A stretch of DNA of 64,000 nt, taken from positions 2,070,043 through 2,134,042 of the forward strand of contig NC_014378.1 of assembly GCF_000144695.1 (NCBI RefSeq). Reading direction: 5' to 3'. Each line of letters begins with the position of its first letter. Position 1 is the stretch's first letter. The DNA comes from Acetohalobium arabaticum DSM 5501. Its GTDB lineage: Bacteria > Bacillota > Halanaerobiia > Halobacteroidales > Acetohalobiaceae. Shown one piece after another: positions 1-64,000 of this stretch. The position numbers and the translations under genes were made by a program. The notes beneath the pieces are model-generated. The model was not told where the DNA came from. It made no database searches and was given only the letters and a program-made list of their open reading frames with translations.

Positions 1-26
1 AAGAACATTATTGATCTTACTTAAAT

Positions 27-1112
27 TTATTCTTTAATTACTCCACCACCTACTACTATGTTCTGGTTATAAAACACTGCAGATTGGCCGGGAGTAATTG
101 CACGTTGAGGCTCAGCAAAGACTACTTTAGCTACATTTTCCTCCACAGGATATATAGTAGCTTCAGCTGCCGGAGAATTATATCTTATCTTAGCTTGTAC
201 TTCCTTAGGTTCAGTTAACTTCTCAATTGAAATCCAGTTTATCTCTTCTACAATCAGTTCTTTAGCAAATACATCTTCATTATCTCCTACAATCAAGGCG
301 TTTCGCTCTGGGTCCATATCTACTACATATAACTTTTTATTATTCTCTAATCCTAAACCTCTACGCTGCCCAATAGTGTAAAAGGGCAGTCCTTTATGCT
401 CACCCAGTTTATTTCCTTCTACATCCAGTATCGGCCCAGGCTCAATAATTTCTGGATGGTTTTCTTGTAGAAATCTTCTATAATCATCATCGGGAATAAA
501 ACAGATCTCCTGGCTTTCAGGTTTATCATATACTTTTAGATCATAATCTTTTGCTAACTCCCTTGTCTGCTGCTTAGTATATTCAGCTAAAGGAAAAATA
601 GTATGCTTTAACTGTTCCTGGGTCAGATTATACAACATATATGTTTGGTCTTTATCCGGAGCAGCAGATTTTTTCAATAGATATCTTCCATCTTCATTTT
701 GGATTATTTTTGCATAATGTCCAGTAGCCATATAATATGCTCCCAGTTCTTTTGCTTTATTTAAGAAAGCATTAAACTTAATTACTTTATTACAGACCAC
801 ACAAGGATTAGGTGTTCGAGCCTGGGCATACTCATTTTTGAAATTTTGAATTACTGTTCTTTTAAATAAATCTTCAAAATTGATAACATAGAATGGAATA
901 TCTAATTTATAAGCTACTCTTCTGGCATCATTTACAGCCGACAGAGAACAACAACCATTCTCGTTATCAACAGGTGTTTCTTCGGAAGGCCAAATCTTCA
1001 TTGTAATTCCAATAACCTCATATCCTTCTTTCTTCAATATCGCTGCTGCTAGTGAGCTATCTACCCCGCCACTCATTGCTACTACTACTCTATTTTGATC
1101 TAGACCTAACAT
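27..1112 (-). CDS. mnmA: tRNA-specific 2-thiouridylase MnmA
   Basis: Cytoplasmic enzyme that adds sulfur to U34 of Lys, Glu and Gln tRNAs, using ATP and sulfur relayed from a cysteine desulfurase. The 361 aa length is normal. The PP-loop SGGVDSS lies at about residues 14-20. The catalytic cysteines are visible in NPCVVC (about 100) and SQEICF (about 200). A GGAGG lies just upstream of the ATG. It is the last gene of a minus-strand operon cysK - IscR-like regulator - mnmA, with a gap of about 20 bases to the regulator. This links tRNA thiolation to cysteine supply. Family assignment is secure. Confidence 0.96.
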   Translation of the reverse strand: MLGLDQNRVVVAMSGGVDSSLAAAILKKEGYEVIGITMKIWPSEETPVDNENGCCSLSAVNDARRVAYKLDIPFYVINFEDLFKRTVIQNFKNEYAQARTPNPCVVCNKVIKFNAFLNKAKELGAYYMATGHYAKIIQNEDGRYLLKKSAAPDKDQTYMLYNLTQEQLKHTIFPLAEYTKQQTRELAKDYDLKVYDKPESQEICFIPDDDYRRFLQENHPEIIEPGPILDVEGNKLGEHKGLPFYTIGQRRGLGLENNKKLYVVDMDPERNALIVGDNEDVFAKELIVEEINWISIEKLTEPKEVQAKIRYNSPAAEATIYPVEENVAKVVFAEPQRAITPGQSAVFYNQNIVVGGGVIKE

Positions 1113-1132
1113 TTCCTTCCTCCTTTATTCCT

Positions 1133-1582
1133 TTATATATAATACATATATCCATGTTGTTTATCATCTTGTTGAGCATTAGCTGCCTCCTGTAATAAAT
1201 CCTCTAAAGTAATTGAATCTAATATATCATCAATTTCTTTTTTAACCTTTTGCCAGATTAATTCTACTATACAGTTATCTTCAAATTCACAACTTCTACC
1301 TCCTACACAATCAGCAAGGTCAATTGGCCCTTCTAAGGCTCTAATAATATCTCCAATAGATATTTCTTCTGGCGGTTTGGCCAATAAATATCCGCCATAA
1401 GCTCCCCGAACACTCTCTACTAGCCTGTTATTCTTTAAAACGGCAATCAACTGTTCCAGATAATTGTCGGATATTTTCTGTCTTTCAGCAATCTCTTTAA
1501 GAGGAATAGGGCCTTCTTTTTGCTGAAGAGCCAAATCGAACATAGCCCGCACCCCATATCTTCCTTTAGTGGAGAGCTGCAT
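1133..1582 (-). CDS. Rrf2-family regulator, IscR-like with Fe-S cysteines
   Basis: DNA-binding repressor of the Rrf2 family (149 aa): winged helix in the first 80 residues, then a C-x5-C-x5-C triad (DCVGGRSC...NC) at the place where IscR binds a [2Fe-2S] cluster. Start chosen at MQLSTKGRYG, which has AAAGGAGG seven bases upstream. An upstream in-frame ATG at 1600 overlaps the cysK stop (ATGA) but would turn the ribosome site into coding sequence. It sits between cysK and mnmA. The cysteine-metabolism regulator CymR of Bacillus is in the same family but lacks the triad, so this is probably a cluster-sensing regulator of sulfur supply (inference). Confidence 0.9.
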   Translation of the reverse strand: MQLSTKGRYGVRAMFDLALQQKEGPIPLKEIAERQKISDNYLEQLIAVLKNNRLVESVRGAYGGYLLAKPPEEISIGDIIRALEGPIDLADCVGGRSCEFEDNCIVELIWQKVKKEIDDILDSITLEDLLQEAANAQQDDKQHGYMYYI

Positions 1583-1596
1583 GTTTACTCCTCCTT

Positions 1597-2523
1597 TCAT
1601 TCCTCATCTTCAAATAATGTAGTACTTAAATATCTTTCGCCGGTATCAGGAGCAATAGCCACTACCCTATTATCCGGACCTAAACGTTTAGCTACTTCAA
1701 TAGCTACCGCCACTGCTGCTCCAGAAGAAACTCCTACAAAAATCCCTTCTTCAGCAGCTAATTTTCGGGCTGTAATTTCAGCGTCTTTATCTTTAATCGT
1801 AACTACTTCATCTAATATCTCTGTATTCAATACTTCAGGCACAAAACCAGCTCCAATACCTTGAATACTGTGAGGCCCTGGTTGGCCTCCATTTAAAACT
1901 GGAGAATCAGCTGGTTCTACAGCTATAATCTCTACTTCATCAACCTTTGACTTCAAAACTTCACCTATTCCGGTAATTGTTCCTCCTGTACCCACACCAG
2001 CTACAAAAGCATCTATCTCCCCTTCGGTAGCCTGTAAAATCTCCTGGGCAGTAGTCTGACGATGAATATTTGGATTAGCTGAATTCTTGAACTGCTGAGG
2101 CATAAAATAATCATCATTCTCAGCTGCTAATTCTTCTGCTTTTTCAATTGCCCCTGGCATGCCTTCTTGTCCCGGAGTAAGAACTAAATTAGCTCCTAAA
2201 GCTGACAATAACTTTCTCCGTTCCACACTCATTGTATCAGGCATAGTTAAAACAACTTCATAGCCCTTTGCTGTTCCAACCAGAGCCAATCCAATTCCTG
2301 TATTTCCGCTGGTAGGTTCTACAATTGTTCCTCCCTGCTTAAGTTTCCCTTCTTCTTCAGCAGTTTTTATCATACTCAGTGCTATTCTATCTTTAATACT
2401 ACTGCCGGGATTAAAAGAGTCTAACTTAACTACTACTTCTGCTGCTCCTCTGGGTACAACCCTATTTAATTTAACCAGTGGCGTCTGACCAATTAATTCA
2501 GTTATATTATCATTAATTTCCAT
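1597..2523 (-). CDS. cysK: Cysteine synthase (O-acetylserine sulfhydrylase)
   Basis: PLP enzyme making cysteine from O-acetylserine and sulfide in the cytoplasm. The 308 aa length is typical. The PLP lysine is in SSIKDRIAL (about residue 44), the phosphate/substrate loop is [10 protein letters not shown], and the PLP-phosphate glycine loop is GTGGTITG. It is the first gene of the operon with the IscR-like regulator and mnmA. A consensus-like promoter lies about 55 bases upstream. The stop codon overlaps an upstream ATG of the regulator gene (ATGA), so translational coupling is possible. Confidence 0.96.
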
Positions 2524-2576
2524 TTTAATCCCCCTTGGTAAAATCCAAGTAAATTACTATGTTTTATTGTATTTAA

Positions 2577-2605
2577 AGTGTAGCATACTCTTATTCTTCT
2601 GTCAA
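2577..2605 (-). promoter_or_regulatory. Housekeeping promoter of the cysK operon
   Basis: On the minus strand TTGACA is followed after exactly 17 bases by TACACT. An inverted CTTGG/CCAAG pair lies nearer the gene (about 2530-2546) and could be an operator for the Rrf2-type regulator. The operator role is inference. Confidence 0.7.
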
Positions 2606-2618
2606 CACTTAATGAATA

Positions 2619-5216
2619 TCAAGCTTTAAGTCCATCATAGGCCTTGTTGTAAATATCTTCGAGTTCTGAAACTAGAGGTTTTCTTGGATTGGCTATAGTA
2701 GCTTGATCACTATAAGCAATTTTGGCCATGGCTCCAATCTTACTTTTAAATTCTTGTTTATCAATTTCTAACTCAGCAATGCTCAATGGTAGATCTAAAG
2801 TTATCATTAAATTTTTAATTTCTTGAATTAAATTATTCACTCCTTTTTCTCGGCTATCTGCTTTTAATCCTAATTCCTTAGCCAACTCATTATATCTTTC
2901 TCCTGCCTGATGATAGGAATAATTAGGATAATGAGCGAATTTTGTCGGAGATTGAGCATTATATTTAATTACATGTGGTAATAATAAAGCATTGGCCAAT
3001 CCATGGGAAATTTCAAATTTACTACCTAAAACATGGGCTAAACTATGATTAATCCCCAAAAAAGCATTAGTAAAAGACATTCCGGCGATACAGGCAGCAT
3101 GATGCATTTTTTCTCTAGCTTCTTTATCTTCGGTCCCGTTCTTATAAGCTCTAGGCAGATATTCAAAAACAAGCTTAATAGCCTGCAATGCCAAAGGATC
3201 AGTATAATCAGAAGCCATCACTGATACATAAGCTTCAATCCCATGAGTTAACACATCCAAACCTGTGTAGGCTGTCATCTTAGGGGGGAGAGTCATGGCC
3301 AACTCTGAATCTACAATTGCCATATCAGGAGTTAACTCATAAGAAACCAATGGGTATTTGACCTGATTCTCCTTATCAGTAATTACAGTAAAGGAGGTTA
3401 TTTCTGAACCTGAACCACTAGTAGTAGGAATAGCTACAAATTTAGCTTTATCCCCTAATTCAGGAAAATCATAAACCCGCTTCTTAATATCCATAAACCT
3501 CAGCTTCAAATCTTTAAAATCAGTCTCTGGATATTCATAGAACAACCACATTCCTTTGGCAGCATCGATAGGAGAACCGCCGCCTAGAGCAATAATAATA
3601 TCTGCCCCATAAGCTTCTAAAACTTCTTTCCCTTCCATTACTGTTGTTACTGAAGGATCAGGTTCGACTCCGGTAAATACCTGATAATCTATCTCGGCCT
3701 GTTCTAAGTATTCTGCTGTCTGTTGAACATAACCTAATTCCTCCATGACTTTATCAGTGATTATTACAGCTTTCTCCCCTTCTAAATTGCTTAATTGGGA
3801 TAAAGAACCAGGATTAAAATAGATCTCTGGAGGTAATTTAATCCACTCTCTTTCTACTTTTCTATCAGTTAATCTCTTAACATTATATAGTTGATCAACA
3901 GTTACATTAGCAGTAGTAGAATTCCCACCAAAAGTCCCGCAGCCTAAGGTCATAGACGGAGGTAAGTGGTTATAAATATCTCCTACCGCTCCAAAAGTTG
4001 CTGGATTATTAACTAATAATCTTCCTGTTTTGACTTTGGTTCTGAATTCATCTATCACCTGCTGGCAGTTAGAATGCACAACAGCAGTATGGCCCAGTCC
4101 ATCAAAGTTAACCACTTCACTTATCTTCCCAATCCCCTCTCTATAATCAGCAACTTCTTGAACCCCTAAAATGGGGCTTAACTTCTCTCTTGACAAGGGA
4201 TAGCCGGCTCCAATCCCCTGCAAAGGAACTAGTAATAAGACTGTATCATCTGGAACTTCAATCCCTGCCATCTCAGCAATTTTAGTAGCACTTTGGCCTA
4301 CAACCTTAGGATTCATAGCCTTAGTTTCTGAATCTATTGCTACTTTCTCCAGTCTTTTTCTTTCAGCTTCATCCAGAATATAGGTATGATAACTCACAAA
4401 TAACTCTTTTACTCTACTGCTTACCTCTTTATCTACTAATAAAGTCTGCTCAGAAGCACATACAGTACCATTATCAAATGTTTTACTAGTTGTAATATCA
4501 TGTACTGCTTGTTCTAAATCAGCTGATTCTTCTATATAGACTGGTACATTACCAGGGCCGACTCCAATTGCCGGAGTTCCTGAACTATAGGCGGCCTGAA
4601 CCATACTTCCGCCCCCAGTGGCTAATACCAATGATACATCACTATGTGTCATTAATTTATCAGTCATCTCTTCTGAGGAAGGCTCTATCCACTGAATACA
4701 GCCTTCTGGTGCTCCAGCCTCTATAGCTGCATTACGCATGATCCGGGCTGTTTCCTTACTGGATTCAAAAGCCCGGGGATGGAAGCTAAAGATAACAGGA
4801 TTCCCTGCTTTTAAAGCAATTAAAGCCTTAAATAACGCAGTAGAAGTAGGATTAGTAGCTGGAATTAAAGCTGCAATTACTCCTACTGGTTCAGCTACTT
4901 CTATAATTCCGGTAGTTGAATCCTGATTGATAACTCCCTTTGTTTTTTTATCTTTAATGTCATGATAGACATTTTCTGTAGCAAATAAATTCTTAGTTAT
5001 TTTATCTTCGTAAACTCCCATCTCTGTTTCTTCTACTGCTAACTCTGCTAATCGAATATGGTTATCTACACCTGCTAAGGCCATCTCTTTTATTATCCGA
5101 TCAAGCTCCTTTTGAGACATCACATCCAATTGGCTAGCAGCTTCTAAAGCTTTATCTATCAAAGTAAAAATCTGTTCTTGTGGTTGGCGAGGGATTTTAA
5201 CTATTTGTTGTGTCAT
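2619..5216 (-). CDS. adhE: Bifunctional aldehyde/alcohol dehydrogenase AdhE
   Basis: Two-domain fermentation enzyme reducing acetyl-CoA to acetaldehyde and then ethanol with NADH. The 865 aa length fits the family. The N-terminal half is CoA-acylating aldehyde dehydrogenase with its catalytic Cys in NGTVCASEQ (about residue 250). The C-terminal half is an iron alcohol dehydrogenase with GGGSPIDAAK and metal-binding histidines in HSLAHVLG and HGLANALLLPH. AGGAGG precedes the ATG. It stands alone between the cysK operon and a divergently transcribed small gene. It indicates ethanol-forming fermentation. Confidence 0.97.
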   Translation of the reverse strand: MTQQIVKIPRQPQEQIFTLIDKALEAASQLDVMSQKELDRIIKEMALAGVDNHIRLAELAVEETEMGVYEDKITKNLFATENVYHDIKDKKTKGVINQDSTTGIIEVAEPVGVIAALIPATNPTSTALFKALIALKAGNPVIFSFHPRAFESSKETARIMRNAAIEAGAPEGCIQWIEPSSEEMTDKLMTHSDVSLVLATGGGSMVQAAYSSGTPAIGVGPGNVPVYIEESADLEQAVHDITTSKTFDNGTVCASEQTLLVDKEVSSRVKELFVSYHTYILDEAERKRLEKVAIDSETKAMNPKVVGQSATKIAEMAGIEVPDDTVLLLVPLQGIGAGYPLSREKLSPILGVQEVADYREGIGKISEVVNFDGLGHTAVVHSNCQQVIDEFRTKVKTGRLLVNNPATFGAVGDIYNHLPPSMTLGCGTFGGNSTTANVTVDQLYNVKRLTDRKVEREWIKLPPEIYFNPGSLSQLSNLEGEKAVIITDKVMEELGYVQQTAEYLEQAEIDYQVFTGVEPDPSVTTVMEGKEVLEAYGADIIIALGGGSPIDAAKGMWLFYEYPETDFKDLKLRFMDIKKRVYDFPELGDKAKFVAIPTTSGSGSEITSFTVITDKENQVKYPLVSYELTPDMAIVDSELAMTLPPKMTAYTGLDVLTHGIEAYVSVMASDYTDPLALQAIKLVFEYLPRAYKNGTEDKEAREKMHHAACIAGMSFTNAFLGINHSLAHVLGSKFEISHGLANALLLPHVIKYNAQSPTKFAHYPNYSYHQAGERYNELAKELGLKADSREKGVNNLIQEIKNLMITLDLPLSIAELEIDKQEFKSKIGAMAKIAYSDQATIANPRKPLVSELEDIYNKAYDGLKA

Positions 5217-5344
5217 TTTAATCTCCTCCTTATAGTCTTAACTTTATTATTATTTATTTGCAGCTTCAATAAACTAAAATAATCTGGAAAAGTGAATATA
5301 TATTAAACGATTAAACCAAAATATTCTCAAAGGATGTGATACTC

Positions 5345-5656
5345 ATTTCCGATTTACAGGACTTATTAACAGAGATAGATGAAAAAAATGCAGATGGTTT
5401 CTGCTTTGAAGTAAGACATAAAATTTTAGAAATCCCCCGGAATTTATACTTAGAAACACTTTCTGACCATAAACAGCCGCTTTCAGAAGAAGCAGTCCAA
5501 CATGTAGTGGAGGAATATCTAGATTGGAAAGACGAACAGGGATTACCAGGAATGATTCGAATTAATGATAACCAAGAAGAGAACCAGATTGAGTTGGATG
5601 CTGCTGTTAGATATCTCGTATCCTGTGAAGAAAACAGTTGTGACAGAAATATTTAA
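5345..5656 (+). CDS. Hypothetical small acidic protein, probable ATT start
   Basis: About 103 aa, acidic, with no signal peptide or membrane segment. I do not recognise the family. The frame has a GTG at 5336, but that codon lies inside AAAGGATGTGAT (5329-5340), a one-mismatch copy of the ideal Shine-Dalgarno AAAGGAGGTGAT. The codon at the correct distance (8 bases after GGATG) is ATT at 5345. I therefore place the start there, with the GTG as the alternative. It is divergent from adhE and is followed by a hairpin shared with convergent fixX. Function unknown. Confidence 0.6.
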   Translation: MSDLQDLLTEIDEKNADGFCFEVRHKILEIPRNLYLETLSDHKQPLSEEAVQHVVEEYLDWKDEQGLPGMIRINDNQEENQIELDAAVRYLVSCEENSCDRNI

Positions 5657-5659
5657 ACA

Positions 5660-5679
5660 AGATGGGGATACCCCCATCT
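5660..5679. terminator. Hairpin between convergent genes
   Basis: AGATGGGG / CCCCATCT stem with a 4-base loop between the hypothetical gene (+) and fixX (-). The following T-run is weak, so it is a probable bidirectional terminator. Confidence 0.6.
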
Positions 5680-5706
5680 CCATACTTTCTTATGAAAATA
5701 TCATTC

Positions 5707-6000
5707 TTAATTTTGATAATTAACCCCATAACCCCCCTGGGGAAAACTCCAAGCAATATTATTATGGGGACAACCATGAGGACAGGCTAAACACTCGACA
5801 CATCTAGTATAGTCAATCTCAATTCTATTTTCTTCTCCCCTCCAAGAAAAAACCCGAGTGGGACAGTAATAGGTACAGGGCTTATTTTCACATTCTTCTA
5901 AACATACTTCTCTATTTTTAATCTGAATATGGGAAGTATCATCTGCTTTAATCGGTATAGAATCCAGCGGCGTCTTCTGGTCTTTGGAAAAATTAGAAAT
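5707..6000 (-). CDS. fixX: FixX-like ferredoxin, ATT start
   Basis: A 97 aa ferredoxin-like partner of FixC that passes electrons to or from the flavin/Fe-S quinone oxidoreductase. Cysteines occur as C-x3-C-x4-C-x3-CP (residues about 33-47) and C-x2-C-x2-C-x3-CP (about 67-77), with a C-terminal GGYGVNY resembling the family end. The frame contains no ATG, GTG or TTG between its upstream stop and the conserved region. An ATT overlaps the last base of the fixC stop (TAATT) and has GGGGGGAT seven bases upstream, so ATT is the likely start. It forms an operon with fixC. Confidence 0.85.
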   Translation of the reverse strand: MSNFSKDQKTPLDSIPIKADDTSHIQIKNREVCLEECENKPCTYYCPTRVFSWRGEENRIEIDYTRCVECLACPHGCPHNNIAWSFPQGGYGVNYQN

Positions 6001-7310
6001 TAAAAATCCCCCCAGTTCTTGAGTCCATGATAAAGATCTGAAACTAACTTATCCGTAGGCTGCATATTAAATAAGTCCTTCCTAATCGTCTTCATCTTAT
6101 CTTTTTTTGATTGTAATCCCACTTTAAAGAAGCGATAAGCAGCATCATTAGCCGCTTTGGTCAATAAAAAATCAGAATCGGAATAGTTCTGATAATATTC
6201 TTTTCTATCTTTATGTTCTTTGATATTCTCCATAAAGAAGCTATTCATAATTCGTTTTTCATACCCCTTAAGAATTTCAGCACTATAATCCTGGGCAGCT
6301 CTGGCCTGAGCTATTACTTCCGCTGCATAAAGTCCGGTTAAAATAGCCAGGTCGGCCCCCCGACGTCCAGTAACCATCATAGCAGCATCTCCAGCTACCA
6401 AAACTCCATCTCCATAAAGCTGAGGTATTTCATTATAGCCCCCTTTAGGAATAGTATGGGCCTTATAGGCTATCGGTTCAGCTCCTGCAAGTAACCTACT
6501 AATTAAGGAATGTTCTTTAAACCGACTAAGAAGTTGGTAAGGACTTACTCCCTTATTGATAATCTGATTTAAATAGCCCCCTACAACTACTGAAATAGAT
6601 TCTTGATTAGTCCAGATGCCCCCTTTCCCAATGATTCCAGATCCAGGATAACCAAGCATACCAATATTAGCTCCTTCGCCTGGTTCTAGATTAAAACGAG
6701 ATTCTATCTTTTCTGCCGGTAGACCTAACTCTTCTTTAACATACAGAAATAGGCTCGAAGGTTTTATTTCCTCTCTTAATCCTGCCTCCTGGGTTAAAGC
6801 AGCACTGGCTCCTTCTGCCAGAAGAACAACATCAGCATGGATAATCTCTCCGCTATCCAATTCTACCCCGGCAACCTTCTTGTTAAGTAAACCAGTCTTT
6901 TCATATACTAACTCTTCTACCAAAGTACTGGTCATTAACTGGGCCCCTGCTTTAACAGCCTGGTCAGCAAACCAAGGATCAAATTTACTTCTGATAACGG
7001 AAAACTTATTATACGGAGACTTATTAAATTCCAACCCAGTAAACCCAACCTTAACTGCTGAAGTCTTATCCATTAACCATAATTCTTCATTAACTATAGC
7101 TCTTTCTAATGGAGCTTCCTTCCAAAACTCAGGAATAGCTTCGGCAGTTGGCTTACGAGAAAGGCTGCCGCCAAACATATTTTTACTCCCCGGCTGCTCT
7201 CCCCGTTCAATTAAAGCCACAGATAGATTATTCTGCGCCATTGACATCGCTGCAGCAGACCCAGCCGGACCTGCTCCTACAACTACTGCATCATAGCGAT
7301 CATGTCCCAT
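6000..7310 (-). CDS. fixC: FixC-like electron-transfer flavoprotein:quinone oxidoreductase
   Basis: FAD enzyme of the ETF-QO/FixC family (436 aa) that moves electrons between electron-transfer flavoprotein and quinone or ferredoxin at the membrane. An FAD Rossmann motif GAGPAGSAAA lies near residue 10, and a second FAD motif (GVLVAGDAAM) is near 320. Start chosen at MGHDRYDAVVV, where AGGAG lies about 9 bases upstream. An upstream TTG-type extension has no family support. fixX follows with a one-base overlap. No fixA/fixB (etfBA) is in the window, so its ETF partner must be elsewhere. Confidence 0.92.
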   Translation of the reverse strand: MGHDRYDAVVVGAGPAGSAAAMSMAQNNLSVALIERGEQPGSKNMFGGSLSRKPTAEAIPEFWKEAPLERAIVNEELWLMDKTSAVKVGFTGLEFNKSPYNKFSVIRSKFDPWFADQAVKAGAQLMTSTLVEELVYEKTGLLNKKVAGVELDSGEIIHADVVLLAEGASAALTQEAGLREEIKPSSLFLYVKEELGLPAEKIESRFNLEPGEGANIGMLGYPGSGIIGKGGIWTNQESISVVVGGYLNQIINKGVSPYQLLSRFKEHSLISRLLAGAEPIAYKAHTIPKGGYNEIPQLYGDGVLVAGDAAMMVTGRRGADLAILTGLYAAEVIAQARAAQDYSAEILKGYEKRIMNSFFMENIKEHKDRKEYYQNYSDSDFLLTKAANDAAYRFFKVGLQSKKDKMKTIRKDLFNMQPTDKLVSDLYHGLKNWGDF

Positions 7311-7340
7311 TTCTCTCTCTCCTTTTTTAAGCAGTAATAA

Positions 7341-7369
7341 ATTATCCCCTGCAAACAACAGGGGATAAT
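7341..7369 (-). terminator. Hairpin between DUF1540 gene and fixC
   Basis: ATTATCCCCTG / CAGGGGATAAT stem, loop about 7 bases, lying after the DUF1540 stop and before the fixC ribosome site. There is no strong T-run, so it may terminate, attenuate or stabilise an RNA end. Confidence 0.5.
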
Positions 7370-7378
7370 AAACATTTA

Positions 7379-7540
7379 CTATGATCTAGGTTCAAAAGTA
7401 TGACAGTTAGTTCCTTCCGCATTAGGGGCATTAGTCCCTCCACCATCTACATCAACTTCAATATTACTAGCAGTACAATATTGGCTATCCCAATGAGTAC
7501 AATTACTTACTCTGCATTTAATACTTTCATTTTTATCCAT
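7379..7540 (-). CDS. DUF1540 cysteine-containing small protein
   Basis: A 53 aa protein with the DUF1540 pattern: V-x-NC-x-H at about residues 11-16, a Cys in YCTAS, and a final T-x-C-x-TF. The spaced cysteines and histidine suggest a small metal-binding or redox fold, but the biochemical role of DUF1540 is unknown to me. GGGGTGAGAT lies upstream of the ATG. It is followed by a hairpin and then fixC on the same strand, so it may share the fixCX transcript. Confidence 0.85.
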   Translation of the reverse strand: MDKNESIKCRVSNCTHWDSQYCTASNIEVDVDGGGTNAPNAEGTNCHTFEPRS

Positions 7541-7791
7541 CTGATCTCACCCCACTTTCAATTACAGTTCTATTATGGTTAAAAATTATACTTAATATTC
7601 TAGTAATAATGTGTTATTTCAACTTAATCCTATAATTGAATATTAGTTTTCGGTAATCCAAATTAATCTGTCACTAGGCCAACTTACCTACTTTAAGAGC
7701 ATGATTCATTTACTCAAGCATTTTCATCACATTCAGTGAAATACTTATCATTCACTGAGTTTATACATGTTCATAATAAATTTAGGCAAAA

Positions 7792-7904
7792 GTGAACTAC
7801 TCGGCATTGAAATACCGAGCTTCATGGTCGCCTGCTTTTATGGGAGTTACCCGTAACATCAAGCAAGTTACCCATTCGACGTGTCCAACGCCACTACTCC
7901 TATC
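7792..7904 (-). ncRNA. TnpB guide-RNA scaffold / IS right end (copy 1)
   Basis: A 113-bp module after the tnpB stop, conserved at four loci in the window. It ends in a hairpin (CTCGGTA / TGCCGAG) and TAGTTCAC. In IS200/IS605 elements this position encodes the omegaRNA (reRNA), whose guide is the flanking DNA. The flank here begins TTTTGCCTAAATTTATTATG. RNA function is inferred from position and conservation. Confidence 0.65.
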
Positions 7905-7931
7905 CAGTTAATACTGGACTTGGAGTTACTT

Positions 7932-9232
7932 TTAAGCTGCAAATTGATGATCATTCCAGCTATATTTAACTGGATTTGATAAACCTTTAACCTGCAAAGT
8001 AATATCTTTTCCTTTACGTCGCTGCTGTAAGTATTTGCGTAAGATATTAAATGAACCTACACTATCGGCATTAAAGGCTTGATTATTATTTTTGTCTACA
8101 TATAAGCCGCGTTTAATACGATTAGACTTATCACCATATTTCTTAGTTACTTTTTTACTGTAAGGGCTACATTGGCTAGTATATTTTTCACTCTTCTTGA
8201 TTAAAGTAATCCCCTGTAAATTAAGTTTATACTCCAATTGATGATAAATAATATCAAAAGGTAGTTTATGGAGTTTTTGGTTGTTCTGTTTGCCTAAGTT
8301 AGCATCATCACGAATATTTTTTATATCACCAACTATTACTCTAGAAATATTATTTTCAATACAGTAATTAACTACTTTTTTAGTTGCACTATGAATCAAG
8401 TGAAATAATTGTTTTCGTCGCTTTTTATATAGATTTTGGATACGTTTAGAAGTCTTTTTGCCCTGACCATTCAAAATAGATTGATAATGTTTAATCTGTT
8501 TGTCGAAGTAACGATTAATAGCTAAATATTGTCCACCGTCAATAATAAAGCTTTCCTGATTTTGATTACTGTAACAAGTCATTAGATTATTAATGCCTAG
8601 ATCAATACTTAAATAATTACCGTTATCTTCTTTAATAGTAGGAGTATCTACTTTATAAGTTAAGATTACCTTATAAGTATCATCGCTTAAAGGTTTAAAC
8701 TCAATTCTAGTAGTTGAGTTAAGGACATCTCTATTACTGGATAACAGCTCATTAGGCACTCTTATCCATAAGAATTTGTTGGTAATAGAGTATTCCTCTT
8801 TTAGATACTTTTTTAACTGTTTAGGAATAGATAATCTTAACTTACCATCAATAATTTTAAAACCATTATTGAGATAACGGAAGTTAAATTTACTGTCTTT
8901 AGGTTTATAATTAGGTGGATTAGGTTCACCAGTATATTTATCAGGATTATTTTGATAATCTTTTTTACTTTGATAAAAACTATCCCAGTTATCAGCTAAA
9001 ATTTTAAGTGTTTCCTGTGCTGTTTGAGAAGGTAAATTTTTATACCAAAAATTTTCTTTTAATTGCTTTTTTGTTTATACCAATCAGGATACTCTTTATC
9101 ACTATCTTTAGACCAGTTTTTACGTTGATAATTGCCGATATTATATAACCTAGCACTAGCATAAGCTAAACAACCTAATACAATTTGTTGGATTTGATTA
9201 GGTTTATGAATAAAATATTTAGCTAGCTTCAA
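7932..9232 (-). pseudogene. tnpB: TnpB RNA-guided nuclease, frameshifted
   Basis: Same 433-codon gene as the intact copy at 29862-31163, with TTG start at 9232 behind AAGGAGGTG. A poly-T run near 9065-9071 has six T instead of seven, shifting the frame after about 55 codons, so no full protein can be made. The downstream part is open again to the stop at 7932. It keeps the RuvC region (DLGINNL, NADSVGSFNI). A GTG inside (8759) could start a 275 aa fragment, but I see no ribosome site for it. Confidence 0.88.
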
Positions 9233-9307
9233 TTAGCTCACCTCCTTATGATAGCCAACATTATAAACACATGTTCTAGCATGAATTAGATTATTTTGGT
9301 TACTCAA
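9233..9307 (-). pseudogene. tnpA: TnpA (Y1 transposase) 5' remnant
   Basis: The first 20 codons of the tnpA seen intact at 31199-31609 (SNQNNLIHART...NVGYH) run straight into the tnpB ribosome site, giving a 24-codon stub. The HUH histidines and catalytic tyrosine are gone. This is an internal deletion of about 0.4 kb. Confidence 0.85.
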
Positions 9308-9565
9308 TTGTTATCACCTTTTATATATAGTATATCATATAATGCCTTGGATAGCAATAATATCAAGGCTTAATACAATTACATATAGTTAATATTTAAA
9401 CAAAAATAACCTATTCTTTGATATTGAATCAAAGAATAGGTAGTAAATTCATCACCCATATAAATAAGGGTGGGTTCTTTACTTTTTGTCCTAAATCCGC
9501 ATAGTTAAGTCATAAATTAAATGCAGCTCAAATAATTATTTGTTAGAAGTTATGAGGTGATGAAG

Positions 9566-11251
9566 TTGAGTAAAATGGAAGTTATCAATTTAAAGACCGA
9601 TATCTTAATCATCGGTGGCGGAGCAGCAGGCTGTTATGCTGGAATTATGGGTAAGAAATATAATGAAGATATAGATATATTAATTGTAGAGAAAGCCCAG
9701 ATAGAAAGAAGCGGCTGTTTAGCAGCCGGAATCAGTGCTTTAAATGCTTATTTAAATCCCGATCAGACGCCGGAGTCCTTTTTAGATTACATAAAAGAAG
9801 ATTCAGAGGGATTGGTTAGAGATGATTTGATTTATACCATAGCTAAGGGAGTAAATGAAGCCGCCCATAATCTTGAGGACTGGGGAGTTCCTTTCTTAAA
9901 AGATGAGGCAGGCAATTATCTGACCAAAGGTTCTAGAAGTATCAGAATTAATGGAGAACAGATCAAACCAATTCTGGCTAAGAAGGTTAAAGAGAGCGGA
10001 GTTAGAGTCTTAAATAGAATCAATGTAACTAACTATATAGTCCACAATGGTCAAGTACGAGGAGCATTTGGATTTGGGGTCCGGAATAATAAATTTTATG
10101 TACTTCAAGCCAAAGCAGTTATCTGTGCTACCGGAGGAGCAGCTGGAATTTATCGTCCCAATAATCCCGGCCAAGCAAGACATAAGATCTGGTACTGTCC
10201 GTTCAATACAGGAGCCGGTTATGCAATGGGGATTAGAGCTGGAGCTGAAATGACAACCTTTGAAATGAGATTTATTGCCCTCCGGGCTAAAGATGTAATC
10301 TCTCCAACAGGTACTTTAGCCCAGAGATTTGATGCTAAGCAGGTTAATGTCCTAGGAGAAGAGTACCAAAAGAAGTATAAGAAGAATTCAACTCCTTTCC
10401 GGCTATATGCTACAGTACAAGAAAATCAGAAAGGAAAAGGTCCCTGTTTCCTTGATCTGACCCACCTAAATAAAGAGGAGAGCCAAAGATTGAAGAAATC
10501 TTATTTAAATATGTCGCCTGATATACTACTTAAGTGGGCTGATGAAGATACTGAACCCCATGAACAACAGGTGGAAATTCACGGAACCGAACCCTACATA
10601 GTAGGCGGTCATTCCCAATCAGGTTATTGGATTGATAAAAATCGCCAAACAACCCTCCAGGGACTATACGCAGCAGGAGATGTAGCTGGAGGAGCCCCTA
10701 AAAAGTATGCTACCGGCTGTATGGTTGAGGGAAAAATTGCTGTCTTAAATGCATTAGAATATGTATCCAAGGTAGAAACTTTCGAAATAGATAATGGACT
10801 TATAACCCAGGAGTTAAATCGTCTAGTCAGTCCCCTAAAAAAAGAAGCAGGTTTTCCTGCCCCCGCCTTAGAAAAAAGACTACAGAAGATAATGGATGAG
10901 TACGCAGGGGGGTTGAGTACTAACTATCAACTACAGGAAGAAAAGTTATTAACCGCCCGAAGATTACTCCACAAACTAAACCAGGACTTAACTAAAGGTC
11001 AGGCCAATAATAAACATCAATTAATGAAACTTCAGGAAGTAATTGATAAAGTAAAAGTCAGCCAGGTATTGGTTGAACATCTGCTATACCGAAAAGAGAC
11101 TAGATGGAGAGGATATCAGGAACGAGTTGATTATCCTGATAAGGATGATGAAAACTGGTTTAAATTTGTTAACTCCATTTATAATAATAAGAAGGATAAA
11201 ATTGAAATTATTGAGCGGAAACATAAGGAGATTGATCCAAATGACAGTTAA
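9566..11251 (+). CDS. aprA: AprA-like adenylylsulfate reductase alpha subunit
   Basis: FAD subunit of the adenylylsulfate (APS) reductase family (about 561 aa). This is somewhat shorter than AprA of sulfate reducers (about 620-660). FAD motif GGGAAGCYAG at the N-terminus; FAD-binding SGCLAAGISALNAY; an active-site style Arg in FEMRFIALRAK and a His in VGGHSQSGYW. Start: TTG at 9566 has GAGGTG about 6 bases upstream; ATG 9560 and GTG 9557 lie in or against that site, and ATG 9575 is also possible. It overlaps the AprB-like gene by 11 bases. No sat, qmo or dsr genes are nearby, so the substrate (APS/sulfite or other) is uncertain. Confidence 0.85.
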   Translation: MSKMEVINLKTDILIIGGGAAGCYAGIMGKKYNEDIDILIVEKAQIERSGCLAAGISALNAYLNPDQTPESFLDYIKEDSEGLVRDDLIYTIAKGVNEAAHNLEDWGVPFLKDEAGNYLTKGSRSIRINGEQIKPILAKKVKESGVRVLNRINVTNYIVHNGQVRGAFGFGVRNNKFYVLQAKAVICATGGAAGIYRPNNPGQARHKIWYCPFNTGAGYAMGIRAGAEMTTFEMRFIALRAKDVISPTGTLAQRFDAKQVNVLGEEYQKKYKKNSTPFRLYATVQENQKGKGPCFLDLTHLNKEESQRLKKSYLNMSPDILLKWADEDTEPHEQQVEIHGTEPYIVGGHSQSGYWIDKNRQTTLQGLYAAGDVAGGAPKKYATGCMVEGKIAVLNALEYVSKVETFEIDNGLITQELNRLVSPLKKEAGFPAPALEKRLQKIMDEYAGGLSTNYQLQEEKLLTARRLLHKLNQDLTKGQANNKHQLMKLQEVIDKVKVSQVLVEHLLYRKETRWRGYQERVDYPDKDDENWFKFVNSIYNNKKDKIEIIERKHKEIDPNDS

Positions 11252-11543
11252 AATTGACAAAGAGTTATGTGATGAATGTAAAGAATGTATCAGAATCTGC
11301 CCTGGCAATCTATTATACCAAGCCCAATCTGGGGCAATTATGATCAGAAATAAAAAAAACTGCTGGGACTGTGGAGCCTGTGTGAAGAAATGTCCGCAAG
11401 AAGCAATCGAAATGTATCTACCTGTTGAAATTGGAGGGAGAGGTTCAAGCTTAAAAGCTAGCCAAAAAGAGAATAAACTAATCTGGAAGCTGAAAAAATT
11501 TGATGGATCAAAAAAGCAGTTTATAATTAAAAATAAAACTTAA
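11241..11543 (+). CDS. aprB: AprB-like ferredoxin subunit
   Basis: A 100 aa protein with two [4Fe-4S] motifs, CDECKECIRICP and CWDCGACVKKCP, followed by an AprB-like tail (AIEMYLPVEIGGRGSSLKA). It is shorter than AprB of sulfate reducers (about 150 aa) because the far C-terminal extension is reduced. The ATG overlaps the end of the AprA-like gene by 11 bases and AAGGAG lies upstream, so the two are translated together. It should feed electrons to the FAD of AprA. Confidence 0.87.
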   Translation: MTVKIDKELCDECKECIRICPGNLLYQAQSGAIMIRNKKNCWDCGACVKKCPQEAIEMYLPVEIGGRGSSLKASQKENKLIWKLKKFDGSKKQFIIKNKT

Positions 11544-11554
11544 TTACTGCTTTA

Positions 11555-11581
11555 GGCTTCACTCTGTTTTAGAGTGAAGCC
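11555..11581. terminator. Terminator between aprB and MOSC gene
   Basis: GGCTTCACTCT / AGAGTGAAGCC, an 11-bp perfect stem with a 5-base loop between convergent genes. The T-run is short. Confidence 0.7.
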
Positions 11582-11605
11582 CGCTTTCAGAATATCATTT
11601 TCCTC

Positions 11606-12046
11606 TTATGAAGAAGATACCTGAATCTGATCCCTAGCTTTAATTTCTCCTCCGCGTAGTACTTTTGTAAATATTCCCCGCTCACACATTACCCGATGGA
11701 AGATTTCATAGCCATCCTGAAACTCTTTACCTATCTGCGTAACTTCCAGAATAATATCCTCACCGACCTTCAATCTATCCCCCAGCGATAAATGATCAGC
11801 TTCTATTCCTTCCGTTACAATATTCTGTTCAAAATCTCCATATTCCAGATTATACTTCTCCATTAACTCCTTACTTTCCTCACTAGCCAACAGACTGATC
11901 TGACGCTCTCCTTTTCCCGCATGTACATCGCCTTCTAAACCATAGTCTGTCTTAATATACCCTTCATCTGTCACTTCTTTAGCCTCACGTCTTTCTCTTC
12001 CACAACAGATAGCAACTACTTTTCCTGTTTGAATAATTTCTCTCAT
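11606..12046 (-). CDS. MOSC domain protein
   Basis: A 146 aa stand-alone MOSC domain, the fold of the C-terminal part of Mo-cofactor sulfurase. Related stand-alone members (YiiM-like) act on molybdenum cofactor ligands or N-hydroxylated bases. The conserved cysteine is present in MCERGIF, followed by KVLRGGEIKARD. No other cofactor genes are adjacent. It is convergent with the AprAB-like operon, with a terminator hairpin between. The substrate cannot be told from sequence. Confidence 0.85.
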   Translation of the reverse strand: MREIIQTGKVVAICCGRERREAKEVTDEGYIKTDYGLEGDVHAGKGERQISLLASEESKELMEKYNLEYGDFEQNIVTEGIEADHLSLGDRLKVGEDIILEVTQIGKEFQDGYEIFHRVMCERGIFTKVLRGGEIKARDQIQVSSS

Positions 12047-12224
12047 CTTTTTCCTCCTCTATAAATTAAATTAACTCATTTATGACCTACCGCTGGTCTA
12101 TATCTGAGCAAATTTTCTTAAACTTACTCATAAACTCACCTATTTAATCAGACTATAGCGTTGACATCTACCATATAATTTAGCTGAAAAGACTGTAATT
12201 ATTGATAATACATCATCAACTATC

Positions 12225-12344
12225 CTAACATATGGGGACCCACCTTGCAGCACCTATAGTTTGCTTAATGATTTCTTGTTGTTCTTGGTTGGGATAGATA
12301 CGACACTTGTAGACTCGTTTAATAGGAATAAACTTCTTAGTCAT
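12225..12344 (-). pseudogene. TnpB N-terminal fragment of another IS605 type
   Basis: An ATG behind GAGGTG opens a 39-codon frame whose KRVYKCRIYPNQEQQ-like start is the typical TnpB N-terminus, unlike the TnpB of copies 1 and 2. It stops at 12225 after GAARWV, so the rest of the gene is missing. Confidence 0.7.
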
Positions 12345-12360
12345 CTTGACACCTCACTTT

Positions 12361-12765
12361 CTATTGAAAATCTTGATTTACAATATATTCTTTAATAGTT
12401 TCAATATTTGCATTACCCACTGTATCTATAAAATATCCTTTACTCCATAAAGAACCACAACGAGCATAAAACTTCTTTAACTTAGGGTGTTTATCAAAAA
12501 GCTTAATTGCTGATATGCTTTTTATGGTTCTAACTATATCGGTAGGTGCTACTGTTGGTTTAGTAGATACAAAAATATGAACATGGTCAGGCATTAATTC
12601 CATAGTTTCAATAATAAACTCTTTATCCTGGGCAACTTGATGTAATACTTCTTTTAACCTAGTAGCTACTTTACCTGTTAATACTTTTTGGCGATATTTA
12701 ACTGTAAATACAATATGATAGCCAACATTATAAACACATGTTCTAGCATGAATTAGATTATTCAT
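12361..12765 (-). CDS. tnpA: IS200/IS605 transposase TnpA
   Basis: Single-strand DNA transposase of the HUH/Y1 class, 134 aa. The HUH motif is DHVHIFV and the C-terminal tyrosine helix is IKEYIVNQ. It is nearly identical to the 31199-31609 copy for the first 65 residues, then diverges, suggesting recombination. A perfect 16-bp tandem duplication at the 5' end breaks the original TTG-started frame but supplies the ATG used here. The partner tnpB is a stub, and the left-end hairpin is cut to one arm near 12903, so the element is probably immobile by itself. Confidence 0.85.
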   Translation of the reverse strand: MNNLIHARTCVYNVGYHIVFTVKYRQKVLTGKVATRLKEVLHQVAQDKEFIIETMELMPDHVHIFVSTKPTVAPTDIVRTIKSISAIKLFDKHPKLKKFYARCGSLWSKGYFIDTVGNANIETIKEYIVNQDFQ

Positions 12766-13016
12766 GAATTAGATTATTTTGGTTACTCAATTATTATCAC
12801 CTTCTACACATAGTATATCATATAATGCCTTAGATTCAATGATATTAAAGATTAATACAATTACATATAGTTAATATTTAAACAAATACTAACCTATTCT
12901 TCCTAAACTATGATAAGTGTTATTAATTCTTAAAAATACCAGGAATTCAATTCTTTATATAGTAATATAATACAAAGTACTTCAAGCTACAGCCATTCTA
13001 ATAAGGAGAGGATAAA

Positions 13017-13556
13017 ATGGAAAAAGAAGCATTAGTCTGTTATTGGTCTCGAACCGGTAATACAGAGCAAGTAGCCGAAACTATTAAAGAAGCTTTAGAA
13101 GAGAACGATTTAAATGTAACCTACAAAGAAGTTAAGGAAATGGAAGATGACGATTTTTTAGATTATGATTGGGTATTTTTAGGTACTCCTTCCCACCACT
13201 TCTTACCTCCAAAGCCGGCATTAAAAACTTTACAAAGCAAATTAAATACTTATTCTAATGAAGGAGAAGTTAAATTATGTGCTCCTGACCGCCCTGATAA
13301 GAAAGCAGCTGTTTTCTGCACTTATTCTGGGCCACATACAGGAATTGATGAAGCCATTCCAGTAGGAAAGTACCTAGGCCAGTTCTTAGAACATATAGGC
13401 TTTAATGTAGTGGATGAATGGTATGTAATTGGAGAAATGCATATGAATATCCCGAATATAAATACCGAAGGAAGATTAGGAAATATCAAAGGACGGCCAA
13501 ATGAAGAAGATTTAACCAGAATTAAAAATAATGTTGAAGACGTCTTAGAAAAATAA
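13017..13556 (+). CDS. Flavodoxin-family protein
   Basis: A 179 aa FMN protein with an N-terminal phosphate loop SRTGNTEQVA typical of flavodoxins, and an aromatic-flanked second loop (GTPSHHFLPPKP). It probably carries low-potential electrons in the cytoplasm or acts as an NAD(P)H:quinone-type reductase. AGGAGAGG lies 5-9 bases before the ATG. It is monocistronic, ending at a shared terminator with mscS. The precise partner is not evident. Confidence 0.85.
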   Translation: MEKEALVCYWSRTGNTEQVAETIKEALEENDLNVTYKEVKEMEDDDFLDYDWVFLGTPSHHFLPPKPALKTLQSKLNTYSNEGEVKLCAPDRPDKKAAVFCTYSGPHTGIDEAIPVGKYLGQFLEHIGFNVVDEWYVIGEMHMNIPNINTEGRLGNIKGRPNEEDLTRIKNNVEDVLEK

Positions 13557-13579
13557 AAATCTGACCATTAAAGTTTAAT

Positions 13580-13603
13580 CCCGGCTATGTAGTAGCAGCC
13601 GGG
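13580..13603. terminator. Bidirectional terminator
   Basis: CCCGGCT / AGCCGGG stem with a 10-base loop between convergent flavodoxin and mscS genes. Confidence 0.7.
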
Positions 13604-13611
13604 GCTGATTA

Positions 13612-14466
13612 TTATTTCTCAACTAATGTAAGATGGTTATAAGGAATGCTAATACTTTCTTCATCAAACCTGTCTTTAATTTTTCGCTTCATTACCCGTT
13701 CAAACTGCCAGGATTCTTCTGCCTCTACCATAGCTACCACTCGAATCTTAACACTAGAAGCAGCTAACTCCTGGACTCCTAGAACTTCTGGACCCTCATT
13801 AATTATTTCATTATAATTTGTTTTAATTTCCTGGCATAGATCTTCTAAGACTGTAACTGCTTGTCCAATATTCTGTTCATATTCAATGGCTGCATCAACT
13901 GCTACTCTCCGCAAATCTGCTGTTAAATTAGTAACCTGTTCTATCCTTCTGTTAGGTATAATATGTAGATCACCGTTGAAGTTTTTTATCCTAGTAGTCC
14001 TTAATCCTACTTCTTGTACAAATCCTTCTACTTCAGAAACTCTAATATAATCCCCTACTCCAAACTGGTTTTCAAATAAAATAAAGAATCCTGTAATTAT
14101 ATCTTCTACTAAATTCTGGGCTCCAAAACCTATTGCCAGCCCAAAAACACCTGCTCCTGCTAAAATCGAAGCAGTTGGAATTCCCAATACCTGTAGACTA
14201 GTAGTAACTACAACAAAATAAAATAAATATCTGAGAGCACTCTGTAAAATAGTCTTTAAGGTTTTATTACGTTGGATGGTCTGGCTATCATGGCCATCCT
14301 TTTCATCAAATATATTTTCAATTAAATAGTTAATAAATTTAAATAATATCTTGGATAGAATAAATATTCCCGCTAACTGTAAAATTATAATTCCAGCACT
14401 GGTTAATAAATCGACTGTAATGACTTGATCAGAACTTGAAGTGAAGAGTGATTTGAATTTATTCAT
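13612..14466 (-). CDS. mscS: Small-conductance mechanosensitive channel MscS
   Basis: Membrane channel opening under hypo-osmotic stretch, 284 aa as for MscS. Hydrophobic helices lie at about 20-45, 70-100 and 100-130, with the pore helix AGAGVFGLAIGFGAQNLVEDIITGF rich in Gly/Ala as in TM3. The cytosolic beta domain follows (VGDYIRV, the family signature). It is monocistronic with a plain ribosome site. It is expected to protect against osmotic down-shock, relevant if the host lives in salt. Confidence 0.94.
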   Translation of the reverse strand: MNKFKSLFTSSSDQVITVDLLTSAGIIILQLAGIFILSKILFKFINYLIENIFDEKDGHDSQTIQRNKTLKTILQSALRYLFYFVVVTTSLQVLGIPTASILAGAGVFGLAIGFGAQNLVEDIITGFFILFENQFGVGDYIRVSEVEGFVQEVGLRTTRIKNFNGDLHIIPNRRIEQVTNLTADLRRVAVDAAIEYEQNIGQAVTVLEDLCQEIKTNYNEIINEGPEVLGVQELAASSVKIRVVAMVEAEESWQFERVMKRKIKDRFDEESISIPYNHLTLVEK

Positions 14467-14629
14467 AAATTTGTTCCTCCTAATTCTTTAATAATTAAAA
14501 CAAAGACAGATTCCTTACTGTATATCGTGAATTTCAAGATAACTCCATAAGTTACCTGTATAAATTATAATTTTTTATTTTTAATTTTTTATGATATAAT
14601 TTTTACAGGAGTAAAGAGAGGTGAATCCA

Positions 14630-15067
14630 ATGACAAACAGCCAAGAAATAGATTTCTTTAAAATTGGTGTTTTAAGTAAAAAAGCAGAAGTTAGCAAACG
14701 CACTATACGTTATTATGAGGAATTAGAACTTTTAACTCCCTCTAAAGTTAGTGAAGGGGGATTTCGATTATATACAAAGAATGATTTACAACGGCTGATG
14801 GTAATCAAAGGTTTTAAAGAATTAGGATTTTCATTAGACCAAATCAAAGAACTATTACATCCCCAACCAGACAAAAATAAGAAAGAAAAACTAGAATATA
14901 GCAAACAAATCTTAAAATCTCAATTAGAAGCTACCAACGAACAGATTGAAAAACTAAAAAAATTACGCCAACGAAGTCAAACAGCATTAGAAATGTTGGC
15001 AGAATGCCAAAGCTGTTCCAAAGATTCCTGTCCTCCACAGTGTCCTAATCGAAAAGCTTTTTTATAA
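14630..15067 (+). CDS. MerR-family transcriptional activator
   Basis: A 145 aa MerR-type regulator: winged helix with KRTIRYYEELELLTPSK at about 25-40, a coiled-coil dimer helix at about 85-125, and a cysteine-rich tail CQSC-x4-C-x3-C that could bind a metal or thiol-reactive ligand. Start chosen at ATG 14630 with AGAGAGGTG upstream; the longer GTG version at 14621 would begin inside that site. TATAAT at 14595-14600 is its likely -10. Its obvious target is the next operon (DUF6485-DUF1638) on the same strand. Confidence 0.88.
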   Translation: MTNSQEIDFFKIGVLSKKAEVSKRTIRYYEELELLTPSKVSEGGFRLYTKNDLQRLMVIKGFKELGFSLDQIKELLHPQPDKNKKEKLEYSKQILKSQLEATNEQIEKLKKLRQRSQTALEMLAECQSCSKDSCPPQCPNRKAFL

Positions 15068-15128
15068 TTTCCGATTTATTAAACACTAACTTCTGTTTCA
15101 AGATTAAGAAGTAATATTTATAATAAAT

Positions 15129-15157
15129 TTGACGCTAACGTAAGGGTTTGATATAAT
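15129..15157 (+). promoter_or_regulatory. Promoter of the DUF6485-DUF1638 operon
   Basis: TTGACG, 17 bases, TATAAT. The spacer begins with a partly symmetric CTAACGTAAGG-type sequence resembling MerR-family operators, though MerR promoters usually have 19-20 base spacers. Control by the adjacent MerR gene is inference. Confidence 0.7.
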
Positions 15158-15179
15158 TATAGATAAGGAGGTGCAAACC

Positions 15180-15332
15180 ATGGCAGAAATGAAAGATCGA
15201 GCAGATTGCCCTAATATTGAAGTTAATGAAATTGACTGTACCTGTACAGCAGACTGTGACTTACAGGGCAAGTGTTGTGCCTGTATTCAAGCCCACCGAC
15301 AGAATGATGACTTACCAGCATGCTTAGCATAA
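15180..15332 (+). CDS. Cys-rich DUF6485-like small protein
   Basis: A 50 aa protein with eight cysteines: DC, CTC, DC, KCCAC and a late C in LPACLA. This matches my memory of the small DUF6485 family (C-x-C...C-x5-CC-x-C...ELPACF), a probable metal-binding protein of unknown role. GGAGGTG sits 6 bases before the ATG, with a strong promoter upstream. It is followed after 19 bases by the DUF1638 gene, so the two form an operon. Confidence 0.8.
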   Translation: MAEMKDRADCPNIEVNEIDCTCTADCDLQGKCCACIQAHRQNDDLPACLA

Positions 15333-15351
15333 CATAAAAAAGGAGGAACAA

Positions 15352-15963
15352 ATGAAAAAATCAGTCAAGAAAGAGAAGGGAATAATATGTTGTGGCGTGT
15401 TAGCAGAAGAGCTGGAATTAATCTGTCAAGAAGAAGGAATCACTGCTGAAAAGTATTATATCGATCCGGCTCTACACGTGGATTTTGATAAATTAAGAGC
15501 TAGATTAATTGATGTGCTGGATGAAGTAAGCCATAAACACGAAGAATTAATTATTATCTTTGGTAACTGTTATCCTGAGATTGATCAAACCATTACAAAA
15601 TATAATGGAGACAGAATTAAAGCACAGGACTGTATGTGGGCCCTACTTGGCGACAAAAAAACAGACTTAGACAGCCAAGGGGATATTTTTTACTTAACCA
15701 GCGGCTATCTTAAGCATTGGCGAGATATATTTGCCAGTCAAAATGGATTAGGCTGGGACCCGATAGATGCCAGACAGAATTTTGGATTCTATGATAAAAT
15801 TATATTATTAGACACTGGAGTCAGAGAAATACCAGAAGAAGAAATATTAGAATTCTTTGAATATACTCGAATTCCAATTGAACCAATAGAAATAGACTTA
15901 ACTTATTTTAAAAAATTAGTTTTGGATAAACTAAACCACTCAGTTATCTGTTCAAGAGTATGA
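15352..15963 (+). CDS. DUF1638 family protein
   Basis: A 203 aa cytoplasmic protein of the DUF1638 family. The typical start IICCGVLAEELE, the central IIIFGNCYPEID and the CMWALLG stretch are visible. DUF1638 genes are often found near corrinoid methyltransferase genes in acetogens and methanogens, and a role there is suspected but unproven. AAAGGAGGAA lies before the ATG. The C-terminus meets a gene fragment on the other strand, so the last residues may be altered by a rearrangement. Confidence 0.82.
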   Translation: MKKSVKKEKGIICCGVLAEELELICQEEGITAEKYYIDPALHVDFDKLRARLIDVLDEVSHKHEELIIIFGNCYPEIDQTITKYNGDRIKAQDCMWALLGDKKTDLDSQGDIFYLTSGYLKHWRDIFASQNGLGWDPIDARQNFGFYDKIILLDTGVREIPEEEILEFFEYTRIPIEPIEIDLTYFKKLVLDKLNHSVICSRV

Positions 15964-16131
15964 ATAAGCCTTTGGTTTCCGGGAGAAGTAGTTTTCCCAT
16001 ACCACCAGTCCATTTCAGGTTTATCTTCAGGATGAGAAACTGCAATTACAATGACGCTGTTACCATCTTCAGGCCAGGCTACCTCTCCTGACTCTAACTG
16101 ACCCTCCCTTAAACCACTCCCATCCAGTTTA
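15964..16131 (-). pseudogene. Fragment of a QueG-like 4Fe-4S reductase
   Basis: About 55 codons on the minus strand read LREGQLESGEVAWPEDG, then AVSHPEDKPEMDWW and SPGNQRL, a pattern I recognise from epoxyqueuosine-reductase-like Fe-S proteins. No start is present (stops upstream), and homology ends at the DUF1638 stop. It is an internal remnant left by a rearrangement. Confidence 0.65.
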
Positions 16132-16153
16132 AATTATTAGAGTATCATTTTTT

Positions 16154-16180
16154 AAAGCTAGAGGAAATACCTCTAGCTTT
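16154..16180 (+). terminator. Terminator-like hairpin
   Basis: AAAGCTAGAGG / CCTCTAGCTTT with a 5-base loop and TTTTCGTTT after it. Element A is inserted 6 bases downstream. Confidence 0.65.
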
Positions 16181-16256
16181 TCGTTTAGGAAATAATCCTT
16201 ATATCTCCCTTTTTCAAATGGGAGATATAAGGATTAGCAAATATTAATTTAAACAA

Positions 16257-16285
16257 TTGATATTTGCTCCATAATTTATTATAAT
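16257..16285 (+). promoter_or_regulatory. Promoter inside element A
   Basis: TTGATA, 17 bases, TATAAT; identical in element B. It points toward the guide-RNA scaffold, with transcription start expected near 16292. Confidence 0.78.
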
Positions 16286-16291
16286 ATAGAT

Positions 16292-16575
16292 GTAAATCAC
16301 AAGTGAATATTGGAGGTTGCAGTAGCTAAACCTCTACTGTGTAAAATATTCAGGGTGCTCGTTGTAGATAGAAGACACTAAATCTTCTAGTAAGCACTTA
16401 TAGAGATGCTTACACTTCTATCTTGAGCAATAAAAGTATCTCTGAGTCTAGCACCTATGCTAGATAGGAGTAGTGGCGTTGGACACGCCGATTGGGTAAC
16501 TTGCTTGATATTACGGGTAATTCCCATAAAAGCAAGCGACCATGAAGCTCGGTAATTCATTGCCGAGTAGTTCAC
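16292..16575 (+). ncRNA. Putative stand-alone omegaRNA (locus A)
   Basis: Predicted about 285-nt RNA from the internal promoter. The 5' part folds into nested stems (GAATATT/AATATTC enclosing CAGTAG/CTACTG; AGATAGAAG/CTTCTATCT enclosing GTAAGCA/TGCTTAC). The 3' part is the 113-nt TnpB scaffold. Transcription through the end would append flanking DNA (TCAGCCAGTGACTTATATAA) as guide. No ORF is credible inside. Function is inferred. Confidence 0.6.
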
Positions 16576-16760
16576 TCAGCCAGTGACTTATATAAAGCAA
16601 CAGTTAATGCAGACTGATGGCCATCCAACATCTGAGCCATTTCTGGACTAATTTCATTCGGTAGCCTAACATCTGTTCCTTTTTTCGTTATAATTCTAGA
16701 CTGTTCTCCTAAAGTCATTTGCGAATTAAACTTGGATGTCTGGGATTCTTTATTCTTCAT
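16572..16760 (-). pseudogene. Dps-like protein, truncated by element A
   Basis: A 62 aa frame paralogous to the N-terminal part of the next gene (…EMAQMLDGHQSALTVALYK against EMAQMLDDHQSALTVALHQ). It ends where element A begins: the stop codon is supplied by the element. The ferroxidase residues are absent. A ribosome site and ATG are intact, so a short peptide may still be made. Confidence 0.75.
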
Positions 16761-16861
16761 TTAATTACCTCCTCAAAAACCATATTTAAGTTCATTATAA
16801 TTATTTAAAATTTAAAGAGCCCTCATTTTTTATAGAGGAACTCTTCATTAATAATTATCTG

Positions 16862-17605
16862 TTACTGTAATTTATTCTCTGATGTTTCTGTCGATCGATT
16901 AATTAAATCATGTTCTTTATCTAATAAATGATTCATTCCCCGAACCAGCGTATCATCCTCTAATACACTATAGATATGATAGCCAAAGTCTTCACGATCT
17001 AGAAGGATCTCCTCTAAAACCTCAACAGTACCATAATCTTCTATTTCATGAGCCCGTTTTATTGTTTTCCGCATCATTTCTTGCAGCTTTAACTCATGTT
17101 CTAAATCATTACGCAGAAAATCTCGCATTGTATAACGTCCTTCTACCTCATGTTTTAGATAAGAAAGTTCATGCTGCGTAGTAGGATGAGCAGTTGGAAC
17201 ACATCCTAATCGAGCTACCCTTTCTCCTATCATATCAATATGATCTACAGTTTTATCACGATGTTCTTCAAGCATATGGTGTAAGCTGAAAAATGACTCT
17301 GCTCCTTCAGTCAACCAATGATGCTTATTATATTGGTGTAAAGCAACTGTCAGTGCAGACTGATGATCATCTAGCATCTGAGCCATTTCTAGTCTAACCT
17401 CATCCGACAGTCCGATACCTGCTCCTTCTTTCTTTATAGTTCTAGGCTGTTGTCTTAAAATCATTGAATGATCCGTTGTATGACCAGGCATTTGAGAATT
17501 GAATCCTGATTTATCTAAATTAAAACTTCCTTCAAAATTACTCATATTAGTTGAAATCTCTTCTATAGATTCCTGATTTGATGTTTGATATTCTCCTTCT
17601 GCCAT
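16862..17605 (-). CDS. dps: Dps-family ferritin-like protein with long N-terminal extension
   Basis: DNA-protecting, iron-storing dodecamer protein. The Dps core spans about residues 85-235, with the ferroxidase-type pattern HHWLTEG...LHHMLEEHRDKTVDHIDMIGERV. The first 80 residues are an extra acidic, Ser/Gln-rich segment absent from typical Dps (about 150-180 aa), giving 247 aa. It protects DNA by oxidising ferrous iron with peroxide. It is monocistronic, next to a truncated paralogue, indicating a past tandem duplication. Confidence 0.88.
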   Translation of the reverse strand: MAEGEYQTSNQESIEEISTNMSNFEGSFNLDKSGFNSQMPGHTTDHSMILRQQPRTIKKEGAGIGLSDEVRLEMAQMLDDHQSALTVALHQYNKHHWLTEGAESFFSLHHMLEEHRDKTVDHIDMIGERVARLGCVPTAHPTTQHELSYLKHEVEGRYTMRDFLRNDLEHELKLQEMMRKTIKRAHEIEDYGTVEVLEEILLDREDFGYHIYSVLEDDTLVRGMNHLLDKEHDLINRSTETSENKLQ

Positions 17606-17761
17606 TTTACTGCCTCCTTAAAATTATATTTAGCTTCATTATATTTATTTCTAAAAATCTTAATTAATATGTAAATTAAAGAGATAAAATTTCAAACAAT
17701 ATTTTCTAAAAAATTTAAAAATGGAGGCTAAAAGCCTCCATTAGTACAGATAATATTCAAA

Positions 17762-19240
17762 TTATTCTCTAACATACTTTGCTAATTCCTGATCAATTCC
17801 TTTTACATGATTAACTAACCATTTTGCTATTTTTCTATTAAATTTCATCATATCACCTGTATCTACTTTACCCTCTTCAAATTTTTCTTTAAACTCAACT
17901 GCATCCTGAACGAAGTTATCATGAATTTTTTTATGCTGTTTATAATCTGGATAATCAGATTCCTGCTGTAATTCTTCCTCATCACTGAAATGCTGGATAG
18001 TATAATCGGCTAAAAAATCAATAATTTCACCCATCTCTTCTTGTCCTCTATTCTCTCTATTGGCAATAATTAATTTATTAACCTGTTCAAAAAGCTGTTT
18101 ATGCTGGCAGTCGATCTTATCTATTCCTATTGAATAGCTATCATTCCAGTTAATTAGCTCAACATCGTCAGTATTAACTTCTGAATCATTGAATAATCTA
18201 CTTACTTCTGCACTCATATCTGCTAATTCATCAGAAGAATCAGAAACTACATCAAAAATACTGGCTAAAGTCTCTGACTCTTCACTTAACTCATCACTAC
18301 TTTCTACTAAATTAGAAGCAGCAGCAGCTGTCTGTTCAATCATTTCAGCTACTTCCTGGCTAGCATCTTCTATTTGAAAGAAGATCTGATTTGTCTCTTC
18401 AGCTACTACTTTACCTTCCTCAGCTTTATTCTTCACCTGTTTAATAGAACTTAATCCCTCAGCAGCTTTATTTTGAGTAGTCTCAACAATATCTATAATA
18501 TTATTAGTAGCACTGGAAGTTTCTTCTGCAAGTTCTCTAATTTCTTCTGCAACTACAGCAAATCCTTGTCCCTCTTCGCCTGCTCTGGCAGCTTCTATTG
18601 CAGCATTCAAAGCCAGTAGATTGGTCTGGTCAGCTATATTAGTAATCAACTCTATAATTTCACTAATCTGTTGAGCATTATCGTCCAATTGTTGCATTGT
18701 TTCTACTGTTTCATCTACTACCTGATTAATTTCATTAATGCTATTAATTGTTCCATCTATATTGTCCCTTCCTTGCTGTGTTTGAGCCGTTGCCTCCTCA
18801 GCAAAGCCGGTTACTTCTTCAGCACTAGCAGAGATATCTTCAATATTAGCAAGTATCTTTTCTACAAGCTCATTTGTCTTCTTTACTGCTACATTACCTT
18901 CATTGGATGAAGCAGATAATTCCTGACTATAAATAGACAAGTCATCTATTTCATCTTTAATATTTTTAATTATATTCTTATCTTTCAAATCAGCATCAAA
19001 CTCATCTACTGAATTAAGAGTCTGATTAAGCTCTTCAATAATAAATTCTCTAAACAAAAATTCAATTAAGGTAAAAATAATAACTATTTCTATAAAGATT
19101 CCTAAATACCCCATTATACTATTACTTATGTAATTACTGATTAAACTATTGATCAAATTAATTATTGGAATCCCAAATAAAAGAACTGTAATTAATCCTA
19201 ATCTACATTTCCAGGTTAAGGCAGATAACTTTTCATTCAT
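17762..19240 (-). CDS. Methyl-accepting chemotaxis protein with C-terminal hemerythrin
   Basis: A 492 aa membrane-anchored sensor. Two hydrophobic segments at about 15-65 are separated by only a short loop, so there is no large extracellular sensor domain. An MCP signalling domain (about 100-340) has the hairpin tip [26 protein letters not shown] bacteriohemerythrin domain (about 365-490) follows with di-iron ligands in [20 protein letters not shown] and NHVKGID. Oxygen bound in the cytoplasmic di-iron site is probably the signal. This would drive aerotaxis away from oxygen in an anaerobe (inference). Monocistronic. Confidence 0.94.
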
Positions 19241-19495
19241 TTTATTCTTTCTCTCCCTTCTTTACAGATATCCCTTATTCTACTATTACAAGAAAAAGTC
19301 AAAAATCTCCTGTCCAAATTCTGAATCAAAATAATTTCCTATTTTTACCAAAAATACTGAACTTCCAATTACTTAATAATTATTTGCTTATAAGCTGGAC
19401 ATATAGCATTTTCTATGATAACATTATAGATGTTGCCGAAGTTAAAGTTTTGGTACCAAAAATACTTAGAAGAAAGTTTACGGAGGGATTAGTTA

Positions 19496-19699
19496 GTGAT
19501 TTTATCAGGAACAGTAAAGTGGTTTGATTCTAACAAAGGTTTTGGATTTATTGAGCGACCAGACGAGGACGATGTATTTGTACATTATTCTGCAATTGCA
19601 GAAGACGGTTTCAAGGACTTAGACGAAGGTGCAGAAGTTGAATTTGAAGTAGTAGAAGGAGAAAAAGGTCCTCAAGCTGAAAATGTAGTTAAATTATAA
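19496..19699 (+). CDS. Cold-shock / CspA-family RNA chaperone
   Basis: A 67 aa single cold-shock domain with RNP1 KGFGFIERP and RNP2 DVFVHYSAI. It binds single-stranded RNA and DNA and melts RNA structure. The start is GTG at 19496 with GGAGGG upstream; residues 2-5 match the family start (MxxGTVKWF). A strong intrinsic terminator follows. About 100 bases of untranslated leader could act in cold regulation, but I see no specific element. Confidence 0.96.
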
Positions 19700-19753
19700 T
19701 TGAAAATTATAAATTTATTATAGAGTTTAAAAACTTTGTATAAACTACATTAT

Positions 19754-19785
19754 AACCCCCAAGCAGACTTATCTGCTTGGGGGTT
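19754..19785 (+). terminator. Strong intrinsic terminator of the cold-shock gene
   Basis: 14-bp perfect stem AACCCCCAAGCAGA / TCTGCTTGGGGGTT, 4-base loop, followed by a TTATTATTTATTT-like tract. Confidence 0.9.
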
Positions 19786-19863
19786 ATTATTATTTATTTA
19801 TCCTTTTAAATGATCTTCCGGTGATATTAATAAAATAACCGGAATTATTAATAAAATATACTA

Positions 19864-19891
19864 ACATCCTGAAAACCAACTGCATATACTA
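19864..19891 (+). promoter_or_regulatory. Sigma-K-type promoter
   Basis: AC, 17 bases, CATATACTA, matching the mother-cell sigma-K consensus (AC-N17-CATANNNTA). It lies 43 bases before the next gene. Confidence 0.65.
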
Positions 19892-19933
19892 GTAATATAG
19901 AATAACTAATCTCAGCTAATAAGGAGGGAAAAT

Positions 19934-20578
19934 ATGGTTAAGAAAAAACGAAGCCGGAGCCGGAATCCAAAAAATAATTCATCAAACGATAAAGAAAAAA
20001 AATCCAACACTAATCAAACTAAACAACAAACTAATCAAAAATCAGAAACCGAAACAAAAAAGAAAAATTCTAAAAAGAAAAATAAATCTCAAGTAAAAGA
20101 AACAAAAACTCAAAATAATTTACAAAGAAAGACCTCCCCTAATAACACTTCTACTAATGTCAGCCTAACAAGTTTAATGAAGTCTAATTTAAAAGGAGTT
20201 ATATCTGATTTACGCACTTTTACAGATAATATAGAACAGATAATCAATCTAGTAAATACAATTGAGCAGATGGGACCAATTATCAAACAATTAAGCAAGA
20301 TACAGGCCCAAAATGACGGCGAATTAAATCTAGAAACTGTATTATCGCACACTAATCTTGATCTATCAAATATAAAATCAGGATCTACTGAACAAAATCC
20401 ACATAATCAACATGAAAAAAATGAATCAGATTCACGTAATCCTAAATCTTTTAATAAGAATTCTGATGATACTAACTCCCATGGCCAAAAGCATACAGAT
20501 TCTGAATCTGATGGGATCGACAAATCAGAATTAAGTGATCTTCTAGCAGAAGTATTATCGAAAAAATTATCAGAGTAA
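19934..20578 (+). CDS. Low-complexity protein, probable spore coat component
   Basis: A 214 aa protein of unknown family. Residues 1-75 are Lys/Asn/Ser/Thr-rich with KKKNSKKK-like runs. Residues about 80-125 form a conserved-looking helical stretch (SLMKSNLKGVISDLRTF...INLVNTIEQMGPIIKQL). The rest is polar with His/Asn/Ser and an acidic end. GGAGGG lies before the ATG, a sigma-K-type promoter upstream, and a strong terminator after. Composition and promoter suggest a late-sporulation coat protein; there is no direct homology evidence. Confidence 0.75.
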   Translation: MVKKKRSRSRNPKNNSSNDKEKKSNTNQTKQQTNQKSETETKKKNSKKKNKSQVKETKTQNNLQRKTSPNNTSTNVSLTSLMKSNLKGVISDLRTFTDNIEQIINLVNTIEQMGPIIKQLSKIQAQNDGELNLETVLSHTNLDLSNIKSGSTEQNPHNQHEKNESDSRNPKSFNKNSDDTNSHGQKHTDSESDGIDKSELSDLLAEVLSKKLSE

Positions 20579-20587
20579 TTAAAGCAA

Positions 20588-20619
20588 AAGCGGCAAGGTC
20601 GAAACCAACCTTGCCGCTT
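20588..20619. terminator. Bidirectional terminator
   Basis: 12-bp stem AAGCGGCAAGGT / ACCTTGCCGCTT, 8-base loop, T-rich on the plus side (CATTTTTATTTT). It is shared with the convergent subtilase gene. Confidence 0.85.
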
Positions 20620-20629
20620 CATTTTTATT

Positions 20630-21841
20630 TTAATTTTGTTTCTTCAATATTTCTATTGTTTCAGCTGCATTAACTAAACCTGATCCCTGTTTTGCCGAAT
20701 CAATAGAGTCTAATAAAACAGCTCCTTCTTTTATAGCCTCTTTAATTTTAGCTGGTGTTAGATTATCAAATTTGCCAAGTATTAAAGCAGTAATACCTGT
20801 TACATGAGGAGCAGCCATTGATGTACCGTCAAGTTTATTAAATTGCCCATTCTTCCAAGTAGATTGAACATCAACCCCAGGGGCAAGAACATCTAAATTA
20901 CTACCATAATTACTGAAGTCAGCAAGTTTTTTATCTTCATTTACTGCTCCAACAGCAATCACTTCTGGATAACGAGCTGGAAAATCAACTGTAGTAGCAC
21001 CATCATTACCGGCTGCTGCTACCATTGTAATTCCAGCTTCATAAGTTTTAACAATTGCCTCCTGCAAAGTATCATTACCTTTATCAACTCCAAAACTCAT
21101 ATTCAAAACCTGCAAATCATTATCAATGCTCCACTGTAAGGCTTCAATTAAGGAAGACATTTTAGCAGAACCATCTTTGTCAAATGCCTTAACTGGATAT
21201 AATTTAATAGCAGGAGCTACTCCTACTATTCCTCTTCCATTCTTACGCGCAGCTATTGTTCCAGCAACATGAGTGCCATGTCCATTTTGGTCTTCAGGCT
21301 GTTGGGCAGAATTAATTGGATTATAACCTGAATTAATAGGCGATAGATCAAAGTGATTTAAATCAATTCCAGTATCAATAATGCCAACTTTAGCTTTTAG
21401 CTCAGACCAAGCATCTGAAGCATTAATTTCTTCTATTCCCCAGGGAATAAAATCTCCGGATGATGATTTAATTTCTAAAGTTAAGTCTTCATCTACTCTC
21501 CTTACTCCAGGCATAGATTCAACTTCAGCTAGATGGTCTTCATCTTCTAATTGACAAGCAACGCCATTAATCAAAGGTAATTTCTTTTTCAGCTGTCCCA
21601 TTTCTCTCTGTAATTCTACCTTCTCTTGTAATTCATTTTCATTTAATTGATGATCATGAACTATTATATAATCTGATAAATTCTTTTTCTTAGAGTTATT
21701 TCTTCTGCGGCTAGGATTACTGGCTCGAGAACTATCTTTTTGTCGCCTAGAGTAACTTCCAAAATCAAATCCATTATTCCCAGTTATCTGCTGTAAAATG
21801 AGAATTGTAATTAAAGTTTCTATCGGATCAGCTAAAGACAT
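20630..21841 (-). CDS. Subtilisin-like serine protease, module A
   Basis: Family S8 protease, about 403 aa. The catalytic triad is visible: Asp in IIDTGIDLNH, His in NGHGTHVAGT, Ser in GTSMAAPH. An inhibitor-like prodomain spans about 55-125. There is no classical signal peptide. Instead residues 3-20 are ADPIETLITILILQQIT, a hydrophobic tag shared with the neighbouring micro-proteins (DADPVVILIVILILQQV). An ATG at 21841 or a TTG one codon earlier are both near AAGGAGGG. It is divergent from the micro-protein genes. A paralogue is at 25744-27015. Probably a sporulation protease (context). Confidence 0.92.
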   Translation of the reverse strand: MSLADPIETLITILILQQITGNNGFDFGSYSRRQKDSSRASNPSRRRNNSKKKNLSDYIIVHDHQLNENELQEKVELQREMGQLKKKLPLINGVACQLEDEDHLAEVESMPGVRRVDEDLTLEIKSSSGDFIPWGIEEINASDAWSELKAKVGIIDTGIDLNHFDLSPINSGYNPINSAQQPEDQNGHGTHVAGTIAARKNGRGIVGVAPAIKLYPVKAFDKDGSAKMSSLIEALQWSIDNDLQVLNMSFGVDKGNDTLQEAIVKTYEAGITMVAAAGNDGATTVDFPARYPEVIAVGAVNEDKKLADFSNYGSNLDVLAPGVDVQSTWKNGQFNKLDGTSMAAPHVTGITALILGKFDNLTPAKIKEAIKEGAVLLDSIDSAKQGSGLVNAAETIEILKKQN

Positions 21842-21874
21842 CAATTAACTCCCTCCTTAGAATTAAGTCTAATA

Positions 21875-21904
21875 TATACTATGCTAACTATTACTAAATC
21901 GGGA
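21875..21904 (-). promoter_or_regulatory. Conserved promoter block, subtilase A
   Basis: Minus-strand CATAGTATA preceded at 17 bases by CC-GATTTAG. The block TCCCGATTTAGTAAT...CATANTATA is conserved in front of the second subtilase. It resembles mother-cell sigma-K/E promoters with CC in place of AC. Confidence 0.5.
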
Positions 21905-21933
21905 GTCAATTTAAAATATAATTAAAGTAACTA

Positions 21934-22047
21934 ATGGAAAACCAAAACAACCCTTTTGGTGGTCAAATCGATATTGAACTACTTTTAAGCAGTATACTTC
22001 CATTTCTCTTCTTTTTCTTCTTCAGACGTTTCTTCAGAAGATATTAA
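21934..22047 (+). CDS. Hydrophobic Phe/Arg-ended micro-protein
   Basis: 37 aa beginning MENQNNPFGGQ, then a hydrophobic helix (LLLSSILPFLFFFFF) and a basic end RRFFRRY. This is a plausible single-pass membrane peptide. Its ribosome site is weak, but it is followed by a strong terminator, which supports transcription. There is no equivalent in module B. It is similar in style to small sporulation membrane proteins; no family recognised. Confidence 0.45.
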   Translation: MENQNNPFGGQIDIELLLSSILPFLFFFFFRRFFRRY

Positions 22048-22082
22048 AAAAATATATTTGAAATCCAATTAAACTACTTTTT

Positions 22083-22112
22083 AATCAGAGCTACTTTATT
22101 GTAGCTCTGATT
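22083..22112 (+). terminator. Strong intrinsic terminator
   Basis: 12-bp perfect stem AATCAGAGCTAC / GTAGCTCTGATT, 6-base loop, then TTTTC. It lies after the 37-aa micro-protein frame. Confidence 0.85.
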
Positions 22113-22201
22113 TTTTCAATTAACATATAAGACAGTTCAATCCTTTTGAAGCTGTTATCAAAACATTCCCTAATCTTTTTTTATATGAATAATAGAATTG
22201 C

Positions 22202-22229
22202 ACGATTAAGGTCAAACTTACATACTATA
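22202..22229 (+). promoter_or_regulatory. Sigma-K-type promoter
   Basis: AC, 17 bases, CATACTATA, with GATTA after the AC as in module B. It precedes the 47-aa micro-protein gene. Confidence 0.7.
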
Positions 22230-22274
22230 TTATTGAGTGAAATTAAAAACGCTTATGAGAGAGGAGGAGTAATA

Positions 22275-22418
22275 ATGCAAGAAGAATCCTTCGGATTTGA
22301 ATCTGCTGAATTAGAGCGCTACTTCGGCAGCTTTTTTCAAATACTAATCTGGGTCTTTGCTTTTATAATTATTTTTGATCACTTCGGTGGCGGCTTTGGC
22401 GGATTATTTAATGAATAA
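22275..22418 (+). CDS. Gly/Phe-ended membrane micro-protein
   Basis: 47 aa: acidic N-terminus (MQEESFGFESAELERYF), one hydrophobic helix (FFQILIWVFAFIIIF), then a GGGFGGLFNE tail. The start is ATG 22275 with GAGGAGG upstream; the longer in-frame version has no ribosome site. The tail resembles the 61-aa protein at 27765 (GGGFGGLFGEE). The sigma-K-type promoter and company suggest a sporulation membrane or coat peptide of the YjcZ style. The corresponding gene is deleted in module B. Confidence 0.75.
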   Translation: MQEESFGFESAELERYFGSFFQILIWVFAFIIIFDHFGGGFGGLFNE

Positions 22419-22476
22419 TCAAATTATAGATAAAATAACTGAATCAATTTTTGATCTATTCTAACATATAAGGCTC

Positions 22477-22504
22477 ACAATCCTAACTCCAAAGACATAT
22501 TATA
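22477..22504 (+). promoter_or_regulatory. Sigma-K-type promoter
   Basis: AC, 17 bases, CATATTATA; nearly identical in sequence and spacing to 27243-27270 in module B. Confidence 0.7.
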
Positions 22505-22587
22505 TTATGAAAATTATAAATCAAAACCAAGTTTGAATCTACATTTTAATACTAATACCTTTAAAACAAAGAAAGGAGGTATTCCCA

Positions 22588-22698
22588 ATGCCAGGAGGAT
22601 TTGATTATTTCGACGCTGACCCTGTTGTAATCTTAATCGTCATTCTCATCTTACAACAGGTTGGAAAAGGTGTTTTCAGTCATCACTATGACTATTAA
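22588..22698 (+). CDS. Micro-protein with DP-LI-ILxLQQ hydrophobic motif (A)
   Basis: 36 aa, starting MPGGFDYFDADPVV followed by hydrophobic ILIVILILQQV and a short polar tail. AAAGGAGGT sits 8 bases before the ATG. The paralogue at 27348 is nearly identical. The DP-x3-LI-x-ILILQQ signature recurs at the N-terminus of both subtilases in this region, which points to a shared membrane or assembly site. It is in the YjcZ/sporulation-peptide size class; function unknown. Confidence 0.82.
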   Translation: MPGGFDYFDADPVVILIVILILQQVGKGVFSHHYDY

Positions 22699-22754
22699 AC
22701 AATAACTCGCTAATTCTAAATTGATATTTTCAAAAAAGAAAGGAGGTTAAAAAG

Positions 22755-22874
22755 ATGCCTGGACATGATCATGATTTATGCGGCTGCGGCTGCTATATTG
22801 AATTAATTTTGGTGGTCTTTCTAATTAGCTGCCTCTGCCGTGGAGGAGTATTTGGATTCTTCGATGCAGACTAA
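22755..22874 (+). CDS. Cys-rich hydrophobic micro-protein (A)
   Basis: 39 aa: MPGHDHDLCGCGCYIEL, hydrophobic ILVVFLISCLC, then RGGVFGFFDAD. Five cysteines around one membrane-length helix suggest disulfide cross-linking in the coat or metal binding. AAAGGAGG lies upstream. The paralogue at 27509 keeps all five cysteines. It forms an operon with the previous micro-protein and is followed by a hairpin terminator. Confidence 0.82.
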   Translation: MPGHDHDLCGCGCYIELILVVFLISCLCRGGVFGFFDAD

Positions 22875-22892
22875 ATAATAGATAATTAAGTT

Positions 22893-22930
22893 AAAACAGT
22901 TAGGGTTAGAAGAACTAGCCCTGACTGTTT
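22893..22930 (+). terminator. Terminator after micro-protein operon A
   Basis: Imperfect stem AAACAGTTAGGGTTAG / ACTAGCCCTGACTGTTT. The equivalent at 27642-27674 is perfect. Confidence 0.7.
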
Positions 22931-22964
22931 CTATCCTTATAAATAATTGAAAGGAAAGATTACT

Positions 22965-23573
22965 TTGTCAAATTATAACCAAATTAAAAACTTTTATCGA
23001 AAACGATATTCAAGTTCTAATAAGTCACATAAGGCAGTGGGATGGGAATCTGAACAGAAACAATACAAGAGATTTAAAGCTTTAATCAAAAATTTTGATC
23101 AAGAATTACTTAAAAAAGAAAGTATTGTAGATTTTGGTTGTGGATTAGCCGATTTATTACCCTGGTTACAGAAAAGAAGCTTGGCAGAAAAATATATAGG
23201 AGTAGATATAATGGAAGAGTTTTTAAAGGATAATAGAAAAAAATTCCCTGAATTCAGATTCATTGATACAGGGTCCTTCTTAAAAAAGCCACAAAAGTAC
23301 GGCTTTATAGTAGCAAGCGGTGTCTTTACATTATCCTGGGGACAGAATCACCGTAAACAGATTAAAGATATGATCAAAAGACTTTACAATAAATCATACC
23401 ATGGCTTTTCCTTTAATATGATAAGTTCTTTTTATCCTAAGACTAAAAAGAATTACTACTACTTTAATCCATTAAAAATGGGTGAATTCTGCACATCAAT
23501 AACTGAAAGATTAATTATTGATTGTAGCTATTTGCCAGAAGATTTTACAATTACCCTATTTAAGAATAGTTAA
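22965..23573 (+). CDS. SAM-dependent methyltransferase
   Basis: 202 aa class I methyltransferase with SAM motif I VDFGCGLADLL (about 65-75) and motif II-like GVDIMEEF. The start is TTG 22965 with AAAGGAAAG about 7 bases upstream; an earlier TTG (22947) lacks a ribosome site. Its substrate is unknown. It lies in the sporulation block behind the micro-protein terminator, so it is probably separately expressed. Related UbiE/Trm-like folds are broad, so I do not assign a function. Confidence 0.8.
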   Translation: MSNYNQIKNFYRKRYSSSNKSHKAVGWESEQKQYKRFKALIKNFDQELLKKESIVDFGCGLADLLPWLQKRSLAEKYIGVDIMEEFLKDNRKKFPEFRFIDTGSFLKKPQKYGFIVASGVFTLSWGQNHRKQIKDMIKRLYNKSYHGFSFNMISSFYPKTKKNYYYFNPLKMGEFCTSITERLIIDCSYLPEDFTITLFKNS

Positions 23574-23616
23574 AGAAGACAGCCCGTTAATAATAAGCTG
23601 TCCTCTAACTATGGAT

Positions 23617-25032
23617 TTAATGTGTAGTAGGCTGCGGCTCTTCATTCTCTTTCTCCATAAAATTAATATTAGATTCCGATACTGGATCTGCACCTAATTG
23701 TGGATAACCAGCATAATCCACGCCTAATACTTTAGCCAACTCCTGGTCTACAGAGACCAGGTCCTTACGATTTAGTTGGGCTAAATCAGTCTTTCCTAAT
23801 GAATAAGCAGTTAACTTCATTTCTTCTAGACATGACTTCAAAAATTTAGCCAGATGTTCTGCAGCTTCCTCTACATCTAAATCTTCCTTGAATTTTCCTA
23901 GATATAACGGGATCTGAGGCGGCGGTTCCTGAGGTAAGGCCTTAGACATCTGCGTCTGCAAAAGAGCCATTAATGCAATTGAGCCGATATAAACAGCATC
24001 TGCTCCCAAAGCTAAAGCCTTTAGAAAATGTCCCGGCGTCGTTAAGCCACCAGAAGCAATAACTGAAACTCGATCTTTAACTCCCTTTTCTTCTAAAAAT
24101 TTCACTGCTCGTGATAAAGCATAAAGCGTCGGCAGCCCGACATCATCCTGTAAGGTAGTAGGACCACCGTGGGTACCAGCCTCAGCGCCGTCAATTACTA
24201 CATAGTCAACCCCGGCTTTGACAGCTATCTCCAATTCCTGTTCTAAATAATGGGTTGCACAGAACTTGAGTCCCACTGGTACTCCATACTCATCTCTAAG
24301 CTGCTGGACAATCTCGAAAAAGTCAGACGGCTGCTTCATTTCTGACAAGCGGGTATGAATGACCGCCTTCTCTCCTGGCTCCAGATCCTTAGCCTGACGC
24401 AGATCTTCGCCGATCTGAGTAGGAGACATTCCCATCGGTGCTGCTGCCTGCGCTCCCTGTCCTAGCTGAATTTCGATTGCATCCAACCGGCTTAGCTGTT
24501 CAGGCTGATTCATCCAGCCGCCGCGGTTATACTGACCGATAAAGTAGTCTGCTTCCTCTCGTTCCTCATCAATTAATGGTGCCTCACCGGAGTTAGTAGC
24601 CGTTCCAGCCATGGCAGAAGCTCTGGCTAAAGCTACTTTAGCATTTAAACTCAAAGCTCCGCCGTAAGACATCCCGGCTAATAGAATCGGCAGTTCTAAT
24701 TTAAGAGGGTTTTCAGCCTGAGGACCAATAGTCGTTTTAGTCTGAATCTGTACTCCATCCTGAGTTGGTAGTTTAAATAAATGAACCGGATTTAAAAATA
24801 GTTTCTGCCATTCAGATTGAACATTAGGACTACCTAACGGTCGTTCAATGGGCTTACCGGATTCAGCCCGCATTCCGGCTTCTATAATTGCTTTTGGACT
24901 CAATTTCTTCATAATAGTAATAAAAGAAAATAGATTTTCTGTATAGGGCTCCTGCATCATCCGATTCATCATATGATCCATCATATTATCCATCATACCC
25001 ATCATTATTTTATTCATTAACTTTTTAAACAT
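23617..25032 (-). CDS. FMN-binding glutamate-synthase-like protein with Met-rich N-terminus
   Basis: 471 aa with the FMN domain of the glutamate synthase large subunit (about 80-420): LLAGMSYGGALSLNAK, GVDYVVIDGAEAGTHGGP and VIASGGLTTPGHFLKALALGADAVYIG. There is no glutaminase domain. The first 27 residues contain ten methionines in MM pairs with Asp/His, which could bind metal. Stand-alone members occur in many sporeformers with unknown substrate. It is downstream of two small coat-type genes on the same strand, so it may be co-expressed during sporulation. Confidence 0.87.
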   Translation of the reverse strand: MFKKLMNKIMMGMMDNMMDHMMNRMMQEPYTENLFSFITIMKKLSPKAIIEAGMRAESGKPIERPLGSPNVQSEWQKLFLNPVHLFKLPTQDGVQIQTKTTIGPQAENPLKLELPILLAGMSYGGALSLNAKVALARASAMAGTATNSGEAPLIDEEREEADYFIGQYNRGGWMNQPEQLSRLDAIEIQLGQGAQAAAPMGMSPTQIGEDLRQAKDLEPGEKAVIHTRLSEMKQPSDFFEIVQQLRDEYGVPVGLKFCATHYLEQELEIAVKAGVDYVVIDGAEAGTHGGPTTLQDDVGLPTLYALSRAVKFLEEKGVKDRVSVIASGGLTTPGHFLKALALGADAVYIGSIALMALLQTQMSKALPQEPPPQIPLYLGKFKEDLDVEEAAEHLAKFLKSCLEEMKLTAYSLGKTDLAQLNRKDLVSVDQELAKVLGVDYAGYPQLGADPVSESNINFMEKENEEPQPTTH

Positions 25033-25070
25033 CTGATTCCTCCTTTCTTAACTGCTAACCCTTAAATTAC

Positions 25071-25355
25071 TTACTCAACAGGTTCTATTTTGTCATCCTT
25101 TAATCCTTTCTGCTCCCAGCTAATAATTTCACTCTCTATCTCCTGCTGACTGGCTGTAGTTACCTCAGACCATCCTTTTGTTTGCATCAAATTAAATAAT
25201 TCAGTATGCAGCACTTCCATATCTTTATTTAGATCATGAAATACTTCCCGCAGTGATTTATTAGCCGCTTCTAATTCTGATTTAGTATAAGTCTGAATTA
25301 ACTGCTCCATCATAATCAACATATCTCTTGCCATTTCTTTATCTTGCAGATTCAT
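25071..25355 (-). CDS. CotF-like spore coat protein
   Basis: 94 aa helical protein matching the coat F/ferritin-like small family: DKEMARDMLIMMEQLI...LREVFHDLNKDMEVLHTELFNLMQTKGW. This includes the hallmark LFNLMQxKGW. It is predicted to be in the spore coat, assembled by the mother cell. It sits 21 bases downstream of another small helical coat-type gene and upstream of the FMN protein on the same strand. Confidence 0.85.
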   Translation of the reverse strand: MNLQDKEMARDMLIMMEQLIQTYTKSELEAANKSLREVFHDLNKDMEVLHTELFNLMQTKGWSEVTTASQQEIESEIISWEQKGLKDDKIEPVE

Positions 25356-25376
25356 TTTTTATCCTCCCTAATTAGA

Positions 25377-25583
25377 TTAATGTTCCTGCCCATTGAAGTT
25401 TCGTAGTTGATTCAATAATGTTTGCAGCTGATTTTGATGGGCCTGTTCGGCTTCCTGAAAGATATTATTTAATTCAGTATCCTGTACCTGTTGCTGATAA
25501 TTTTTGCATTTTTTTAATGCTAGAGCAATAATATTCATCTGATTCTTAATCTTCTTTAATTCCATCTGAGTTAACTGTTCCAT
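25377..25583 (-). CDS. Small helical coat-associated protein
   Basis: 68 aa, almost wholly helical, starting MEQLTQMELKKIKNQMNII and containing ALALKKCKNYQQQ and HQNQLQTLLNQL. ATG 25583 is preceded by AAGGAGGG at 8 bases; a longer frame would start inside other sequence. It is similar in style to small proteins that accompany CotF-type genes. It is first in the likely operon with the CotF-like gene and the FMN protein. Confidence 0.75.
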   Translation of the reverse strand: MEQLTQMELKKIKNQMNIIALALKKCKNYQQQVQDTELNNIFQEAEQAHQNQLQTLLNQLRNFNGQEH

Positions 25584-25704
25584 ATTGAGTTCCCTCCTTA
25601 TCATTACTATCACCTAAAAGACAGCTTATTATATAAAACATTTAGTTACAATTAATGTTAAAACAAATAGTAATAAAAATAGAATTAATTAAATATATAT
25701 TAAA

Positions 25705-25736
25705 TAGCGGTAAGGTTAGGTCTAACCTTACCGCTA
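25705..25736. terminator. Terminator of subtilase B
   Basis: 15-bp perfect stem TAGCGGTAAGGTTAG / CTAACCTTACCGCTA with a 2-base centre, just after the subtilase stop on the minus strand. Confidence 0.8.
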
Positions 25737-25743
25737 AAGAGTC

Positions 25744-27015
25744 CTAAGTTTGCTTTTTTAGTAATTCTATTGTTTGGGCTGCATCGACTAAGCCTGCTCC
25801 TTGTTTAACTGGAGCAATAGATTGTAGTGGGGTAGCTCCTCTCTTTATAGCTCTTTTAATTCTAGCTGGAGTTAGATTATTAAACTTGCCAAGTATCAAA
25901 GCAGCAATGCCTGTTACATGAGGAGTGGCCATTGAAGTACCATTAAGCTCATTAAATTGTCCATCTTTCCAAGTAGATTGAACATTAACTCCAGGCGCAA
26001 CTATATCTAAGCCAGTACCATAATTACTGAAATCAGCAAGTCTTTTATCTTTATTTACTGCTCCAACAGCAATTACCTCCGGATAACGGGCTGGAAAATT
26101 GACGGCAGCAGTACTATCATTACCTGCAGCTGCTACCATCGTAATTCCAGCTTCATGAACTTTAGCAATTGCTTCCCGTAAAGAATTATTATTTTTATCA
26201 ACTCCAAAGCTCATATTTAGCACCCCTAGATTATTATCAATACTCCATTGTAAAGCCTCAATCAAATCAGACATCTTAGCAGAACCATCTTTGTCAAATG
26301 CCTTAACTGGATATAATTCAATATTAGGAGCTACTCCTACTACACCTTTACCATTCTTTCGGGCAGATATTGTACCAGCAACATGAGTACCATGGCCATT
26401 TGGGTCGTAGGGCCGTTGGTTAGGCTCAACAGTATTATAACCTGAATTGATAGGTGATAGATCAAAATGATTTAAGTCGATACCTGTATCGATAATCCCT
26501 ACCTTTACTTCTAGATCAGACCAGGCATCTAAAGTATTAATTGCTTCTATACCCCAGGGTACCATATCCCCTGATAATGATTGTTCAGATTCTAATTCAA
26601 AATCTAACGATTTAATTTCTAAAGTTAAGTCTTCATCTACTCGCTTTACTCCGCGAATAGATTCAACTTCAGCTATATGGTCTTCGTCTTCTAGTCGACA
26701 GGCTACTCCATTAATTAAGGGTAACTTCTTTCTAACCTGCCCCTGTTCTCTCTGTAATTCTACCTTTTCTTGTAATTCATCTTCATTTAAGAGCTGGTCA
26801 TGAACTATTATATAGTCTCCTGAGTCACCTTTAGAGTCTTTACTAGTCTCCTTCTTCCTCTGATCAGGTTCATTATACTCTCGGCCTGGCTGTTGCTGGG
26901 CTCCATCTTTCCTTTGACCAGAGTAACCTCCAAAATTTAAACCACTAACTTTAATAGTTATCTGCTGTAAAACAAGAATGGTAATCAAAGTCTCTATCGG
27001 ATCAGCTGAATACAT
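25744..27015 (-). CDS. Subtilisin-like serine protease, module B
   Basis: 423 aa paralogue of the protease at 20630, with the triad in IIDTGIDLNH, NGHGTHVAGT and GTSMATPH. It has the same N-terminal hydrophobic tag (ADPIETLITILVLQQIT, residues 4-20), a 20-residue longer linker, and an extra insert before the catalytic domain. AAGGAGGTG lies 9 bases before the ATG. It is divergent from micro-protein genes as in module A, so the whole module was duplicated. Predicted to be intracellular or forespore/coat-associated (no secretion signal). Confidence 0.92.
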   Translation of the reverse strand: MYSADPIETLITILVLQQITIKVSGLNFGGYSGQRKDGAQQQPGREYNEPDQRKKETSKDSKGDSGDYIIVHDQLLNEDELQEKVELQREQGQVRKKLPLINGVACRLEDEDHIAEVESIRGVKRVDEDLTLEIKSLDFELESEQSLSGDMVPWGIEAINTLDAWSDLEVKVGIIDTGIDLNHFDLSPINSGYNTVEPNQRPYDPNGHGTHVAGTISARKNGKGVVGVAPNIELYPVKAFDKDGSAKMSDLIEALQWSIDNNLGVLNMSFGVDKNNNSLREAIAKVHEAGITMVAAAGNDSTAAVNFPARYPEVIAVGAVNKDKRLADFSNYGTGLDIVAPGVNVQSTWKDGQFNELNGTSMATPHVTGIAALILGKFNNLTPARIKRAIKRGATPLQSIAPVKQGAGLVDAAQTIELLKKQT

Positions 27016-27056
27016 CTATTTACACACCTCCTTCCTCCTTAGAATAAAGTCTAGTA

Positions 27057-27086
27057 TATAATATGTTAATCATTACTAAATCGGGA
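27057..27086 (-). promoter_or_regulatory. Conserved promoter block, subtilase B
   Basis: CATATTATA on the minus strand with CC-GATTTAG 17 bases upstream; the same block as before subtilase A. Confidence 0.5.
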
Positions 27087-27167
27087 ATGATTTTGTCGTA
27101 AAATAGATCAAAAGTTATGAATATAACTTAAAATTTGCTTTTTATCTTATATGAAGAACTGTCTTGC

Positions 27168-27195
27168 ACGATTAAAGCAAAACCTCCATATTATA
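27168..27195 (+). promoter_or_regulatory. Sigma-K-type promoter without its gene
   Basis: AC-GATTA..., 17 bases, CATATTATA, equivalent to 22202-22229. The micro-protein gene that follows there is missing here: sequence runs directly into the region after that gene's stop (ATAATCAAATTATAGA). Confidence 0.6.
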
Positions 27196-27242
27196 TAATA
27201 AATAATCAAATTATAGATAAAATAACTGAATAAACTTTCTTC

Positions 27243-27270
27243 ACAATTCTAACTTCAAAAACATATTATA
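27243..27270 (+). promoter_or_regulatory. Sigma-K-type promoter
   Basis: AC, 17 bases, CATATTATA, in front of the module-B micro-protein pair. Confidence 0.7.
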
Positions 27271-27347
27271 TTATGAAAATTATATAAAGAAAATAATTAA
27301 ATCTTTCACTCCAATACTTTCAAACCACAAGAAAGGAGGTATTCCCA

Positions 27348-27452
27348 ATGCCAGGAGGTTTCGATTATTTTGACGCTGACCCTGTTGTAATCTTGATTGT
27401 TATCCTAATCTTACAGCAGGTTGGAAGAGGTGTCTTTGGTTATGACTGTTAA
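27348..27452 (+). CDS. Micro-protein with DP-LI-ILxLQQ motif (B)
   Basis: 34 aa, MPGGFDYFDADPVV then hydrophobic ILIVILILQQV and GRGVFGYDC. It is nearly identical to the 22588 protein over the first 28 residues; only the tail differs and now ends in Cys. The ribosome site AAAGGAGGTATTCCCA is identical. Expected role as for the paralogue: a small sporulation membrane/coat peptide sharing its hydrophobic tag with the subtilases. Confidence 0.82.
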   Translation: MPGGFDYFDADPVVILIVILILQQVGRGVFGYDC

Positions 27453-27508
27453 CCTTACAACTTATTAATCCTAAATTGATATTTTTCAAATGAAAGGAGG
27501 TTAAAAAA

Positions 27509-27628
27509 ATGTCTGGATATGATCGTGATTTCTGTGGCTGCGGTTGCTATGTTGAATTGATTTTGGTGGTCTTTTTAATTAGCTGTCTCTGCCGTGGAGG
27601 AGCATTTGGCATCTTTGATGCAGACTAA
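27509..27628 (+). CDS. Cys-rich hydrophobic micro-protein (B)
   Basis: 39 aa, MSGYDRDFCGCGCYVEL, hydrophobic ILVVFLISCLC, RGGAFGIFDAD. All five cysteines and the DAD end of the 22755 paralogue are kept, showing selection on the protein. AAAGGAGG lies 8 bases upstream. It shares an operon with the preceding micro-protein and ends at a perfect terminator. Confidence 0.82.
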   Translation: MSGYDRDFCGCGCYVELILVVFLISCLCRGGAFGIFDAD

Positions 27629-27641
27629 ATGATTAATTATA

Positions 27642-27674
27642 ATAGTTAGGGTTAGTTTTTCTAACCCTAACTAT
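27642..27674 (+). terminator. Terminator after micro-protein operon B
   Basis: 14-bp perfect stem ATAGTTAGGGTTAG / CTAACCCTAACTAT, TTTTT loop. Confidence 0.8.
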
Positions 27675-27699
27675 TATCCTTTACTTCTATAAATTATTC

Positions 27700-27727
27700 A
27701 CGATTACTCTGTCAGTAACATATGATA
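27700..27727 (+). promoter_or_regulatory. Sigma-K-type promoter
   Basis: AC-GATTA..., 17 bases, CATATGATA, in front of the 61-aa Gly/Phe-rich micro-protein. Confidence 0.7.
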
Positions 27728-27764
27728 TTGTAGAGTAAATTAATAAAAAGGAGGTACATAAAAA

Positions 27765-27950
27765 ATGGAAGAACCTACAACAGAAGGTATGGACCAACCT
27801 ACCACTAAAGAAGTGGAAGATGTGTCTACCGAAGGATTCGGAGGATTTGGTAGTTTCGGCGGTTTTAAATTTGAATGGATTCTAATTCTTATAGCTGTCT
27901 TTCTACTATTTAGCGGCGGCGGATTCGGAGGATTATTTGGAGAAGAATGA
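27765..27950 (+). CDS. Gly/Phe-rich membrane micro-protein
   Basis: 61 aa: acidic Thr/Glu-rich N-terminus with two PTT repeats, a GFGGFGSFGGF stretch, one hydrophobic helix (WILILIAVFLLF), then SGGGFGGLFGEE. The tail matches the 47-aa protein at 22275. AAAAGGAGG precedes the ATG and a strong terminator follows. The sigma-K-type promoter supports a late sporulation role; no recognised family. Confidence 0.8.
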   Translation: MEEPTTEGMDQPTTKEVEDVSTEGFGGFGSFGGFKFEWILILIAVFLLFSGGGFGGLFGEE

Positions 27951-28012
27951 AGCATTTAAGATATAATTATCTTAGAGTTACTTGCAGTAACTTTGATTTT
28001 AATAATATTTTA

Positions 28013-28041
28013 GAAAGCTAACCGGAATCCGGTTAGCTTTC
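28013..28041. terminator. Strong terminator
   Basis: GAAAGCTAACCGG / CCGGTTAGCTTTC followed by TTTTTT on the plus strand. It also lies at the end of the convergent GGDEF gene. Confidence 0.9.
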
Positions 28042-28057
28042 TTTTTTCATACCATCA

Positions 28058-29683
28058 TCAATTATCTCTTGGACTATATTTCCGAGATTCTTTGTTTTGA
28101 TACATTTTCTGATCTGCTTTATTAAAAATTTCATCTAAATTTTGGTTCCGATCTATCTTAACAGCATAACCTAAAGATATTCTTAGCGGTTCAGGTAAGT
28201 CTATTTTTTTATTATGCCACTTAGTTTTCGCTTGAATTCGTTCACATATTTTTTGAGCCGTATTAGAATCTGCTTCAGGAAGTATTATAGCAAATTCATC
28301 GCCCCCGATTCGAGCTACAATATCTTCCTGTCTAGTAGCAGCTTTAAATGCTTCAGCTGTTTTTTTTATGAATTCATCTCCCATCTTATGGCCATAATTA
28401 TCATTAATATATTTAAGCCCATCCATATCACCAATAATTATACTAATAGGTAACTTCCTTGAATTATTTAATCTCTCAATTTCATTTTCAAAGTATCTTC
28501 TATTATATAATCCCGTCATTTCATCGTGAAAAGACAAATATTTAATTCTTGCTTCTTCCTTTTTTCTTTTACTAATATTCCGATATATACCATAGACACC
28601 TATTTGTCCTTGATTTAATTTTATGGGGAAAGCATTAATTTCAACATAAATTTTTTTACTGTTTTTTGTTTCTCTAACAACTTCATCTGATACTTGCTCT
28701 CCTTCTTTTACTTTTAATGATTTTTCTATAGATTCACCCAAATTTTTTTCAGGTATAATTAAGTTATTTATTTTTTCACCTTTAATATTGGTCTGTTTAT
28801 ATTCAAAGAGCTGTTCAAAACTTTTATTAACTTTAATTACTCTATCTTCATTATCCAACAGCACTATAGCATTAGGAGATTTATTAAATAATTGTTGAAA
28901 ATATGCTCTTTGTCGTTTTAGTTCTTCTTCTACTTGTTTTCTTTTATCAATATCTTTGAGAATACCTAAAACCCTAACTGGATTCCCTTTATTATCCCAC
29001 TTAACTACTTTTCCTATAACTTGAAGCCATTTATAATTATTATCTTCAGTTTTAATCCTATATTCTATCTTCCCATAGGAAGTATCTCCATTTAAAAGCT
29101 TATCTATTAGCTGTGATATCTTTGCTTTATCAGCTTCATGTATTAGTTCTTTCCAATGAGTAAAGGAGTTAGGTGGTTCATATCCTAAAAGATTTGAACA
29201 TTGTTTACTAGTCTCAATTCTATTAGTTTTTATATTCCAATCCCACAGTCCAAGTTTAGCTCCTTTTACTGTTAATTCTAATTTATTTGAAGCTCTTTCT
29301 AATTCAAGTTCGACTATTTTCCGCTCAGTAATATTTCTAATTACAGCCAAAACCTCATTGTTATTAGCATCTTTTGCATCTACAGAAACCAAATGTGTTT
29401 CAAAATATCTTTTTCCTTCTTCAAACTCCAGCTCATATTCGTAAGTTTTAAGTTCATCATTGTCAATAGCAAGAGAACAATATTTCTTAAAACTATTTGC
29501 AACTTCATTAGGTAAAACTTCATCAATATTTTTACCTATAAGTTTCTCTTTAGAAGCTACTAAATCCTCTGCTTTTGAAGTCCATACATCAAGATAATTA
29601 CCTTCTTCATCAAATAAAATAATTAAGTCAGGCACAGCACTGATAATAGATTTGAAATAACCTCTACTCTTTTCCTCCTCCAT
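28058..29683 (-). CDS. Cytoplasmic diguanylate cyclase with three PAS domains
   Basis: 541 aa, no membrane segment. PAS domains at about 10-125, 135-255 and 260-380 (with PAC-type tails such as GIYRNISKRKK), then GGDEF at about 385-540. The active site RIGGDEFAII is intact, and an RQED allosteric I-site lies five residues before it, so c-di-GMP synthesis with product inhibition is expected. The start is ATG 29683 behind AAGGAGGG. The longer frame runs into the end of an IS element inserted 38 bases upstream, which must have replaced its promoter region. Confidence 0.92.
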   Translation of the reverse strand: MEEEKSRGYFKSIISAVPDLIILFDEEGNYLDVWTSKAEDLVASKEKLIGKNIDEVLPNEVANSFKKYCSLAIDNDELKTYEYELEFEEGKRYFETHLVSVDAKDANNNEVLAVIRNITERKIVELELERASNKLELTVKGAKLGLWDWNIKTNRIETSKQCSNLLGYEPPNSFTHWKELIHEADKAKISQLIDKLLNGDTSYGKIEYRIKTEDNNYKWLQVIGKVVKWDNKGNPVRVLGILKDIDKRKQVEEELKRQRAYFQQLFNKSPNAIVLLDNEDRVIKVNKSFEQLFEYKQTNIKGEKINNLIIPEKNLGESIEKSLKVKEGEQVSDEVVRETKNSKKIYVEINAFPIKLNQGQIGVYGIYRNISKRKKEEARIKYLSFHDEMTGLYNRRYFENEIERLNNSRKLPISIIIGDMDGLKYINDNYGHKMGDEFIKKTAEAFKAATRQEDIVARIGGDEFAIILPEADSNTAQKICERIQAKTKWHNKKIDLPEPLRISLGYAVKIDRNQNLDEIFNKADQKMYQNKESRKYSPRDN

Positions 29684-29721
29684 AACTCCCGCCCTCCTTA
29701 AAAACACCTCTACTATATGTC

Positions 29722-29834
29722 GTGAACTACTCGGCATTGAAATACCGAGCTTCATGGTCGCCTGCTTTTATGGGAGTTACCCGTAATATCAAGCAAGTTA
29801 CCCAATCGGCGTGTCCAACACCAATACTCCTATC
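29722..29834 (-). ncRNA. TnpB guide-RNA scaffold / right end (copy 2)
   Basis: 113-bp module, nearly identical to those at 7792, 16463 and 54969. Read on the minus strand it exits into GACATATAGTAGAGGTGTTT (predicted guide), which is the leader of the GGDEF gene. RNA role inferred from family. Confidence 0.65.
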
Positions 29835-29861
29835 CAGTTAATACTGGACTTGGAGTTACTT

Positions 29862-31163
29862 TTAAGCTGCAAATTGATGATCATTCCAGCTATATTTAAC
29901 TGGATTTGATAAACCTTTAACCTGCAAAGTAATATCTTTTCCTTTACGTCGCTGCTGTAAGTATTTGCGTAAGATATTAAATGAACCTACACTATCGGCA
30001 TTAAAGGCTTGATTATTATTTTTGTCTACATATAAGCCGCGTTTAATACGATTAGACTTATCACCATATTTTTTAGTTACTTTTTTACTGTAAGGGCTGC
30101 ATTGACTGGTATATTTTTCACTCTTCTTGATTAAAGTAATCCCCTGTAAATTAAGTTTATACTCTAGTTGGTGATAGATAATATCAAAAGGTAGTTTATG
30201 GAGTTTTTGATTGTTCTGTTTACCTAGGTCAGCATCATCACGAATATTTTTTATATCACCAACTATTACTCTAGAAATATTATTTTCAATACAGTAATTA
30301 ACTACTTTTTTAGTTGCACTATGAATTAAGTGAAATAATTGTTTTCGTCGCTTTTTATATAGATTTTGGATACGTTTAGAAGTCTTTTTGCCCTGACCAT
30401 TCAAAATAGATTGATAATGTTTGATTTTTTTATCAAAATAACGATTAATAGCTAAATATTGTCCACCGTCAATAATAAAGCTTTCCTGATTTTGATTACT
30501 GTAACAAGTCATTAGATTATTAATGCCTAGATCAATACTTAAATAATTACCGTTATCTTCTTTAATAGTAGGAGTATCTACTTTATAAGTTAAGATTACC
30601 TTATAAGTATCATCGCTTAAAGGTTTAAACTCAATTCTAGTAGTTGAGTTAAGGACATCTCTATTACTGGATAACAGCTCATTAGGCACTCTTATCCATA
30701 AGAATTTGTTGGTAATAGAGTATTCCTCTTTTAGATACTTTTTTAACTGTTTAGGAATAGATAATCTTAACTTACCATCAATAATTTTAAAACCATTATT
30801 GAGATAACGGAAGTTAAATTTACTGTCTTTAGGTTTATAATTAGGTAGATTAGGTTCACCAGTATATTTATCAGGATTATTTTGATAATCTTTTTTACTT
30901 TGATAAAAACTATCCCAGTTATCAGCTAAAATTTTAAGTGTTTCCTGTGCTGTTTGAGAAGGTAAATTTTTATACCAAAAATTTTCTTTTAATTGCTTTT
31001 TTTGTTTATACCAATCAGGATACTCTTTATCACTATCTTTAGACCAATTTTTACGTTGATAATTGCCGATATTATATAACCTAGCACTAGCATAAGCTAA
31101 ACAACCTAATACAATTTGTTGGGTTTGATTAGGTTTATGAATAAAATATTTAGCTAACTTCAA
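29862..31163 (-). CDS. tnpB: TnpB RNA-guided nuclease
   Basis: 433 aa RuvC-type nuclease that in this family uses an omegaRNA to cut DNA at the empty donor site. RuvC aspartates are in SIDLGINNL and NADSVGSFNI. The usual middle glutamate position reads VIVGDIKNI (no Glu), and the usual CxxC zinc ribbon is reduced to a single Cys (SEKYTSQCSPYS). A Glu just before YTS is shared with the second TnpB here and may be a relocated catalytic residue. TTG start behind GGAGGTGAG. It follows tnpA by about 35 bases. Confidence 0.92.
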   Translation of the reverse strand: MKLAKYFIHKPNQTQQIVLGCLAYASARLYNIGNYQRKNWSKDSDKEYPDWYKQKKQLKENFWYKNLPSQTAQETLKILADNWDSFYQSKKDYQNNPDKYTGEPNLPNYKPKDSKFNFRYLNNGFKIIDGKLRLSIPKQLKKYLKEEYSITNKFLWIRVPNELLSSNRDVLNSTTRIEFKPLSDDTYKVILTYKVDTPTIKEDNGNYLSIDLGINNLMTCYSNQNQESFIIDGGQYLAINRYFDKKIKHYQSILNGQGKKTSKRIQNLYKKRRKQLFHLIHSATKKVVNYCIENNISRVIVGDIKNIRDDADLGKQNNQKLHKLPFDIIYHQLEYKLNLQGITLIKKSEKYTSQCSPYSKKVTKKYGDKSNRIKRGLYVDKNNNQAFNADSVGSFNILRKYLQQRRKGKDITLQVKGLSNPVKYSWNDHQFAA

Positions 31164-31198
31164 TTAGCTCACCTCCTTTCAATATTATATAAATATTA

Positions 31199-31609
31199 TT
31201 ATTTAGATTTTTGATTTTCAATATATTGTTTAACCGTATCCTTAGAGATATTACCTACAGTTTCTAGATAATAAGATTTATTCCATAAATGTCCTTTATA
31301 TAACTGCTTTCTTAATTTAGGGAATTCTTTTAATAATAATCTACCGCTAATACCTTTACTCATTTTAACAATATAACTAGGTGCTATTTTAGGGTGAGCA
31401 GTTACAAATAAATGTAGATGATCAGGCATTAACTCCATAGTTTCAATAATGAACTCTTTATCCTGGGCAACTTGATGTAATATTTCTTTTAATCTAGTAG
31501 CTACTTTACCTGTTAATATCTTTTTACGATATTTAACTGTAAATACAATATGATAGCCAACATTATAAACACATGTTCTGGCATGAATTAAATTATTTTG
31601 GTTGCTCAA
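31199..31609 (-). CDS. tnpA: IS200/IS605 transposase TnpA
   Basis: 136 aa HUH/Y1 single-strand transposase: HUH in DHLHLFV, catalytic tyrosine in VKQYIENQ. The start is TTG 31609 with GGTGATAAC upstream. It excises and inserts the element as circular single-strand DNA using the terminal hairpins. It is intact and likely functional; it could also act on element A/B right ends, which are the same, though their left-end hairpins differ. Confidence 0.93.
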   Translation of the reverse strand: MSNQNNLIHARTCVYNVGYHIVFTVKYRKKILTGKVATRLKEILHQVAQDKEFIIETMELMPDHLHLFVTAHPKIAPSYIVKMSKGISGRLLLKEFPKLRKQLYKGHLWNKSYYLETVGNISKDTVKQYIENQKSK

Positions 31610-31865
31610 TTGTTATCACCTCTTACATATAGTATATCATATATTACTTTTAATATCAAGCATATCAAAAGTTAAATCGATTACACATGGTTTAAAAACA
31701 AGTAAAAAATAACCTATTCTTTAATATTGAATCAAAGAATAGGTTAGTAAATTCATCACCCATATAAATAAATGAATACTTCTATTACTGATTAAATTTC
31801 TATAACTTTATGTCATTCCCTTTATTTATATAAAATTATGTCAACAATAATCGGGAGGGGAGGAA

Positions 31866-32735
31866 TTATTCTTCCTTTTCTGTTTTAGAAATTAACTGAT
31901 TATCATAATTCTCCAATTTCACAAACTGAAAACCTTTGCTCCTAAGTTCAGGAACTGCAGCCATAATTCCTTCGGCAGTATCAGATTTAGGACGGTTCAT
32001 ATGGGCCAGTATAATAGAACCCGGACTGACGCTTAAAAATGCCTTCTTTACCTGCTCTTTCGCAAACGTAGCCCCGGCATCGCCCAGTGTATCGTAACCG
32101 ATGACTTTTTCGCCGAGATCATTGACAATCTCAACTGCAACCTCATCATAATAAGCCGTCCCAGCCCGAAAATATTCTGGTTTCTCCTCTGTAAAATTCT
32201 GAATTTTCCATTCATTCTTCAATACCTCATCTACTATCTCTTCAACACTAGTAGTTCCTTTTATACCATAAGCAGATTTACCGATTACTGATAGAGGTAG
32301 ATGACGGGTACCGTGGTTGGCAATAGTGAATAGAGGATTGCACGCTAGCTCCATAAAAGTCTCCTGATTATCATCTATCCACCTGGAATTGATAAATAAA
32401 GTAGCCGGAATCTCCTCTTCAATCAAAAAGTCCATTAGCTTACTGTCATATCCGTCCCCAGGACTACCGCAGGCATCCAGCGTAAGGACAACTATCTTTT
32501 TATCCGTATCTATTCTAGTAATCACTCCCGGAAGATTCTCTCCCCATTCGTTGGGAGTTCGATCTTTATATTTAGCAATAATTTCTTTCTTCTTATTTTT
32601 TAATCTTTCAGGAAGTTTAGTCTGCCCTATCTTCTTGTCTAAATTGTCTTCTTTTCCGCTACAACCAGTAAGAATAATCATTATAATAGAGACTGCTGCT
32701 ATCAATATCCAGTATCTTCTGCTGAAATCTATCAT
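31866..32735 (-). CDS. Polysaccharide deacetylase family lipoprotein
   Basis: About 289 aa lipoprotein: basic N-terminus, hydrophobic segment, lipobox LTGC at about residue 25, so it is anchored outside the membrane. NodB-type deacetylase domain with the metal/catalytic aspartate in LTLDACGSPGDG and H-x3-H in NHGTRHL, of the TLDACG subgroup. Probable substrate: peptidoglycan or another N-acetylated cell-wall polymer. AAAAAGGAG upstream allows ATG 32735 or TTG 32738. Monocistronic. Confidence 0.88.
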   Translation of the reverse strand: MIDFSRRYWILIAAVSIIMIILTGCSGKEDNLDKKIGQTKLPERLKNKKKEIIAKYKDRTPNEWGENLPGVITRIDTDKKIVVLTLDACGSPGDGYDSKLMDFLIEEEIPATLFINSRWIDDNQETFMELACNPLFTIANHGTRHLPLSVIGKSAYGIKGTTSVEEIVDEVLKNEWKIQNFTEEKPEYFRAGTAYYDEVAVEIVNDLGEKVIGYDTLGDAGATFAKEQVKKAFLSVSPGSIILAHMNRPKSDTAEGIMAAVPELRSKGFQFVKLENYDNQLISKTEKEE

Positions 32736-32853
32736 CAACTTTCAGCTCCTTTTTAAATTATCGATATAAGCTCTCCAATTATTTGATTAATACAATTATT
32801 AATATAAGCAGATAAAGAAATTATATACTCTAGGTATCATTCTTAAAATAAAA

Positions 32854-32887
32854 AAATCCTAATCTAATTTTATCTAGATCAGGATTT
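32854..32887. terminator. Terminator of the helicase gene
   Basis: AAATCCTAATCTA / TAGATCAGGATTT stem with A- and T-rich flanks; works on either strand. Confidence 0.7.
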
Positions 32888-32906
32888 TTATCCAATATAA
32901 TCTTTT

Positions 32907-34490
32907 TTACTTAGGATTAGCTAATTCAATATCAATACTCTTACCCTTAATCTGATTATTCTTCATAATCTTGAGTACTTCTTTGGCATACTCTCTTGGA
33001 ACCTCGACAAAAGTAAATTTATCATAAATATCAATTAATCCTACTACATTACCTGGAATACTGGTTTCTCCAGCAATTGCTCCCACAACATCTCCAGGAC
33101 TTACATTCTGCTTGCTGCCTATATTGATAAATAGTCTAACCATACCCGGTTCTGCACCTGTATCTCCAAAGCTTTCTACTTTTTCTGCACCTTCTTGTTC
33201 CTCTCTGTCCATGACTAACTTCAATAGTGCTGCTGCAATATCTATAGAAACATAATCCTCCTCAACTAATTCTTCAATCAGCTTAGTCTCCTGGGCTAGA
33301 TTCTCGTTTTCTAGAATCTCCGATACTCTATCCAACAATAGCTCCATCTTACTCTCCTCTACATCACTAACTGAAGGCACCTGCTTCCGTTCAATCTTAG
33401 TCTTAGCATACTTCTCTATCTTCTTTAATTGATAGATTTCTTTACCTACTACAAAGGTAAAGGCATAACCCTGTCTGCCAACCCGGCCTGTTCTACCGAT
33501 TCTATGTACATAGTACTCTATATCCTGTGGAATATCATAATTGAATACAGCTTCCACATCATCAACATCAATTCCTCTAGCTGCTACATCAGTAGCTACT
33601 AAAGTCTCAATAGTGCCATTCTTAAACTTATTCATCACTCTATCGCGCTGTGGCTGATTCAACCCGCCGTGAATACCATCTACAAAGTAACCACGCGCCT
33701 GGAGTTGAATAGTCAGTTCATCTACCTGCTTTCTGGTATTACAGAAGACAATCGATAACTTCGGATTATAGATATCAATCAGTCGCGATAGAACCTCTAA
33801 TTTATTTCTTCTATTCACTTCAAAATAACCCTGTTCAATATTCGGTACTGTTAACTTCTTATGAACCACCTTAACTATCTCGGGATCAGTCTGATACTTC
33901 TTTCTTAATTTTAAGATAGACTGCGGCATAGTAGCAGAAAAGAAGATTGTTTGTCTCTTCCCTTTAACTCCTTCCAAAATCGTCTCTATATCATCCCTAA
34001 AGCCCATATTCAACATTTCATCGGCTTCATCTAAAATAACCATCTTTAAATTATCAAACTTTAAAGTACCCCGTCTCATATGATCCATGGTACGACCTGG
34101 AGTACCTATTACAATCTGCACCCCCTTCTTTAAAGCCTTAATCTGGCGCTTAATCGACTGTCCGCCATAGACTGGTAAAGTCTTAATCTTCCTTTTATAC
34201 TTAGCCAGACGTCCTATTTCCTCAGACACCTGAATAGCTAATTCTCTAGTGGGACAGAGGACCAAAGCCTGTACGCTTTTATCATCAGGATCTATCTTCT
34301 CTAGAATCGGAATTCCAAAGGCAGCTGTCTTTCCAGTACCAGTCTGCGCCTGTCCTATTACATCTTTTCCTGCCAGCAGGTGAGGAATTGCTTCTGTCTG
34401 AATCGGTGTAGCTTCCTCAAACCCCATATCCTCAACTGCTTTAGTTATTTCGTTAGATAAATTCAATTCTTCAAATTGCTTCTTTTTCAT
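32907..34490 (-). CDS. DEAD-box RNA helicase (CshA/DeaD type)
   Basis: About 527 aa ATP-dependent RNA helicase. Motifs in order: Q-motif TPIQTEAI, Walker A AQTGTGKT, PTRELA, DEAD, SAT, HGG, RGIDV and HRIGRTGR. The C-terminal third ends in a DbpA-like RNA-binding domain (about 450-525). It probably unwinds rRNA or mRNA in ribosome assembly, cold adaptation or decay. Starts at GTG 34502 and ATG 34490 are both possible; neither has ideal spacing from GGGAA. Monocistronic, beside repeat R1. Confidence 0.94.
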   Translation of the reverse strand: MKKKQFEELNLSNEITKAVEDMGFEEATPIQTEAIPHLLAGKDVIGQAQTGTGKTAAFGIPILEKIDPDDKSVQALVLCPTRELAIQVSEEIGRLAKYKRKIKTLPVYGGQSIKRQIKALKKGVQIVIGTPGRTMDHMRRGTLKFDNLKMVILDEADEMLNMGFRDDIETILEGVKGKRQTIFFSATMPQSILKLRKKYQTDPEIVKVVHKKLTVPNIEQGYFEVNRRNKLEVLSRLIDIYNPKLSIVFCNTRKQVDELTIQLQARGYFVDGIHGGLNQPQRDRVMNKFKNGTIETLVATDVAARGIDVDDVEAVFNYDIPQDIEYYVHRIGRTGRVGRQGYAFTFVVGKEIYQLKKIEKYAKTKIERKQVPSVSDVEESKMELLLDRVSEILENENLAQETKLIEELVEEDYVSIDIAAALLKLVMDREEQEGAEKVESFGDTGAEPGMVRLFINIGSKQNVSPGDVVGAIAGETSIPGNVVGLIDIYDKFTFVEVPREYAKEVLKIMKNNQIKGKSIDIELANPK

Positions 34491-34647
34491 ATTTAATTTC
34501 ACTTCCCTTTTAATAAATACAGCCGCCCATCATAAATAAGGACAACTACTTGATTATAACAGTTAATTGAGCAAAAGAAAAGCTTTTTATTAGTTTTTTC
34601 AATATTACTCCTGATTATTCCCAATATTATATCTGTAAAGTACAACT

Positions 34648-35110
34648 TTATTGATATATTGTGTCACTCTCCAATGTTCTCGCATATACCTCTTATTTGT
34701 AATTGCCTAGCATAATAAATATACGCATTCATGATATTACGGGAATAGTCAATATGTATCCGCCGCTTGCCGCTCATTCGGCCTCCTGCCTCATTCGCTC
34801 TCAAAAACTGACTCTCCACCAGTCCATGGTTCCGAGTCAGTTTTAAGAGTCGCTCTGGACACATATTGACTATTTGTAGCACAGAAATTTCATTAATATA
34901 GTTTTAAACGCTTCCTCCGATAATTTTACATAATTATTGTTGATATATTTCAAAAAGCAACTTAAAGCAGCCCCAAATAAAAGAATTATTAGCATATAAA
35001 ATAGAAGTTTTAATTTATAGCTCTAAGTATAATTTATTGCTAATTAATAAGGGCTGATTTTGGCAGCGTTTGAAATATATCAACTCTTAGATGACACAAT
35101 ATATCAATAA
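34648..35110 (+). repeat. Palindrome-rich repeat R1
   Basis: 463-bp intergenic element bounded by 19-bp inverted repeats TTATTGATATATTGTGTCA (34648-34666) and complement (35092-35110). Inside are two further inverted pairs. One is an AGTCAATATGT arm pair around a GACTC/GAGTC hairpin (about 34749-34875). The other has 16-bp perfect arms at 34939-34954 / 35069-35084. No credible ORF. Copies R2 (inverted) and R3 are near the right end of the window. It fills the gap between the helicase and ATPase genes. Confidence 0.85.
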
Positions 35111-35213
35111 ATAACCTGAAATTAGTATACTGTTAATCCAGCTAACACACTATAATATAAAGAATAAAAATTAACAGAATAATAAAATCAATAAAAAAGG
35201 CAGGTGAAAAAGT

Positions 35214-37943
35214 ATTAATTTCTACCAACAACAGGTTAAAGAGGTCTTTGCAGAACTTAATACCAGTAAAGAAGGCTTATCTAATGAAGAAGCACAGAAA
35301 AGACTGAACAAATACGGCGAAAATGAATTAAAAACCTCCGAAGGAACACCTAAGTGGGTTTTATTACTCTCTCAATTCAAAGATGTCTTAACAATAATGC
35401 TGGTAGTAGCTTCCGGAATGTCACTACTCATCGGAAATTACCGTGATGCTCTTGTCATGTTGGCTATTGTATTTATTAACGTAGTAATCGGCTTCTTTCA
35501 AGAATTCAAAGCTGAAAAGATAATGGCTTCATTAAAGAAATTAGTCCAATCTCCAGCCAAAGTTTATCGGGATGGAGAAATTACAGAACTAGCCCAGCAG
35601 AAGTTAGTCCCAGGTGATATAATCAGTTTGGAAGAGGGAGATAAAGTCCCGGCTGATCTAAGAATAATAGAATCATATAATCTAAGAACCAATGATGTAG
35701 CCTTAACAGGAGAGTCAATGCCTCAGGAAAAACATAGCAATCAGATTAATGAGGAAGCTTCACTTGGAGACCGCAGCAATATGGCCTATATGGGCACTAA
35801 TGTTGCTTCCGGCTCAGCAACAGGTGTAGTTACAGCTACAGGAACAGAGACAGAAATGGGCAAGATCGCTTCCTTAACACAGGAAGAAGAAAGATCCCAA
35901 TCACCTCTCCAGCAGGAATTATCAGTAGTTGCTAACCGATTAGCAATCTTTGCTCTTATAATCGGTATCCTGCTCTTTGGTGTTAGTATCTACCGGGGAC
36001 TGGATCTTTATTATGCTCTAATCTATGGCCTAGGCATAACTGTTGCTATCGTTCCTCAGGCCCTTCCTATGCAGGTTACTGTTGCTCTCTCTCAAGGAAT
36101 AGCTAAGCTATCCAAAGAGAATGCCGTAATTAAAAAACTCTCTTCCGTTGAAACTCTAGGTTCAACAAATATAATCTCTACAGACAAGACCGGTACTCTT
36201 ACCAAGAATGAAATGACTGTTAAGAATCTCTGGTTTGATGGCCAGGAGTATGAAGTTACAGGCCTTGGTTATAAGCCTGAAGGAGATATCTTAAATCAGG
36301 ATGGTAATCCTGTAAGCGAAGAAAAGAAAGATGAATTAGAGATAATGCTTGATGCTGGAACTATGGCTTCAAATGCTGAGATCCATCCTCCTGATGAAGA
36401 TAATCCCAGCTGGTATCCAATAGGCGATCCTACTGAAGCAGCTTTGATTACACTCTCTACTAAACTAGGAACTCGATCTCCTAACGAAGATGAAGAGAAT
36501 CCTGAACTCCATGAATTCAGCTTTGATTCAGAACGCAAGAGAATGAGTTCGATAAGAAAGTTTGAAGATGGTAAATTTTTAACTATGAAGGGAGCCCTAA
36601 ATAGTGTTCTTTCAATTACAAAGTATATCTATCGAGATGGTGAGAAAGTAGAAATTACTGAAGAAGATAAGCAGAGGTTAAATGAATTAAATGAAAAGTA
36701 TTCCAATAACGCTATGCGGGTTTTGGCCATTGCCTACCGCCAGCTTGGTCCTGATGAAACTGACTATGTTATCGAAGAGATCGAACGAGATGTTGTCTTT
36801 TTAGGACTAGTAGCCATGGTTGATCCACCTAAAGAAGGTGTTAAAGAAGCAATTGAAGATGCCCACAAGGCCCATATTAACACCTATATAATGACTGGCG
36901 ACCATGCCATAACAGCAAAAGCTGTAGCAGACGAGATCAATCTAGGTACTGATAAAGAAACACCGGTTATTACTAGCCAGGACCTACAGCAGATCTCTGA
37001 TGAAGAACTAAAGAATAGAATGAATAAAAATGAATCCATAATCTTCTCCCGAGTATCTCCTGAGGATAAATTAAGGATTGTCAAGAATCTAAAAGCTCAA
37101 GATCAGATCGTCGCCGTTACCGGAGATGGTGTCAATGATGCTCCCGCATTGAAAAGTGCCCATATCGGCGTTGCCATGGGACAGATGGGAACCGATGTAT
37201 CAAAAGAAACAGCGGAGATGATTCTTTTAGATGACAGCTATCCCACACTAGTCCATGCCATCAAAGAAGGTAGAAAAATCTATAATAATCTTAAAAAGAC
37301 AGTACTTGCTTCTTTAACTAGTAATGGAGCTGAATTATCAATTGTCTTATTAGGCTTGATTGGAGCAGCAGTCTTCGGCTGGCCGATTCCTATTTTAGCT
37401 ATTCAGATTCTCTCTATTGATCTATTAGCAGAGATACTACCACTGACAGCCTTAACCTTTGATCCTGCTTCCGAAGAATTAATGACTACTCCTCCGCGGG
37501 ATCGGGATGAGCATATTATCAATAAAAGCAGTACTATTGAAGTTGTTTTCTTGGGGGTTCTGATGGGAGGACTGGCTTTTATAAACTACGGCCTTTTTGT
37601 AACTAGTATTGAAAATAAACTTACAGAAAGCCATACCTTATATTCCCGGGCCACTACAATAACCTATTTAACTATTGTTGTTTGCCAGCTCTTAAATATA
37701 CTCTCCCATAGGTATAAGTTTACAAGCCTCCTTAATGCAAATCTATTCAGCAATAGAAAGATGATCTACTCAATCATCATTTCTATTGTTTTAGTCTTAG
37801 GTGTAGTCTACATTCCTGGACTTAATTCTTATCTTGATTTTGCTCCAGTCCCTATCCAGGATTGGATTAGAGTTTTATCAGCAGGTGGAGTCTTTCTATT
37901 AGCCTTCGAAGGAATAAAGTGGTATAGGAGAAGAAACATTTAA
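35214..37943 (+). CDS. P-type cation (Ca2+-type) ATPase, ATT start
   Basis: 909 aa P2-type ion pump. Order: N-terminal cation-ATPase domain (1-60), TM pairs, phosphorylation motif DKTGTLT, nucleotide-binding KGA, TGDGVNDAPAL hinge, C-terminal TM bundle. The conserved N-terminal domain (EVFAELNTSKEGLSNEEA) is in frame upstream of the first ATG (35397). The only candidate start there is ATT 35214, with AGGTGA six bases upstream and an in-frame TGA just before. Probable Ca2+ or monovalent-cation export; the exact ion is uncertain. Monocistronic. Confidence 0.9.
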   Translation: MNFYQQQVKEVFAELNTSKEGLSNEEAQKRLNKYGENELKTSEGTPKWVLLLSQFKDVLTIMLVVASGMSLLIGNYRDALVMLAIVFINVVIGFFQEFKAEKIMASLKKLVQSPAKVYRDGEITELAQQKLVPGDIISLEEGDKVPADLRIIESYNLRTNDVALTGESMPQEKHSNQINEEASLGDRSNMAYMGTNVASGSATGVVTATGTETEMGKIASLTQEEERSQSPLQQELSVVANRLAIFALIIGILLFGVSIYRGLDLYYALIYGLGITVAIVPQALPMQVTVALSQGIAKLSKENAVIKKLSSVETLGSTNIISTDKTGTLTKNEMTVKNLWFDGQEYEVTGLGYKPEGDILNQDGNPVSEEKKDELEIMLDAGTMASNAEIHPPDEDNPSWYPIGDPTEAALITLSTKLGTRSPNEDEENPELHEFSFDSERKRMSSIRKFEDGKFLTMKGALNSVLSITKYIYRDGEKVEITEEDKQRLNELNEKYSNNAMRVLAIAYRQLGPDETDYVIEEIERDVVFLGLVAMVDPPKEGVKEAIEDAHKAHINTYIMTGDHAITAKAVADEINLGTDKETPVITSQDLQQISDEELKNRMNKNESIIFSRVSPEDKLRIVKNLKAQDQIVAVTGDGVNDAPALKSAHIGVAMGQMGTDVSKETAEMILLDDSYPTLVHAIKEGRKIYNNLKKTVLASLTSNGAELSIVLLGLIGAAVFGWPIPILAIQILSIDLLAEILPLTALTFDPASEELMTTPPRDRDEHIINKSSTIEVVFLGVLMGGLAFINYGLFVTSIENKLTESHTLYSRATTITYLTIVVCQLLNILSHRYKFTSLLNANLFSNRKMIYSIIISIVLVLGVVYIPGLNSYLDFAPVPIQDWIRVLSAGGVFLLAFEGIKWYRRRNI

Positions 37944-37958
37944 GAATTATTAAAAAAT

Positions 37959-38030
37959 ATCGGCATTCAGCCAGAGGGAGCCCCGCAGGAATTGCTTTTA
38001 GAGTGCGAGCCCGTCTGGTTTTCTGCCGAT
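37959..38030. terminator. Large composite hairpin between convergent genes
   Basis: Outer stem ATCGGCA / TGCCGAT enclosing CCAGA / TCTGG and a GC-rich interior, unusually long for a simple terminator. It lies between the ATPase and YeeE genes; probably a bidirectional terminator, possibly another RNA structure. Confidence 0.5.
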
Positions 38031-38036
38031 AAAATT

Positions 38037-38591
38037 CTATAATCCTAATCTCTCAATTACTCCTAGAATTGTAATTAGGATAATTACAACTGAAATAATA
38101 ACCCACCAGTGATTAACTCCCAACATTTCTGGAATAGTAAGTTCATCAAATTCAGTTTTAGTCAATACAGTATCATTAATCAAAGGATAAATTAAACTAA
38201 ATAACCAGACTCCTATTGTTATTCCTAATATACCAAATAATCCATCAATAGCCCCTCTTCCAGAAGCACCAACTACTGTCCCGGGGCAATAACCTAAAAT
38301 TCCAAAACCAATGCCAAATATCAACCCCCCACAAACAGCAGTCCAGAGGGAACCAGAACCAGGATGTAATTCAACTAATTCTTTTTCTCTAAGAAAATAA
38401 ACTCCAATCATTCCAGTAATAATAGCACTAGAAACAACCTTAAACATTGTAAAGTCTCTAAGTAATAACTGGCCAATTATAATCTGATAATTAGTAAGAC
38501 CAGCCTTTTGAAGTAAAAAACCAAATATAATTCCCATTACTAAACCCAAAGCAAGTTGTAATTTATCCTTATTATGAAGGTCAGTTAACAT
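38037..38591 (-). CDS. YeeE/YedE-family transporter half (GYCPGT type)
   Basis: 184 aa membrane protein with four to five helices and the YeeE motif GILGYCPGTVVGASGRG. It is one half of a split YeeE/YedE (sulfur transport, DUF395-type) carrier; TsuA-like relatives import thiosulfate and others are tied to selenium or sulfur metabolism. It follows the other half by 12 bases in one operon. Conserved Cys in GYCPG is the likely ligand relay. The substrate is not proven. Confidence 0.87.
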   Translation of the reverse strand: MLTDLHNKDKLQLALGLVMGIIFGFLLQKAGLTNYQIIIGQLLLRDFTMFKVVSSAIITGMIGVYFLREKELVELHPGSGSLWTAVCGGLIFGIGFGILGYCPGTVVGASGRGAIDGLFGILGITIGVWLFSLIYPLINDTVLTKTEFDELTIPEMLGVNHWWVIISVVIILITILGVIERLGL

Positions 38592-38603
38592 AAGCTCCCT
38601 CCT

Positions 38604-39101
38604 TTAAAAAGAATAAAGAATGAATGCTGAAGCAACTCCACCAATAAAGAAAAATATAAAAGTAATCCAGCTAATAACTGCTAACTGTAGAGTACCACTT
38701 ATTCCATGGCCACTAGTACATCCTCCGGCCCATCTAGCTCCAAAACCTATAAATATTCCACCAATTCCAGCTAATATCCACCTAAATAATTTTGAACTAC
38801 CAAACTGTTGGTTCCAAAAAGCAGGAATCGAAACTAGCCTAAAGTCTCCTGATAACTGTACAGATATAAAAGCACCTATTGCTATTCCTAATACAAACGT
38901 CCATCCCCAATCTATAACAGGGGGGTATTCTTCATAGTATTTTCTTTCTAATGCCTTATCTCCTCTGAAGAACTTCTCTATTATTCCCGCTGTTCGAACG
39001 AAAGCAGTAGAAACACCAATTGTTTTATTCGATAACAGAAAAGTTAACCAGCTTAAAATACCAATTCCAGCCCCTACTAAATAAGGAGACCAATTACTCA
39101 T
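38604..39101 (-). CDS. YeeE/YedE-family transporter half (GGCTSGHG type)
   Basis: 165 aa with about five membrane helices and the signature GARWAGGCTSGHGISG. It is first gene of a two-gene operon with its partner half, together equal to a full YeeE/YedE transporter with the two conserved cysteines on separate chains. Probably carries thiosulfate or a similar sulfur species into the cell, in keeping with the sulfur genes elsewhere in the window (inference). Good ribosome site (AGGAGG). Confidence 0.87.
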   Translation of the reverse strand: MSNWSPYLVGAGIGILSWLTFLLSNKTIGVSTAFVRTAGIIEKFFRGDKALERKYYEEYPPVIDWGWTFVLGIAIGAFISVQLSGDFRLVSIPAFWNQQFGSSKLFRWILAGIGGIFIGFGARWAGGCTSGHGISGTLQLAVISWITFIFFFIGGVASAFILYSF

Positions 39102-39254
39102 TTATATCCTCCTTTTTTACTTGTTATAAGTTATAGATTTATTTTTCGAAAAAATGAAATTATTATGTATGTTTACTAAAAATTATGTTGTACATGTTTC
39201 TTCTTTATTTCAAGCATAATATTAAATAGAAATGAAGAAGGAAGGGATCTTGGA

Positions 39255-40370
39255 ATGAAACAAAAAAAGATATCACTATTCCAATATAGTGCGTTATTAA
39301 TAACTTTTCTGTTAGGAACTATTATAATAATCTGTCCTGAAGTAATAATTTCAGATCAGCTTGGCTGGCTAACAGATATTACTGCCATAGCTTTATCTTT
39401 TATTTCAATTTTATTGTTAACAGCCCTGCATCAACCTCTATTTGACAGTAATATCGTTGAAATAGCCAATCAGGTAGGAGGAGTCTGGTTCAGAATTGTT
39501 GTAGGCATTCTCTACATTATCTATGTCCTACATTTAGGCGCTCTAAATTTAAGACTTATTGGAAATTTTCTCTCTACTACAATCATGTCCAACATGCCTA
39601 TATTAATATTTACATTTACTCTCACCCTTGTAAGTGCCTATGCGGTAACAATGGGAATTGAAACTATTGCTAGAGTTGGACAGGTGATTCTGCCGGTAAT
39701 TTTACTGATCTTTACTTTACTACTGATCCTAGCAATCCCTGATTACGACCCCAGCAACTTACTACCATTAAAACTAAAGACTAAAAATTTATTACAGGGA
39801 GGATATCTCATCTGGGCCTTCCCTTTAGGGAACTTAATCTTGTTTTCTTTTTTATTTCCTTACGTTAGGCTACAATCAGAAAAGAGTAAAACAAAACAGT
39901 ACCTTCTTTATACCAGCATAGCTCTATTAATAAGTGGAGTAATATTAACTCTAAGAACTCTAACTCTAACAATGGCATTTGGAGCTGACCTCGCATCTTC
40001 TTTTACATATCCTGTTTTTAGTATGGTAGGTATTATAGAAATCGGCGATTTTCTTGAACGACTTGAATCTGCTTTTTTAGTAATGTGGATTGGAACAGCT
40101 TTTATTACAATCTTATTCTGTTACTGGACTGCAGTTGAAGCAGTAGGTACTTTGGTTAGGTCAAAAAATAAAAAAAGTTTTATAATCCCCATCGGAATTA
40201 TCATGGTCAGTTTATCCCAAATTCTGTTTAAAAATTATAGTGAACAGTATCAATTCACATTACATACTTGGCCCCATTATGCAGCTATTTTCTTATTAAT
40301 AATTCCAGTGATAATTCTATTACTTTTATTACTTAAGAAAATTAAGAACAACATTAAAGACCGGCAGTGA
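39255..40370 (+). CDS. GerAB-type spore germination permease
   Basis: 371 aa integral membrane protein with about ten hydrophobic helices, of the GerAB/amino-acid-permease-like germinant receptor B family (start QYSALLITFLLGTIIIICPE, and GGVWFRIVVGILYIIYV). In the spore inner membrane it senses or binds germinants with A and C subunits. AAGGAAGGGA lies upstream of the ATG, and a CATAATA that could be a sigma-G -10 lies about 35 bases upstream. No A subunit is nearby, and the C subunit is convergent. Confidence 0.9.
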   Translation: MKQKKISLFQYSALLITFLLGTIIIICPEVIISDQLGWLTDITAIALSFISILLLTALHQPLFDSNIVEIANQVGGVWFRIVVGILYIIYVLHLGALNLRLIGNFLSTTIMSNMPILIFTFTLTLVSAYAVTMGIETIARVGQVILPVILLIFTLLLILAIPDYDPSNLLPLKLKTKNLLQGGYLIWAFPLGNLILFSFLFPYVRLQSEKSKTKQYLLYTSIALLISGVILTLRTLTLTMAFGADLASSFTYPVFSMVGIIEIGDFLERLESAFLVMWIGTAFITILFCYWTAVEAVGTLVRSKNKKSFIIPIGIIMVSLSQILFKNYSEQYQFTLHTWPHYAAIFLLIIPVIILLLLLLKKIKNNIKDRQ

Positions 40371-40563
40371 ATGAAAGGGGCTGTCGCATTAATTCTGATA
40401 TTTGAGGTATAGGCCAGTCTAACACTTGTCCAAAGCTCAAATAAAAGCTAATCAACGTTAAAACTAATACTGCTACAAAAGAATTATAATCTTTTTTGAA
40501 GAAGAGCGAGATTACTTCTTTAATATTAAAATAATAAATTATTATAAGTATAATAACTAACAT
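40354..40563 (-). CDS. Small membrane protein of the germination cluster
   Basis: 69 aa with two hydrophobic helices (MLVIILIIIYYF and FVAVLVLTLISFYL). The start is ATG 40563 behind GTAGGGGGG, 10 bases after the GerAC-type stop, so it is in an operon with that gene. Its 3' end overlaps the end of the convergent GerAB gene by 17 bases. Small helpers of this size are common in ger operons; no specific function known. Confidence 0.6.
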   Translation of the reverse strand: MLVIILIIIYYFNIKEVISLFFKKDYNSFVAVLVLTLISFYLSFGQVLDWPIPQISELMRQPLSFTAGL

Positions 40564-40573
40564 GTTAACCCCC

Positions 40574-41806
40574 CTACTCAAAAATTGGTTTATGGATTTT
40601 GCCCACCTGTTTTAAAATAGATTCAACCTCTACTTTGAAGCTTAGATTACTAAAGTTCTTTTCCCAATCCTGCTTCAACTTTTCCCAAGTAGAGGGGCTT
40701 TTCTGTTTGACAATTCCTTTTAAACCAAAGATATCACTCTGCAACTGCTGAGACTTCTTTATAGTTGATATAATTTCTTTTTTTACTGCTTCTTCTTTTA
40801 AACTTTCTATTTTATTAGCTGTTAAAAGTGAAGTTTGACTTATTTCTGAATCTTGTTCTGCTAATCGAGACAGCTCTTTTATGCTTATTAAAAAAGTTTT
40901 AGGATTAGCAGAATCCCATTTAATCTCTATCTGAGAATTATAAGTGTCCAGACTAACCGGACTATTATGTCCAGACAGAAAAAGATCCATACTGTGTAAT
41001 TTAATTTCATCAATTATCCGCATATATCCTCTAGTTTCCTCAGGAGTTAAAGAACCAATAAGTTTATCCTTTTTAAATACAGCAGCTCCTTCCATTTTAA
41101 GAACCTTCTTTAATCCATCTTCTTTGTCTGTCTTCCCTTCACTCGATGAAGAACTCTCCTGACCTTCCTTTACTGGTTCAGCACGAACAAGCTCTAACTT
41201 TCCCAAAACAACTTCCTGATTACCAGAAGCAAGCCTAGCCATTACTTCTTTTAAATTTAAGTTATATGCTTTTGACCAGTCAGCTATATTCTTTATAAGA
41301 CCATCAATTTGATCTGCTACAGGTTCTTTTTTCTCCTCAGGAGAATGTTTTAGAATCTGCCAGGCTTTATCCGTAGCTGTAATGACATTACTAGTTAATC
41401 TAATTTCTTCATTTCGGGCCAAAAAATCAACTACATCTCCTATACCTGTCCTACATAGTTTATTTCCCAGTACAAAAATATCACAATGAGACCAGATAAG
41501 AAGCCAGGAAGTCTTAGCGCGTATTTCTTTTACAGCTTTCTCAATCGTTTCACCTTCTGCTTGACCAACCCAAATAGCAGAACCCGGCCCAGGTGCATTA
41601 GCAGGTTCTCCCCCTTGACCAGTAGAAGGTTTTAAGATATGAACAGTAACTTTATACTCTCCATCAGCAGTTAAATCAATCCCCATTAAATTGATAATTC
41701 CCAGATTATTTAATTCCTTCTGTCCTACACAGCCTCCAAGTGAAAAAAGCAGTATTATAAGTATTATACTAATCACTATCTTTTTTATCCTTATCGACTG
41801 CTCCAT
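40574..41806 (-). CDS. GerAC-type germinant receptor lipoprotein
   Basis: Ger(x)C family protein, about 410 aa. Signal sequence with lipobox SLGGC at about residue 25, then family start QKELNNLGIINLMGID and the C-terminal domain. It is anchored to the spore inner membrane as receptor subunit C. The start is ATG 41806 (MEQSIRIKK) with AGGAGGG six bases upstream; the longer frame is not supported. An IS605-type element is inserted 43 bases upstream and may have removed its promoter. It is convergent with the GerAB gene, an unusual split. Confidence 0.9.
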   Translation of the reverse strand: MEQSIRIKKIVISIILIILLFSLGGCVGQKELNNLGIINLMGIDLTADGEYKVTVHILKPSTGQGGEPANAPGPGSAIWVGQAEGETIEKAVKEIRAKTSWLLIWSHCDIFVLGNKLCRTGIGDVVDFLARNEEIRLTSNVITATDKAWQILKHSPEEKKEPVADQIDGLIKNIADWSKAYNLNLKEVMARLASGNQEVVLGKLELVRAEPVKEGQESSSSSEGKTDKEDGLKKVLKMEGAAVFKKDKLIGSLTPEETRGYMRIIDEIKLHSMDLFLSGHNSPVSLDTYNSQIEIKWDSANPKTFLISIKELSRLAEQDSEISQTSLLTANKIESLKEEAVKKEIISTIKKSQQLQSDIFGLKGIVKQKSPSTWEKLKQDWEKNFSNLSFKVEVESILKQVGKIHKPIFE

Positions 41807-41848
41807 ATTTTTCCCTCCTGGCATTTTGATAAGGTAAGGGAACTCTAA

Positions 41849-41966
41849 GTGAACCACCTCCGAGACAAGCAACGGAGGCTTCTCACTACTTTACATATAC
41901 TAAAATAGCTATATGTTACTAGGTGAGTTTGAACGAAGTTTAGTAATTAAGTTTTTGCACCTATTA
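41849..41966 (-). ncRNA. Predicted guide-RNA region of the second TnpB
   Basis: Non-coding stretch from the tnpB stop to the GTTCAC end, with an AGCTATAT-rich stem and the CCTCCG/CGGAGG terminal hairpin. By family rule it should be the omegaRNA scaffold; the guide would begin TTAGAGTTCCCTTACC. Inferred only from position. Confidence 0.5.
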
Positions 41967-43259
41967 TCAGGCAACTCTTATTCGTTCTGGAGGGTTCACA
42001 ACTCCATTATCCCTAGCTTGATTAACAAGTTCAGGAATACATTTTTTAGTTAAAAATTTTCTCATTATATTTAGACTGCCATTAACATCTGCATTAATGT
42101 TTAAGTCTATTTCAGACTTAAAAAGTCCCCTTTTAACTCTGCGAGACTTATTGTAGTTAGCTTTATTTAACTTTTCTAAATCTAAAGCTGAACAACCAGA
42201 AGTATAGACTTCATTAATGATATTAACTTCTATGCCTTCTAATTTAGCTTTATATTCAATTAAATCTTTTAATCTTTGAATTGGTACTTGAACAAATGAT
42301 TTATTGTAGTTAATATTTTGCTTAATCTGTTTCAAATCACCTATTATTATTTTAGACACACCATGTCTTTTAGCTAGATTAATTATTTTTCTACTAGCTT
42401 GATGAAGATAGTTTGAAATATAGTTTTGGCGTTTTATCCTCAATTGCTTAATTTGTTTAGTGTCTTTAAAGTTTTTACTACCAGTTTGTTTCATTCTTAT
42501 AGATTGTAGTCTATTTATTTCTTGATTAAAGTATTTATTCTTAGATTTAAGTGGTTTACCATTAATAATGTAGTTTTCTGGATTATCCTTAAATGTTAAA
42601 GTTGCTAAATTATCCAAACCTAAGTCTATAGCCATTACATTATCTCCTTGTGCTTTATCTTTTTCATTTACTTTGTGAATGATTATTAAATACCAATCAC
42701 TAGAGAGGTTATCTTTTTTTATCCTTACTTGTTGGAGGGAGTTTTCCACGGAATGTCCTTTGGACATGGAGAGATTGTCTAAGTTAATCAGGCCTTGAAC
42801 TACTGGAGGTAGCTCAAATTTAAGACTGTCCACCTGAAATTGATTTTTAATTTCTTTAGACAAGGACAAAAGAAGATTATCCTCTCTAACTCTGGTAGCT
42901 AAATTAGTAAAAATTATTTCACTTGGATTATTGTCTAAATACTTGAAATTAGGTGGTTTTGGTTGACCTTGATATTTGCCAGGATTGTTATTGTAATCCT
43001 CTATTGATTTAAAGTAGGACTTCCAGTCTTGAGCTAATTGTTTAAACAGTTGTTGTCTATTGTGGCTGTGAAGGTAATTAGTATGCCAGTTATCCTTAAA
43101 CTTATTTTCTAGTCTAGTATATACTGGCTTAACTTCCTCATTGTTCTTTATTTGATAGTTAACTATATTATACAGCTTAGAACAATGCCAACTTAACTCT
43201 TTAACTATTTCTAGCTGTTTATGACTAAAATTAGGTTTGAATTTAAATGACAATTTCAT
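41967..43259 (-). CDS. tnpB: TnpB RNA-guided nuclease (second type)
   Basis: 430 aa TnpB. RuvC aspartates in AIDLGLDNLATL and NADVNGSLNIMRKF. As in the other TnpB here, the middle position reads IIIGDLKQI without Glu, the zinc ribbon is lost (SGCSALD...RGLFKSE), and a Glu precedes YTS (NEVYTSGCS). AGGAGGTG lies upstream of the ATG. It is divergent from tnpA across an 84-base gap that must hold both promoters. It looks intact, so probably active. Confidence 0.9.
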   Translation of the reverse strand: MKLSFKFKPNFSHKQLEIVKELSWHCSKLYNIVNYQIKNNEEVKPVYTRLENKFKDNWHTNYLHSHNRQQLFKQLAQDWKSYFKSIEDYNNNPGKYQGQPKPPNFKYLDNNPSEIIFTNLATRVREDNLLLSLSKEIKNQFQVDSLKFELPPVVQGLINLDNLSMSKGHSVENSLQQVRIKKDNLSSDWYLIIIHKVNEKDKAQGDNVMAIDLGLDNLATLTFKDNPENYIINGKPLKSKNKYFNQEINRLQSIRMKQTGSKNFKDTKQIKQLRIKRQNYISNYLHQASRKIINLAKRHGVSKIIIGDLKQIKQNINYNKSFVQVPIQRLKDLIEYKAKLEGIEVNIINEVYTSGCSALDLEKLNKANYNKSRRVKRGLFKSEIDLNINADVNGSLNIMRKFLTKKCIPELVNQARDNGVVNPPERIRVA

Positions 43260-43343
43260 ATCTTTACACCTCCTTTCTTAGTTGATATAATTATACCATA
43301 GTTTTATTTGGTTGTAAACTAAGATTTAGGAGGTAAAATACTT

Positions 43344-43763
43344 ATGAATAGGCAACTTAATAGTAATCGTCATTCTGTTTATAGTCTTAAATATCATTTA
43401 GTTGTAATCACAAAATACAGACACAAGTGTATTAATTCTAAAATATTTGACGAGCTAGAAAAAATATTTACTAGGTTACTCAATGACAAAGATTGCAAAG
43501 TCTTAGAATTCGCAGGTGAAGAAGACCATATTCATGTCTTGTTTGAAACTCCACCACAGATACAGTTATCAAAACTAGTTAACACTTTAAAAACGGTATC
43601 TTCTAGACTTATCAAAAAAGATTATGAAGAACATTTAAAAGACTACTACTGGGAATCGGCTTTTTGGTCTAGAAGTTACTGTATTATTTCTACTGGCGGA
43701 AAAAAATCAAATGATAATATTAAAAAAATAATAAATAGATATTTAAAAAGTATTGAGAAATAA
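43344..43763 (+). CDS. tnpA: IS605-type transposase TnpA (second type)
   Basis: 139 aa Y1 transposase with HUH-type motif DHIHVLFE and C-terminal IKKIINRYLKS tyrosine helix. It is only distantly similar to TnpA of copies 1-3. TTAGGAGG lies before the ATG. Probably forms the dimer that cuts the element ends as single-stranded DNA. Divergent from its tnpB. Confidence 0.9.
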   Translation: MNRQLNSNRHSVYSLKYHLVVITKYRHKCINSKIFDELEKIFTRLLNDKDCKVLEFAGEEDHIHVLFETPPQIQLSKLVNTLKTVSSRLIKKDYEEHLKDYYWESAFWSRSYCIISTGGKKSNDNIKKIINRYLKSIEK

Positions 43764-43806
43764 CACTTGAAATTTCATTAATCATAACCAGTCTCTGACT
43801 GGATAG

Positions 43807-43887
43807 GCTACCATTGAAACTATTGAAGAATATATCCAAATTCAAAGAGAAAAAGAACAAAACTGCCTTAATTCCCTTCGGGTTTAA
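43807..43887 (+). pseudogene. TnpA C-terminal fragment
   Basis: 27 codons reading ATIETIEEYIQIQREKEQN, the tyrosine-helix end of a TnpA like the one at 12361 (NIETIKEYIVNQ). No start. It abuts a CCAGTC/GACTGG hairpin (43783-43808) that also occurs inside element B. Confidence 0.6.
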
Positions 43888-43972
43888 CAACCCTTCGTGG
43901 TAAAGCCTTCTCCACCTGAATCAAACTAAAGATTCAGATAGAGTTTTCTTGAGGCATTTTAGATAAAAATTC

Positions 43973-44011
43973 AGCCCCTGAACTTCTACATAGCTAATGA
44001 AGTCAGGGGCT
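43973..44011. terminator. Terminator of the alcohol dehydrogenase gene
   Basis: AGCCCCTGA / TCAGGGGCT with inner ACTTC/GAAGT; ATTTTTATC follows on the minus strand. Confidence 0.7.
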
Positions 44012-44096
44012 TTCTATTTATGTAGATTTTATAAGACTTCATTTTCAGTAATATTGAGTTTAACTATTCGGAGATTACTAAACTCCTTATCCTTCC

Positions 44097-45131
44097 TTAA
44101 AAGTTAATAACTGTCTTTAAACCTTCATAATTAATAAGACGTTCAATTCCTGTTCTAATCTCATCTAATGAAATTTCATCAGTAATCAACCAATCAACCT
44201 CTAATTCTTTTGTCATCAACTCCAGAGCCTTTTTATTCTGATCCACTCTACAGCCGTAGGCTCCAACAATCATCTGTTCTTTGTAATGGAGTTCATTAGC
44301 ATCTAACTCTATATTAGATTGATGATAAGGCAGGCTAGAAAAGAAACTGATTCTACCTCTTGGAGCTAATAACTTAAATAATGGAATTGATAATGCTGCT
44401 TCCTCACAGGCCAGAATAATAACATCAACCCCTTTATTCTCAGTTTCTGCAGTTACCGCTTCTTCTATAGATTCAATACTTAGATCTATAAAACAGTTAG
44501 CTTCTGTCTGCTCTGCTAAATTAATGCGACTAGTCAGCTTATCGGCTATCAGAACCTGTTGTGCACCATTGGCTTTAGCAAGCATGGTATGTAGGCAGCC
44601 GATCACTCCTGCTCCAATAACTAATACTCTATCTCCTTTACTTACTCTTGCTAATTCCTGAGCATTAATAGAGCAGGCTAAAGGTTCAGCCAGTGTAGCC
44701 TCCATAAAGGATAGACCAACCGGAATAGGATTCAGGATACCGCTTTCTACCCCGGCAGGCGGAATCATAATATATTCAGCAAATCCTCCATCATGAGTAA
44801 AACCCATAATCCCAATATCTTCACACTGATTAGTAATCCCTTCCCGACAGTAAGAACACTCATTACAGATAATCTCTGGAGCTATCTGCACCCGGTCCCC
44901 TACTTCAAACTCACTTCCAGCTGCTCTATTTTCAGCTACTATTCCAGCTACCTCATGGCCTGGAATCCGGGGATAATCTAATGCTTTATGCCCCTGACAA
45001 ATCATCCTGACATCTGCACTACAGATCCCAGCCGACTTAACTTTAACTATAACACCTCCCGGAGGACATTCTGTATCTTCTACATCCGCTAAGTTAAACT
45101 CTCCTTGCCCCTTCAAAACTGCAGCCTTCAT
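44097..45131 (-). CDS. Zinc-dependent medium-chain alcohol/polyol dehydrogenase
   Basis: 344 aa MDR-family enzyme. Catalytic zinc Cys in AGICSADV with GHE in IPGHEVAGIV; structural-zinc cysteines CNECSYCREGITNQC at about 95-110; nucleotide-binding GAGVIGCLH at about 170. It resembles sorbitol/threonine-type dehydrogenases; the substrate is unknown. A cobalamin riboswitch and terminator lie directly upstream on the same strand, so B12 should turn it down. A glycerol-dehydrogenase remnant lies beyond the riboswitch, hinting at a former B12-linked diol pathway. Confidence 0.88.
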   Translation of the reverse strand: MKAAVLKGQGEFNLADVEDTECPPGGVIVKVKSAGICSADVRMICQGHKALDYPRIPGHEVAGIVAENRAAGSEFEVGDRVQIAPEIICNECSYCREGITNQCEDIGIMGFTHDGGFAEYIMIPPAGVESGILNPIPVGLSFMEATLAEPLACSINAQELARVSKGDRVLVIGAGVIGCLHTMLAKANGAQQVLIADKLTSRINLAEQTEANCFIDLSIESIEEAVTAETENKGVDVIILACEEAALSIPLFKLLAPRGRISFFSSLPYHQSNIELDANELHYKEQMIVGAYGCRVDQNKKALELMTKELEVDWLITDEISLDEIRTGIERLINYEGLKTVINF

Positions 45132-45163
45132 CTATACTTCCTCCTTATTATTTAATAAAAAAA

Positions 45164-45201
45164 GAAAAGCCCTCCACCAGATAACTGGCGAAGGACTTTT
45201 C
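45164..45201 (-). terminator. Riboswitch-linked intrinsic terminator
   Basis: Stem GAAAAGTCC...CCAG / CTGG...GGGCTTTTC followed by a T7 run on the minus strand, between the cobalamin aptamer and the dehydrogenase start. Confidence 0.85.
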
Positions 45202-45221
45202 CATCATCCTTACGCATCCTA

Positions 45222-45401
45222 TAATTAGGCAGGTCTTCTGACTCACAGATCACTGCTTCTATTCAAGCCTTCCCGGTTTAAACCAGTGGCCTAAAGCTGA
45301 ATAGAAACTCCCTGACTACAGCGGTGGGTCCGTATCGTTTATGATTGAATAGATTCAATCACTCGACTTCACTATTCTCCTCAAAGCGAGGCACCTAATT
45401 A
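45222..45401 (-). ncRNA. Cobalamin riboswitch
   Basis: On the minus strand the B12-box variant GTCAGAAGACCTGCCT lies at the 3' end. Upstream are GGCCACTGG, the GGACCCACCGCTGTAG core and the 5' GAGGAGAATAGTGAAGTC segment, all in the order of the adenosylcobalamin aptamer. With the downstream terminator it should stop transcription when B12 is plentiful. Confidence 0.92.
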
Positions 45402-45474
45402 TAAAATGTATTATTTACTTTTGTTGGATTCTAATATAATTTTATCATAAAATTAGCAAAATTTAAATATATTT

Positions 45475-45651
45475 TCACACTAATTCCTGTCCAAGCTCAT
45501 CAACTATCTTAATTGCCTCCAATACCATATCCGGAGTAATCTCAAAGGACATATTATGGATAGATTCTTCAGGTTTACAGACAGCTTCAGCAGCCCTTCT
45601 TAACTCAGCCTCTCCTGCCTCTTCAAGCCCTAACTCTTTTAGCGATACCAG
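45475..45651 (-). pseudogene. C-terminal remnant of glycerol dehydrogenase
   Basis: About 58 codons ending at 45475 read ELGLEEAGEAELRRAAEAV then ESIHNMSFEITPDMV, matching the GldA C-terminus (E-T-IHNMPF-x-VT). Stops lie directly upstream, so the rest is gone. It is located between metQ and the cobalamin riboswitch. Confidence 0.75.
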
Positions 45652-45674
45652 CTATTACCTCCCAGAAAAATCAT

Positions 45675-46487
45675 TTAAAATGCTGGAATAACAGAACCAT
45701 TAAAGTGTTCATTGATAAACTCTCTAATCTCTTCAGACTGATAAGCCTCTACAAACTCTTTTATGACAGGATCATCTTTATCCTCCGGTCTGACAGCTAT
45801 AATACATACATAAGGTGAGTCCTTATCTTCAATGAAGATAGAATCCTCTCTAGGATTCATATCCAGTTCCAAAGCATAATTACTGTTTACAGCAGCAGCA
45901 GCAACATCAGGCAGCATTCGAGCCGTCTGGGCAGCATCAACCTCATGTATCTCGATATCTTTAGGATTGGCCACTATGTCTTCAACAGTTGCTTCTATGC
46001 CGACTCCTTCTTTTAATTCAAATACTCCGGCTTGGGCTAAAAGCAATAGTGCCCGGCCGCCATTAGTAGGATCATTAGGAATAGCTACTGTTGCCCCCTC
46101 AGGTAACTGGTTAAGAGATTCATACTTATCTGAATAGATAGCCATAGGAATTATGATTGTTTTTCCTACAGTGGTTAAATCAAGCTCCCGCCCTTCTTTA
46201 AAGCTATTAAAATATGGAATATGCTGGAATGTATTTGCCTTTATCTCTCCTTCAGCTAAAGCCAAATTAGGAGCAACATAATCCGTAAAGGTGACTATCT
46301 CCAATTCAATATTCTTTTTAGCCAATATAGGCTTTACTCTTTCTAAAATTTTAGTAAAAGGACCAGCAGTTGCGCCAACCTTTAAAACCTTCTTTTCAGA
46401 GCCTACATCCTTGTCATCTGCACAGCCAACAACAAAACTAGCCAATAGAACACAAAGCAGCAATATTACAGTAATCTTTTTCATCAT
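45675..46487 (-). CDS. metQ: Methionine-binding lipoprotein MetQ
   Basis: 270 aa substrate-binding lipoprotein of the NLPA family (methionine ABC importer). Lipobox VVGC near residue 21; family hallmarks KVGATAGPF, NTFQHIPYFNSF and IAIPNDPTNGGRAL (split by usual substitutions). AAAGGAG lies seven bases upstream. A SAM-I riboswitch with terminator precedes it. The ABC ATPase and permease (metN, metI) are not next to it: the operon appears truncated, with a GldA remnant where they would be expected downstream. Confidence 0.94.
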   Translation of the reverse strand: MMKKITVILLLCVLLASFVVGCADDKDVGSEKKVLKVGATAGPFTKILERVKPILAKKNIELEIVTFTDYVAPNLALAEGEIKANTFQHIPYFNSFKEGRELDLTTVGKTIIIPMAIYSDKYESLNQLPEGATVAIPNDPTNGGRALLLLAQAGVFELKEGVGIEATVEDIVANPKDIEIHEVDAAQTARMLPDVAAAAVNSNYALELDMNPREDSIFIEDKDSPYVCIIAVRPEDKDDPVIKEFVEAYQSEEIREFINEHFNGSVIPAF

Positions 46488-46542
46488 TTGAATTCTCCTT
46501 TACTCTCGGATCTCTATCAAATTATTTAATTAAATTAAAAAA

Positions 46543-46565
46543 CTCTTCTGCCAAATGCAGAAGAG
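46543..46565 (-). terminator. SAM-riboswitch terminator
   Basis: CTCTTCTGC / GCAGAAGAG stem, short loop, TTTTTT on the minus strand, just after the aptamer. Confidence 0.88.
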
Positions 46566-46580
46566 GCTATGTAACCGCTT

Positions 46581-46697
46581 CTCTCATCTGTCAGAATAAT
46601 TCTGCAGGATTTAGCACCGCTGTCTGCTTAAAATCACCTTTAAGCAGCTGGTTGCCGGGCTTCATTGGGCCAGTCCCTCCACCCCTCTTGATAAGAG
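46581..46697 (-). ncRNA. SAM-I riboswitch (S-box)
   Basis: The minus strand reads CTCTTATCAAGAGG...GGAGGGACTGGCCC then GAAGCCCGGCAACC and GGTGCTAAATCC, and closes with CAGATGAGAG, the textbook SAM-I order. It controls metQ by premature termination when SAM is high. Confidence 0.96.
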
Positions 46698-46796
46698 ATC
46701 CAGATTATATTTTATAGTTTTAAATAATTAATACCTATTTTAACAGAAGAACTATAATTTTGCAAGAAAAAAATTGATAAATAGCTATATTCATTT

Positions 46797-47903
46797 TTAA
46801 CATAACACTGCTTCAGTTAAAGCAATTAAACTGTTATAATCCAGATTCTTATCTCCGGAGATTAATTGACATTCCTGTAAATGTTCCTCCCTCCATCTAC
46901 TCCACTTAGCACCTATGCCGTCTCCTTTCTCTACTAATACATTTAATTCTGATAGCTTACTCATGCCGAGCTTATGTAAGTTTGCCGACCCTAAAAAATA
47001 CTTACTTCTATCTATACAGATAAACTTAGAATGAATCATTCTATCTGACAGATAAATCTTTACTTTTGAACTGGATTCATCAATTATTTTCTGCAGAATA
47101 TGTTGATTCAGTGACTGCTGAACATTGGATTCTCTAGAAGTTATTATTGTAACATTAATTCCTCTTTTTGCAGCATTAATAATTTCTTCTGTTATATCTG
47201 AGTCACCAAAATAAGCCATTTCTATATCTATTCTATATCTTGCTTCCTTTAATAATTTCAAGACTTTAGGTTTTATTTCAAAGAGATTCTGTTCTCTGAT
47301 ATTAAAATAAAATTCAACATCTTGATAACCAACTTTAGGTTTTTTATTGGTTAATCTATTCCAAAAATAACTTACTAATTCAGAATCTACAAATTTAATC
47401 ATATAATCTGCATATTCTCCAGTCTGACCGTCCATTGTTTTATCCCCAATATTAATTCCACCTAAAATCAATACTTCATTATCAAAAACATAAAATTTAG
47501 AATGGTCCTGTCTCTCTTTATCAGATTCAATTGTAATATTATCATGATTCAACATTCTATTTAATCTTTCATTTCTAAATTGTTCTTTAGAGCGATTATT
47601 ATCTCTATAATATAAAAATGAAAGAACCCACTCTTTAATTGTTAAACCAACTTCTACATCTTTATGAAAGAAACTCTGTTTCTGCTGTTCAATCCGCTCA
47701 AAGACTGCTCCTGCTTTATCCTTCAAAATCTTGATTTCTACTCCTCTATCAGCAGCTTTAATCAGTTCTTCAGCTATTAAGTTTCCAATGTTATCATCCC
47801 GCCAAATATACATACAGATATAGATTGATTCTTTAGCTTTCTTTATCTGTTTAATAATTTCAGCAAAAGATTCAATTTCATTAATCAACAGTTCCTTTTC
47901 CAT
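46797..47903 (-). CDS. Phospholipase D / cardiolipin-synthase-like protein
   Basis: About 368 aa with two HKD-type motifs, QDHSKFYVFDN (about 135) and IHSKFICIDR (about 295), each followed by the GG/GS-x-N element (LGGINIGD, LGSANL). There is no N-terminal membrane helices, so it is more likely a cytoplasmic PLD-family hydrolase/transferase than classical cardiolipin synthase. ATG 47903 is best placed relative to AAAGGGG; the ATG three codons earlier is too close. Monocistronic. Confidence 0.86.
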   Translation of the reverse strand: MEKELLINEIESFAEIIKQIKKAKESIYICMYIWRDDNIGNLIAEELIKAADRGVEIKILKDKAGAVFERIEQQKQSFFHKDVEVGLTIKEWVLSFLYYRDNNRSKEQFRNERLNRMLNHDNITIESDKERQDHSKFYVFDNEVLILGGINIGDKTMDGQTGEYADYMIKFVDSELVSYFWNRLTNKKPKVGYQDVEFYFNIREQNLFEIKPKVLKLLKEARYRIDIEMAYFGDSDITEEIINAAKRGINVTIITSRESNVQQSLNQHILQKIIDESSSKVKIYLSDRMIHSKFICIDRSKYFLGSANLHKLGMSKLSELNVLVEKGDGIGAKWSRWREEHLQECQLISGDKNLDYNSLIALTEAVLC

Positions 47904-48045
47904 TATAGCCATTCCCCTTTTATTTTATGAATTACTAAGGTAGATTCTTTATTTTACTAGTAGAATCATTTTATCATAAATATATCCATCATCCCAAATT
48001 TCAACAATTATAAAGTATAAAATTATGTCTTTATAATTAAAATTC

Positions 48046-48084
48046 CCCCTAAGCCTCATCAAATATTAATGAGAACTCAGGGGT
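48046..48084 (-). terminator. Probable terminator of the nitroreductase gene
   Basis: CCCC...CTCAT / ATGAG...GGGG imperfect stem after the stop, T-rich on the minus strand. Confidence 0.5.
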
Positions 48085-48102
48085 AAATCATCATATAAAT
48101 AA

Positions 48103-48603
48103 TTACCAACAGTTATAATGAACACGGGACTCATCATATCTATCTACTGGCGGCTTCTTTTCAGCAGGTCTACCAAGGGAAACTATGGAAAAAGGAATAA
48201 TATTCTCCGGTAAATCGAATAAATCTCTAATTCCATTCTCACGATCCTTATCCGGATGAATCCCCACCCAGACAGAACCTAAATCCTTCGTTTCAGCAGT
48301 AATTAAAATATTCTGAGTTGCTGCCGAACAGTCCTGTACCCAATATCCATCATACTCTTCTAATTCTATATCACCACAGACTAAAATTGCTGCTGGAGCA
48401 TCTCTTAACATTTCAGCATCAGGATGCAAATCAGCAATTTGATTTAAAGTATCTTGCTTTTCAATTACAATAAAATGCCAGGGCTGTTCATTTCCAGCCG
48501 AAGGAGCCGACATGGCTGCTTTTAAAAGTTGATTCATAGTATCATCAGGTATAGTTTCAGAAGTATATTCCCTGATACTCCGTCGAGATAAGATTGCTTC
48601 CAT
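48103..48603 (-). CDS. Nitroreductase family protein
   Basis: 166 aa FMN-dependent oxidoreductase. N-terminal RRSIREYTSE phosphate/FMN motif, PSAGNEQPWHF FMN loop, and C-terminal GRPAEKKPP typical of the short clostridial nitroreductases. Reduces nitro or quinone compounds with NAD(P)H; the physiological substrate is unknown. AGGAGGTG lies upstream of the ATG. It is followed 5' by bioY on the same strand, but bioY has its own promoter upstream, so the two may be co-transcribed. Confidence 0.92.
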   Translation of the reverse strand: MEAILSRRSIREYTSETIPDDTMNQLLKAAMSAPSAGNEQPWHFIVIEKQDTLNQIADLHPDAEMLRDAPAAILVCGDIELEEYDGYWVQDCSAATQNILITAETKDLGSVWVGIHPDKDRENGIRDLFDLPENIIPFSIVSLGRPAEKKPPVDRYDESRVHYNCW

Positions 48604-48671
48604 ATCTACACCTCCTACTTTTTCTAATCTCCATGTATTATTATGATTTCAAATTATTCATAAATTATTCT

Positions 48672-49238
48672 TCAATCACTAATTCCAGCCGGCAATGTAG
48701 TTTTAACCTGGCTTAATACCTTCTTTGAAATCACAGCAGCTATAATGGACAGAAATAAATCACCAGGAATCGGAACCAAAAATCCAATTTGAATTGCCTT
48801 CATTAAACTAAAGCTCTTACCAACAATAAAGTTAAAATTGAAATAGAGATAGGCTACTCCAACAATATAAACTACAGTTAAACCAGCTAAATTAGCAGCT
48901 AAATAATGAATGAAACTCTTTTCTCGAATATTATTTATTATTTTCCCAATTACATAAGCCCCTAGAGCAAACCCAATTAAGTAACCAAAAGTAGGCTGTA
49001 ATACATAACTCGGTCCTCCTCCTTTAGTAAAAATTGGAATCCCAACTAAACCGGTTAAAATATAAACTACTTGACTTAATAATCCTAACTTACTGCCTAA
49101 AAGACTGCCGGCAAAGAACACAAATAATACCTGTAAAGTAAAAGGGACATACGGAATCGGAACTCTAATATAGGCTCCCACAGCAGTTAAAGCCGCAAAT
49201 AATCCTACCAGTATAATCTCTTTAATCTTCAAATTCAT
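48672..49238 (-). CDS. bioY: Biotin transporter S component BioY
   Basis: 188 aa membrane protein with six helices, the substrate-binding subunit of an ECF-type biotin importer. Family pattern AALTAVGAYIRVPIPYVPFTLQ and GGPSYVLQPTFGYLIGF. It uses an energising module encoded elsewhere. AAGGAGGG precedes the ATG. A BirA-type operator and strong promoter lie upstream, so biotin represses it. This suggests that the cell imports biotin. Confidence 0.95.
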   Translation of the reverse strand: MNLKIKEIILVGLFAALTAVGAYIRVPIPYVPFTLQVLFVFFAGSLLGSKLGLLSQVVYILTGLVGIPIFTKGGGPSYVLQPTFGYLIGFALGAYVIGKIINNIREKSFIHYLAANLAGLTVVYIVGVAYLYFNFNFIVGKSFSLMKAIQIGFLVPIPGDLFLSIIAAVISKKVLSQVKTTLPAGISD

Positions 49239-49257
49239 ACTTAATCCCTCCTTAACT

Positions 49258-49289
49258 TTGTTAACTTAATTGTATTAATTGTTAACATT
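49258..49289 (-). promoter_or_regulatory. BirA (biotin repressor) operator
   Basis: TTGTTAAC, 15 bases, GTTAACATT, the biotin-repressor palindrome, placed between the bioY promoter and start codon. Confidence 0.88.
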
Positions 49290-49295
49290 GAATTT

Positions 49296-49324
49296 ATGAT
49301 ATCAAATCTTATTTGTATTGTCAA
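49296..49324 (-). promoter_or_regulatory. Promoter of bioY
   Basis: TTGACA, 17 bases, TATCAT on the minus strand; the BirA operator starts 7 bases downstream of the -10. Confidence 0.85.
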
Positions 49325-49450
49325 CTATCTTTCTGTACTAGTTTACAATTATTTTTTTACTAATGTAATTGACTTTCAATAATCAAAGTGTTATCATAGT
49401 TACGTAAGTTATTTTAATACTTAAATTAACGAAAGGAGATGGAATAAAAG

Positions 49451-49618
49451 ATGGCTTATACTATCAACGATGAATGTGTTGACTGTGGTACTTGCGTAGA
49501 AGAATGCCCAGTTGACGCTATTATTGAAGGGGATGACCACTTCGAAATTGATGAAGATGAATGTGTAGAATGTGGAAATTGTCTCGATGCTTGCCCAGTA
49601 GAAGCAATTGAAGAATAA
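49451..49618 (+). CDS. 2[4Fe-4S] ferredoxin
   Basis: 55 aa clostridial-type ferredoxin with [12 protein letters not shown] and [12 protein letters not shown], each binding a [4Fe-4S] cluster. Highly acidic. It is the low-potential electron carrier for anaerobic metabolism (for example pyruvate:ferredoxin oxidoreductase). GAAAGGAG upstream and a strong terminator after make it monocistronic. Confidence 0.97.
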
Positions 49619-49642
49619 AAAATAATCTAACTCCAAAGCTGT

Positions 49643-49666
49643 CCCCGGTTAATAATTTAACCGGGG
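49643..49666. terminator. Ferredoxin terminator
   Basis: CCCCGGTTAA / TTAACCGGGG, 4-base loop, between convergent ferredoxin and cheB genes. Confidence 0.85.
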
Positions 49667-49692
49667 TTGTAAAATTCATTATATTATAAAAT

Positions 49693-50721
49693 TCACTGAT
49701 TATTTAATACTCGTATAATTCCATCTGTTATTTTATCTAAACTAACTACTTCTTTAGAAGCCCCCTGTTCAATTGCCTGCTTAGGCATCTCAAACAGAGC
49801 AGAAGTCTCTTCATCCTGAACTATTGTATATCCACCAGCTTCTTTAATCTGCTTTAATCCTTTAGCTCCATCATTCCCCATTCCTGTCAATAATACGCCT
49901 ATAGCCTTATCCTTTACTTCTGCTGCTAGTGAAGTGAAAAACGTATCAATACTTGACTGTTGCTTAAAAGATTGATTATTATTCTTTAACCATAGATAAT
50001 AATTACCATCACTTTTCTCCAAACCTGATTCATATCCTCCCGGGATAACCAAAGCCTGTCCAGGTAGAATCCGATCTCCATTTTCTGCTTCCTTAACTTC
50101 CAAATCACTAATATGATTTAATCTTCGCACAAATGCTGAAGTAAATTCTTGAGGCATATGCTGAATAATAACAATTCCTGGCATCTTAGCCGTAAACCTA
50201 GCTAATAATTCCTTAATTGCTTTAAAACCGCCAGTAGATGCTCCAATTCCGAGTATTGCTTTCTCCTTATTAACTGTTAACTCCCGAGAGATAAAATCAT
50301 CTTTGAATTTAGGCACTACATTTGCTCTAGCTACCGATTTAATCTTACTAATTACTTCAGTTTGAAATTCATTTCTTTTATTTTCAGTTGTTACAGCCGG
50401 TTTAATTAAAAAATCAACTACTCCCATTTCTAATGCTTTTAAAACTAATTTATTTCGTTGAGTAGTTAAAGTACTTACTACTATAACAGGAATAGAATGA
50501 TGAACCATGAACCTTTCCAAATATTGTAAACAATCCATATTTGCCATTCTAATATCAAGAATTAAAATATCTGGCTTTAATTCTTCCACTTTCCTAACAG
50601 CTAAATATGAATTAGTAGCTGAACCAACTAACTCTATTTCACTATTCTTTTCTAAAGCCTTTCCTAAGACATTATTAACTAACGGGGAGTTATAAATCAC
50701 TAACACCTTTATCTTTTCCAT
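49693..50721 (-). CDS. cheB: Chemotaxis protein-glutamate methylesterase CheB
   Basis: About 342 aa. Receiver domain (1-120) with phospho-acceptor Asp in DILILDIRM; methylesterase domain (about 155-340) with the catalytic Ser in IGASTGG, His in IIQHMP and Asp in GMGNDGA. It removes methyl groups from or deamidates chemoreceptors, such as the MCP-hemerythrin protein here. ATG 50721 has AGGAG upstream; a GTG three codons earlier overlaps it. It is isolated from other che genes in this window. Confidence 0.95.
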   Translation of the reverse strand: MEKIKVLVIYNSPLVNNVLGKALEKNSEIELVGSATNSYLAVRKVEELKPDILILDIRMANMDCLQYLERFMVHHSIPVIVVSTLTTQRNKLVLKALEMGVVDFLIKPAVTTENKRNEFQTEVISKIKSVARANVVPKFKDDFISRELTVNKEKAILGIGASTGGFKAIKELLARFTAKMPGIVIIQHMPQEFTSAFVRRLNHISDLEVKEAENGDRILPGQALVIPGGYESGLEKSDGNYYLWLKNNNQSFKQQSSIDTFFTSLAAEVKDKAIGVLLTGMGNDGAKGLKQIKEAGGYTIVQDEETSALFEMPKQAIEQGASKEVVSLDKITDGIIRVLNNQ

Positions 50722-50948
50722 CCTACTCACTCCTCTTATTAAATATTTTATAGGTATATTCTGCTCCCCTTAGTATCCGCTTTGTTCTTCACCTCCTTTT
50801 TTCTAAATTTTCTCAAAATTAACACTACTCACTCCTCAACAATCAATCTACACTATCAAACCATTCCTATGTAATATTTTCGACATTTTATGTCAATTTC
50901 CTTTTTAAAATTCGAATTAAAAGAATGAAATCATTTCCATTATCAAAT

Positions 50949-51896
50949 TCACCCTCTCAACATTCCTTGAATAATTACATCACTTGCTTCCTCTTCATCC
51001 AAGCCCCGGGCCAATAAAGTCTGTAGTTGAGTACTATCGATACTTCCAATTGCAGCCTCATGAGTAACTTTAGCTTCAGGATGGCGCACATCTACAACTG
51101 GTACAGCCCGAGCATTCGCCTCATCCTTAATTATTTCCGTACAATCAACATGTCCCTTAGCTCCCGCAGCATAAGCTGTCATTTCATTTAATATATCAGC
51201 TCGGGCTTGATCTTGCAGAGCAATTCTAGTTTCCAATAAGCCTCGAGCATTAACTCCTATTAAATCTGCATTTTCTTTAATCTTAATCTGGTCATCAACA
51301 GACCCGCTAATTTTAGCTATCATTTCCACATTAGAATTAGCTCCAATTTCACTCTCATAGGCGATATCAATTAATCCTGCTCTTCCTTCAAAGAGATTAA
51401 AGATTGTCTTTAATAAACTATTTTCCTGCATTACAATATCAGTATTAGCAATTACTTCTACTCCGCCGCTTGTACCGTGGTCATGAACTTCACGATAGAT
51501 ATATTCGCTATTATCCCTTACTTTAATCTCAGCATCCATTTTATGGGTTACATCTCGAGCATTGGGAAAGACACAATGGGCTAAAATTTCAACAGCTGCG
51601 TCATCCTCTACTGTAATATCCATATCTATCTGCTGCAGTCCTTCTTCAGGTAAGACGCCAAAACAGAGATGGACTGGTTTTGCAATCTGATGTCCTTCCT
51701 TAATGACAATCTTCACTTCTACTAAATCATCCTGGTTATCCTTGACATCTACTTCTAATCCCTCTACCAAATTTGAACCTATAACTTCATCCCTTTCAAT
51801 CACCAAATGTGCTATATCACTATCAGTAAAAATATCCTTATCGCCACCAGCTTGATCATATATATCCACCATCTCTTGATAATCATTATCTATCAT
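50949..51896 (-). CDS. sufB: SufB/SufD-type Fe-S scaffold (minimal SUF)
   Basis: 315 aa, the compact SufBD protein of minimal SufBC systems in anaerobes and archaea, shorter than classical SufB (about 470 aa). The C-terminal beta-helix core carries TAYAAGAKGHVDCTEIIKDEA with the conserved Cys and VTHEAAIGSIDSTQL. It builds Fe-S clusters as a complex with the SufC ATPase; the start overlaps the end of sufC by 11 bases. Confidence 0.92.
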   Translation of the reverse strand: MIDNDYQEMVDIYDQAGGDKDIFTDSDIAHLVIERDEVIGSNLVEGLEVDVKDNQDDLVEVKIVIKEGHQIAKPVHLCFGVLPEEGLQQIDMDITVEDDAAVEILAHCVFPNARDVTHKMDAEIKVRDNSEYIYREVHDHGTSGGVEVIANTDIVMQENSLLKTIFNLFEGRAGLIDIAYESEIGANSNVEMIAKISGSVDDQIKIKENADLIGVNARGLLETRIALQDQARADILNEMTAYAAGAKGHVDCTEIIKDEANARAVPVVDVRHPEAKVTHEAAIGSIDSTQLQTLLARGLDEEEASDVIIQGMLRG

Positions 51897-52647
51897 TAGC
51901 TGCCACCTCCACTAAACATTCATTATCTCCACACGGTGAACAGTCATCTTTAAAGTAAGCAGCTATCTGCTGCGGCTGGCCCCGCCTAACTATATTTCCT
52001 CCACAGACCAAAGCTGCTGTATCAGCTAAATCCAACATTTCATCAGAATGAGTAATCAGTACTACTCCTGTACCTTGAGCTCTAAAGCTGTTAATCACCT
52101 GACTGATATTATTTAAAGCAATCACATCAACACCGGAATCAGGTTCATCTAAAATCACCAGATCAGGATCCATCAATAAGATTGAAGCCAATTCTATCCG
52201 TTTTCTTTCTCCTCCGCTTAGAGTATCATCTACTTCTCTATCTAGATATCTATCAGGATTAATAGCTACTTCATTAAGGGCCCACCTTAACTGCTGCTCT
52301 GTAACCTCCCGCCCCTGACTTTCTAACCCTAAAGCTAAAAACTTCCGTACTTTAACCCCTTCAAATCGGGCCGGCTGCTGCCAGGCTAAAGTTATCCCCT
52401 TTTGGGCTCTCTCTTGAGTAGCTAAGTCTGTAATATCTTCTCCTTTGAACAGAACTTCTCCATTACTAGGACTATAACCATCTAATCCCATCAGCGTATA
52501 AGCCAGAGAACTCTTTCCACATCCATTAGGACCAATCAAAGCATAGACCTGTCCTGCATTAACAGTCAGTGACAGATCTTTTAATATTACAGTATCATCT
52601 AATATTAAATCCAAATCCTTTATTTGTAGTAATTCATTTTCAGTCAC
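51886..52647 (-). CDS. sufC: SufC Fe-S assembly ATPase
   Basis: About 253 aa ABC-type ATPase with Walker A GPNGCGKSS, signature LSGGERKRIEL and Walker B LVILDEPDSG. It powers remodelling of SufB during Fe-S assembly in the cytoplasm. Start chosen at GTG 52647 with AAAGGAG eight bases upstream; an earlier TTG (52665) precedes the site. In an operon with sufB (11-base overlap); no sufS/U adjacent, but a cysteine desulfurase is encoded at 56109. Confidence 0.95.
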   Translation of the reverse strand: MTENELLQIKDLDLILDDTVILKDLSLTVNAGQVYALIGPNGCGKSSLAYTLMGLDGYSPSNGEVLFKGEDITDLATQERAQKGITLAWQQPARFEGVKVRKFLALGLESQGREVTEQQLRWALNEVAINPDRYLDREVDDTLSGGERKRIELASILLMDPDLVILDEPDSGVDVIALNNISQVINSFRAQGTGVVLITHSDEMLDLADTAALVCGGNIVRRGQPQQIAAYFKDDCSPCGDNECLVEVAANDR

Positions 52648-52661
52648 TATTTCCACTCCTT

Positions 52662-52757
52662 TCAACTACTCATCTTTATTAACTCTGATTCATATTCTGC
52701 TAAACTTTCTTCTCTCTTTACTATCTGATTCTGAACTGGCCATTTTAATTCCTCCAT
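52662..52757 (-). CDS. Possible 31-aa leader micro-protein of sufCB
   Basis: Starts MEELKWPVQNQIVKREES and ends within the sufC ribosome site. Charged, helical, no membrane segment, and no good Shine-Dalgarno. It may be a chance frame or a leader peptide. Confidence 0.3.
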   Translation of the reverse strand: MEELKWPVQNQIVKREESLAEYESELIKMSS

Positions 52758-52790
52758 TTATCTTTAACTGATAAATTATATAAAATCATA

Positions 52791-52822
52791 AATTATCCCT
52801 GCTTAATTAAGCAGGGATAATT
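52791..52822 (-). terminator. Perfect palindromic terminator
   Basis: AATTATCCCTGCTTAA and its complement back to back, after the thioredoxin-like gene stop. Confidence 0.7.
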
Positions 52823-52826
52823 TAAG

Positions 52827-53066
52827 TTACATTTCAGCTTCAATTAATTCCTTAATCTCCTCTACATTAGGTACTCTACCTTTAACTTTGACCTCTCCAT
52901 TAATTCCTAAACCAGGAGTACTCATAATTCCTGCCTGAGCTATCTCAGACATATCCTCTACTTTTTCAACTTCAGCATCAGCTCCTAGATCTTCTGCTGC
53001 TGCTTTAGCATTATCAGCCAACTTTACACAGTTCTTACAGCCTGGTCCATAAACTTTAATCTCCAT
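52827..53066 (-). CDS. Small thioredoxin-like redox protein
   Basis: 79 aa thioredoxin/glutaredoxin-fold protein with the redox pair GPGCKNC at residues 8-12 and cis-Pro in MSTPGLGING. It is of the archaeal/anaerobe disulfide protein type often found after ArsP/DUF318 permease genes. It is last in the operon ArsR - permease - thioredoxin (33-base gap), so it probably handles metalloid-thiol chemistry or reduces the permease (inference). Confidence 0.9.
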   Translation of the reverse strand: MEIKVYGPGCKNCVKLADNAKAAAEDLGADAEVEKVEDMSEIAQAGIMSTPGLGINGEVKVKGRVPNVEEIKELIEAEM

Positions 53067-53099
53067 CTTTACTTCACCTCCTCAATAATTAGTTTATGA

Positions 53100-54047
53100 T
53101 TATATTACTATATTAAACAGATAACCTACACCAATAATTGAAACACCAACAATTGTAATAAAGATTCCAATCAATTTAGGCTTCAACACTTTTCGCAAAA
53201 TCACCATCTGTGGTACAGATAAGGCTACTGTTGCCATCATAAAGCTTAAGGCAGTTCCTACAGCAACACCTTTATTCATTAGTGATTCTACAATTGGAAT
53301 TGTACCTACAGCATTAGAATAGAGCGGAATTCCAAATAAAACCCCAACAAAGACAGAGAAAGGATTATTTGGCCCAGCATAATCTGCCAGGGCTCCTGTC
53401 GGTACATAGCCGTGAATCAAACCGCCGATTGCTATTCCAATCATCACGAACTTCCAGATTCTACCTACTATATCCTTCACCTGATGTTTAGCATACTCAA
53501 TTCTGTCTTCCCAGGTCATAGCTTCAATTTCTTCTTCTTCCATTTCAATCTCATAAACATACTCTTCGACATAATCTTCTAAACCTAAATAACCAATTAT
53601 GATTCCGCCTACAATTCCTACTGTAACTCCGCTAACTAAATATAAAGTTGCTATCTGCCAGCCGAAGATTGAATAGAGCAGAACCAAGGCTATCTCATTA
53701 ACGATTGGAGAAGTAATTAAAAAGGAAAAGGTTACTCCCAGCGGAACTCCTGCTTCCACAAAACCGATAAAGATCGGAACTGTTGAACAGGAACAGAACG
53801 GCGACACAACTCCTAAAAAGGAAGCAATAGCATTTCCGACAAATAACTTCTTACCGCTTAATAACTTCTTAACTCTTTCTGGCTGAAAGAAGCTACGGAT
53901 AATAGAAATTACAAAGATCATAACACTTAACAATAACATAATTTTAATTGTATCATACACGAAAAAGTTTACAGCCTCACCTAAATGGGATCCCTGACTA
54001 AAATTTAGCCAGTTATAAACTACTAAATCAGCAAAACTTTTAATCAT
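53100..54047 (-). CDS. ArsP/DUF318-type permease
   Basis: 315 aa with about eight helices. Signature SPFCSCSTVPIF followed by GFVEAGVPLGVTFSFLITSP, the ArsP/YraQ-like permease family, some of which export methylated arsenicals. An acidic Glu-rich loop lies mid-protein. Behind an ArsR repressor and before a thioredoxin-like protein. Together with ArsM at the island's far end it would clear methylated arsenic (inference). Confidence 0.88.
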   Translation of the reverse strand: MIKSFADLVVYNWLNFSQGSHLGEAVNFFVYDTIKIMLLLSVMIFVISIIRSFFQPERVKKLLSGKKLFVGNAIASFLGVVSPFCSCSTVPIFIGFVEAGVPLGVTFSFLITSPIVNEIALVLLYSIFGWQIATLYLVSGVTVGIVGGIIIGYLGLEDYVEEYVYEIEMEEEEIEAMTWEDRIEYAKHQVKDIVGRIWKFVMIGIAIGGLIHGYVPTGALADYAGPNNPFSVFVGVLFGIPLYSNAVGTIPIVESLMNKGVAVGTALSFMMATVALSVPQMVILRKVLKPKLIGIFITIVGVSIIGVGYLFNIVI

Positions 54048-54128
54048 TCTACCTCACTCCTCATATGTTTTTAGTTTTATAATATTACTATATCATTAGA
54101 TTCTAATATAACAATTAAAAATAAAATA

Positions 54129-54446
54129 CTATCTATCTTCTAAAGCTGATTGGGTCTGATTGATCTGTTCAACTATTAAATCTTTAGCCAACTCCAGTAT
54201 CTCCCATACTTCATCATTCTTTATCTTATAATGTACTTCTACTCCTACTTTTTGGCTTTCTACTAAATTCTGATCTCTTAACACCTTTAAATGTTGTGAA
54301 ATATTAGATTGACTAAGCTCTAAAGCTTCATAAATTTCACAAACACATAATTCCCCTTCCTGGAGTAAATTTAAAATCTGAATTCTAGTGGGATGAGCTA
54401 AAGCTTTAAATAATTTACTTTTTAATTTACTGATTAATTCTGACAT
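54129..54446 (-). CDS. arsR: ArsR-family metalloregulator
   Basis: 105 aa winged-helix repressor with metal-site ELCVCEIYEAL (CxC in the alpha-3 position) and recognition helix SQSNISQHLKVLR. It should release DNA on binding arsenite/antimonite. First gene of the ArsP-type permease operon. Upstream AATATTCTAATATTCTAATATAA-type direct repeats are its probable operator. Confidence 0.92.
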   Translation of the reverse strand: MSELISKLKSKLFKALAHPTRIQILNLLQEGELCVCEIYEALELSQSNISQHLKVLRDQNLVESQKVGVEVHYKIKNDEVWEILELAKDLIVEQINQTQSALEDR

Positions 54447-54762
54447 ATCTGCATCCCCTTTAGATTATTTAATTAATTTATATTCTAATATTCTAATATA
54501 ATTATAGTTGATTTTATTCTTGATGTCAACCGATATCATGAATTAATTTAACAGAGTAATCTGGTCCAATTCTGCTTTCATTAATGATCTTAATCTAAAA
54601 CCGGCTTCCAGCCAGCTTTAGATCATTCATCCTCCACCATCATAACCAACAGAAACTAATTCCCCATCCTCAACAATTACTGGAACTCTTTTAGGAAATA
54701 ATCCTTATATCTCCCATTTGAAAAAGGGAGATATAAGGATTAGCAAATATTAATTTAAATAA

Positions 54763-54791
54763 TTGATATTTGCTCCATAATTTATTATAAT
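54763..54791 (+). promoter_or_regulatory. Promoter inside element B
   Basis: TTGATA, 17 bases, TATAAT, as in element A. Confidence 0.78.
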
Positions 54792-54797
54792 ATAGAT

Positions 54798-55115
54798 GTA
54801 AATCACAAGTGAATATTGGAGGTTGCAGTAGCTAAACCTCTACTGTGTAAAATATTCAGGGTGCTCGTTGTAGATAGAAGACACTAAATCTTCTAGTAAG
54901 CACTTATAGAGATGCTTACACTTCTATCTTGAGCAATAAAAGTATCTCTGAGTCTAGCACCTACGCTAGATAGGAGTAGTGACGCTTTTTGTATAACCAG
55001 TCTTTGACTGGGTAGGCGTTGGACACGCCTATTGGGTAACTTGCTTGATATTACGGGTAATTCCCATAAAAGCAAGCGACCATGAAGCTCGGTAATTCAT
55101 TGCCGAGTAGTTCAC
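54798..55115 (+). ncRNA. Putative stand-alone omegaRNA (locus B)
   Basis: Predicted about 318-nt RNA, same stems as locus A plus the inserted CCAGTC/GACTGG hairpin. Read-through would add CATCATATTTTTCCTTAACC as guide, different from locus A. It is antisense to the split glutaredoxin gene. Confidence 0.58.
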
Positions 55116-55181
55116 CATCATATTTTTCCTTAACCATTTCTCTTGCCTGAGAATCCTCTGAAGTATTAACTATTTCAAATT

Positions 55182-55203
55182 CAATACCATCACAATACCA
55201 TCA
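55182..55203. repeat. 11-bp tandem duplication
   Basis: CAATACCATCA twice in a row; removing one copy restores the glutaredoxin frame. Confidence 0.85.
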
Positions 55204-55299
55204 GCCTTATAATCTTCAATAGCCTGTTTACAATAAGGACAACCAGTCTTAGTATAGATAATAGTCTTTGACATAAAACTACAAGGTTAGTATTTTAAT

Positions 55300-55476
55300 T
55301 TACGCTTTTAAGCCCCTCTGTCTATTTTTCCCGTCCCAACAATGCAGCTTTTTCTTTTTTTGGGGAGCAATCTCTTCTAATACAAACTCAAGTGCCTGCT
55401 GTGGATTCTCTGATTGATAAATATCATTTAACCAATCCTGAGCTTTATCATCAAGGACAATAAGTAATTTATCCAC
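55300..55476 (-). CDS. Micro-protein of a three-member tandem family (1)
   Basis: 58 aa, GTG start behind AAGGGGGAAAG. Pattern: M-x-KLxI-x-LDDK...DIYQSENPQQALEFVLEEIAPQKKKK, then a Cys-Trp (HCWDG) basic tail. Two paralogues lie upstream in the same operon (55490 and 55925). The shared core is D-x-QQALEFxLEExxPxK. I recognise no family. Context: ArsR-controlled operon with a cysteine desulfurase and a former glutaredoxin, so a sulfur- or metalloid-linked role is possible. Confidence 0.75.
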   Translation of the reverse strand: MDKLLIVLDDKAQDWLNDIYQSENPQQALEFVLEEIAPQKKKKLHCWDGKNRQRGLKA

Positions 55477-55489
55477 GTCACTTTCCCCC

Positions 55490-55654
55490 TTAATCTAAAT
55501 CCGGATGCTTCATGCCGCCTTTTTTCTTCTTGTCTACCTTAGGAATAATATATTCTACAATAAATTCTAGAGCTTCTTGTGGATCTTTATCAAGACAGAT
55601 CCTTTCTAACATAGTCTGTTCTTTCTGATCTAAAGAAATAAATAACTTACTCAC
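55490..55654 (-). CDS. Micro-protein of a three-member tandem family (2)
   Basis: 54 aa, GTG start with AAAGGAG nine bases upstream. MSKLFISLDQKEQ...ICLDKDPQEALEFIVEYIIPKVDKKKKGGMKH. It has the core helix of the family but replaces the Cys-Trp tail with a basic Gly/Met/His end. The most divergent of the three. 13 bases separate it from the next member, implying co-translation. Function unknown. Confidence 0.72.
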   Translation of the reverse strand: MSKLFISLDQKEQTMLERICLDKDPQEALEFIVEYIIPKVDKKKKGGMKHPDLD

Positions 55655-55711
55655 ACTACCCTCTCCTTTATTTGTGATTTTTTACACAAAATTAATATGA
55701 ATTTTGATCCT

Positions 55712-55903
55712 TTAGTCCCCATAATAAGGACAGCCCTTTATTTTATATCCTAACTCTTCATAGACTATCTTTCCTACTTCAAGAGGTTCCAACCCTACTT
55801 TATCGGCAATTCCAGCTACAAATTCACAATCAATATCACCATCGGCAGCTCTTCTTTCTTTTATTTGTTCAGCAATTATCTCCTTCTGCTCCTCTGGAGT
55901 CAT
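55712..55903 (-). CDS. Small clostridial-type helical protein
   Basis: 63 aa: MTPEEQKEIIAEQI, then DCEFVAGIADKVGLEPLEVGKIVYEELGYKIKGCPYYGD. The central stretch looks like a small helix-turn-helix (A-x-x-IA-x-x-x-G-x-x-P-x-x-VG), and two cysteines flank it. I recall similar short proteins with C-terminal GC-x-(2)-G ends in anaerobes, without known function. Good GGAGG site before the ATG. It lies within the ArsR-desulfurase operon, between two of the micro-protein paralogues. Confidence 0.75.
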   Translation of the reverse strand: MTPEEQKEIIAEQIKERRAADGDIDCEFVAGIADKVGLEPLEVGKIVYEELGYKIKGCPYYGD

Positions 55904-55924
55904 AATCTAATCACCTCCTTAAAT

Positions 55925-56083
55925 CTATCTCTTTCTTACTTCCCAACATTGAGTTTCCTTCTTTTTCTGAGGAACAATCTCCTCTAATATAAATTCAAGT
56001 GCCTGCTGTGAGTCCTCTGTTTGATAAATATCAGCCAATAAATCCAGCTTTCGTTCATCAAACGTAATAAATAACTTATCCAT
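55925..56083 (-). CDS. Micro-protein of a three-member tandem family (3)
   Basis: 52 aa, ATG behind AGGGAGGGTG. MDKLFITFDERKLDLLADIYQTEDSQQALEFILEEIVPQKKK, then QCWEVRKR. It is closest to the 55300 protein, sharing the DIYQ-E-x-QQALEF-LEE-PQKKK core and the Cys-Trp tail. It sits 26 bases after the cysteine desulfurase stop, in the same operon. Function unknown. Confidence 0.76.
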   Translation of the reverse strand: MDKLFITFDERKLDLLADIYQTEDSQQALEFILEEIVPQKKKETQCWEVRKR

Positions 56084-56108
56084 GCTACACCCTCCCTAAT
56101 AATCTTAA

Positions 56109-57254
56109 TCAGCAATTACTCAAATCACATAAAGCCTCATATAATTGCTGACAGTCTTCTTTAGTATTAAAATAATTGAAACTAATCCGAACTGTTCCTC
56201 GGTTTACTGTTCCAATACAGCGGTGGGCTGGAGGAGCACAATGCAAACCGGCTCTAACCATGATTTCATATACTTCATCTAACACATAAGCTGCTTCTTC
56301 CGGCGGAATCTCTTCTAGGTTAAATGAGATAACAGCCACTTGTCGTTCCGGTTCTGCAGGTCCGTATATCTTTAATCCCGGTATCTGTTGTAAGTAATCC
56401 AACATATAAGAAGTAAGTTCCTGTTCATGGGCCCTAATGTTGGTAATACTCTCCTCAAGAATAAACTTAACAGCTGCTCTTAAGCCTGCAATTCCAACTA
56501 TATTATGTGTTCCGGCTTCGAAACGATTTGGTAAGTAATCAGGTTGGCGTTCTAACAGAGAATCCCCGCCGGTACCTCCTTCTTTTAAAGGCTGAAGTTC
56601 AATATCAGAATTGATATAAAGCCCTCCAGTACCAGTAGGTCCTAGCAATCCTTTATGACCAGTAAAGGCTAACAGATCAATATTTAATCTTTGTACATCA
56701 ATTGGATAAACCCCTGCTGTCTGAGCTGTATCTACCAATAAAGGAATCTGATGCTGGCGACAGATATCTCCTACCTCTTTGATAGGTAAGATAGCACCGG
56801 TAACATTAGAAGCATGGTTGAGAGCAACTAACTTAGTTTCTGGGCAGATAGCTTTTTCAATCTGATCTACATCTAAATAAGAACCTTCAAGACAGGGAAT
56901 AGCTGTTAAATCAATATTTCTTTCTCTTTCTAACCTCTTCAATGGCCGCCACATAGCATTATGTTCTAACTGGCTGGTAATTACATGGTCTCCTTCTTGT
57001 AATAATCCTTTTAAAGTTAAATTTAAAGCCTCAGTAACATTAGCTGTAAATACAATTCTGGCTGGGGTTTCAATATTAAACAGCTGACTTAAAAGCTTTC
57101 TGGTTTCAACAATAATTTCTTGAGCTTGCTCTGCTCGTCTATAGCTACCTCGCCCCGGATTCACTCCAATATTACGCTGATAATTATCTACAGCTTGATA
57201 AACACTTTCAGGTTTGGGAAAAGAAGTAGCTGCATTATCTAAATAAATACTCAA
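56109..57254 (-). CDS. Cysteine desulfurase-family aminotransferase
   Basis: 381 aa class V PLP enzyme: YLDNAATSFPKPESVY start, PLP lysine in FTGHKGLLGPTGTGG, and substrate-attacking Cys in RAGLHCAPPAH. It resembles the subgroup also found with selenium-dependent hydroxylase genes. It releases sulfur (or selenium) from cysteine as enzyme persulfide. The ArsR gene is 21 bases upstream, and small proteins plus the split glutaredoxin follow, so metalloids likely induce it. It could supply sulfur to SufBC, or act in arsenic-thiol chemistry (inference). Confidence 0.9.
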   Translation of the reverse strand: MSIYLDNAATSFPKPESVYQAVDNYQRNIGVNPGRGSYRRAEQAQEIIVETRKLLSQLFNIETPARIVFTANVTEALNLTLKGLLQEGDHVITSQLEHNAMWRPLKRLERERNIDLTAIPCLEGSYLDVDQIEKAICPETKLVALNHASNVTGAILPIKEVGDICRQHQIPLLVDTAQTAGVYPIDVQRLNIDLLAFTGHKGLLGPTGTGGLYINSDIELQPLKEGGTGGDSLLERQPDYLPNRFEAGTHNIVGIAGLRAAVKFILEESITNIRAHEQELTSYMLDYLQQIPGLKIYGPAEPERQVAVISFNLEEIPPEEAAYVLDEVYEIMVRAGLHCAPPAHRCIGTVNRGTVRISFNYFNTKEDCQQLYEALCDLSNC

Positions 57255-57275
57255 TTTTTTCCCTCCTTTTAAAAA

Positions 57276-57623
57276 TTAATTTTTCTTAGGCCTAAATATA
57301 TTATTTATCTTTTTTCTTTTCCTCTTAAATTCTTTCATAATTACATCATCTAGACAGGAAAAAAATTCAACAATACAGGGAGTTTCTAAAAAATAATAAA
57401 CATTCAGCCCCTCTTTTCTAGAATCAATAATACCTGCCTCTTTTAAAGTACTTAAATGTTTAGAAATGACCGATTGACTGGCATCCAATGCTTCAGTTAG
57501 TTCACAGACACATTTTTCTCCTTCCTCAGCCAATAAGTCAACTATTTCTATTCTGAGCCAATGAGCTAATGCTTTAGCAATTTTAGCCCGAGCTTTATAA
57601 ATGCTGTTACTGATTTTGCCCAC
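57276..57623 (-). CDS. arsR: ArsR-family regulator of the desulfurase operon
   Basis: 115 aa winged-helix repressor with GEKCVCELTEAL metal site, SQSVISKHLSTLK recognition helix and extra cysteines at the C-terminal helix (PCIVEFFSCLD). First gene of the minus-strand operon leading into the cysteine desulfurase. Overlapping AT-rich near-palindromes upstream (TACTATATTATCATATTGGAATATAG region) are the likely operator. Ligand probably arsenite/antimonite. Confidence 0.9.
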   Translation of the reverse strand: MGKISNSIYKARAKIAKALAHWLRIEIVDLLAEEGEKCVCELTEALDASQSVISKHLSTLKEAGIIDSRKEGLNVYYFLETPCIVEFFSCLDDVIMKEFKRKRKKINNIFRPKKN

Positions 57624-57722
57624 TCCTTTTTAGTTTATAATTATACTGTATATTCTTTATTATTTTAATACTATATTATCATATTGGAATATAGTTGTCA
57701 ATAATAACCATTCAAAATAAAA

Positions 57723-57744
57723 GGGTCCACATTAATGTGGACCC
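57723..57744 (-). terminator. Terminator of acr3
   Basis: GGGTCCACATTAATGTGGACCC, a perfect 22-bp palindrome followed by TTTTATTTTG on the minus strand. Confidence 0.85.
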
Positions 57745-57835
57745 TCATAAGAGATTACATATTATCATCCTGCATATTACTCATCATTCCCATCATCTAA
57801 GAAATATCGATGTCAGACTCCTGAATCATCTAAAT

Positions 57836-58912
57836 TTACGCTTTTGATTTCTGAGGAAACCAATGCTTAGTTCGATTAGCAATTGCTACTAAAGCTAACA
57901 TAACTGGAACCTCTACTAAAACTCCAACTACTGTTGCTAATGCAGCACCAGAAGTTAAACCAAAGATAGAAATTGCTGTTGCCACTGCTAATTCAAAGAA
58001 GTTACTAGCTCCAATCATACTGGCCGGCGCTGCTACTGGATGCTCTAACTTAAGCAGTTTAGCACCGCCATAACCAAGAATAAAGACAAAGAAAGTCTGA
58101 ATCGTAAGCGGAATAGCAATTAATAAGATATCAAACGGATTATTTAAGATGATATCACCTTGGAAGGCAAATAAAATAATCAACGTTAATAATAAGCCAA
58201 CAATTGTGAAATTATCTAACTTTTTTAAATAGACATTTTCCAGCCAGTCAATACCTTTATTCTTAATTATATATCTCCGTGATAAATAACCAGCTACTAA
58301 AGGAACAATAATATATAGTACTACAGATAACAGTACCGTATCATATGGTACATTAAAATCAGTTACCCCTAATAACAACATTACCAAAGGTGCATAGGCA
58401 AAGACTAAAACTAAGTCATTAACTGCTACCTGAATTAAAGTATAATTTGCATCTCCATCGGTTAAATAACTCCAGACGAAAACCATTGCTGTACAAGGAG
58501 CTGATCCTAATAAAATCATCCCTGCTACATATTGATCTGCTAATTCTGGACTAATAAAGACCCCAAAAATATTCTTCAAAAATAACCAACCAAAGAAAGC
58601 CATTGTAAATGGCTTAATCAACCAATTTACTACTAATGTTAAACCCAAACCTTTAGGCTTCTTTCCCGCTTCTATAATACTACTAAAATCAATCTGTACC
58701 ATCATTGGATAAATCATAAACCAGATTAAAACTGCTACAGGAATATTAACTTGAGCGTATTCAAACCGACTTAAAGTTTCTGGAATTGCTGATAAAAATC
58801 TTCCAACTCCAATTCCTATAGCAATACAGATAGCAACCCATAAAGTTAAGTACTTTTCAAAAAATCCTAATCCTTCTGTCTCTTCTTTAACCTCCATTTT
58901 TTCTTGACTCAT
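57836..58912 (-). CDS. acr3: Acr3 arsenite efflux carrier
   Basis: 358 aa, ten helices, bile-acid/arsenite transporter superfamily. Acr3 hallmarks [35 protein letters not shown] (with the essential Cys) and [31 protein letters not shown]. Exports arsenite (and possibly antimonite) driven by proton motive force. AGGAGGAAGGA lies upstream of the ATG. Monocistronic with a terminator. The island has two ArsR genes close to it that could act in trans. Confidence 0.95.
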
Positions 58913-59138
58913 AGTCCTTCCTCCTAATTTTTCATGATTTAAGCTACTTTAATACTGTTATCATAGACATCAACTCAAACTGAATTCTGATAAACTACAG
59001 CTTAATAGATATATTATTGCAAGTTATTACAGTGCTTTATCCAGCCGGGGAAGTTTCGACGTTTCAAATCAATTACTTGTTCAACTAAACGTAAAGACAA
59101 CTCCCACTAAGAGAGTACGCCACATCCGGACAAATTCT

Positions 59139-59843
59139 TCATCCTTCTAAAATCCCAATTAACTCATCCGCTAAATCTGTTTCTTTAATTTTAGCAGTTA
59201 CCTTTTCTACTGGATAAGCTACCTCTATAAATTCAGCTGTAACTCTATTATCCTCTACCTCAACTACTGTATATATTCCATTACTATTACCATGTTTAGG
59301 CTTCCCTACACTACCGGCATTAATGATATGTCTACCATTAATCACTCGATGATAAGGCAGATGAGTATGACCACAGATTAGAATATCCTCTTCTAACTCT
59401 GCTGCTACTTCCTCTACTTGCTCACTATCAGCATATAGATACTCATTTAATTGACGGGGACTACCATGGACTACTAAAGCAGTATAATTCCCCAACTCCA
59501 ATCTTAATTCCTGAGGTAAATCCTTTAGAAATTCTCTATTATCTTCAGTAATTTCTTCATTAGTAAATTGTAAAGAAGAAAGTCCAATCTTCTCTTCACG
59601 TTCAGTCTCATAATCACAACCACAAGTAATACGAAGATTACCAATAGCATCATCATAATTCCCCTGGATTGTCTCTATCTTTTCCTGTTTAACCTTGCTA
59701 ATTACTTCATTCGGAAAAGGAGTATAACCGACCAAATCACCAGCACAGACTATTTGATCTACATTTCTAGTCTTTATATCGTTTAATACCTGTTCTAGAG
59801 CATAAATATTACTGTGAATATCAGTAATTACAGCTAATCTCAT
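59139..59843 (-). CDS. Calcineurin-like metallophosphoesterase (YfcE/MPP type)
   Basis: 234 aa, binuclear metal phosphoesterase. Motifs in order: DIHSN, GDLVGY, GNYDDA, VHGS, CGHTHLPYHR and NAGSVGKPKHG. It is directly downstream of an ArsR gene (28 bases), so it is part of an arsenic-type regulon. It could cleave phosphoesters or arsenoesters formed when arsenate replaces phosphate (inference). 225 bases downstream hold only a short unassigned coding remnant-like stretch and no clear terminator. Confidence 0.9.
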   Translation of the reverse strand: MRLAVITDIHSNIYALEQVLNDIKTRNVDQIVCAGDLVGYTPFPNEVISKVKQEKIETIQGNYDDAIGNLRITCGCDYETEREEKIGLSSLQFTNEEITEDNREFLKDLPQELRLELGNYTALVVHGSPRQLNEYLYADSEQVEEVAAELEEDILICGHTHLPYHRVINGRHIINAGSVGKPKHGNSNGIYTVVEVEDNRVTAEFIEVAYPVEKVTAKIKETDLADELIGILEG

Positions 59844-59870
59844 CTTAACACTCCTCTCTAATAATTTAAT

Positions 59871-60194
59871 TTAGCAATCACTCTTAGTACAATCATATCT
59901 CCCCGGCTGTTTAGCAGTAATAAAATCCAAGCTATCCTTGAACTCTTCTACTTTATCATGATTCAACTCATAATCCACCCAGCGTCCACGTTTAGTAGCT
60001 TTAATCAATCCCGCATTCTTAAGTATCTTAAGATGATGGGATATATTAGGCTGGCTTAGGCCTAGCTCCTCTGTTACATCACAGACACATAATTTACCAC
60101 AACAGGCCAATAAATCAACAATCTTCAACCTCCGTTCATCAGATAAAGCTTTAAATAATTCTGTTGTTTCTGCAATCTTTTCCATCTGGTTCAC
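59871..60194 (-). CDS. arsR: ArsR-family regulator of the phosphoesterase operon
   Basis: 107 aa. Metal site KLCVCDVTEEL, recognition helix SQPNISHHLKILK, plus C-terminal cysteines DCTKSDC that add a second thiol site as in some ArsR of bacteria. First gene of the two-gene operon with the metallophosphoesterase. A 44-bp inverted repeat operator lies immediately upstream. Confidence 0.93.
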   Translation of the reverse strand: MNQMEKIAETTELFKALSDERRLKIVDLLACCGKLCVCDVTEELGLSQPNISHHLKILKNAGLIKATKRGRWVDYELNHDKVEEFKDSLDFITAKQPGRYDCTKSDC

Positions 60195-60209
60195 TCCTCA
60201 TCTACTAGA

Positions 60210-60253
60210 TATCATATAAATAAATTTATATATTTATGTTTATTTATATGATA
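60210..60253 (-). promoter_or_regulatory. ArsR-type operator
   Basis: Perfect 15-bp arms TATCATATAAATAAA / TTTATTTATATGATA with a 14-base centre, just upstream of the arsR start. Confidence 0.8.
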
Positions 60254-60791
60254 ACCAAACTTAACAACAATGTCAACAATAATTTGATAATTATCCTGTA
60301 TAAAGCTTGATCTTAAATTAAATGAACTTGCAACTTTATTGATATATTGTTGCAGTTTAGAGTTGATATCTTGCAAACGCTCCGAAAATCAGCCCTAATT
60401 AATTAGCAATAAATTAACCTTAGAGCTACTGTTTGAATACCCTACTTTATATGTTAGCCATTTTCTCTTGTGGGGCTGCTTTAAAGTCGCTTTTTGCAAG
60501 ATATCAACTAATTGTGCAAAATAATCTGAGGAAGCGTTTAAAACCAGATTAATGAAAATTCTGTGCTATAAATAGTCAACATTTCTCTGGAGCGACTCTT
60601 AAAACTGACTCGAAACCAGGGATGGTGGAGAGTCAGTTTTTGAGAATGAGTGAGACAGGACGTCGAACGAATGGCAAGCGTAAGAGATTTGTTGACTATA
60701 ATCTGCAATATCATGAATGCGCATATTAATTATGCTAGGTAATTACAAATAAGAGGTATATTGAGGTTCCCCCATTAAATTAGACACTATA

Positions 60792-61613
60792 TTAAGCCAT
60801 TTTTCTCTCTTTCTCGTAGTTTTTCGGACTCATATAATTCAAATATGAATGTAGCCTAACTTTATTATAGTAACCAGCAATATATTCAAATATATCTAAC
60901 CTAGCTTGATTTCTGGTTAAATACTTTTTATGATAAACTAACTCAGTCTTCAAACTACCAAAGAAACTCTCAGCAACTGCATTATCCCAACAGTCACCTT
61001 TACGACTCATTGAGGATCTAATGCTATGCTGTTTAAATAAATTCTGTAATTTGTGGCTTGCATACTGGCTACCTCTATCAGAGTGGAATATAAGTCCTGC
61101 TTCAGGGTTGCGGCGACTTATAGCCATCTTAGTTGCTGACATTATTAAATCTGTATTTATTCTTTTACTCATAGAATAGCCAACTACTTTTCTTGAATAG
61201 AGATCAATTACAACTGCCAGGTAAAGCCAACCCTTTTTAGTTGATATATAAGTAATATCAGAGACCCAGACTTTATCTGGTTTATCTATATCAAAATCCC
61301 TTTTTAGGAGATTTTCTTTTAAAGGTAAGTCATGATTTGAATTGGTAGTTCTTTTAAACTTTCTTTTTTGAATTGCTTTTAAACCCATTATCCGCATTAA
61401 CCTAGCAACTCTTTTAATGTTCACTGTATAACCCTCTTTTCGCAGCACTCTATGAATTCTAGGGCTACCATATGTTCCATTATGCTGCCAGTAAATTTCA
61501 GCTATTTTAAGTTTTAATTTTTTATTTATTTTTTCTCTTTGAGATGGTTTTCTATTTAACCATTTATAATATCCAGAGCGGGACACCTCTAAAACCTGAC
61601 ACATCTTCACCAC
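60792..61613 (-). CDS. IS3-family transposase OrfB (DDE integrase core)
   Basis: 273 aa region with HTH_21 ([14 protein letters not shown]), then rve integrase domain. Catalytic Asp in WVSDITYI, Asp in [11 protein letters not shown], Glu in [15 protein letters not shown]. It is expected to be translated as an OrfAB fusion by -1 slippage at the A6G in orfA, giving the active transposase; the stand-alone start at 61613 has no clear ribosome site. Intact. Confidence 0.94.
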
Positions 61614-61651
61614 AGTAAATTGATCACTGTGGTCCCTGATAAAACCGTAAA

Positions 61652-61954
61652 TTACTTCGGTTCGTTCGAGAAGATGCTTACGGCCTTTTTTAAAATATCA
61701 CGCTCTGTTTTAGCATCTTTTAATTCTTTTTTTAGTCTTTGAATTTCTTTTTGTTCAGAAGTTAGTTTCTGTTTGCCATGGCCTGGAAAAGCAAGATCAC
61801 CTTTATCTTTATACTCTCGACGCCATCTAACTAAAGTTCCATAGGGTATATCAAGATTTTCAGATACATCTTTAACTGTTTTATCTGATCTATTTGATAG
61901 TTCAACAGCATCTTTTTTGAATTCTTCTGTATAACTTTTTCGTTTTTCTCCCAA
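61652..61954 (-). CDS. IS3-family transposase OrfA
   Basis: About 100 aa DNA-binding protein: HTH ([19 protein letters not shown]...[11 protein letters not shown]) and leucine-zipper-like helix ([22 protein letters not shown]). The start is TTG 61954 with CGGAGGTG upstream; an ATG further up comes from the terminal repeat. An A6G slippery run at 61685-61691 near the 3' end lets ribosomes shift into orfB. Confidence 0.92.
61685..61691 (-). promoter_or_regulatory. Slippery A6G frameshift site
   Basis: Minus-strand AAAAAAG within the last codons of orfA, the usual -1 frameshift signal of IS3 elements. Confidence 0.75.
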
Positions 61955-62060
61955 TTGTAGCACCTCCGTTACTTCTATTATATCGCTTAACTGGGTGTCT
62001 AACAAATTGGGGGAGGGTCATATGCGAAGAAATTGAAGGTGACACAATATATCAATATAA

Positions 62061-62360
62061 TTATATATTAAATTGATCAAACAAAGTTCGATATTCTGTA
62101 AAAACATCATCTTCTAAACAGTAACAGACTCGAGGACCATCAATCCTTCCTTTTATCCAGCCTGCTTCTTTTAATACTTTTAAATGCTGGGAAACTGTAG
62201 ACTGCGAAACCGGTAGTTGCTCCACAATACTGCCCACTATACATTGATTATCATCAGGTAAATCAGCTAAAATTTCAATTATTTTAATTCGATGAGGATG
62301 TCCTAAAGCCTTTGTTAATTGGGCCAATCTTTCTTGCCAGTTCTCTTCTTTCTGTTCCAT
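62061..62360 (-). CDS. arsR: ArsR-family regulator next to arsM
   Basis: 99 aa winged-helix repressor of a different subtype: no CxC at the alpha-3 site (QCIVGSIVEQL has one Cys), recognition helix SQSTVSQHLKVLK, and CYC near the C-terminus (PRVCYCLED) that may form the metal site. It follows arsM by 19 bases and is last in the operon. Ends two bases before the outer arm of R2. Confidence 0.9.
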   Translation of the reverse strand: MEQKEENWQERLAQLTKALGHPHRIKIIEILADLPDDNQCIVGSIVEQLPVSQSTVSQHLKVLKEAGWIKGRIDGPRVCYCLEDDVFTEYRTLFDQFNI

Positions 62361-62379
62361 TCCTATTCTCCTTTATAAA

Positions 62380-63180
62380 TTATTCTGGTTTCTTTCCAGT
62401 AATATAAGCAGAGTAGATAAAGTCTTCTGGTTGAATTTCTGTAGACCAATCCTGTACTATCTCTTCACTATTCTCTTTTCTTTTAATCTCTACATCTTCA
62501 AAACCATTCTTCTCCATTATTTCTTCCAATTCTTCCGCAGGGATAGCTCCAGTAATACATCTGCTGTAATTCTCCAGATTATCCTTTATCTCTTCAGACA
62601 ACTCATTATTCTTTACCACATCTGAAATTGCTATTCTCCCTCCAGACTTTAAGACTCTATAAATCTCCTGGAACACTGCTTCTTTATCAACAGACAAATT
62701 AATTACACAGTTAGAAATTACAACATCAACTGAATTATCGGCCGCTGGAAGTGCTTCAATCTCTCCTAATCGGAATTCAACATTTTCAAAATTATTCTCC
62801 TCCGCTGTTTTACGGGCTTTAGTAATCATCTCCGAAGTCATATCTACTCCAATCACCTTCCCCTCAATTCCGACCTCTCGTGCAGCAAGAAATACATCAA
62901 ATCCTGCTCCGCATCCTAAATCAAGTACAGTTTGGCCAGGCTGCAGGTTAGTTATAGCCTGAGGATTTCCACAGCCGAGCCCCTGATTAGCTTCTATGAA
63001 ATCTGTTTCTAAATCTTCGGAAGTATAACCTAGCTTATTGCTAATTTGAGCTATATCTATCCCCTCTGAATTTCCACTACAACAGCCACTGCTGCTACAG
63101 CAACCTTTATTTTCCCCTTCAACTATCTGTGAATAATTTTCTCTCACTTTCTCTTTAATGTCATTTTTGGAATCATTCAT
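62380..63180 (-). CDS. arsM: Arsenite methyltransferase ArsM
   Basis: 266 aa SAM-dependent enzyme methylating As(III). Cys-rich N-terminus GCCSSSGCCSG; GLGCGNPQA; SAM motif LDLGCGAGFDVF; ISNCVINLS; SRCITGAIPA, placing the As-binding cysteines of the ArsM family. The product may be exported by the ArsP-type permease. First gene of arsM-arsR with its own promoter and operator. The operon lies between inverted repeats R2 and R3. Confidence 0.95.
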   Translation of the reverse strand: MNDSKNDIKEKVRENYSQIVEGENKGCCSSSGCCSGNSEGIDIAQISNKLGYTSEDLETDFIEANQGLGCGNPQAITNLQPGQTVLDLGCGAGFDVFLAAREVGIEGKVIGVDMTSEMITKARKTAEENNFENVEFRLGEIEALPAADNSVDVVISNCVINLSVDKEAVFQEIYRVLKSGGRIAISDVVKNNELSEEIKDNLENYSRCITGAIPAEELEEIMEKNGFEDVEIKRKENSEEIVQDWSTEIQPEDFIYSAYITGKKPE

Positions 63181-63203
63181 AGATTGTTCCCTCCTTAAGT
63201 TTT

Positions 63204-63246
63204 ATTATAACAACTTAATCGTTAATCGTCAATAAGCGATTAAGTT
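63204..63246 (-). promoter_or_regulatory. arsM promoter with overlapping ArsR operator
   Basis: TTGACG, 17 bases, TATAAT on the minus strand. A palindrome AACTTAATCG / CGATTAAGTT (63212-63221 / 63237-63246) overlaps the -35 and spacer, fitting repression by ArsR. Confidence 0.75.
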
Positions 63247-63318
63247 ACATCTCTTATTTCATTTTATGCAAAAAAATATTACAATAAAAATGGCCTATTG
63301 GCCACTTAGATTTAACTC

Positions 63319-64000
63319 TATATTGATATATTGTGTCACCTGCAATTTCTTCGCATATACCTCTTATTTGTAATTGCCTAGTATAATCAATATGAGTTCA
63401 TTCATGATATTGCGGGAATAGTCAATATGTATCCGCCGCTTGCCGTTCGTTCGACATCCTGTCTCACTCACTGTCAAAAACTGGCCCTCCATCATAGCCA
63501 GCATAAAAACCAATGCTGACTATGGAATGAATTTATTGAGCAATGAGATAATATTGATGCTCTGATTTAAAGACAAAGAGCTAAAATTAGTTTCTCTACA
63601 GCCTCCATGATTCCAGACTAGTTTTACGACGGACAGGATGTCCTAGCACTGGTACTGCAACAGGACGTTGCGGTTAGTGCCAGTGAGAGTCGCTCTGGAC
63701 ACATATTGACTATTGATAATAAAATATATTGCTGTGATTATCACCAATGAGAGTTATTGAAAGCATATATTGACTATTTATGGTATTACAGAACAGAAAT
63801 TTCATTAGTTTGGGTTTTAACGCTTTCCCTCAGATAATTTTGCACAATTTAGTTGATATCTTGCAAAAAGCGACTTTAAAGCAGTCCCACAAAAGAGAAT
63901 AGTTAACATATAAAGCGGAATCTTTAAATCATAATACTAAGATTTATTTACTGCTAAGTGACTAGGACTGATTTCTGGAGCGTTTGCAAGATATCAACTC
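63319..64000 (+). repeat. Palindrome-rich repeat R3 (runs off the window)
   Basis: Same orientation as R1: outer arm TATTGATATATTGTGTCA at 63321-63338; AGTCAATATGT/ACATATTGACT arms; inner arms GTTGATATCTTGCAAA (about 63853) and TTTGCAAGATATCAAC near 63984-63999. Longer than R1 because of extra inserts (about 63496-63610 and 63627-63685). The right outer arm is beyond the window. No credible gene in 63181-64000. Confidence 0.8.

Follow-up and report, generated by a model that had tools for sequence, protein, structure and literature searches.

The window analyzed here, a 64-kb stretch of the Acetohalobium arabaticum DSM 5501 genome (a single contig of 2,469,596 bp), carries two gene-free copies of a short element, together with tnpB-bearing relatives. 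A sequence-only reading of this DNA had taken these copies for stand-alone genes of TnpB-type guide RNAs. Both copies are real (16181-16478 and 54687-54984 are 97% identical, and 16475-16575 and 55015-55115 are 99% identical), and neither harbors an ORF of at least 90 amino acids, in agreement with their description as gene-free. Their extents required adjustment: copy 1 spans 16189-16575 (387 bp), not 16187-16575 (389 bp), and copy 2 spans 54695-55115 (421 bp), not from 54693, both starting directly after TTAG and ending in TTCAC. The features of the locus are as follows:

16184-16188 (+): target and predicted TAM, TTTAG, left of copy 1, from insertions of both kinds in the same genome
16189-16575 (+): solo element copy 1, with left end, promoter, R1, three-way-junction region, omegaRNA scaffold and right end
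16194-16235 (+): left-end hairpin (AATCCTTATATCTCCC / GGGAGATATAAGGATT), at a position common to the solo copies
16298-16358 (+): R1, a conserved 5' RNA domain of ~61 nt, with stem P1, covarying hairpin S2 and a possible pseudoknot
16356-16430 (+): three-way-junction region, one stem enclosing two hairpins
16432-16575 (+): omegaRNA (reRNA/sotRNA) scaffold and right end, from similarity to tnpB right ends and covariation
16548-16567 (+): right-end hairpin, followed by the terminal GTTCAC, from folding and covariation
16576-16595 (+): predicted guide of copy 1 (the right flank), placed by analogy with the ISDra2 reRNA
54695-55115 (+): solo element copy 2, with an inverted left-hairpin loop and a ~34-nt scaffold insert
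54804-54864 (+): R1 domain of copy 2
55116-55135 (+): predicted guide of copy 2
7792-9490 (-): tnpB-bearing relative, tnpB frameshifted and tnpA mostly deleted
29722-29860 (-): right end/omegaRNA scaffold of the intact tnpA-tnpB element
29862-31163 (-): intact TnpB of 433 aa with OrfB_IS605 and TNB domains, candidate partner in trans
31199-31609 (-): intact TnpA (Y1 transposase) adjoining the intact tnpB, candidate mobilizer

The left-hairpin loop is inverted between the two copies (TTTTTCAAAT at 16194-16235 versus ATTTGAAAAA at 54700-54741), as would result from a flip of the hairpin while single-stranded, in replication or in transposition, and the 5' arm of this hairpin is mismatched in several other copies. 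The right flank of copy 1 (16593-16719) repeats at 79% as 17339-17465, beside a ferritin-like gene (16862-17605), and this repeat is possibly an unoccupied paralogue of the insertion site. Elsewhere, the window contains cobalamin and SAM riboswitches (Rfam; 45211-45413 and 46581-46697, both on the minus strand), a ~2-kb duplication of 80-87% identity (20630-22886 and 25744-27640; families D3, D6, D9, D12 and D15) and a dispersed family of ~100-150-nt repeats, 76-88% alike and in both orientations (34726-34936, 60335-60699 and 63298-64000).

Candidate TnpB and TnpA partners

TnpB at 29862-31163 is intact, as had been claimed, and the nine intact TnpB copies have a median dN/dS of 0.09, indicating purifying selection. 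The usual RuvC-II glutamate of this protein is a glycine, and a conserved alternative glutamate lies six residues before a zinc-finger cysteine (SEKYTSQC), an arrangement known as 'Ealt' (PMC10711439). The protein is without most of its zinc-finger cysteines, so that its cleavage activity is not certain. Intact Y1 transposases number two in the window, the one adjoining this tnpB and a second, IS200-type TnpA at 12361-12765 (-). Continuing from the latter to ~12230, the start of a TnpB-like frame follows, which looks like an unrelated truncated TnpB.

Solo and tnpB-bearing copies share ends and target site

The solo element was thought to exist in two copies, a count that did not hold genome-wide: searching the genome with the 5' part yielded ten copies and a decayed one at 23.2-23.5 kb, while the right end yielded 26 full modules and the same decayed one, the family having 16 tnpB-bearing copies. 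Among the solo copies, one (L019) has a damaged right end and another (L006) a damaged left end, and an extra ~34-nt scaffold hairpin is present in two, copy 2 of the window and one at 1,469,7xx. The decayed copy (L066) has lost its left end, and its right flank resembles an R1 element of scaffold type i (see below), which suggests that one solo element inserted into another. A smaller derivative was found in the complete genome G019 (L176, at ~2294226), in which the left end runs into a portion of the scaffold plus the right end, with neither promoter nor R1.

Solo and tnpB-bearing copies have the same boundaries, TTTAG|GA... on the left and ...GTTCAC on the right, seen in 9 of the 10 solo copies at each end and in most tnpB copies. 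In the 22 insertions with both boundaries recognizable (8 solo, 14 tnpB), which all end in GTTCAC, the left flank invariably terminated in TTAG, with T at -5 in 18. Joining the flanks of one tnpB copy produced an unbroken GerAC domain (profile positions 2-167 of 167, E 5e-40) and joining those of another restored a DUF1232 protein, scarless junctions that fix the ends of this family; the solo copies themselves gave no such junction. Together, the boundaries and the restored genes demonstrate that the family inserts 3' of TTTAG without duplication, like IS200/IS605 elements. By analogy with ISDra2, whose TAM is TTGAT (PMC8612924), TTTAG is predicted to be the TAM of the family.

Both ends of the solo element carry subterminal hairpins, and tnpA and tnpB are absent from its interior and present elsewhere in the genome. 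Its copy number and ends show the element to be mobile, which, with its recurrence at ten sites, rules out a host gene or riboswitch. As the target and the right end are common to solo and tnpB copies, we classify it as a non-autonomous IS200/IS605 derivative of the PATE/MITE type.

The solo elements retain an omegaRNA scaffold

When reverse-complemented, the 3' 116-117 nt of the solo element are 93-94% identical to the right ends of both tnpB elements, 7792 and 29722, which bears out the shared 3' module that had been noted; the homology begins earlier than had been given, at ~16432, just past the tnpB stop. The 3' 144 nt of the solo align with tnpB copies starting at the tnpB stop codon, a stretch longer than the terminal hairpin. 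This scaffold is homologous to a tnpB-element 3' end and runs up to the right end. This part of copy 1 folds better than its shuffles (z -5.2). In an alignment of ten sequences from four genomes, 96.9% of the cells of the scaffold stems were paired, with two-sided changes at 9 pairs, whereas slid controls were 37-48% paired. The Rfam model sot0042, which represents a family of sense-overlapping transcripts of TnpB, matched the scaffold at E=1.3e-8 with 38.9 bits, below its gathering score of 88; the sot families were described from haloarchaea (PMC12558985), and so a match at that score is not a defining feature for bacteria.

In ISDra2 the last ~16 nt of the reRNA derive from the flank (PMC8612924), and each solo copy would likewise take its guide from its right flank, so that each copy is predicted to target the donor site that it leaves empty itself. 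All 22 guides compared (8 solo, 14 tnpB) are distinct, in keeping with the view that each copy has its own, and no TTAG+guide target was found elsewhere in the 64-kb window.

R1, a conserved RNA domain near the predicted 5' end

The 5' part of the element had been described as a multi-stem region. It does fold better than shuffles (z -2.6), but this description had missed a conserved RNA domain within it, R1, and the 5' part with R1 is the most interesting portion of the element. A DNA search of relatives revealed that the first ~65 nt of the predicted transcript recur without the rest. R1 is built of a stem, P1, that encloses a hairpin, S2; in 11 sequences S2 was fully paired with two-sided changes at 7 of 7 pairs. 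Across 22 sequences from the phylum P1 was 98% and S2 97% paired, two-sided changes occurring in 6 of the 7 S2 pairs, demonstrating a conserved RNA structure. A putative pseudoknot, GGRGTT/AANCC, pairs in 88% of cells and is tentative, since its changes are one-sided only.

A covariance model of R1, with E-values that are rough owing to a short calibration, had hits in 10 genera of the class (15 genomes out of 59); among 398 genomes of the phylum, it added another 9. In a pattern scan of 84,980 species, the strict form was limited to Halanaerobiales, where it was found in Natroniella acetigena, Halanaerobium saccharolyticum, another Halanaerobium, Orenia metallireducens and uncultured relatives. 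R1 and the 5' part had no match in Rfam at either gathering or permissive thresholds, which rules out a group I intron (IStron) or another catalogued RNA as the 5' part, and searches of the literature text that was covered retrieved no description of R1-like elements. R1 is an uncatalogued and apparently new RNA domain. Viral or plasmid carriage was likewise rejected, the R1 pattern being absent from IMG/VR and similar DNA from plasmid and phage records.

The consensus promoter that had been pointed out, TTGATA-17-TATAAT, lies at 16257-16285 (+) and scores 11/12, in an AT-rich region where promoter-like sites are common (4 found versus a shuffle mean of 2.9). Of 14 lineages, 8 have an exact TATAAT no more than 100 nt upstream of R1 (against a shuffle mean of 2.75; none of 1000 shuffles reached this count), and 5 have one no more than 40 nt upstream (P 0.003), the -10 boxes being significant jointly only and not singly. 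This enrichment places R1 near the predicted RNA 5' end in several lineages.

R1 is associated with tnpB-less elements and several scaffold types

Searches of related genomes showed that R1 solos recur in the class and phylum. Of the 42 R1 loci, not one carries tnpB in cis, though one includes a remnant of a separate neighboring element; among 57 tnpB loci, R1 turned up only next to one, in a separate solo. In the source genome, R1 is present in every tnpB-less copy of the family and in none of the 16 tnpB copies. In the material searched, R1 is therefore exclusively associated with tnpB-less elements.

R1 is joined to at least five types of omegaRNA scaffold, which are found in tnpB elements as well and often within one genome (G and L denote genomes and loci):

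Type i: GGTTCAC ends; in Natroniella, Halanaerobium and Orenia; tnpB relatives in the source genome and G007 (L181, L178)
Type ii: GCGTCAA ends; tnpA-tnpB in G006 (L197)
Type iii: AAGTTGAC ends; tnpB in G006 (L227, L228)
Type iv: in G035, G047, G002 and G058; tnpB in G035 and G047 (L273, L281, L274)
Type v: the type of the window

Types iv and v share the three-way junction after R1, the same architecture with little sequence identity. The partner TnpBs are of both the canonical and the alternative-glutamate kind, and so R1 is not bound to one TnpB clade. In 28 of 33 R1 elements, the 3' part is matched by a tnpB-element 3' end, and the best match was a tnpB element of the same genome in the source genome, G052, G006, G047, G225 and G265, as it was for some of the elements in G035 and G009. 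With a tnpB set that is incomplete, the remaining 5 of 33 match no tnpB element or almost nothing, and the R1 elements of G019 and several of G009 and G007 have no matching tnpB in their own genome. The G052 solo is Acetohalobium-like up to GGAGTAGT and then continues with the scaffold of G052's own tnpB copies, which has compensating changes (GGGTA/TACCC for GGCGT/ACGCC). The scaffold of the G021 solo, in contrast, is unlike the tnpB copies found in G021, a counter-example to tracking. These data suggest, short of proof, that solo elements track the scaffold of the resident TnpB.

Discussion

The proposal of solo omegaRNA genes, each under a promoter of its own and capable of supplying TnpB in trans, is the best-supported reading, and of its two variants we favor mobile parasites over reprogramming genes, because the solos have both ends of a tnpB insertion sequence, a TTTAG target and ten copies at ten sites. 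We consider it likely that the element is a guide-only mobile member of the IS200/IS605 group, which uses TnpA and TnpB in trans and in which R1 favors a guide RNA independent of tnpB mRNA. To judge by the common ends and the copy number, TnpA would mobilize the solos in trans; for the later steps, we infer the following course from the sequence. RNA polymerase would start at ~16292, and the transcript would run from R1 through the junction region and the scaffold into ~16-20 nt of flank. This scaffold may be bound by the resident TnpB, with the flank serving as guide. Once TnpA has peeled a copy out, TnpB would cut the empty TTTAG+guide site, and repair from the sister copy would restore the element, which would thereby parasitize TnpA for its movement and TnpB for its retention. 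At the weakest step, the most likely role of R1 is to allow both production and persistence of the guide RNA without tnpB mRNA, for instance as a 5'-end stabilizer or processing signal, given its position close to the 5' end and its possible pseudoknot.

Alternatively, the solos might be passive PATEs or MITEs that hold only the ends needed by TnpA, scaffold and promoter being leftovers with no RNA function. Core deletion of IS605-type elements has given rise to PATEs in Haloquadratum (PMC3119063), the scaffold and the right end of the solos overlap, and a smaller derivative, L176, lacks R1. We nonetheless regard this as unlikely: the scaffold is kept well past the ends in at least five lineages, scaffold and R1 both covary, -10 boxes are enriched upstream of R1, and R1 is found in no tnpB element. 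The solos resemble the Haloquadratum PATEs in lacking genes, in their IS605-type near-terminal palindromes and in presumed mobilization in trans, and differ in keeping a complete omegaRNA scaffold, a promoter and a conserved extra RNA domain, and in a 5' part not derived from a tnpB element.

A decoy or regulator, in which the solo RNA, R1 especially, mainly binds and titrates TnpB or regulates tnpA/tnpB mRNA and does not direct cleavage of its own site, seems less likely still. R1 is indeed a separate conserved RNA domain atop the scaffold, and a competing scaffold alone would be expected to divert TnpB; yet at the 3' end an intact scaffold runs into flank, the arrangement of working reRNAs, and nothing tested ties R1 to TnpA or TnpB. 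A domesticated host guide RNA that regulates genes with TnpB, as TldR does, could account for a promoter and guide in each copy, but is very improbable for a multi-copy, mobile element whose guides are whatever flank adjoins the insertion.

The favored guide-only element has counterparts among known systems. Like the ISDra2 reRNA (PMC8612924) and the sotRNA (Rfam RF02656, sot0042), it has a right-end scaffold and a guide from flanking DNA, whereas the ISDra2 RNA overlaps the tnpB 3' end and the solo has its own predicted promoter and no tnpB. The IStrons, which combine a group I intron with IS605, are likewise IS605-related elements with a structured 5' RNA; the solos differ from these in having neither a group I intron match in Rfam nor tnpB in cis. 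OmegaRNAs separated from a nuclease gene, as here, are reportedly found in guide-RNA-bearing PATEs of Geobacillus IS605 and as standalone omegaRNAs with IscB, in work by Meers et al. from 2023 and Altae-Tran et al. from 2021. We know of no report of a common 5' domain across unrelated scaffolds.

It is possible, though here we lean slightly to the doubtful side, that guide-only selfish elements form a phylum-wide class defined by R1, a portable 5' RNA module that frees an omegaRNA from its nuclease gene and has repeatedly been joined to, or passed between, scaffolds of different TnpB families, so that the element tracks the resident TnpB. If these RNAs work, a guided nuclease would be a public good exploited by guide-only elements, which would change nuclease by swapping scaffolds, and both conflict and cooperation around TnpB and the passage from one to many guides per nuclease, as in CRISPR, would be directly testable. 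R1 itself might stabilize or express omegaRNAs alone, which would be of practical use.

Follow-up and report, generated by a model that had tools for sequence, protein, structure and literature searches.

A duplicated subtilase-microprotein module in Acetohalobium arabaticum that shares a hydrophobic tag and may act at the spore surface

In Bacillus, short docking segments place fibre and collagen-like proteins on spores. F-ENA fibres with F-BclA and F-Anchor (PMC11952670), as well as the BclA exosporium leader, resemble the tag described here in that a short N-terminal segment, shared with or matched to a small surface subunit, docks a protein on the spore. The cargo in those systems is a collagen-like fibre protein, whereas in Acetohalobium it is a protease, and a comparison by eye with the motifs of PMC11952670 shows no likeness of LIxILxLQQ to either the F-ENA hook M-P-psi-psi-x-P-psi or the ExsF-binding leader.

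Three groups of proteases are relevant to the enzyme side. YabG, which is controlled by sigma-K in the mother cell and associated with the spore surface, matures coat proteins (PMC10681294), a role that we predict for the Acetohalobium protease; unlike the Acetohalobium enzyme, an S8 subtilase, YabG belongs to the cysteine proteases and has SH3-like and CheY-like domains. The germination subtilases CspB/CspBA are spore-associated S8 enzymes with a prodomain, but the Acetohalobium proteases match them weakly, scoring 45.5 bits with the CspB model NF040809, far below its NCBIfam cut-off of 1250; A. arabaticum reportedly lacks sleC (PMC3533761). Intracellular subtilisins, like the Acetohalobium proteases, are S8 enzymes without a secretion signal, and their structures match at about 1e-45. 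Compared with them, the Acetohalobium proteases add a probable prodomain and an N-terminal tag, and their closest solved sequence is pro-subtilisin E.

Layout of the two modules

Within 7 kb of the window, the 64,000-nucleotide stretch of DNA that was analysed, a divergent protease/microprotein module occurs twice, as the initial annotation had proposed. Two minus-strand proteases, 71% identical to each other, each diverge from a plus-strand microprotein pair (micro-1 and micro-2), in the following arrangement.

19934..20578, plus strand: 214-aa basic coiled-coil-type protein with an LRTF[AT]DNI[ED]Q motif (no Pfam match)
20630..21844, minus strand: protease 1, tagged subtilisin-like pro-protease, 403-404 aa (PF00082 9.6e-65)
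21782..21832, minus strand: tag-coding stretch of protease 1 (repeat D5)
21875..21883, minus strand: protease 1 promoter, -10 element CATAGTATA and CCC at -35
22221..22229, plus strand: sigma-K-type -10 element CATACTATA of the 47-aa gene, with CAC 20 bases upstream
22276..22418, plus strand: 47-aa hydrophobic microprotein, C-terminal FGGLFNE (orthologue in the sister species)
22476..22509, plus strand: sigma-K-type promoter of micro-1a, CAC-N17-CATATTATATTATG (repeat D10)
22588..22698, plus strand: micro-1a, 36 aa, tag DADPVVILIVILILQQV (conserved in 7 paralogues/orthologues)
22755..22874, plus strand: micro-2a, 39 aa, cysteine-rich and hydrophobic, CGCGCY-ELILVVFL-CLC
25071..25355, minus strand: CotF-domain protein (PF07875 6e-17)
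25744..27015, minus strand: protease 2, tagged subtilisin-like pro-protease, 423 aa, tag ADPIETLITILVLQQIT (PF00082 9.8e-65)
27057..27065, minus strand: -10 element CATATTATA of protease 2, with CCC at -35
27167..27200, plus strand: orphan sigma-K-type promoter, a copy of that of the 47-aa gene (repeats D7, D8)
27242..27275, plus strand: sigma-K-type promoter of micro-1b, CAC-N17-CATATTATATTATG (repeat D10)
27348..27452, plus strand: micro-1b, 34 aa, tag DADPVVILIVILILQQV
27509..27628, plus strand: micro-2b, 39 aa, cysteine-rich and hydrophobic
27765..27950, plus strand: 61-aa hydrophobic microprotein, C-terminal FGGLFGEE, with its own CAC-N17-CATATGATA promoter (orthologue in the sister species)

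Module 2 has no counterpart of the 47-aa gene, of which the promoter copy alone remains. The initial annotation described a CotF-like gene and sigma-K-type promoters as interleaved with the modules; the CotF domain and the promoters, which are conserved, bear this out, but the CotF gene, together with its neighbours, sits in the interval that separates the modules and is not part of the duplication. The 214-aa coiled-coil-type protein adjoins the protease in most modules and has orthologues in the sister species and related genera.

Both proteases belong to peptidase family S8 (PF00082, about 1e-64), with the triad D176, H208 and S361 and the oxyanion N299 invariant across the protease alignment. 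In protease 1 the tag ADPIETLITILILQQIT is followed by a variable linker, a putative I9-like prodomain and the S8 catalytic domain. The proteases had been described as having a prodomain without a secretion signal. Inspection of the N-terminus, M-[YS]-x-ADPIETLITILILQQIT, found no secretion signal, there being no basic n-region and acidic residues preceding the core, while the prodomain is suggested by the phmmer alignment of protease 2 residues 68-400 with pro-subtilisin E (3whi), the Pfam I9 score of protease 1 being 13.4 bits against a cut-off of 21.2. An AlphaFold2 model of the protease from three sequences, with a pLDDT of 39, was too poor to be informative.

The small genes had been called tiny membrane proteins; they are tiny, and their membrane nature is less certain, with a hydrophobic core of just ~10 residues in micro-1. 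AlphaFold2 predicts a micro-1 helix at residues 12-31 (pLDDT 73), which would be compatible with a membrane segment too. Micro-2 follows micro-1 in 7/7 cases, and such pairs also occur without an adjoining protease, in the same genome (C1:1.463 Mb) and in the sister species (C4:138 kb). Micro-1, micro-2 and a 37-aa ORF have no Pfam or NCBIfam match, the best match of the 61-aa microprotein in these collections has an E-value of 0.84, and the coiled-coil, 68-71-aa and C-tagged proteins hit no Pfam family above cut-off.

Carriers and specificity of the tag

The segment (AD)P-x3-LI-x-IL-x-L-Q-Q, of about 17 residues, is common to the protease N-termini and the 33-36-aa micro-1 proteins, and the motif seen initially in both agrees letter for letter (ADPIETLITILILQQIT and ADPIETLITILVLQQIT in the proteases, DADPVVILIVILILQQV in micro-1). 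A profile built from three micro-1 sequences alone and searched against the whole genome in six frames matched the two proteases (E 1.5e-4 and 6.8e-4) and revealed a third class, a 98-aa protein with the tag at its C-terminus (E 3.7e-3); beyond these three matches, this search gave none better than E 0.6. The tag is N-terminal in the protease and C-terminal in an acidic protein of 94-98 aa, and in micro-1 it forms the core; there are 13 tagged proteins over two genomes, six in A. arabaticum and seven in the sister species, with all three classes in each and no further significant match.

Among 458 hydrophobic segments taken from fetched proteins, none equalled the micro-1 score against the Acetohalobium proteases. 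This background and the genome-wide specificity of the profile rule out a generic hydrophobic stretch. Across four proteases, the tag (pN 0.00-0.13) is constrained like the catalytic domain (0.06-0.13), whereas the linker behind it (0.19-0.47) is free to evolve. Between the tag classes, nucleotide identity does not exceed the level expected from random synonymous codons, which rules out recent gene conversion or domain copying as the source of the tag and means that the similarity was conserved or converged at the protein level.

Sporulation context and related genera

A sigma-K-type promoter, CAC-N17/18-CATANNNTA, precedes 7/7 micro-1 genes, 2/2 C-tagged genes and the microprotein genes of Frackibacter and genome G004, while the protease genes are preceded by a variant with CCC at -35, conserved in all six proteases inspected. 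Counted over both strands, the 64 kb contain 61 matches to the pattern, so that an upstream stretch of 150 bases would carry about 0.07 by chance; in the A. arabaticum genome the pattern lies mostly on module genes. The genome encodes sigK and the promoters have the AC ... CATANNNTA form, from which sigma-K dependence is predicted. SigK scores above cut-off in four of five genomes and SpoIVA in all five, while YabG (TIGR02855) was found in 0/5, the B. subtilis control being detected; this absence may be unconnected with the tagged protease. CotJA-, CotJB- and CotJC-like proteins, identified by eye, adjoin the C-tagged gene in both species. Sporulation of the A. arabaticum type strain has never been observed (PMC3035264), and the species is listed among non-sporogenous strains that lack bofA, gerM, sleC and others (PMC3533761).

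The tag sequence DP-x3-LI-x-IL-x-LQQ is specific to the genus, present in 2/2 Acetohalobium genomes and absent from a further 396 genomes in the phylum and a further 57 in the class. These searches rule out a wide distribution among sporeformers, and the suggested co-occurrence of the motif with S8 proteases across them fails outside the genus. As for homologous modules, the motif recurs in the sister species; in three other genera, orthologous proteases (E 1e-125 to 1e-133) retain an N-terminal hydrophobic segment of different sequence. In two of these genera repeated hydrophobic microproteins flank the protease, of another type and with a different shared hydrophobic segment. The protease N-terminus resembles its microprotein weakly both in Frackibacter, where 9/458 background segments score equally or better, and in G004, where 74/458 do. 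For a possible homology between Acetohalobium and Frackibacter microproteins, hhalign gave probabilities of 20% and 2.6%, in phase, and in the background comparison 151/458 segments scored as well. The Frackibacter protease N-terminus also resembles the C-termini of neighbouring coiled-coil proteins (score 43, background 4 and 1 of 805), a suggestive sequence likeness that was not clearly reproduced in G004 or Acetohalobium.

Readings of the shared tag

Since the tag is real, conserved, found in a third class and part of a sporulation-type regulon, a common assembly site is its best reading; that protease and peptide sit on the same structure, as originally suggested, is what we infer from this. 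Our tentative proposal, to which we give somewhat less than an even chance, is a duplicated late-sporulation spore-surface module with a homotypic docking tag and a tethered zymogen. The module would be active in the mother cell late in sporulation under sigma-K-type control, and micro-1 with its partner micro-2 would form small structural subunits of the spore surface. Homotypic docking of the ~17-residue tag (AD)PxxxLIxILxLQQ would lay down the three carrier classes in one layer, and its place before a variable linker and an inhibitory prodomain would tether the zymogen of a cytoplasmic pro-subtilase, through the prodomain, on the forespore surface. Because the tag is N-terminal to the prodomain, autoprocessing at the prodomain/catalytic junction would set the protease free within that layer; there it may mature coat proteins, as YabG does in other sporeformers. 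Against this proposal stand the absence of observed sporulation in A. arabaticum, the restriction of the tag sequence to the genus, the weak resemblance in Frackibacter and G004, and the predicted micro-1 helix, which would suit a membrane segment as well.

The tag might instead be a short membrane anchor that embeds micro-1, protease and acidic protein in the outer membrane of the forespore, or in that of the mother cell, their likeness arising from shared insertion needs and partial common descent and not from mutual docking. Its strong hydrophobicity, the predicted micro-1 helix and the divergent hydrophobic N-termini of other genera's proteases, as expected if hydrophobicity alone counted there, agree with an anchor; yet a core of ~10 residues (micro-1) or 7-9 (proteases) is rather short to cross a bilayer, the classes keep the exact residues, LQQ among them, although codons are random, and other hydrophobic segments fail to match the tag. 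We consider an anchor rather unlikely. A regulatory role of micro-1, which might bind either a partner common to both or the protease N-terminal segment itself and so hold the zymogen or compete for the tether, would suit the divergent gene pairs in both modules and the tag directly upstream of the prodomain, but is improbable given the micro-1/micro-2 pairs without an adjoining protease and the tag on a third, non-protease protein.

Still less probable is amyloid-type signalling, in which a cross-beta form of the tag would be propagated from one to the other of micro-1 and protease in the manner of NLR-associated amyloid motifs. A short beta-branched segment common to adjacent genes and an effector-like enzyme, in N-terminal, central and C-terminal positions, recalls such systems; no NLR or receptor gene was noticed in the neighbourhoods read, however, the promoters are of sporulation type and AlphaFold2 favours a helix. 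Chance or convergent likeness of hydrophobic stretches without a functional link, which the low-complexity aliphatic composition and the codons without sign of recent common origin might suggest, is largely refuted by genome-wide specificity, constraint, the third carrier and conservation in the sister species, and we hold it to be very improbable.

Returning to the docking tag, a broader and doubtful extension is that a homotypic hydrophobic-tag code underlies the spore-surface layers of this halophile family. Unrelated proteins (microproteins, pro-subtilase, acidic and coiled-coil proteins) would be recruited because each bears, at either end or in the middle, a version of one segment whose sequence differs by genus, and coat maturation would fall to the tethered subtilase in place of YabG. 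The 17-residue tag is open to direct test by fusion and peptide binding. If the docking proposal is true, a maturation enzyme would be delivered to the coat and held there in a new way, as a zymogen that has its segment in common with a microprotein subunit, and the protease would be a candidate for the role of the absent YabG in organisms with hardly studied spore coats.

Layout of the duplicated modules

The arrangement described in the initial annotation, two subtilisin-like proteases each divergent from microproteins, is seen at both window modules. Pairs of micro-1 (tagged, 33-36 aa) and micro-2 (cysteine-rich and hydrophobic, 39 aa) start at 22588/22755 in module 1 and 27348/27509 in module 2.

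Features of the modules (window positions)
20630-21844, minus strand: protease 1, subtilisin-like
25744-27015, minus strand: protease 2, subtilisin-like
27167-27200 (genome 2097209): orphan sigma-K-type promoter of module 2, from a promoter-pattern match and repeats D7/D8

The proteases share 71% identity, and direct repeats about 4.8-5.2 kb apart (72-93% identity) span protease, promoter, micro-1 and micro-2; thus, the two modules are a segmental duplication. A 47-aa gene of module 1 is missing from module 2, where its promoter persists as the orphan. Micro-2, with the motif CGC[GS]CY-ELILVV-CLC, comes after micro-1 in 7/7 cases, and since neither window copy has a CATANNNTA promoter of its own (n=2), it is probably co-transcribed with micro-1; some pairs stand without a protease.

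Nearby, a hydrophobic ORF of 37 aa at 21934-22047, divergent with respect to protease 1 and without a clear ribosome-binding site, is probably not a gene. The glutamate-synthase-domain gene at 23617-25032 is split into two ORFs in the sister species (L025:7425-8781), which has no protease 2 at the matching place. A TnpB-like ORF, named by eye (29862-31163), has a near-identical N-terminus at a second genome site (L029:3449-4750).

Architecture of the tagged proteases (residues)
4-20: tag
21-66: variable linker
about 67-150: probable prodomain, from a phmmer alignment to pro-subtilisin E spanning 68-400
after the prodomain: S8 domain, D176, H208, N299 and S361 invariant in the alignment

As had been proposed, the proteases carry a probable prodomain (aligned from residue 68) and no secretion signal. 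Because the tag lies N-terminal to the prodomain, the mature enzyme would part from it on cleavage at the pro/mature junction.

Carriers and conservation of the tag

The signature DP-x3-LI-x-ILxLQQ, put forward initially as linking protease and microprotein, is matched exactly by the protease N-termini, ADPIETLITIL(I/V)LQQIT, and by micro-1, DADPVVILIVILILQQV. Profile A1, built from three micro-1 proteins only, was run in six frames against the A. arabaticum genome (a single contig of 2,469,596 bases), where, besides micro-1, it matched both protease N-termini (E 1.5e-4 and 6.8e-4). It also revealed one new carrier, an acidic protein of 98 aa encoded at genome 24.5 kb, which has the tag at its C-terminus (E 3.7e-3); beyond these, the best match had E 0.62.

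L028:6315-6611 and L026:7282-7566: C-tagged acidic proteins, 94-98 aa, third class of tag carrier

The sister species, a second Acetohalobium, has four micro-1 proteins, two tagged proteases (A1 E 6e-5 and 0.13) and one 94-aa C-tagged protein. In both species, the C-tagged gene neighbors a 68-aa protein, an FKK...KVKI protein and genes resembling, by eye, CotJA, CotJB and CotJC.

Under the joint profile A4, the 13 tagged proteins all score 3e-14 to 3e-10, and nothing comparable appeared in other genomes of the phylum sample (398 genomes; best 0.0046) or the class (59), while a named-genome scan found no micro-1 relative; the tag sequence is therefore genus-restricted as judged by these searches. 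The suggested HMM search across wider sporeformers accordingly matched only Acetohalobium genomes among these phylum and class sets. Moreover, 0/458 hydrophobic segments taken from other retrieved proteins score as high as the protease/micro-1 pairs of Acetohalobium.

Across the four Acetohalobium proteases, pN is 0.00-0.13 in the tag (pS 0.33-0.50), 0.19-0.47 in the linker and 0.06-0.13 in the catalytic domain. Over the 12-residue core, protease, micro-1 and C-tag show the nucleotide identity expected if their peptides were encoded by randomly drawn synonymous codons, and the likeness is therefore kept, or was arrived at, on the protein level, common origin and convergence fitting equally; carriers confined to two genomes are a small sample for evolutionary inference.

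Corresponding modules in related genera

Orthologous proteases occur in Candidatus Frackibacter sp. WG13 (G002) and two further genera of the family, G003 and G004 (E 1e-125 to 1e-133, against about 1e-59 for the next best of other families), the alignment starting only near residue 50 of the model. Their N-termini, MNIGKLLELILATNLLKQL, MNLNILLKLLLTTNLLSQL and MLSKKLLKTKFLANLFNF, align with the Acetohalobium tag without gaps and with little identity. In G002 and G004, four microproteins each flank the protease and share [NGS]LI[ND][LV]I[ILV][TV]IFIIQFLF[ES]AL, and further small module proteins (L094:11691-11951, L096:6509-6727) end like this segment (RLGNILDILLLLQLISI); none flanking the protease were detected in G003. 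The Frackibacter protease N-terminus is closer to the C-terminal end of the neighboring coiled-coil protein (NLLKQLQPN vs SLLKQLMPN) than to its microproteins. Two different Frackibacter/G004 coiled-coil proteins (L094:8498-9067 and 10405-11058; L096:7055-7948 and 9312-9785) have a common C-terminal segment, NN[IL]LMQ[VI][VI]MQ.LL, one instance resembling the protease N-terminus. By sequence, the sharing of one hydrophobic segment by several proteins of a module thus extends, among microproteins, to two further genera, and only in Acetohalobium is there a clear match between protease and microprotein.

Promoters and a proposed role at the forespore surface

CAC-17 or 18 bases-CATANNNTA lies upstream of micro-1 (7/7), the C-tagged genes (2/2), the microproteins of Frackibacter and G004, and the majority of the 47- and 61-aa genes. 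Upstream of each of the six proteases inspected, the -35 position reads CCC, paired with CATANNNTA or a one-mismatch variant. Since CATANNNTA alone is unenriched in the window (61 observed vs 65 expected; about 0.07 per 150-base upstream stretch by chance), the promoter evidence is position and conservation, which in the window and related genomes support the sigma-K-type promoters first noted. The long form, with <=2 mismatches, has seven matches in the A. arabaticum genome, five of them in this module or the C-tag locus, vs two for a control pattern. The same class precedes 363-aa and 281-aa ORFs (C1:71632 and 72849; L134, L136) and, in the sister species, one lies near a 320-aa ORF; these are possibly further coat genes.

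A. arabaticum sporulation has been recorded as "unknown; not observed" (PMC3035264), and the organism listed as a non-sporogenous strain (PMC3533761). SigK is above cut-off in 4/5 genomes, SpoIVA in 5/5 and YabG in 0/5 (B. subtilis control positive). In G003, sigK is in two pieces about 2 kb apart (C35:22893-23087 and 25073-25543; model positions 7-71 and 69-225), resembling a small skin-type interruption.

The tag might instead be a membrane anchor, the main rival and a rather unlikely one in our estimate, in favor of which AlphaFold2 predicts a helix in micro-1. The most likely reading, tentatively held, is a sigma-K-type module acting at the forespore surface. By analogy, F-BclA has been proposed to dock on F-ENA fibers via the same N-terminal hook as the fiber subunit (PMC11952670), a segment common to subunit and docked protein as the tag may be; YabG, a surface protease under sigma-E/sigma-K control (PMC10681294), would parallel the role proposed for the tagged protease. 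Under forespore-surface docking, the module would be expressed late, in the mother cell, micro-1 and micro-2 would make up or line a layer on the surface of the forespore, the tag would dock the zymogen and the C-tagged acidic protein onto it, and autoprocessing would free the protease in place.
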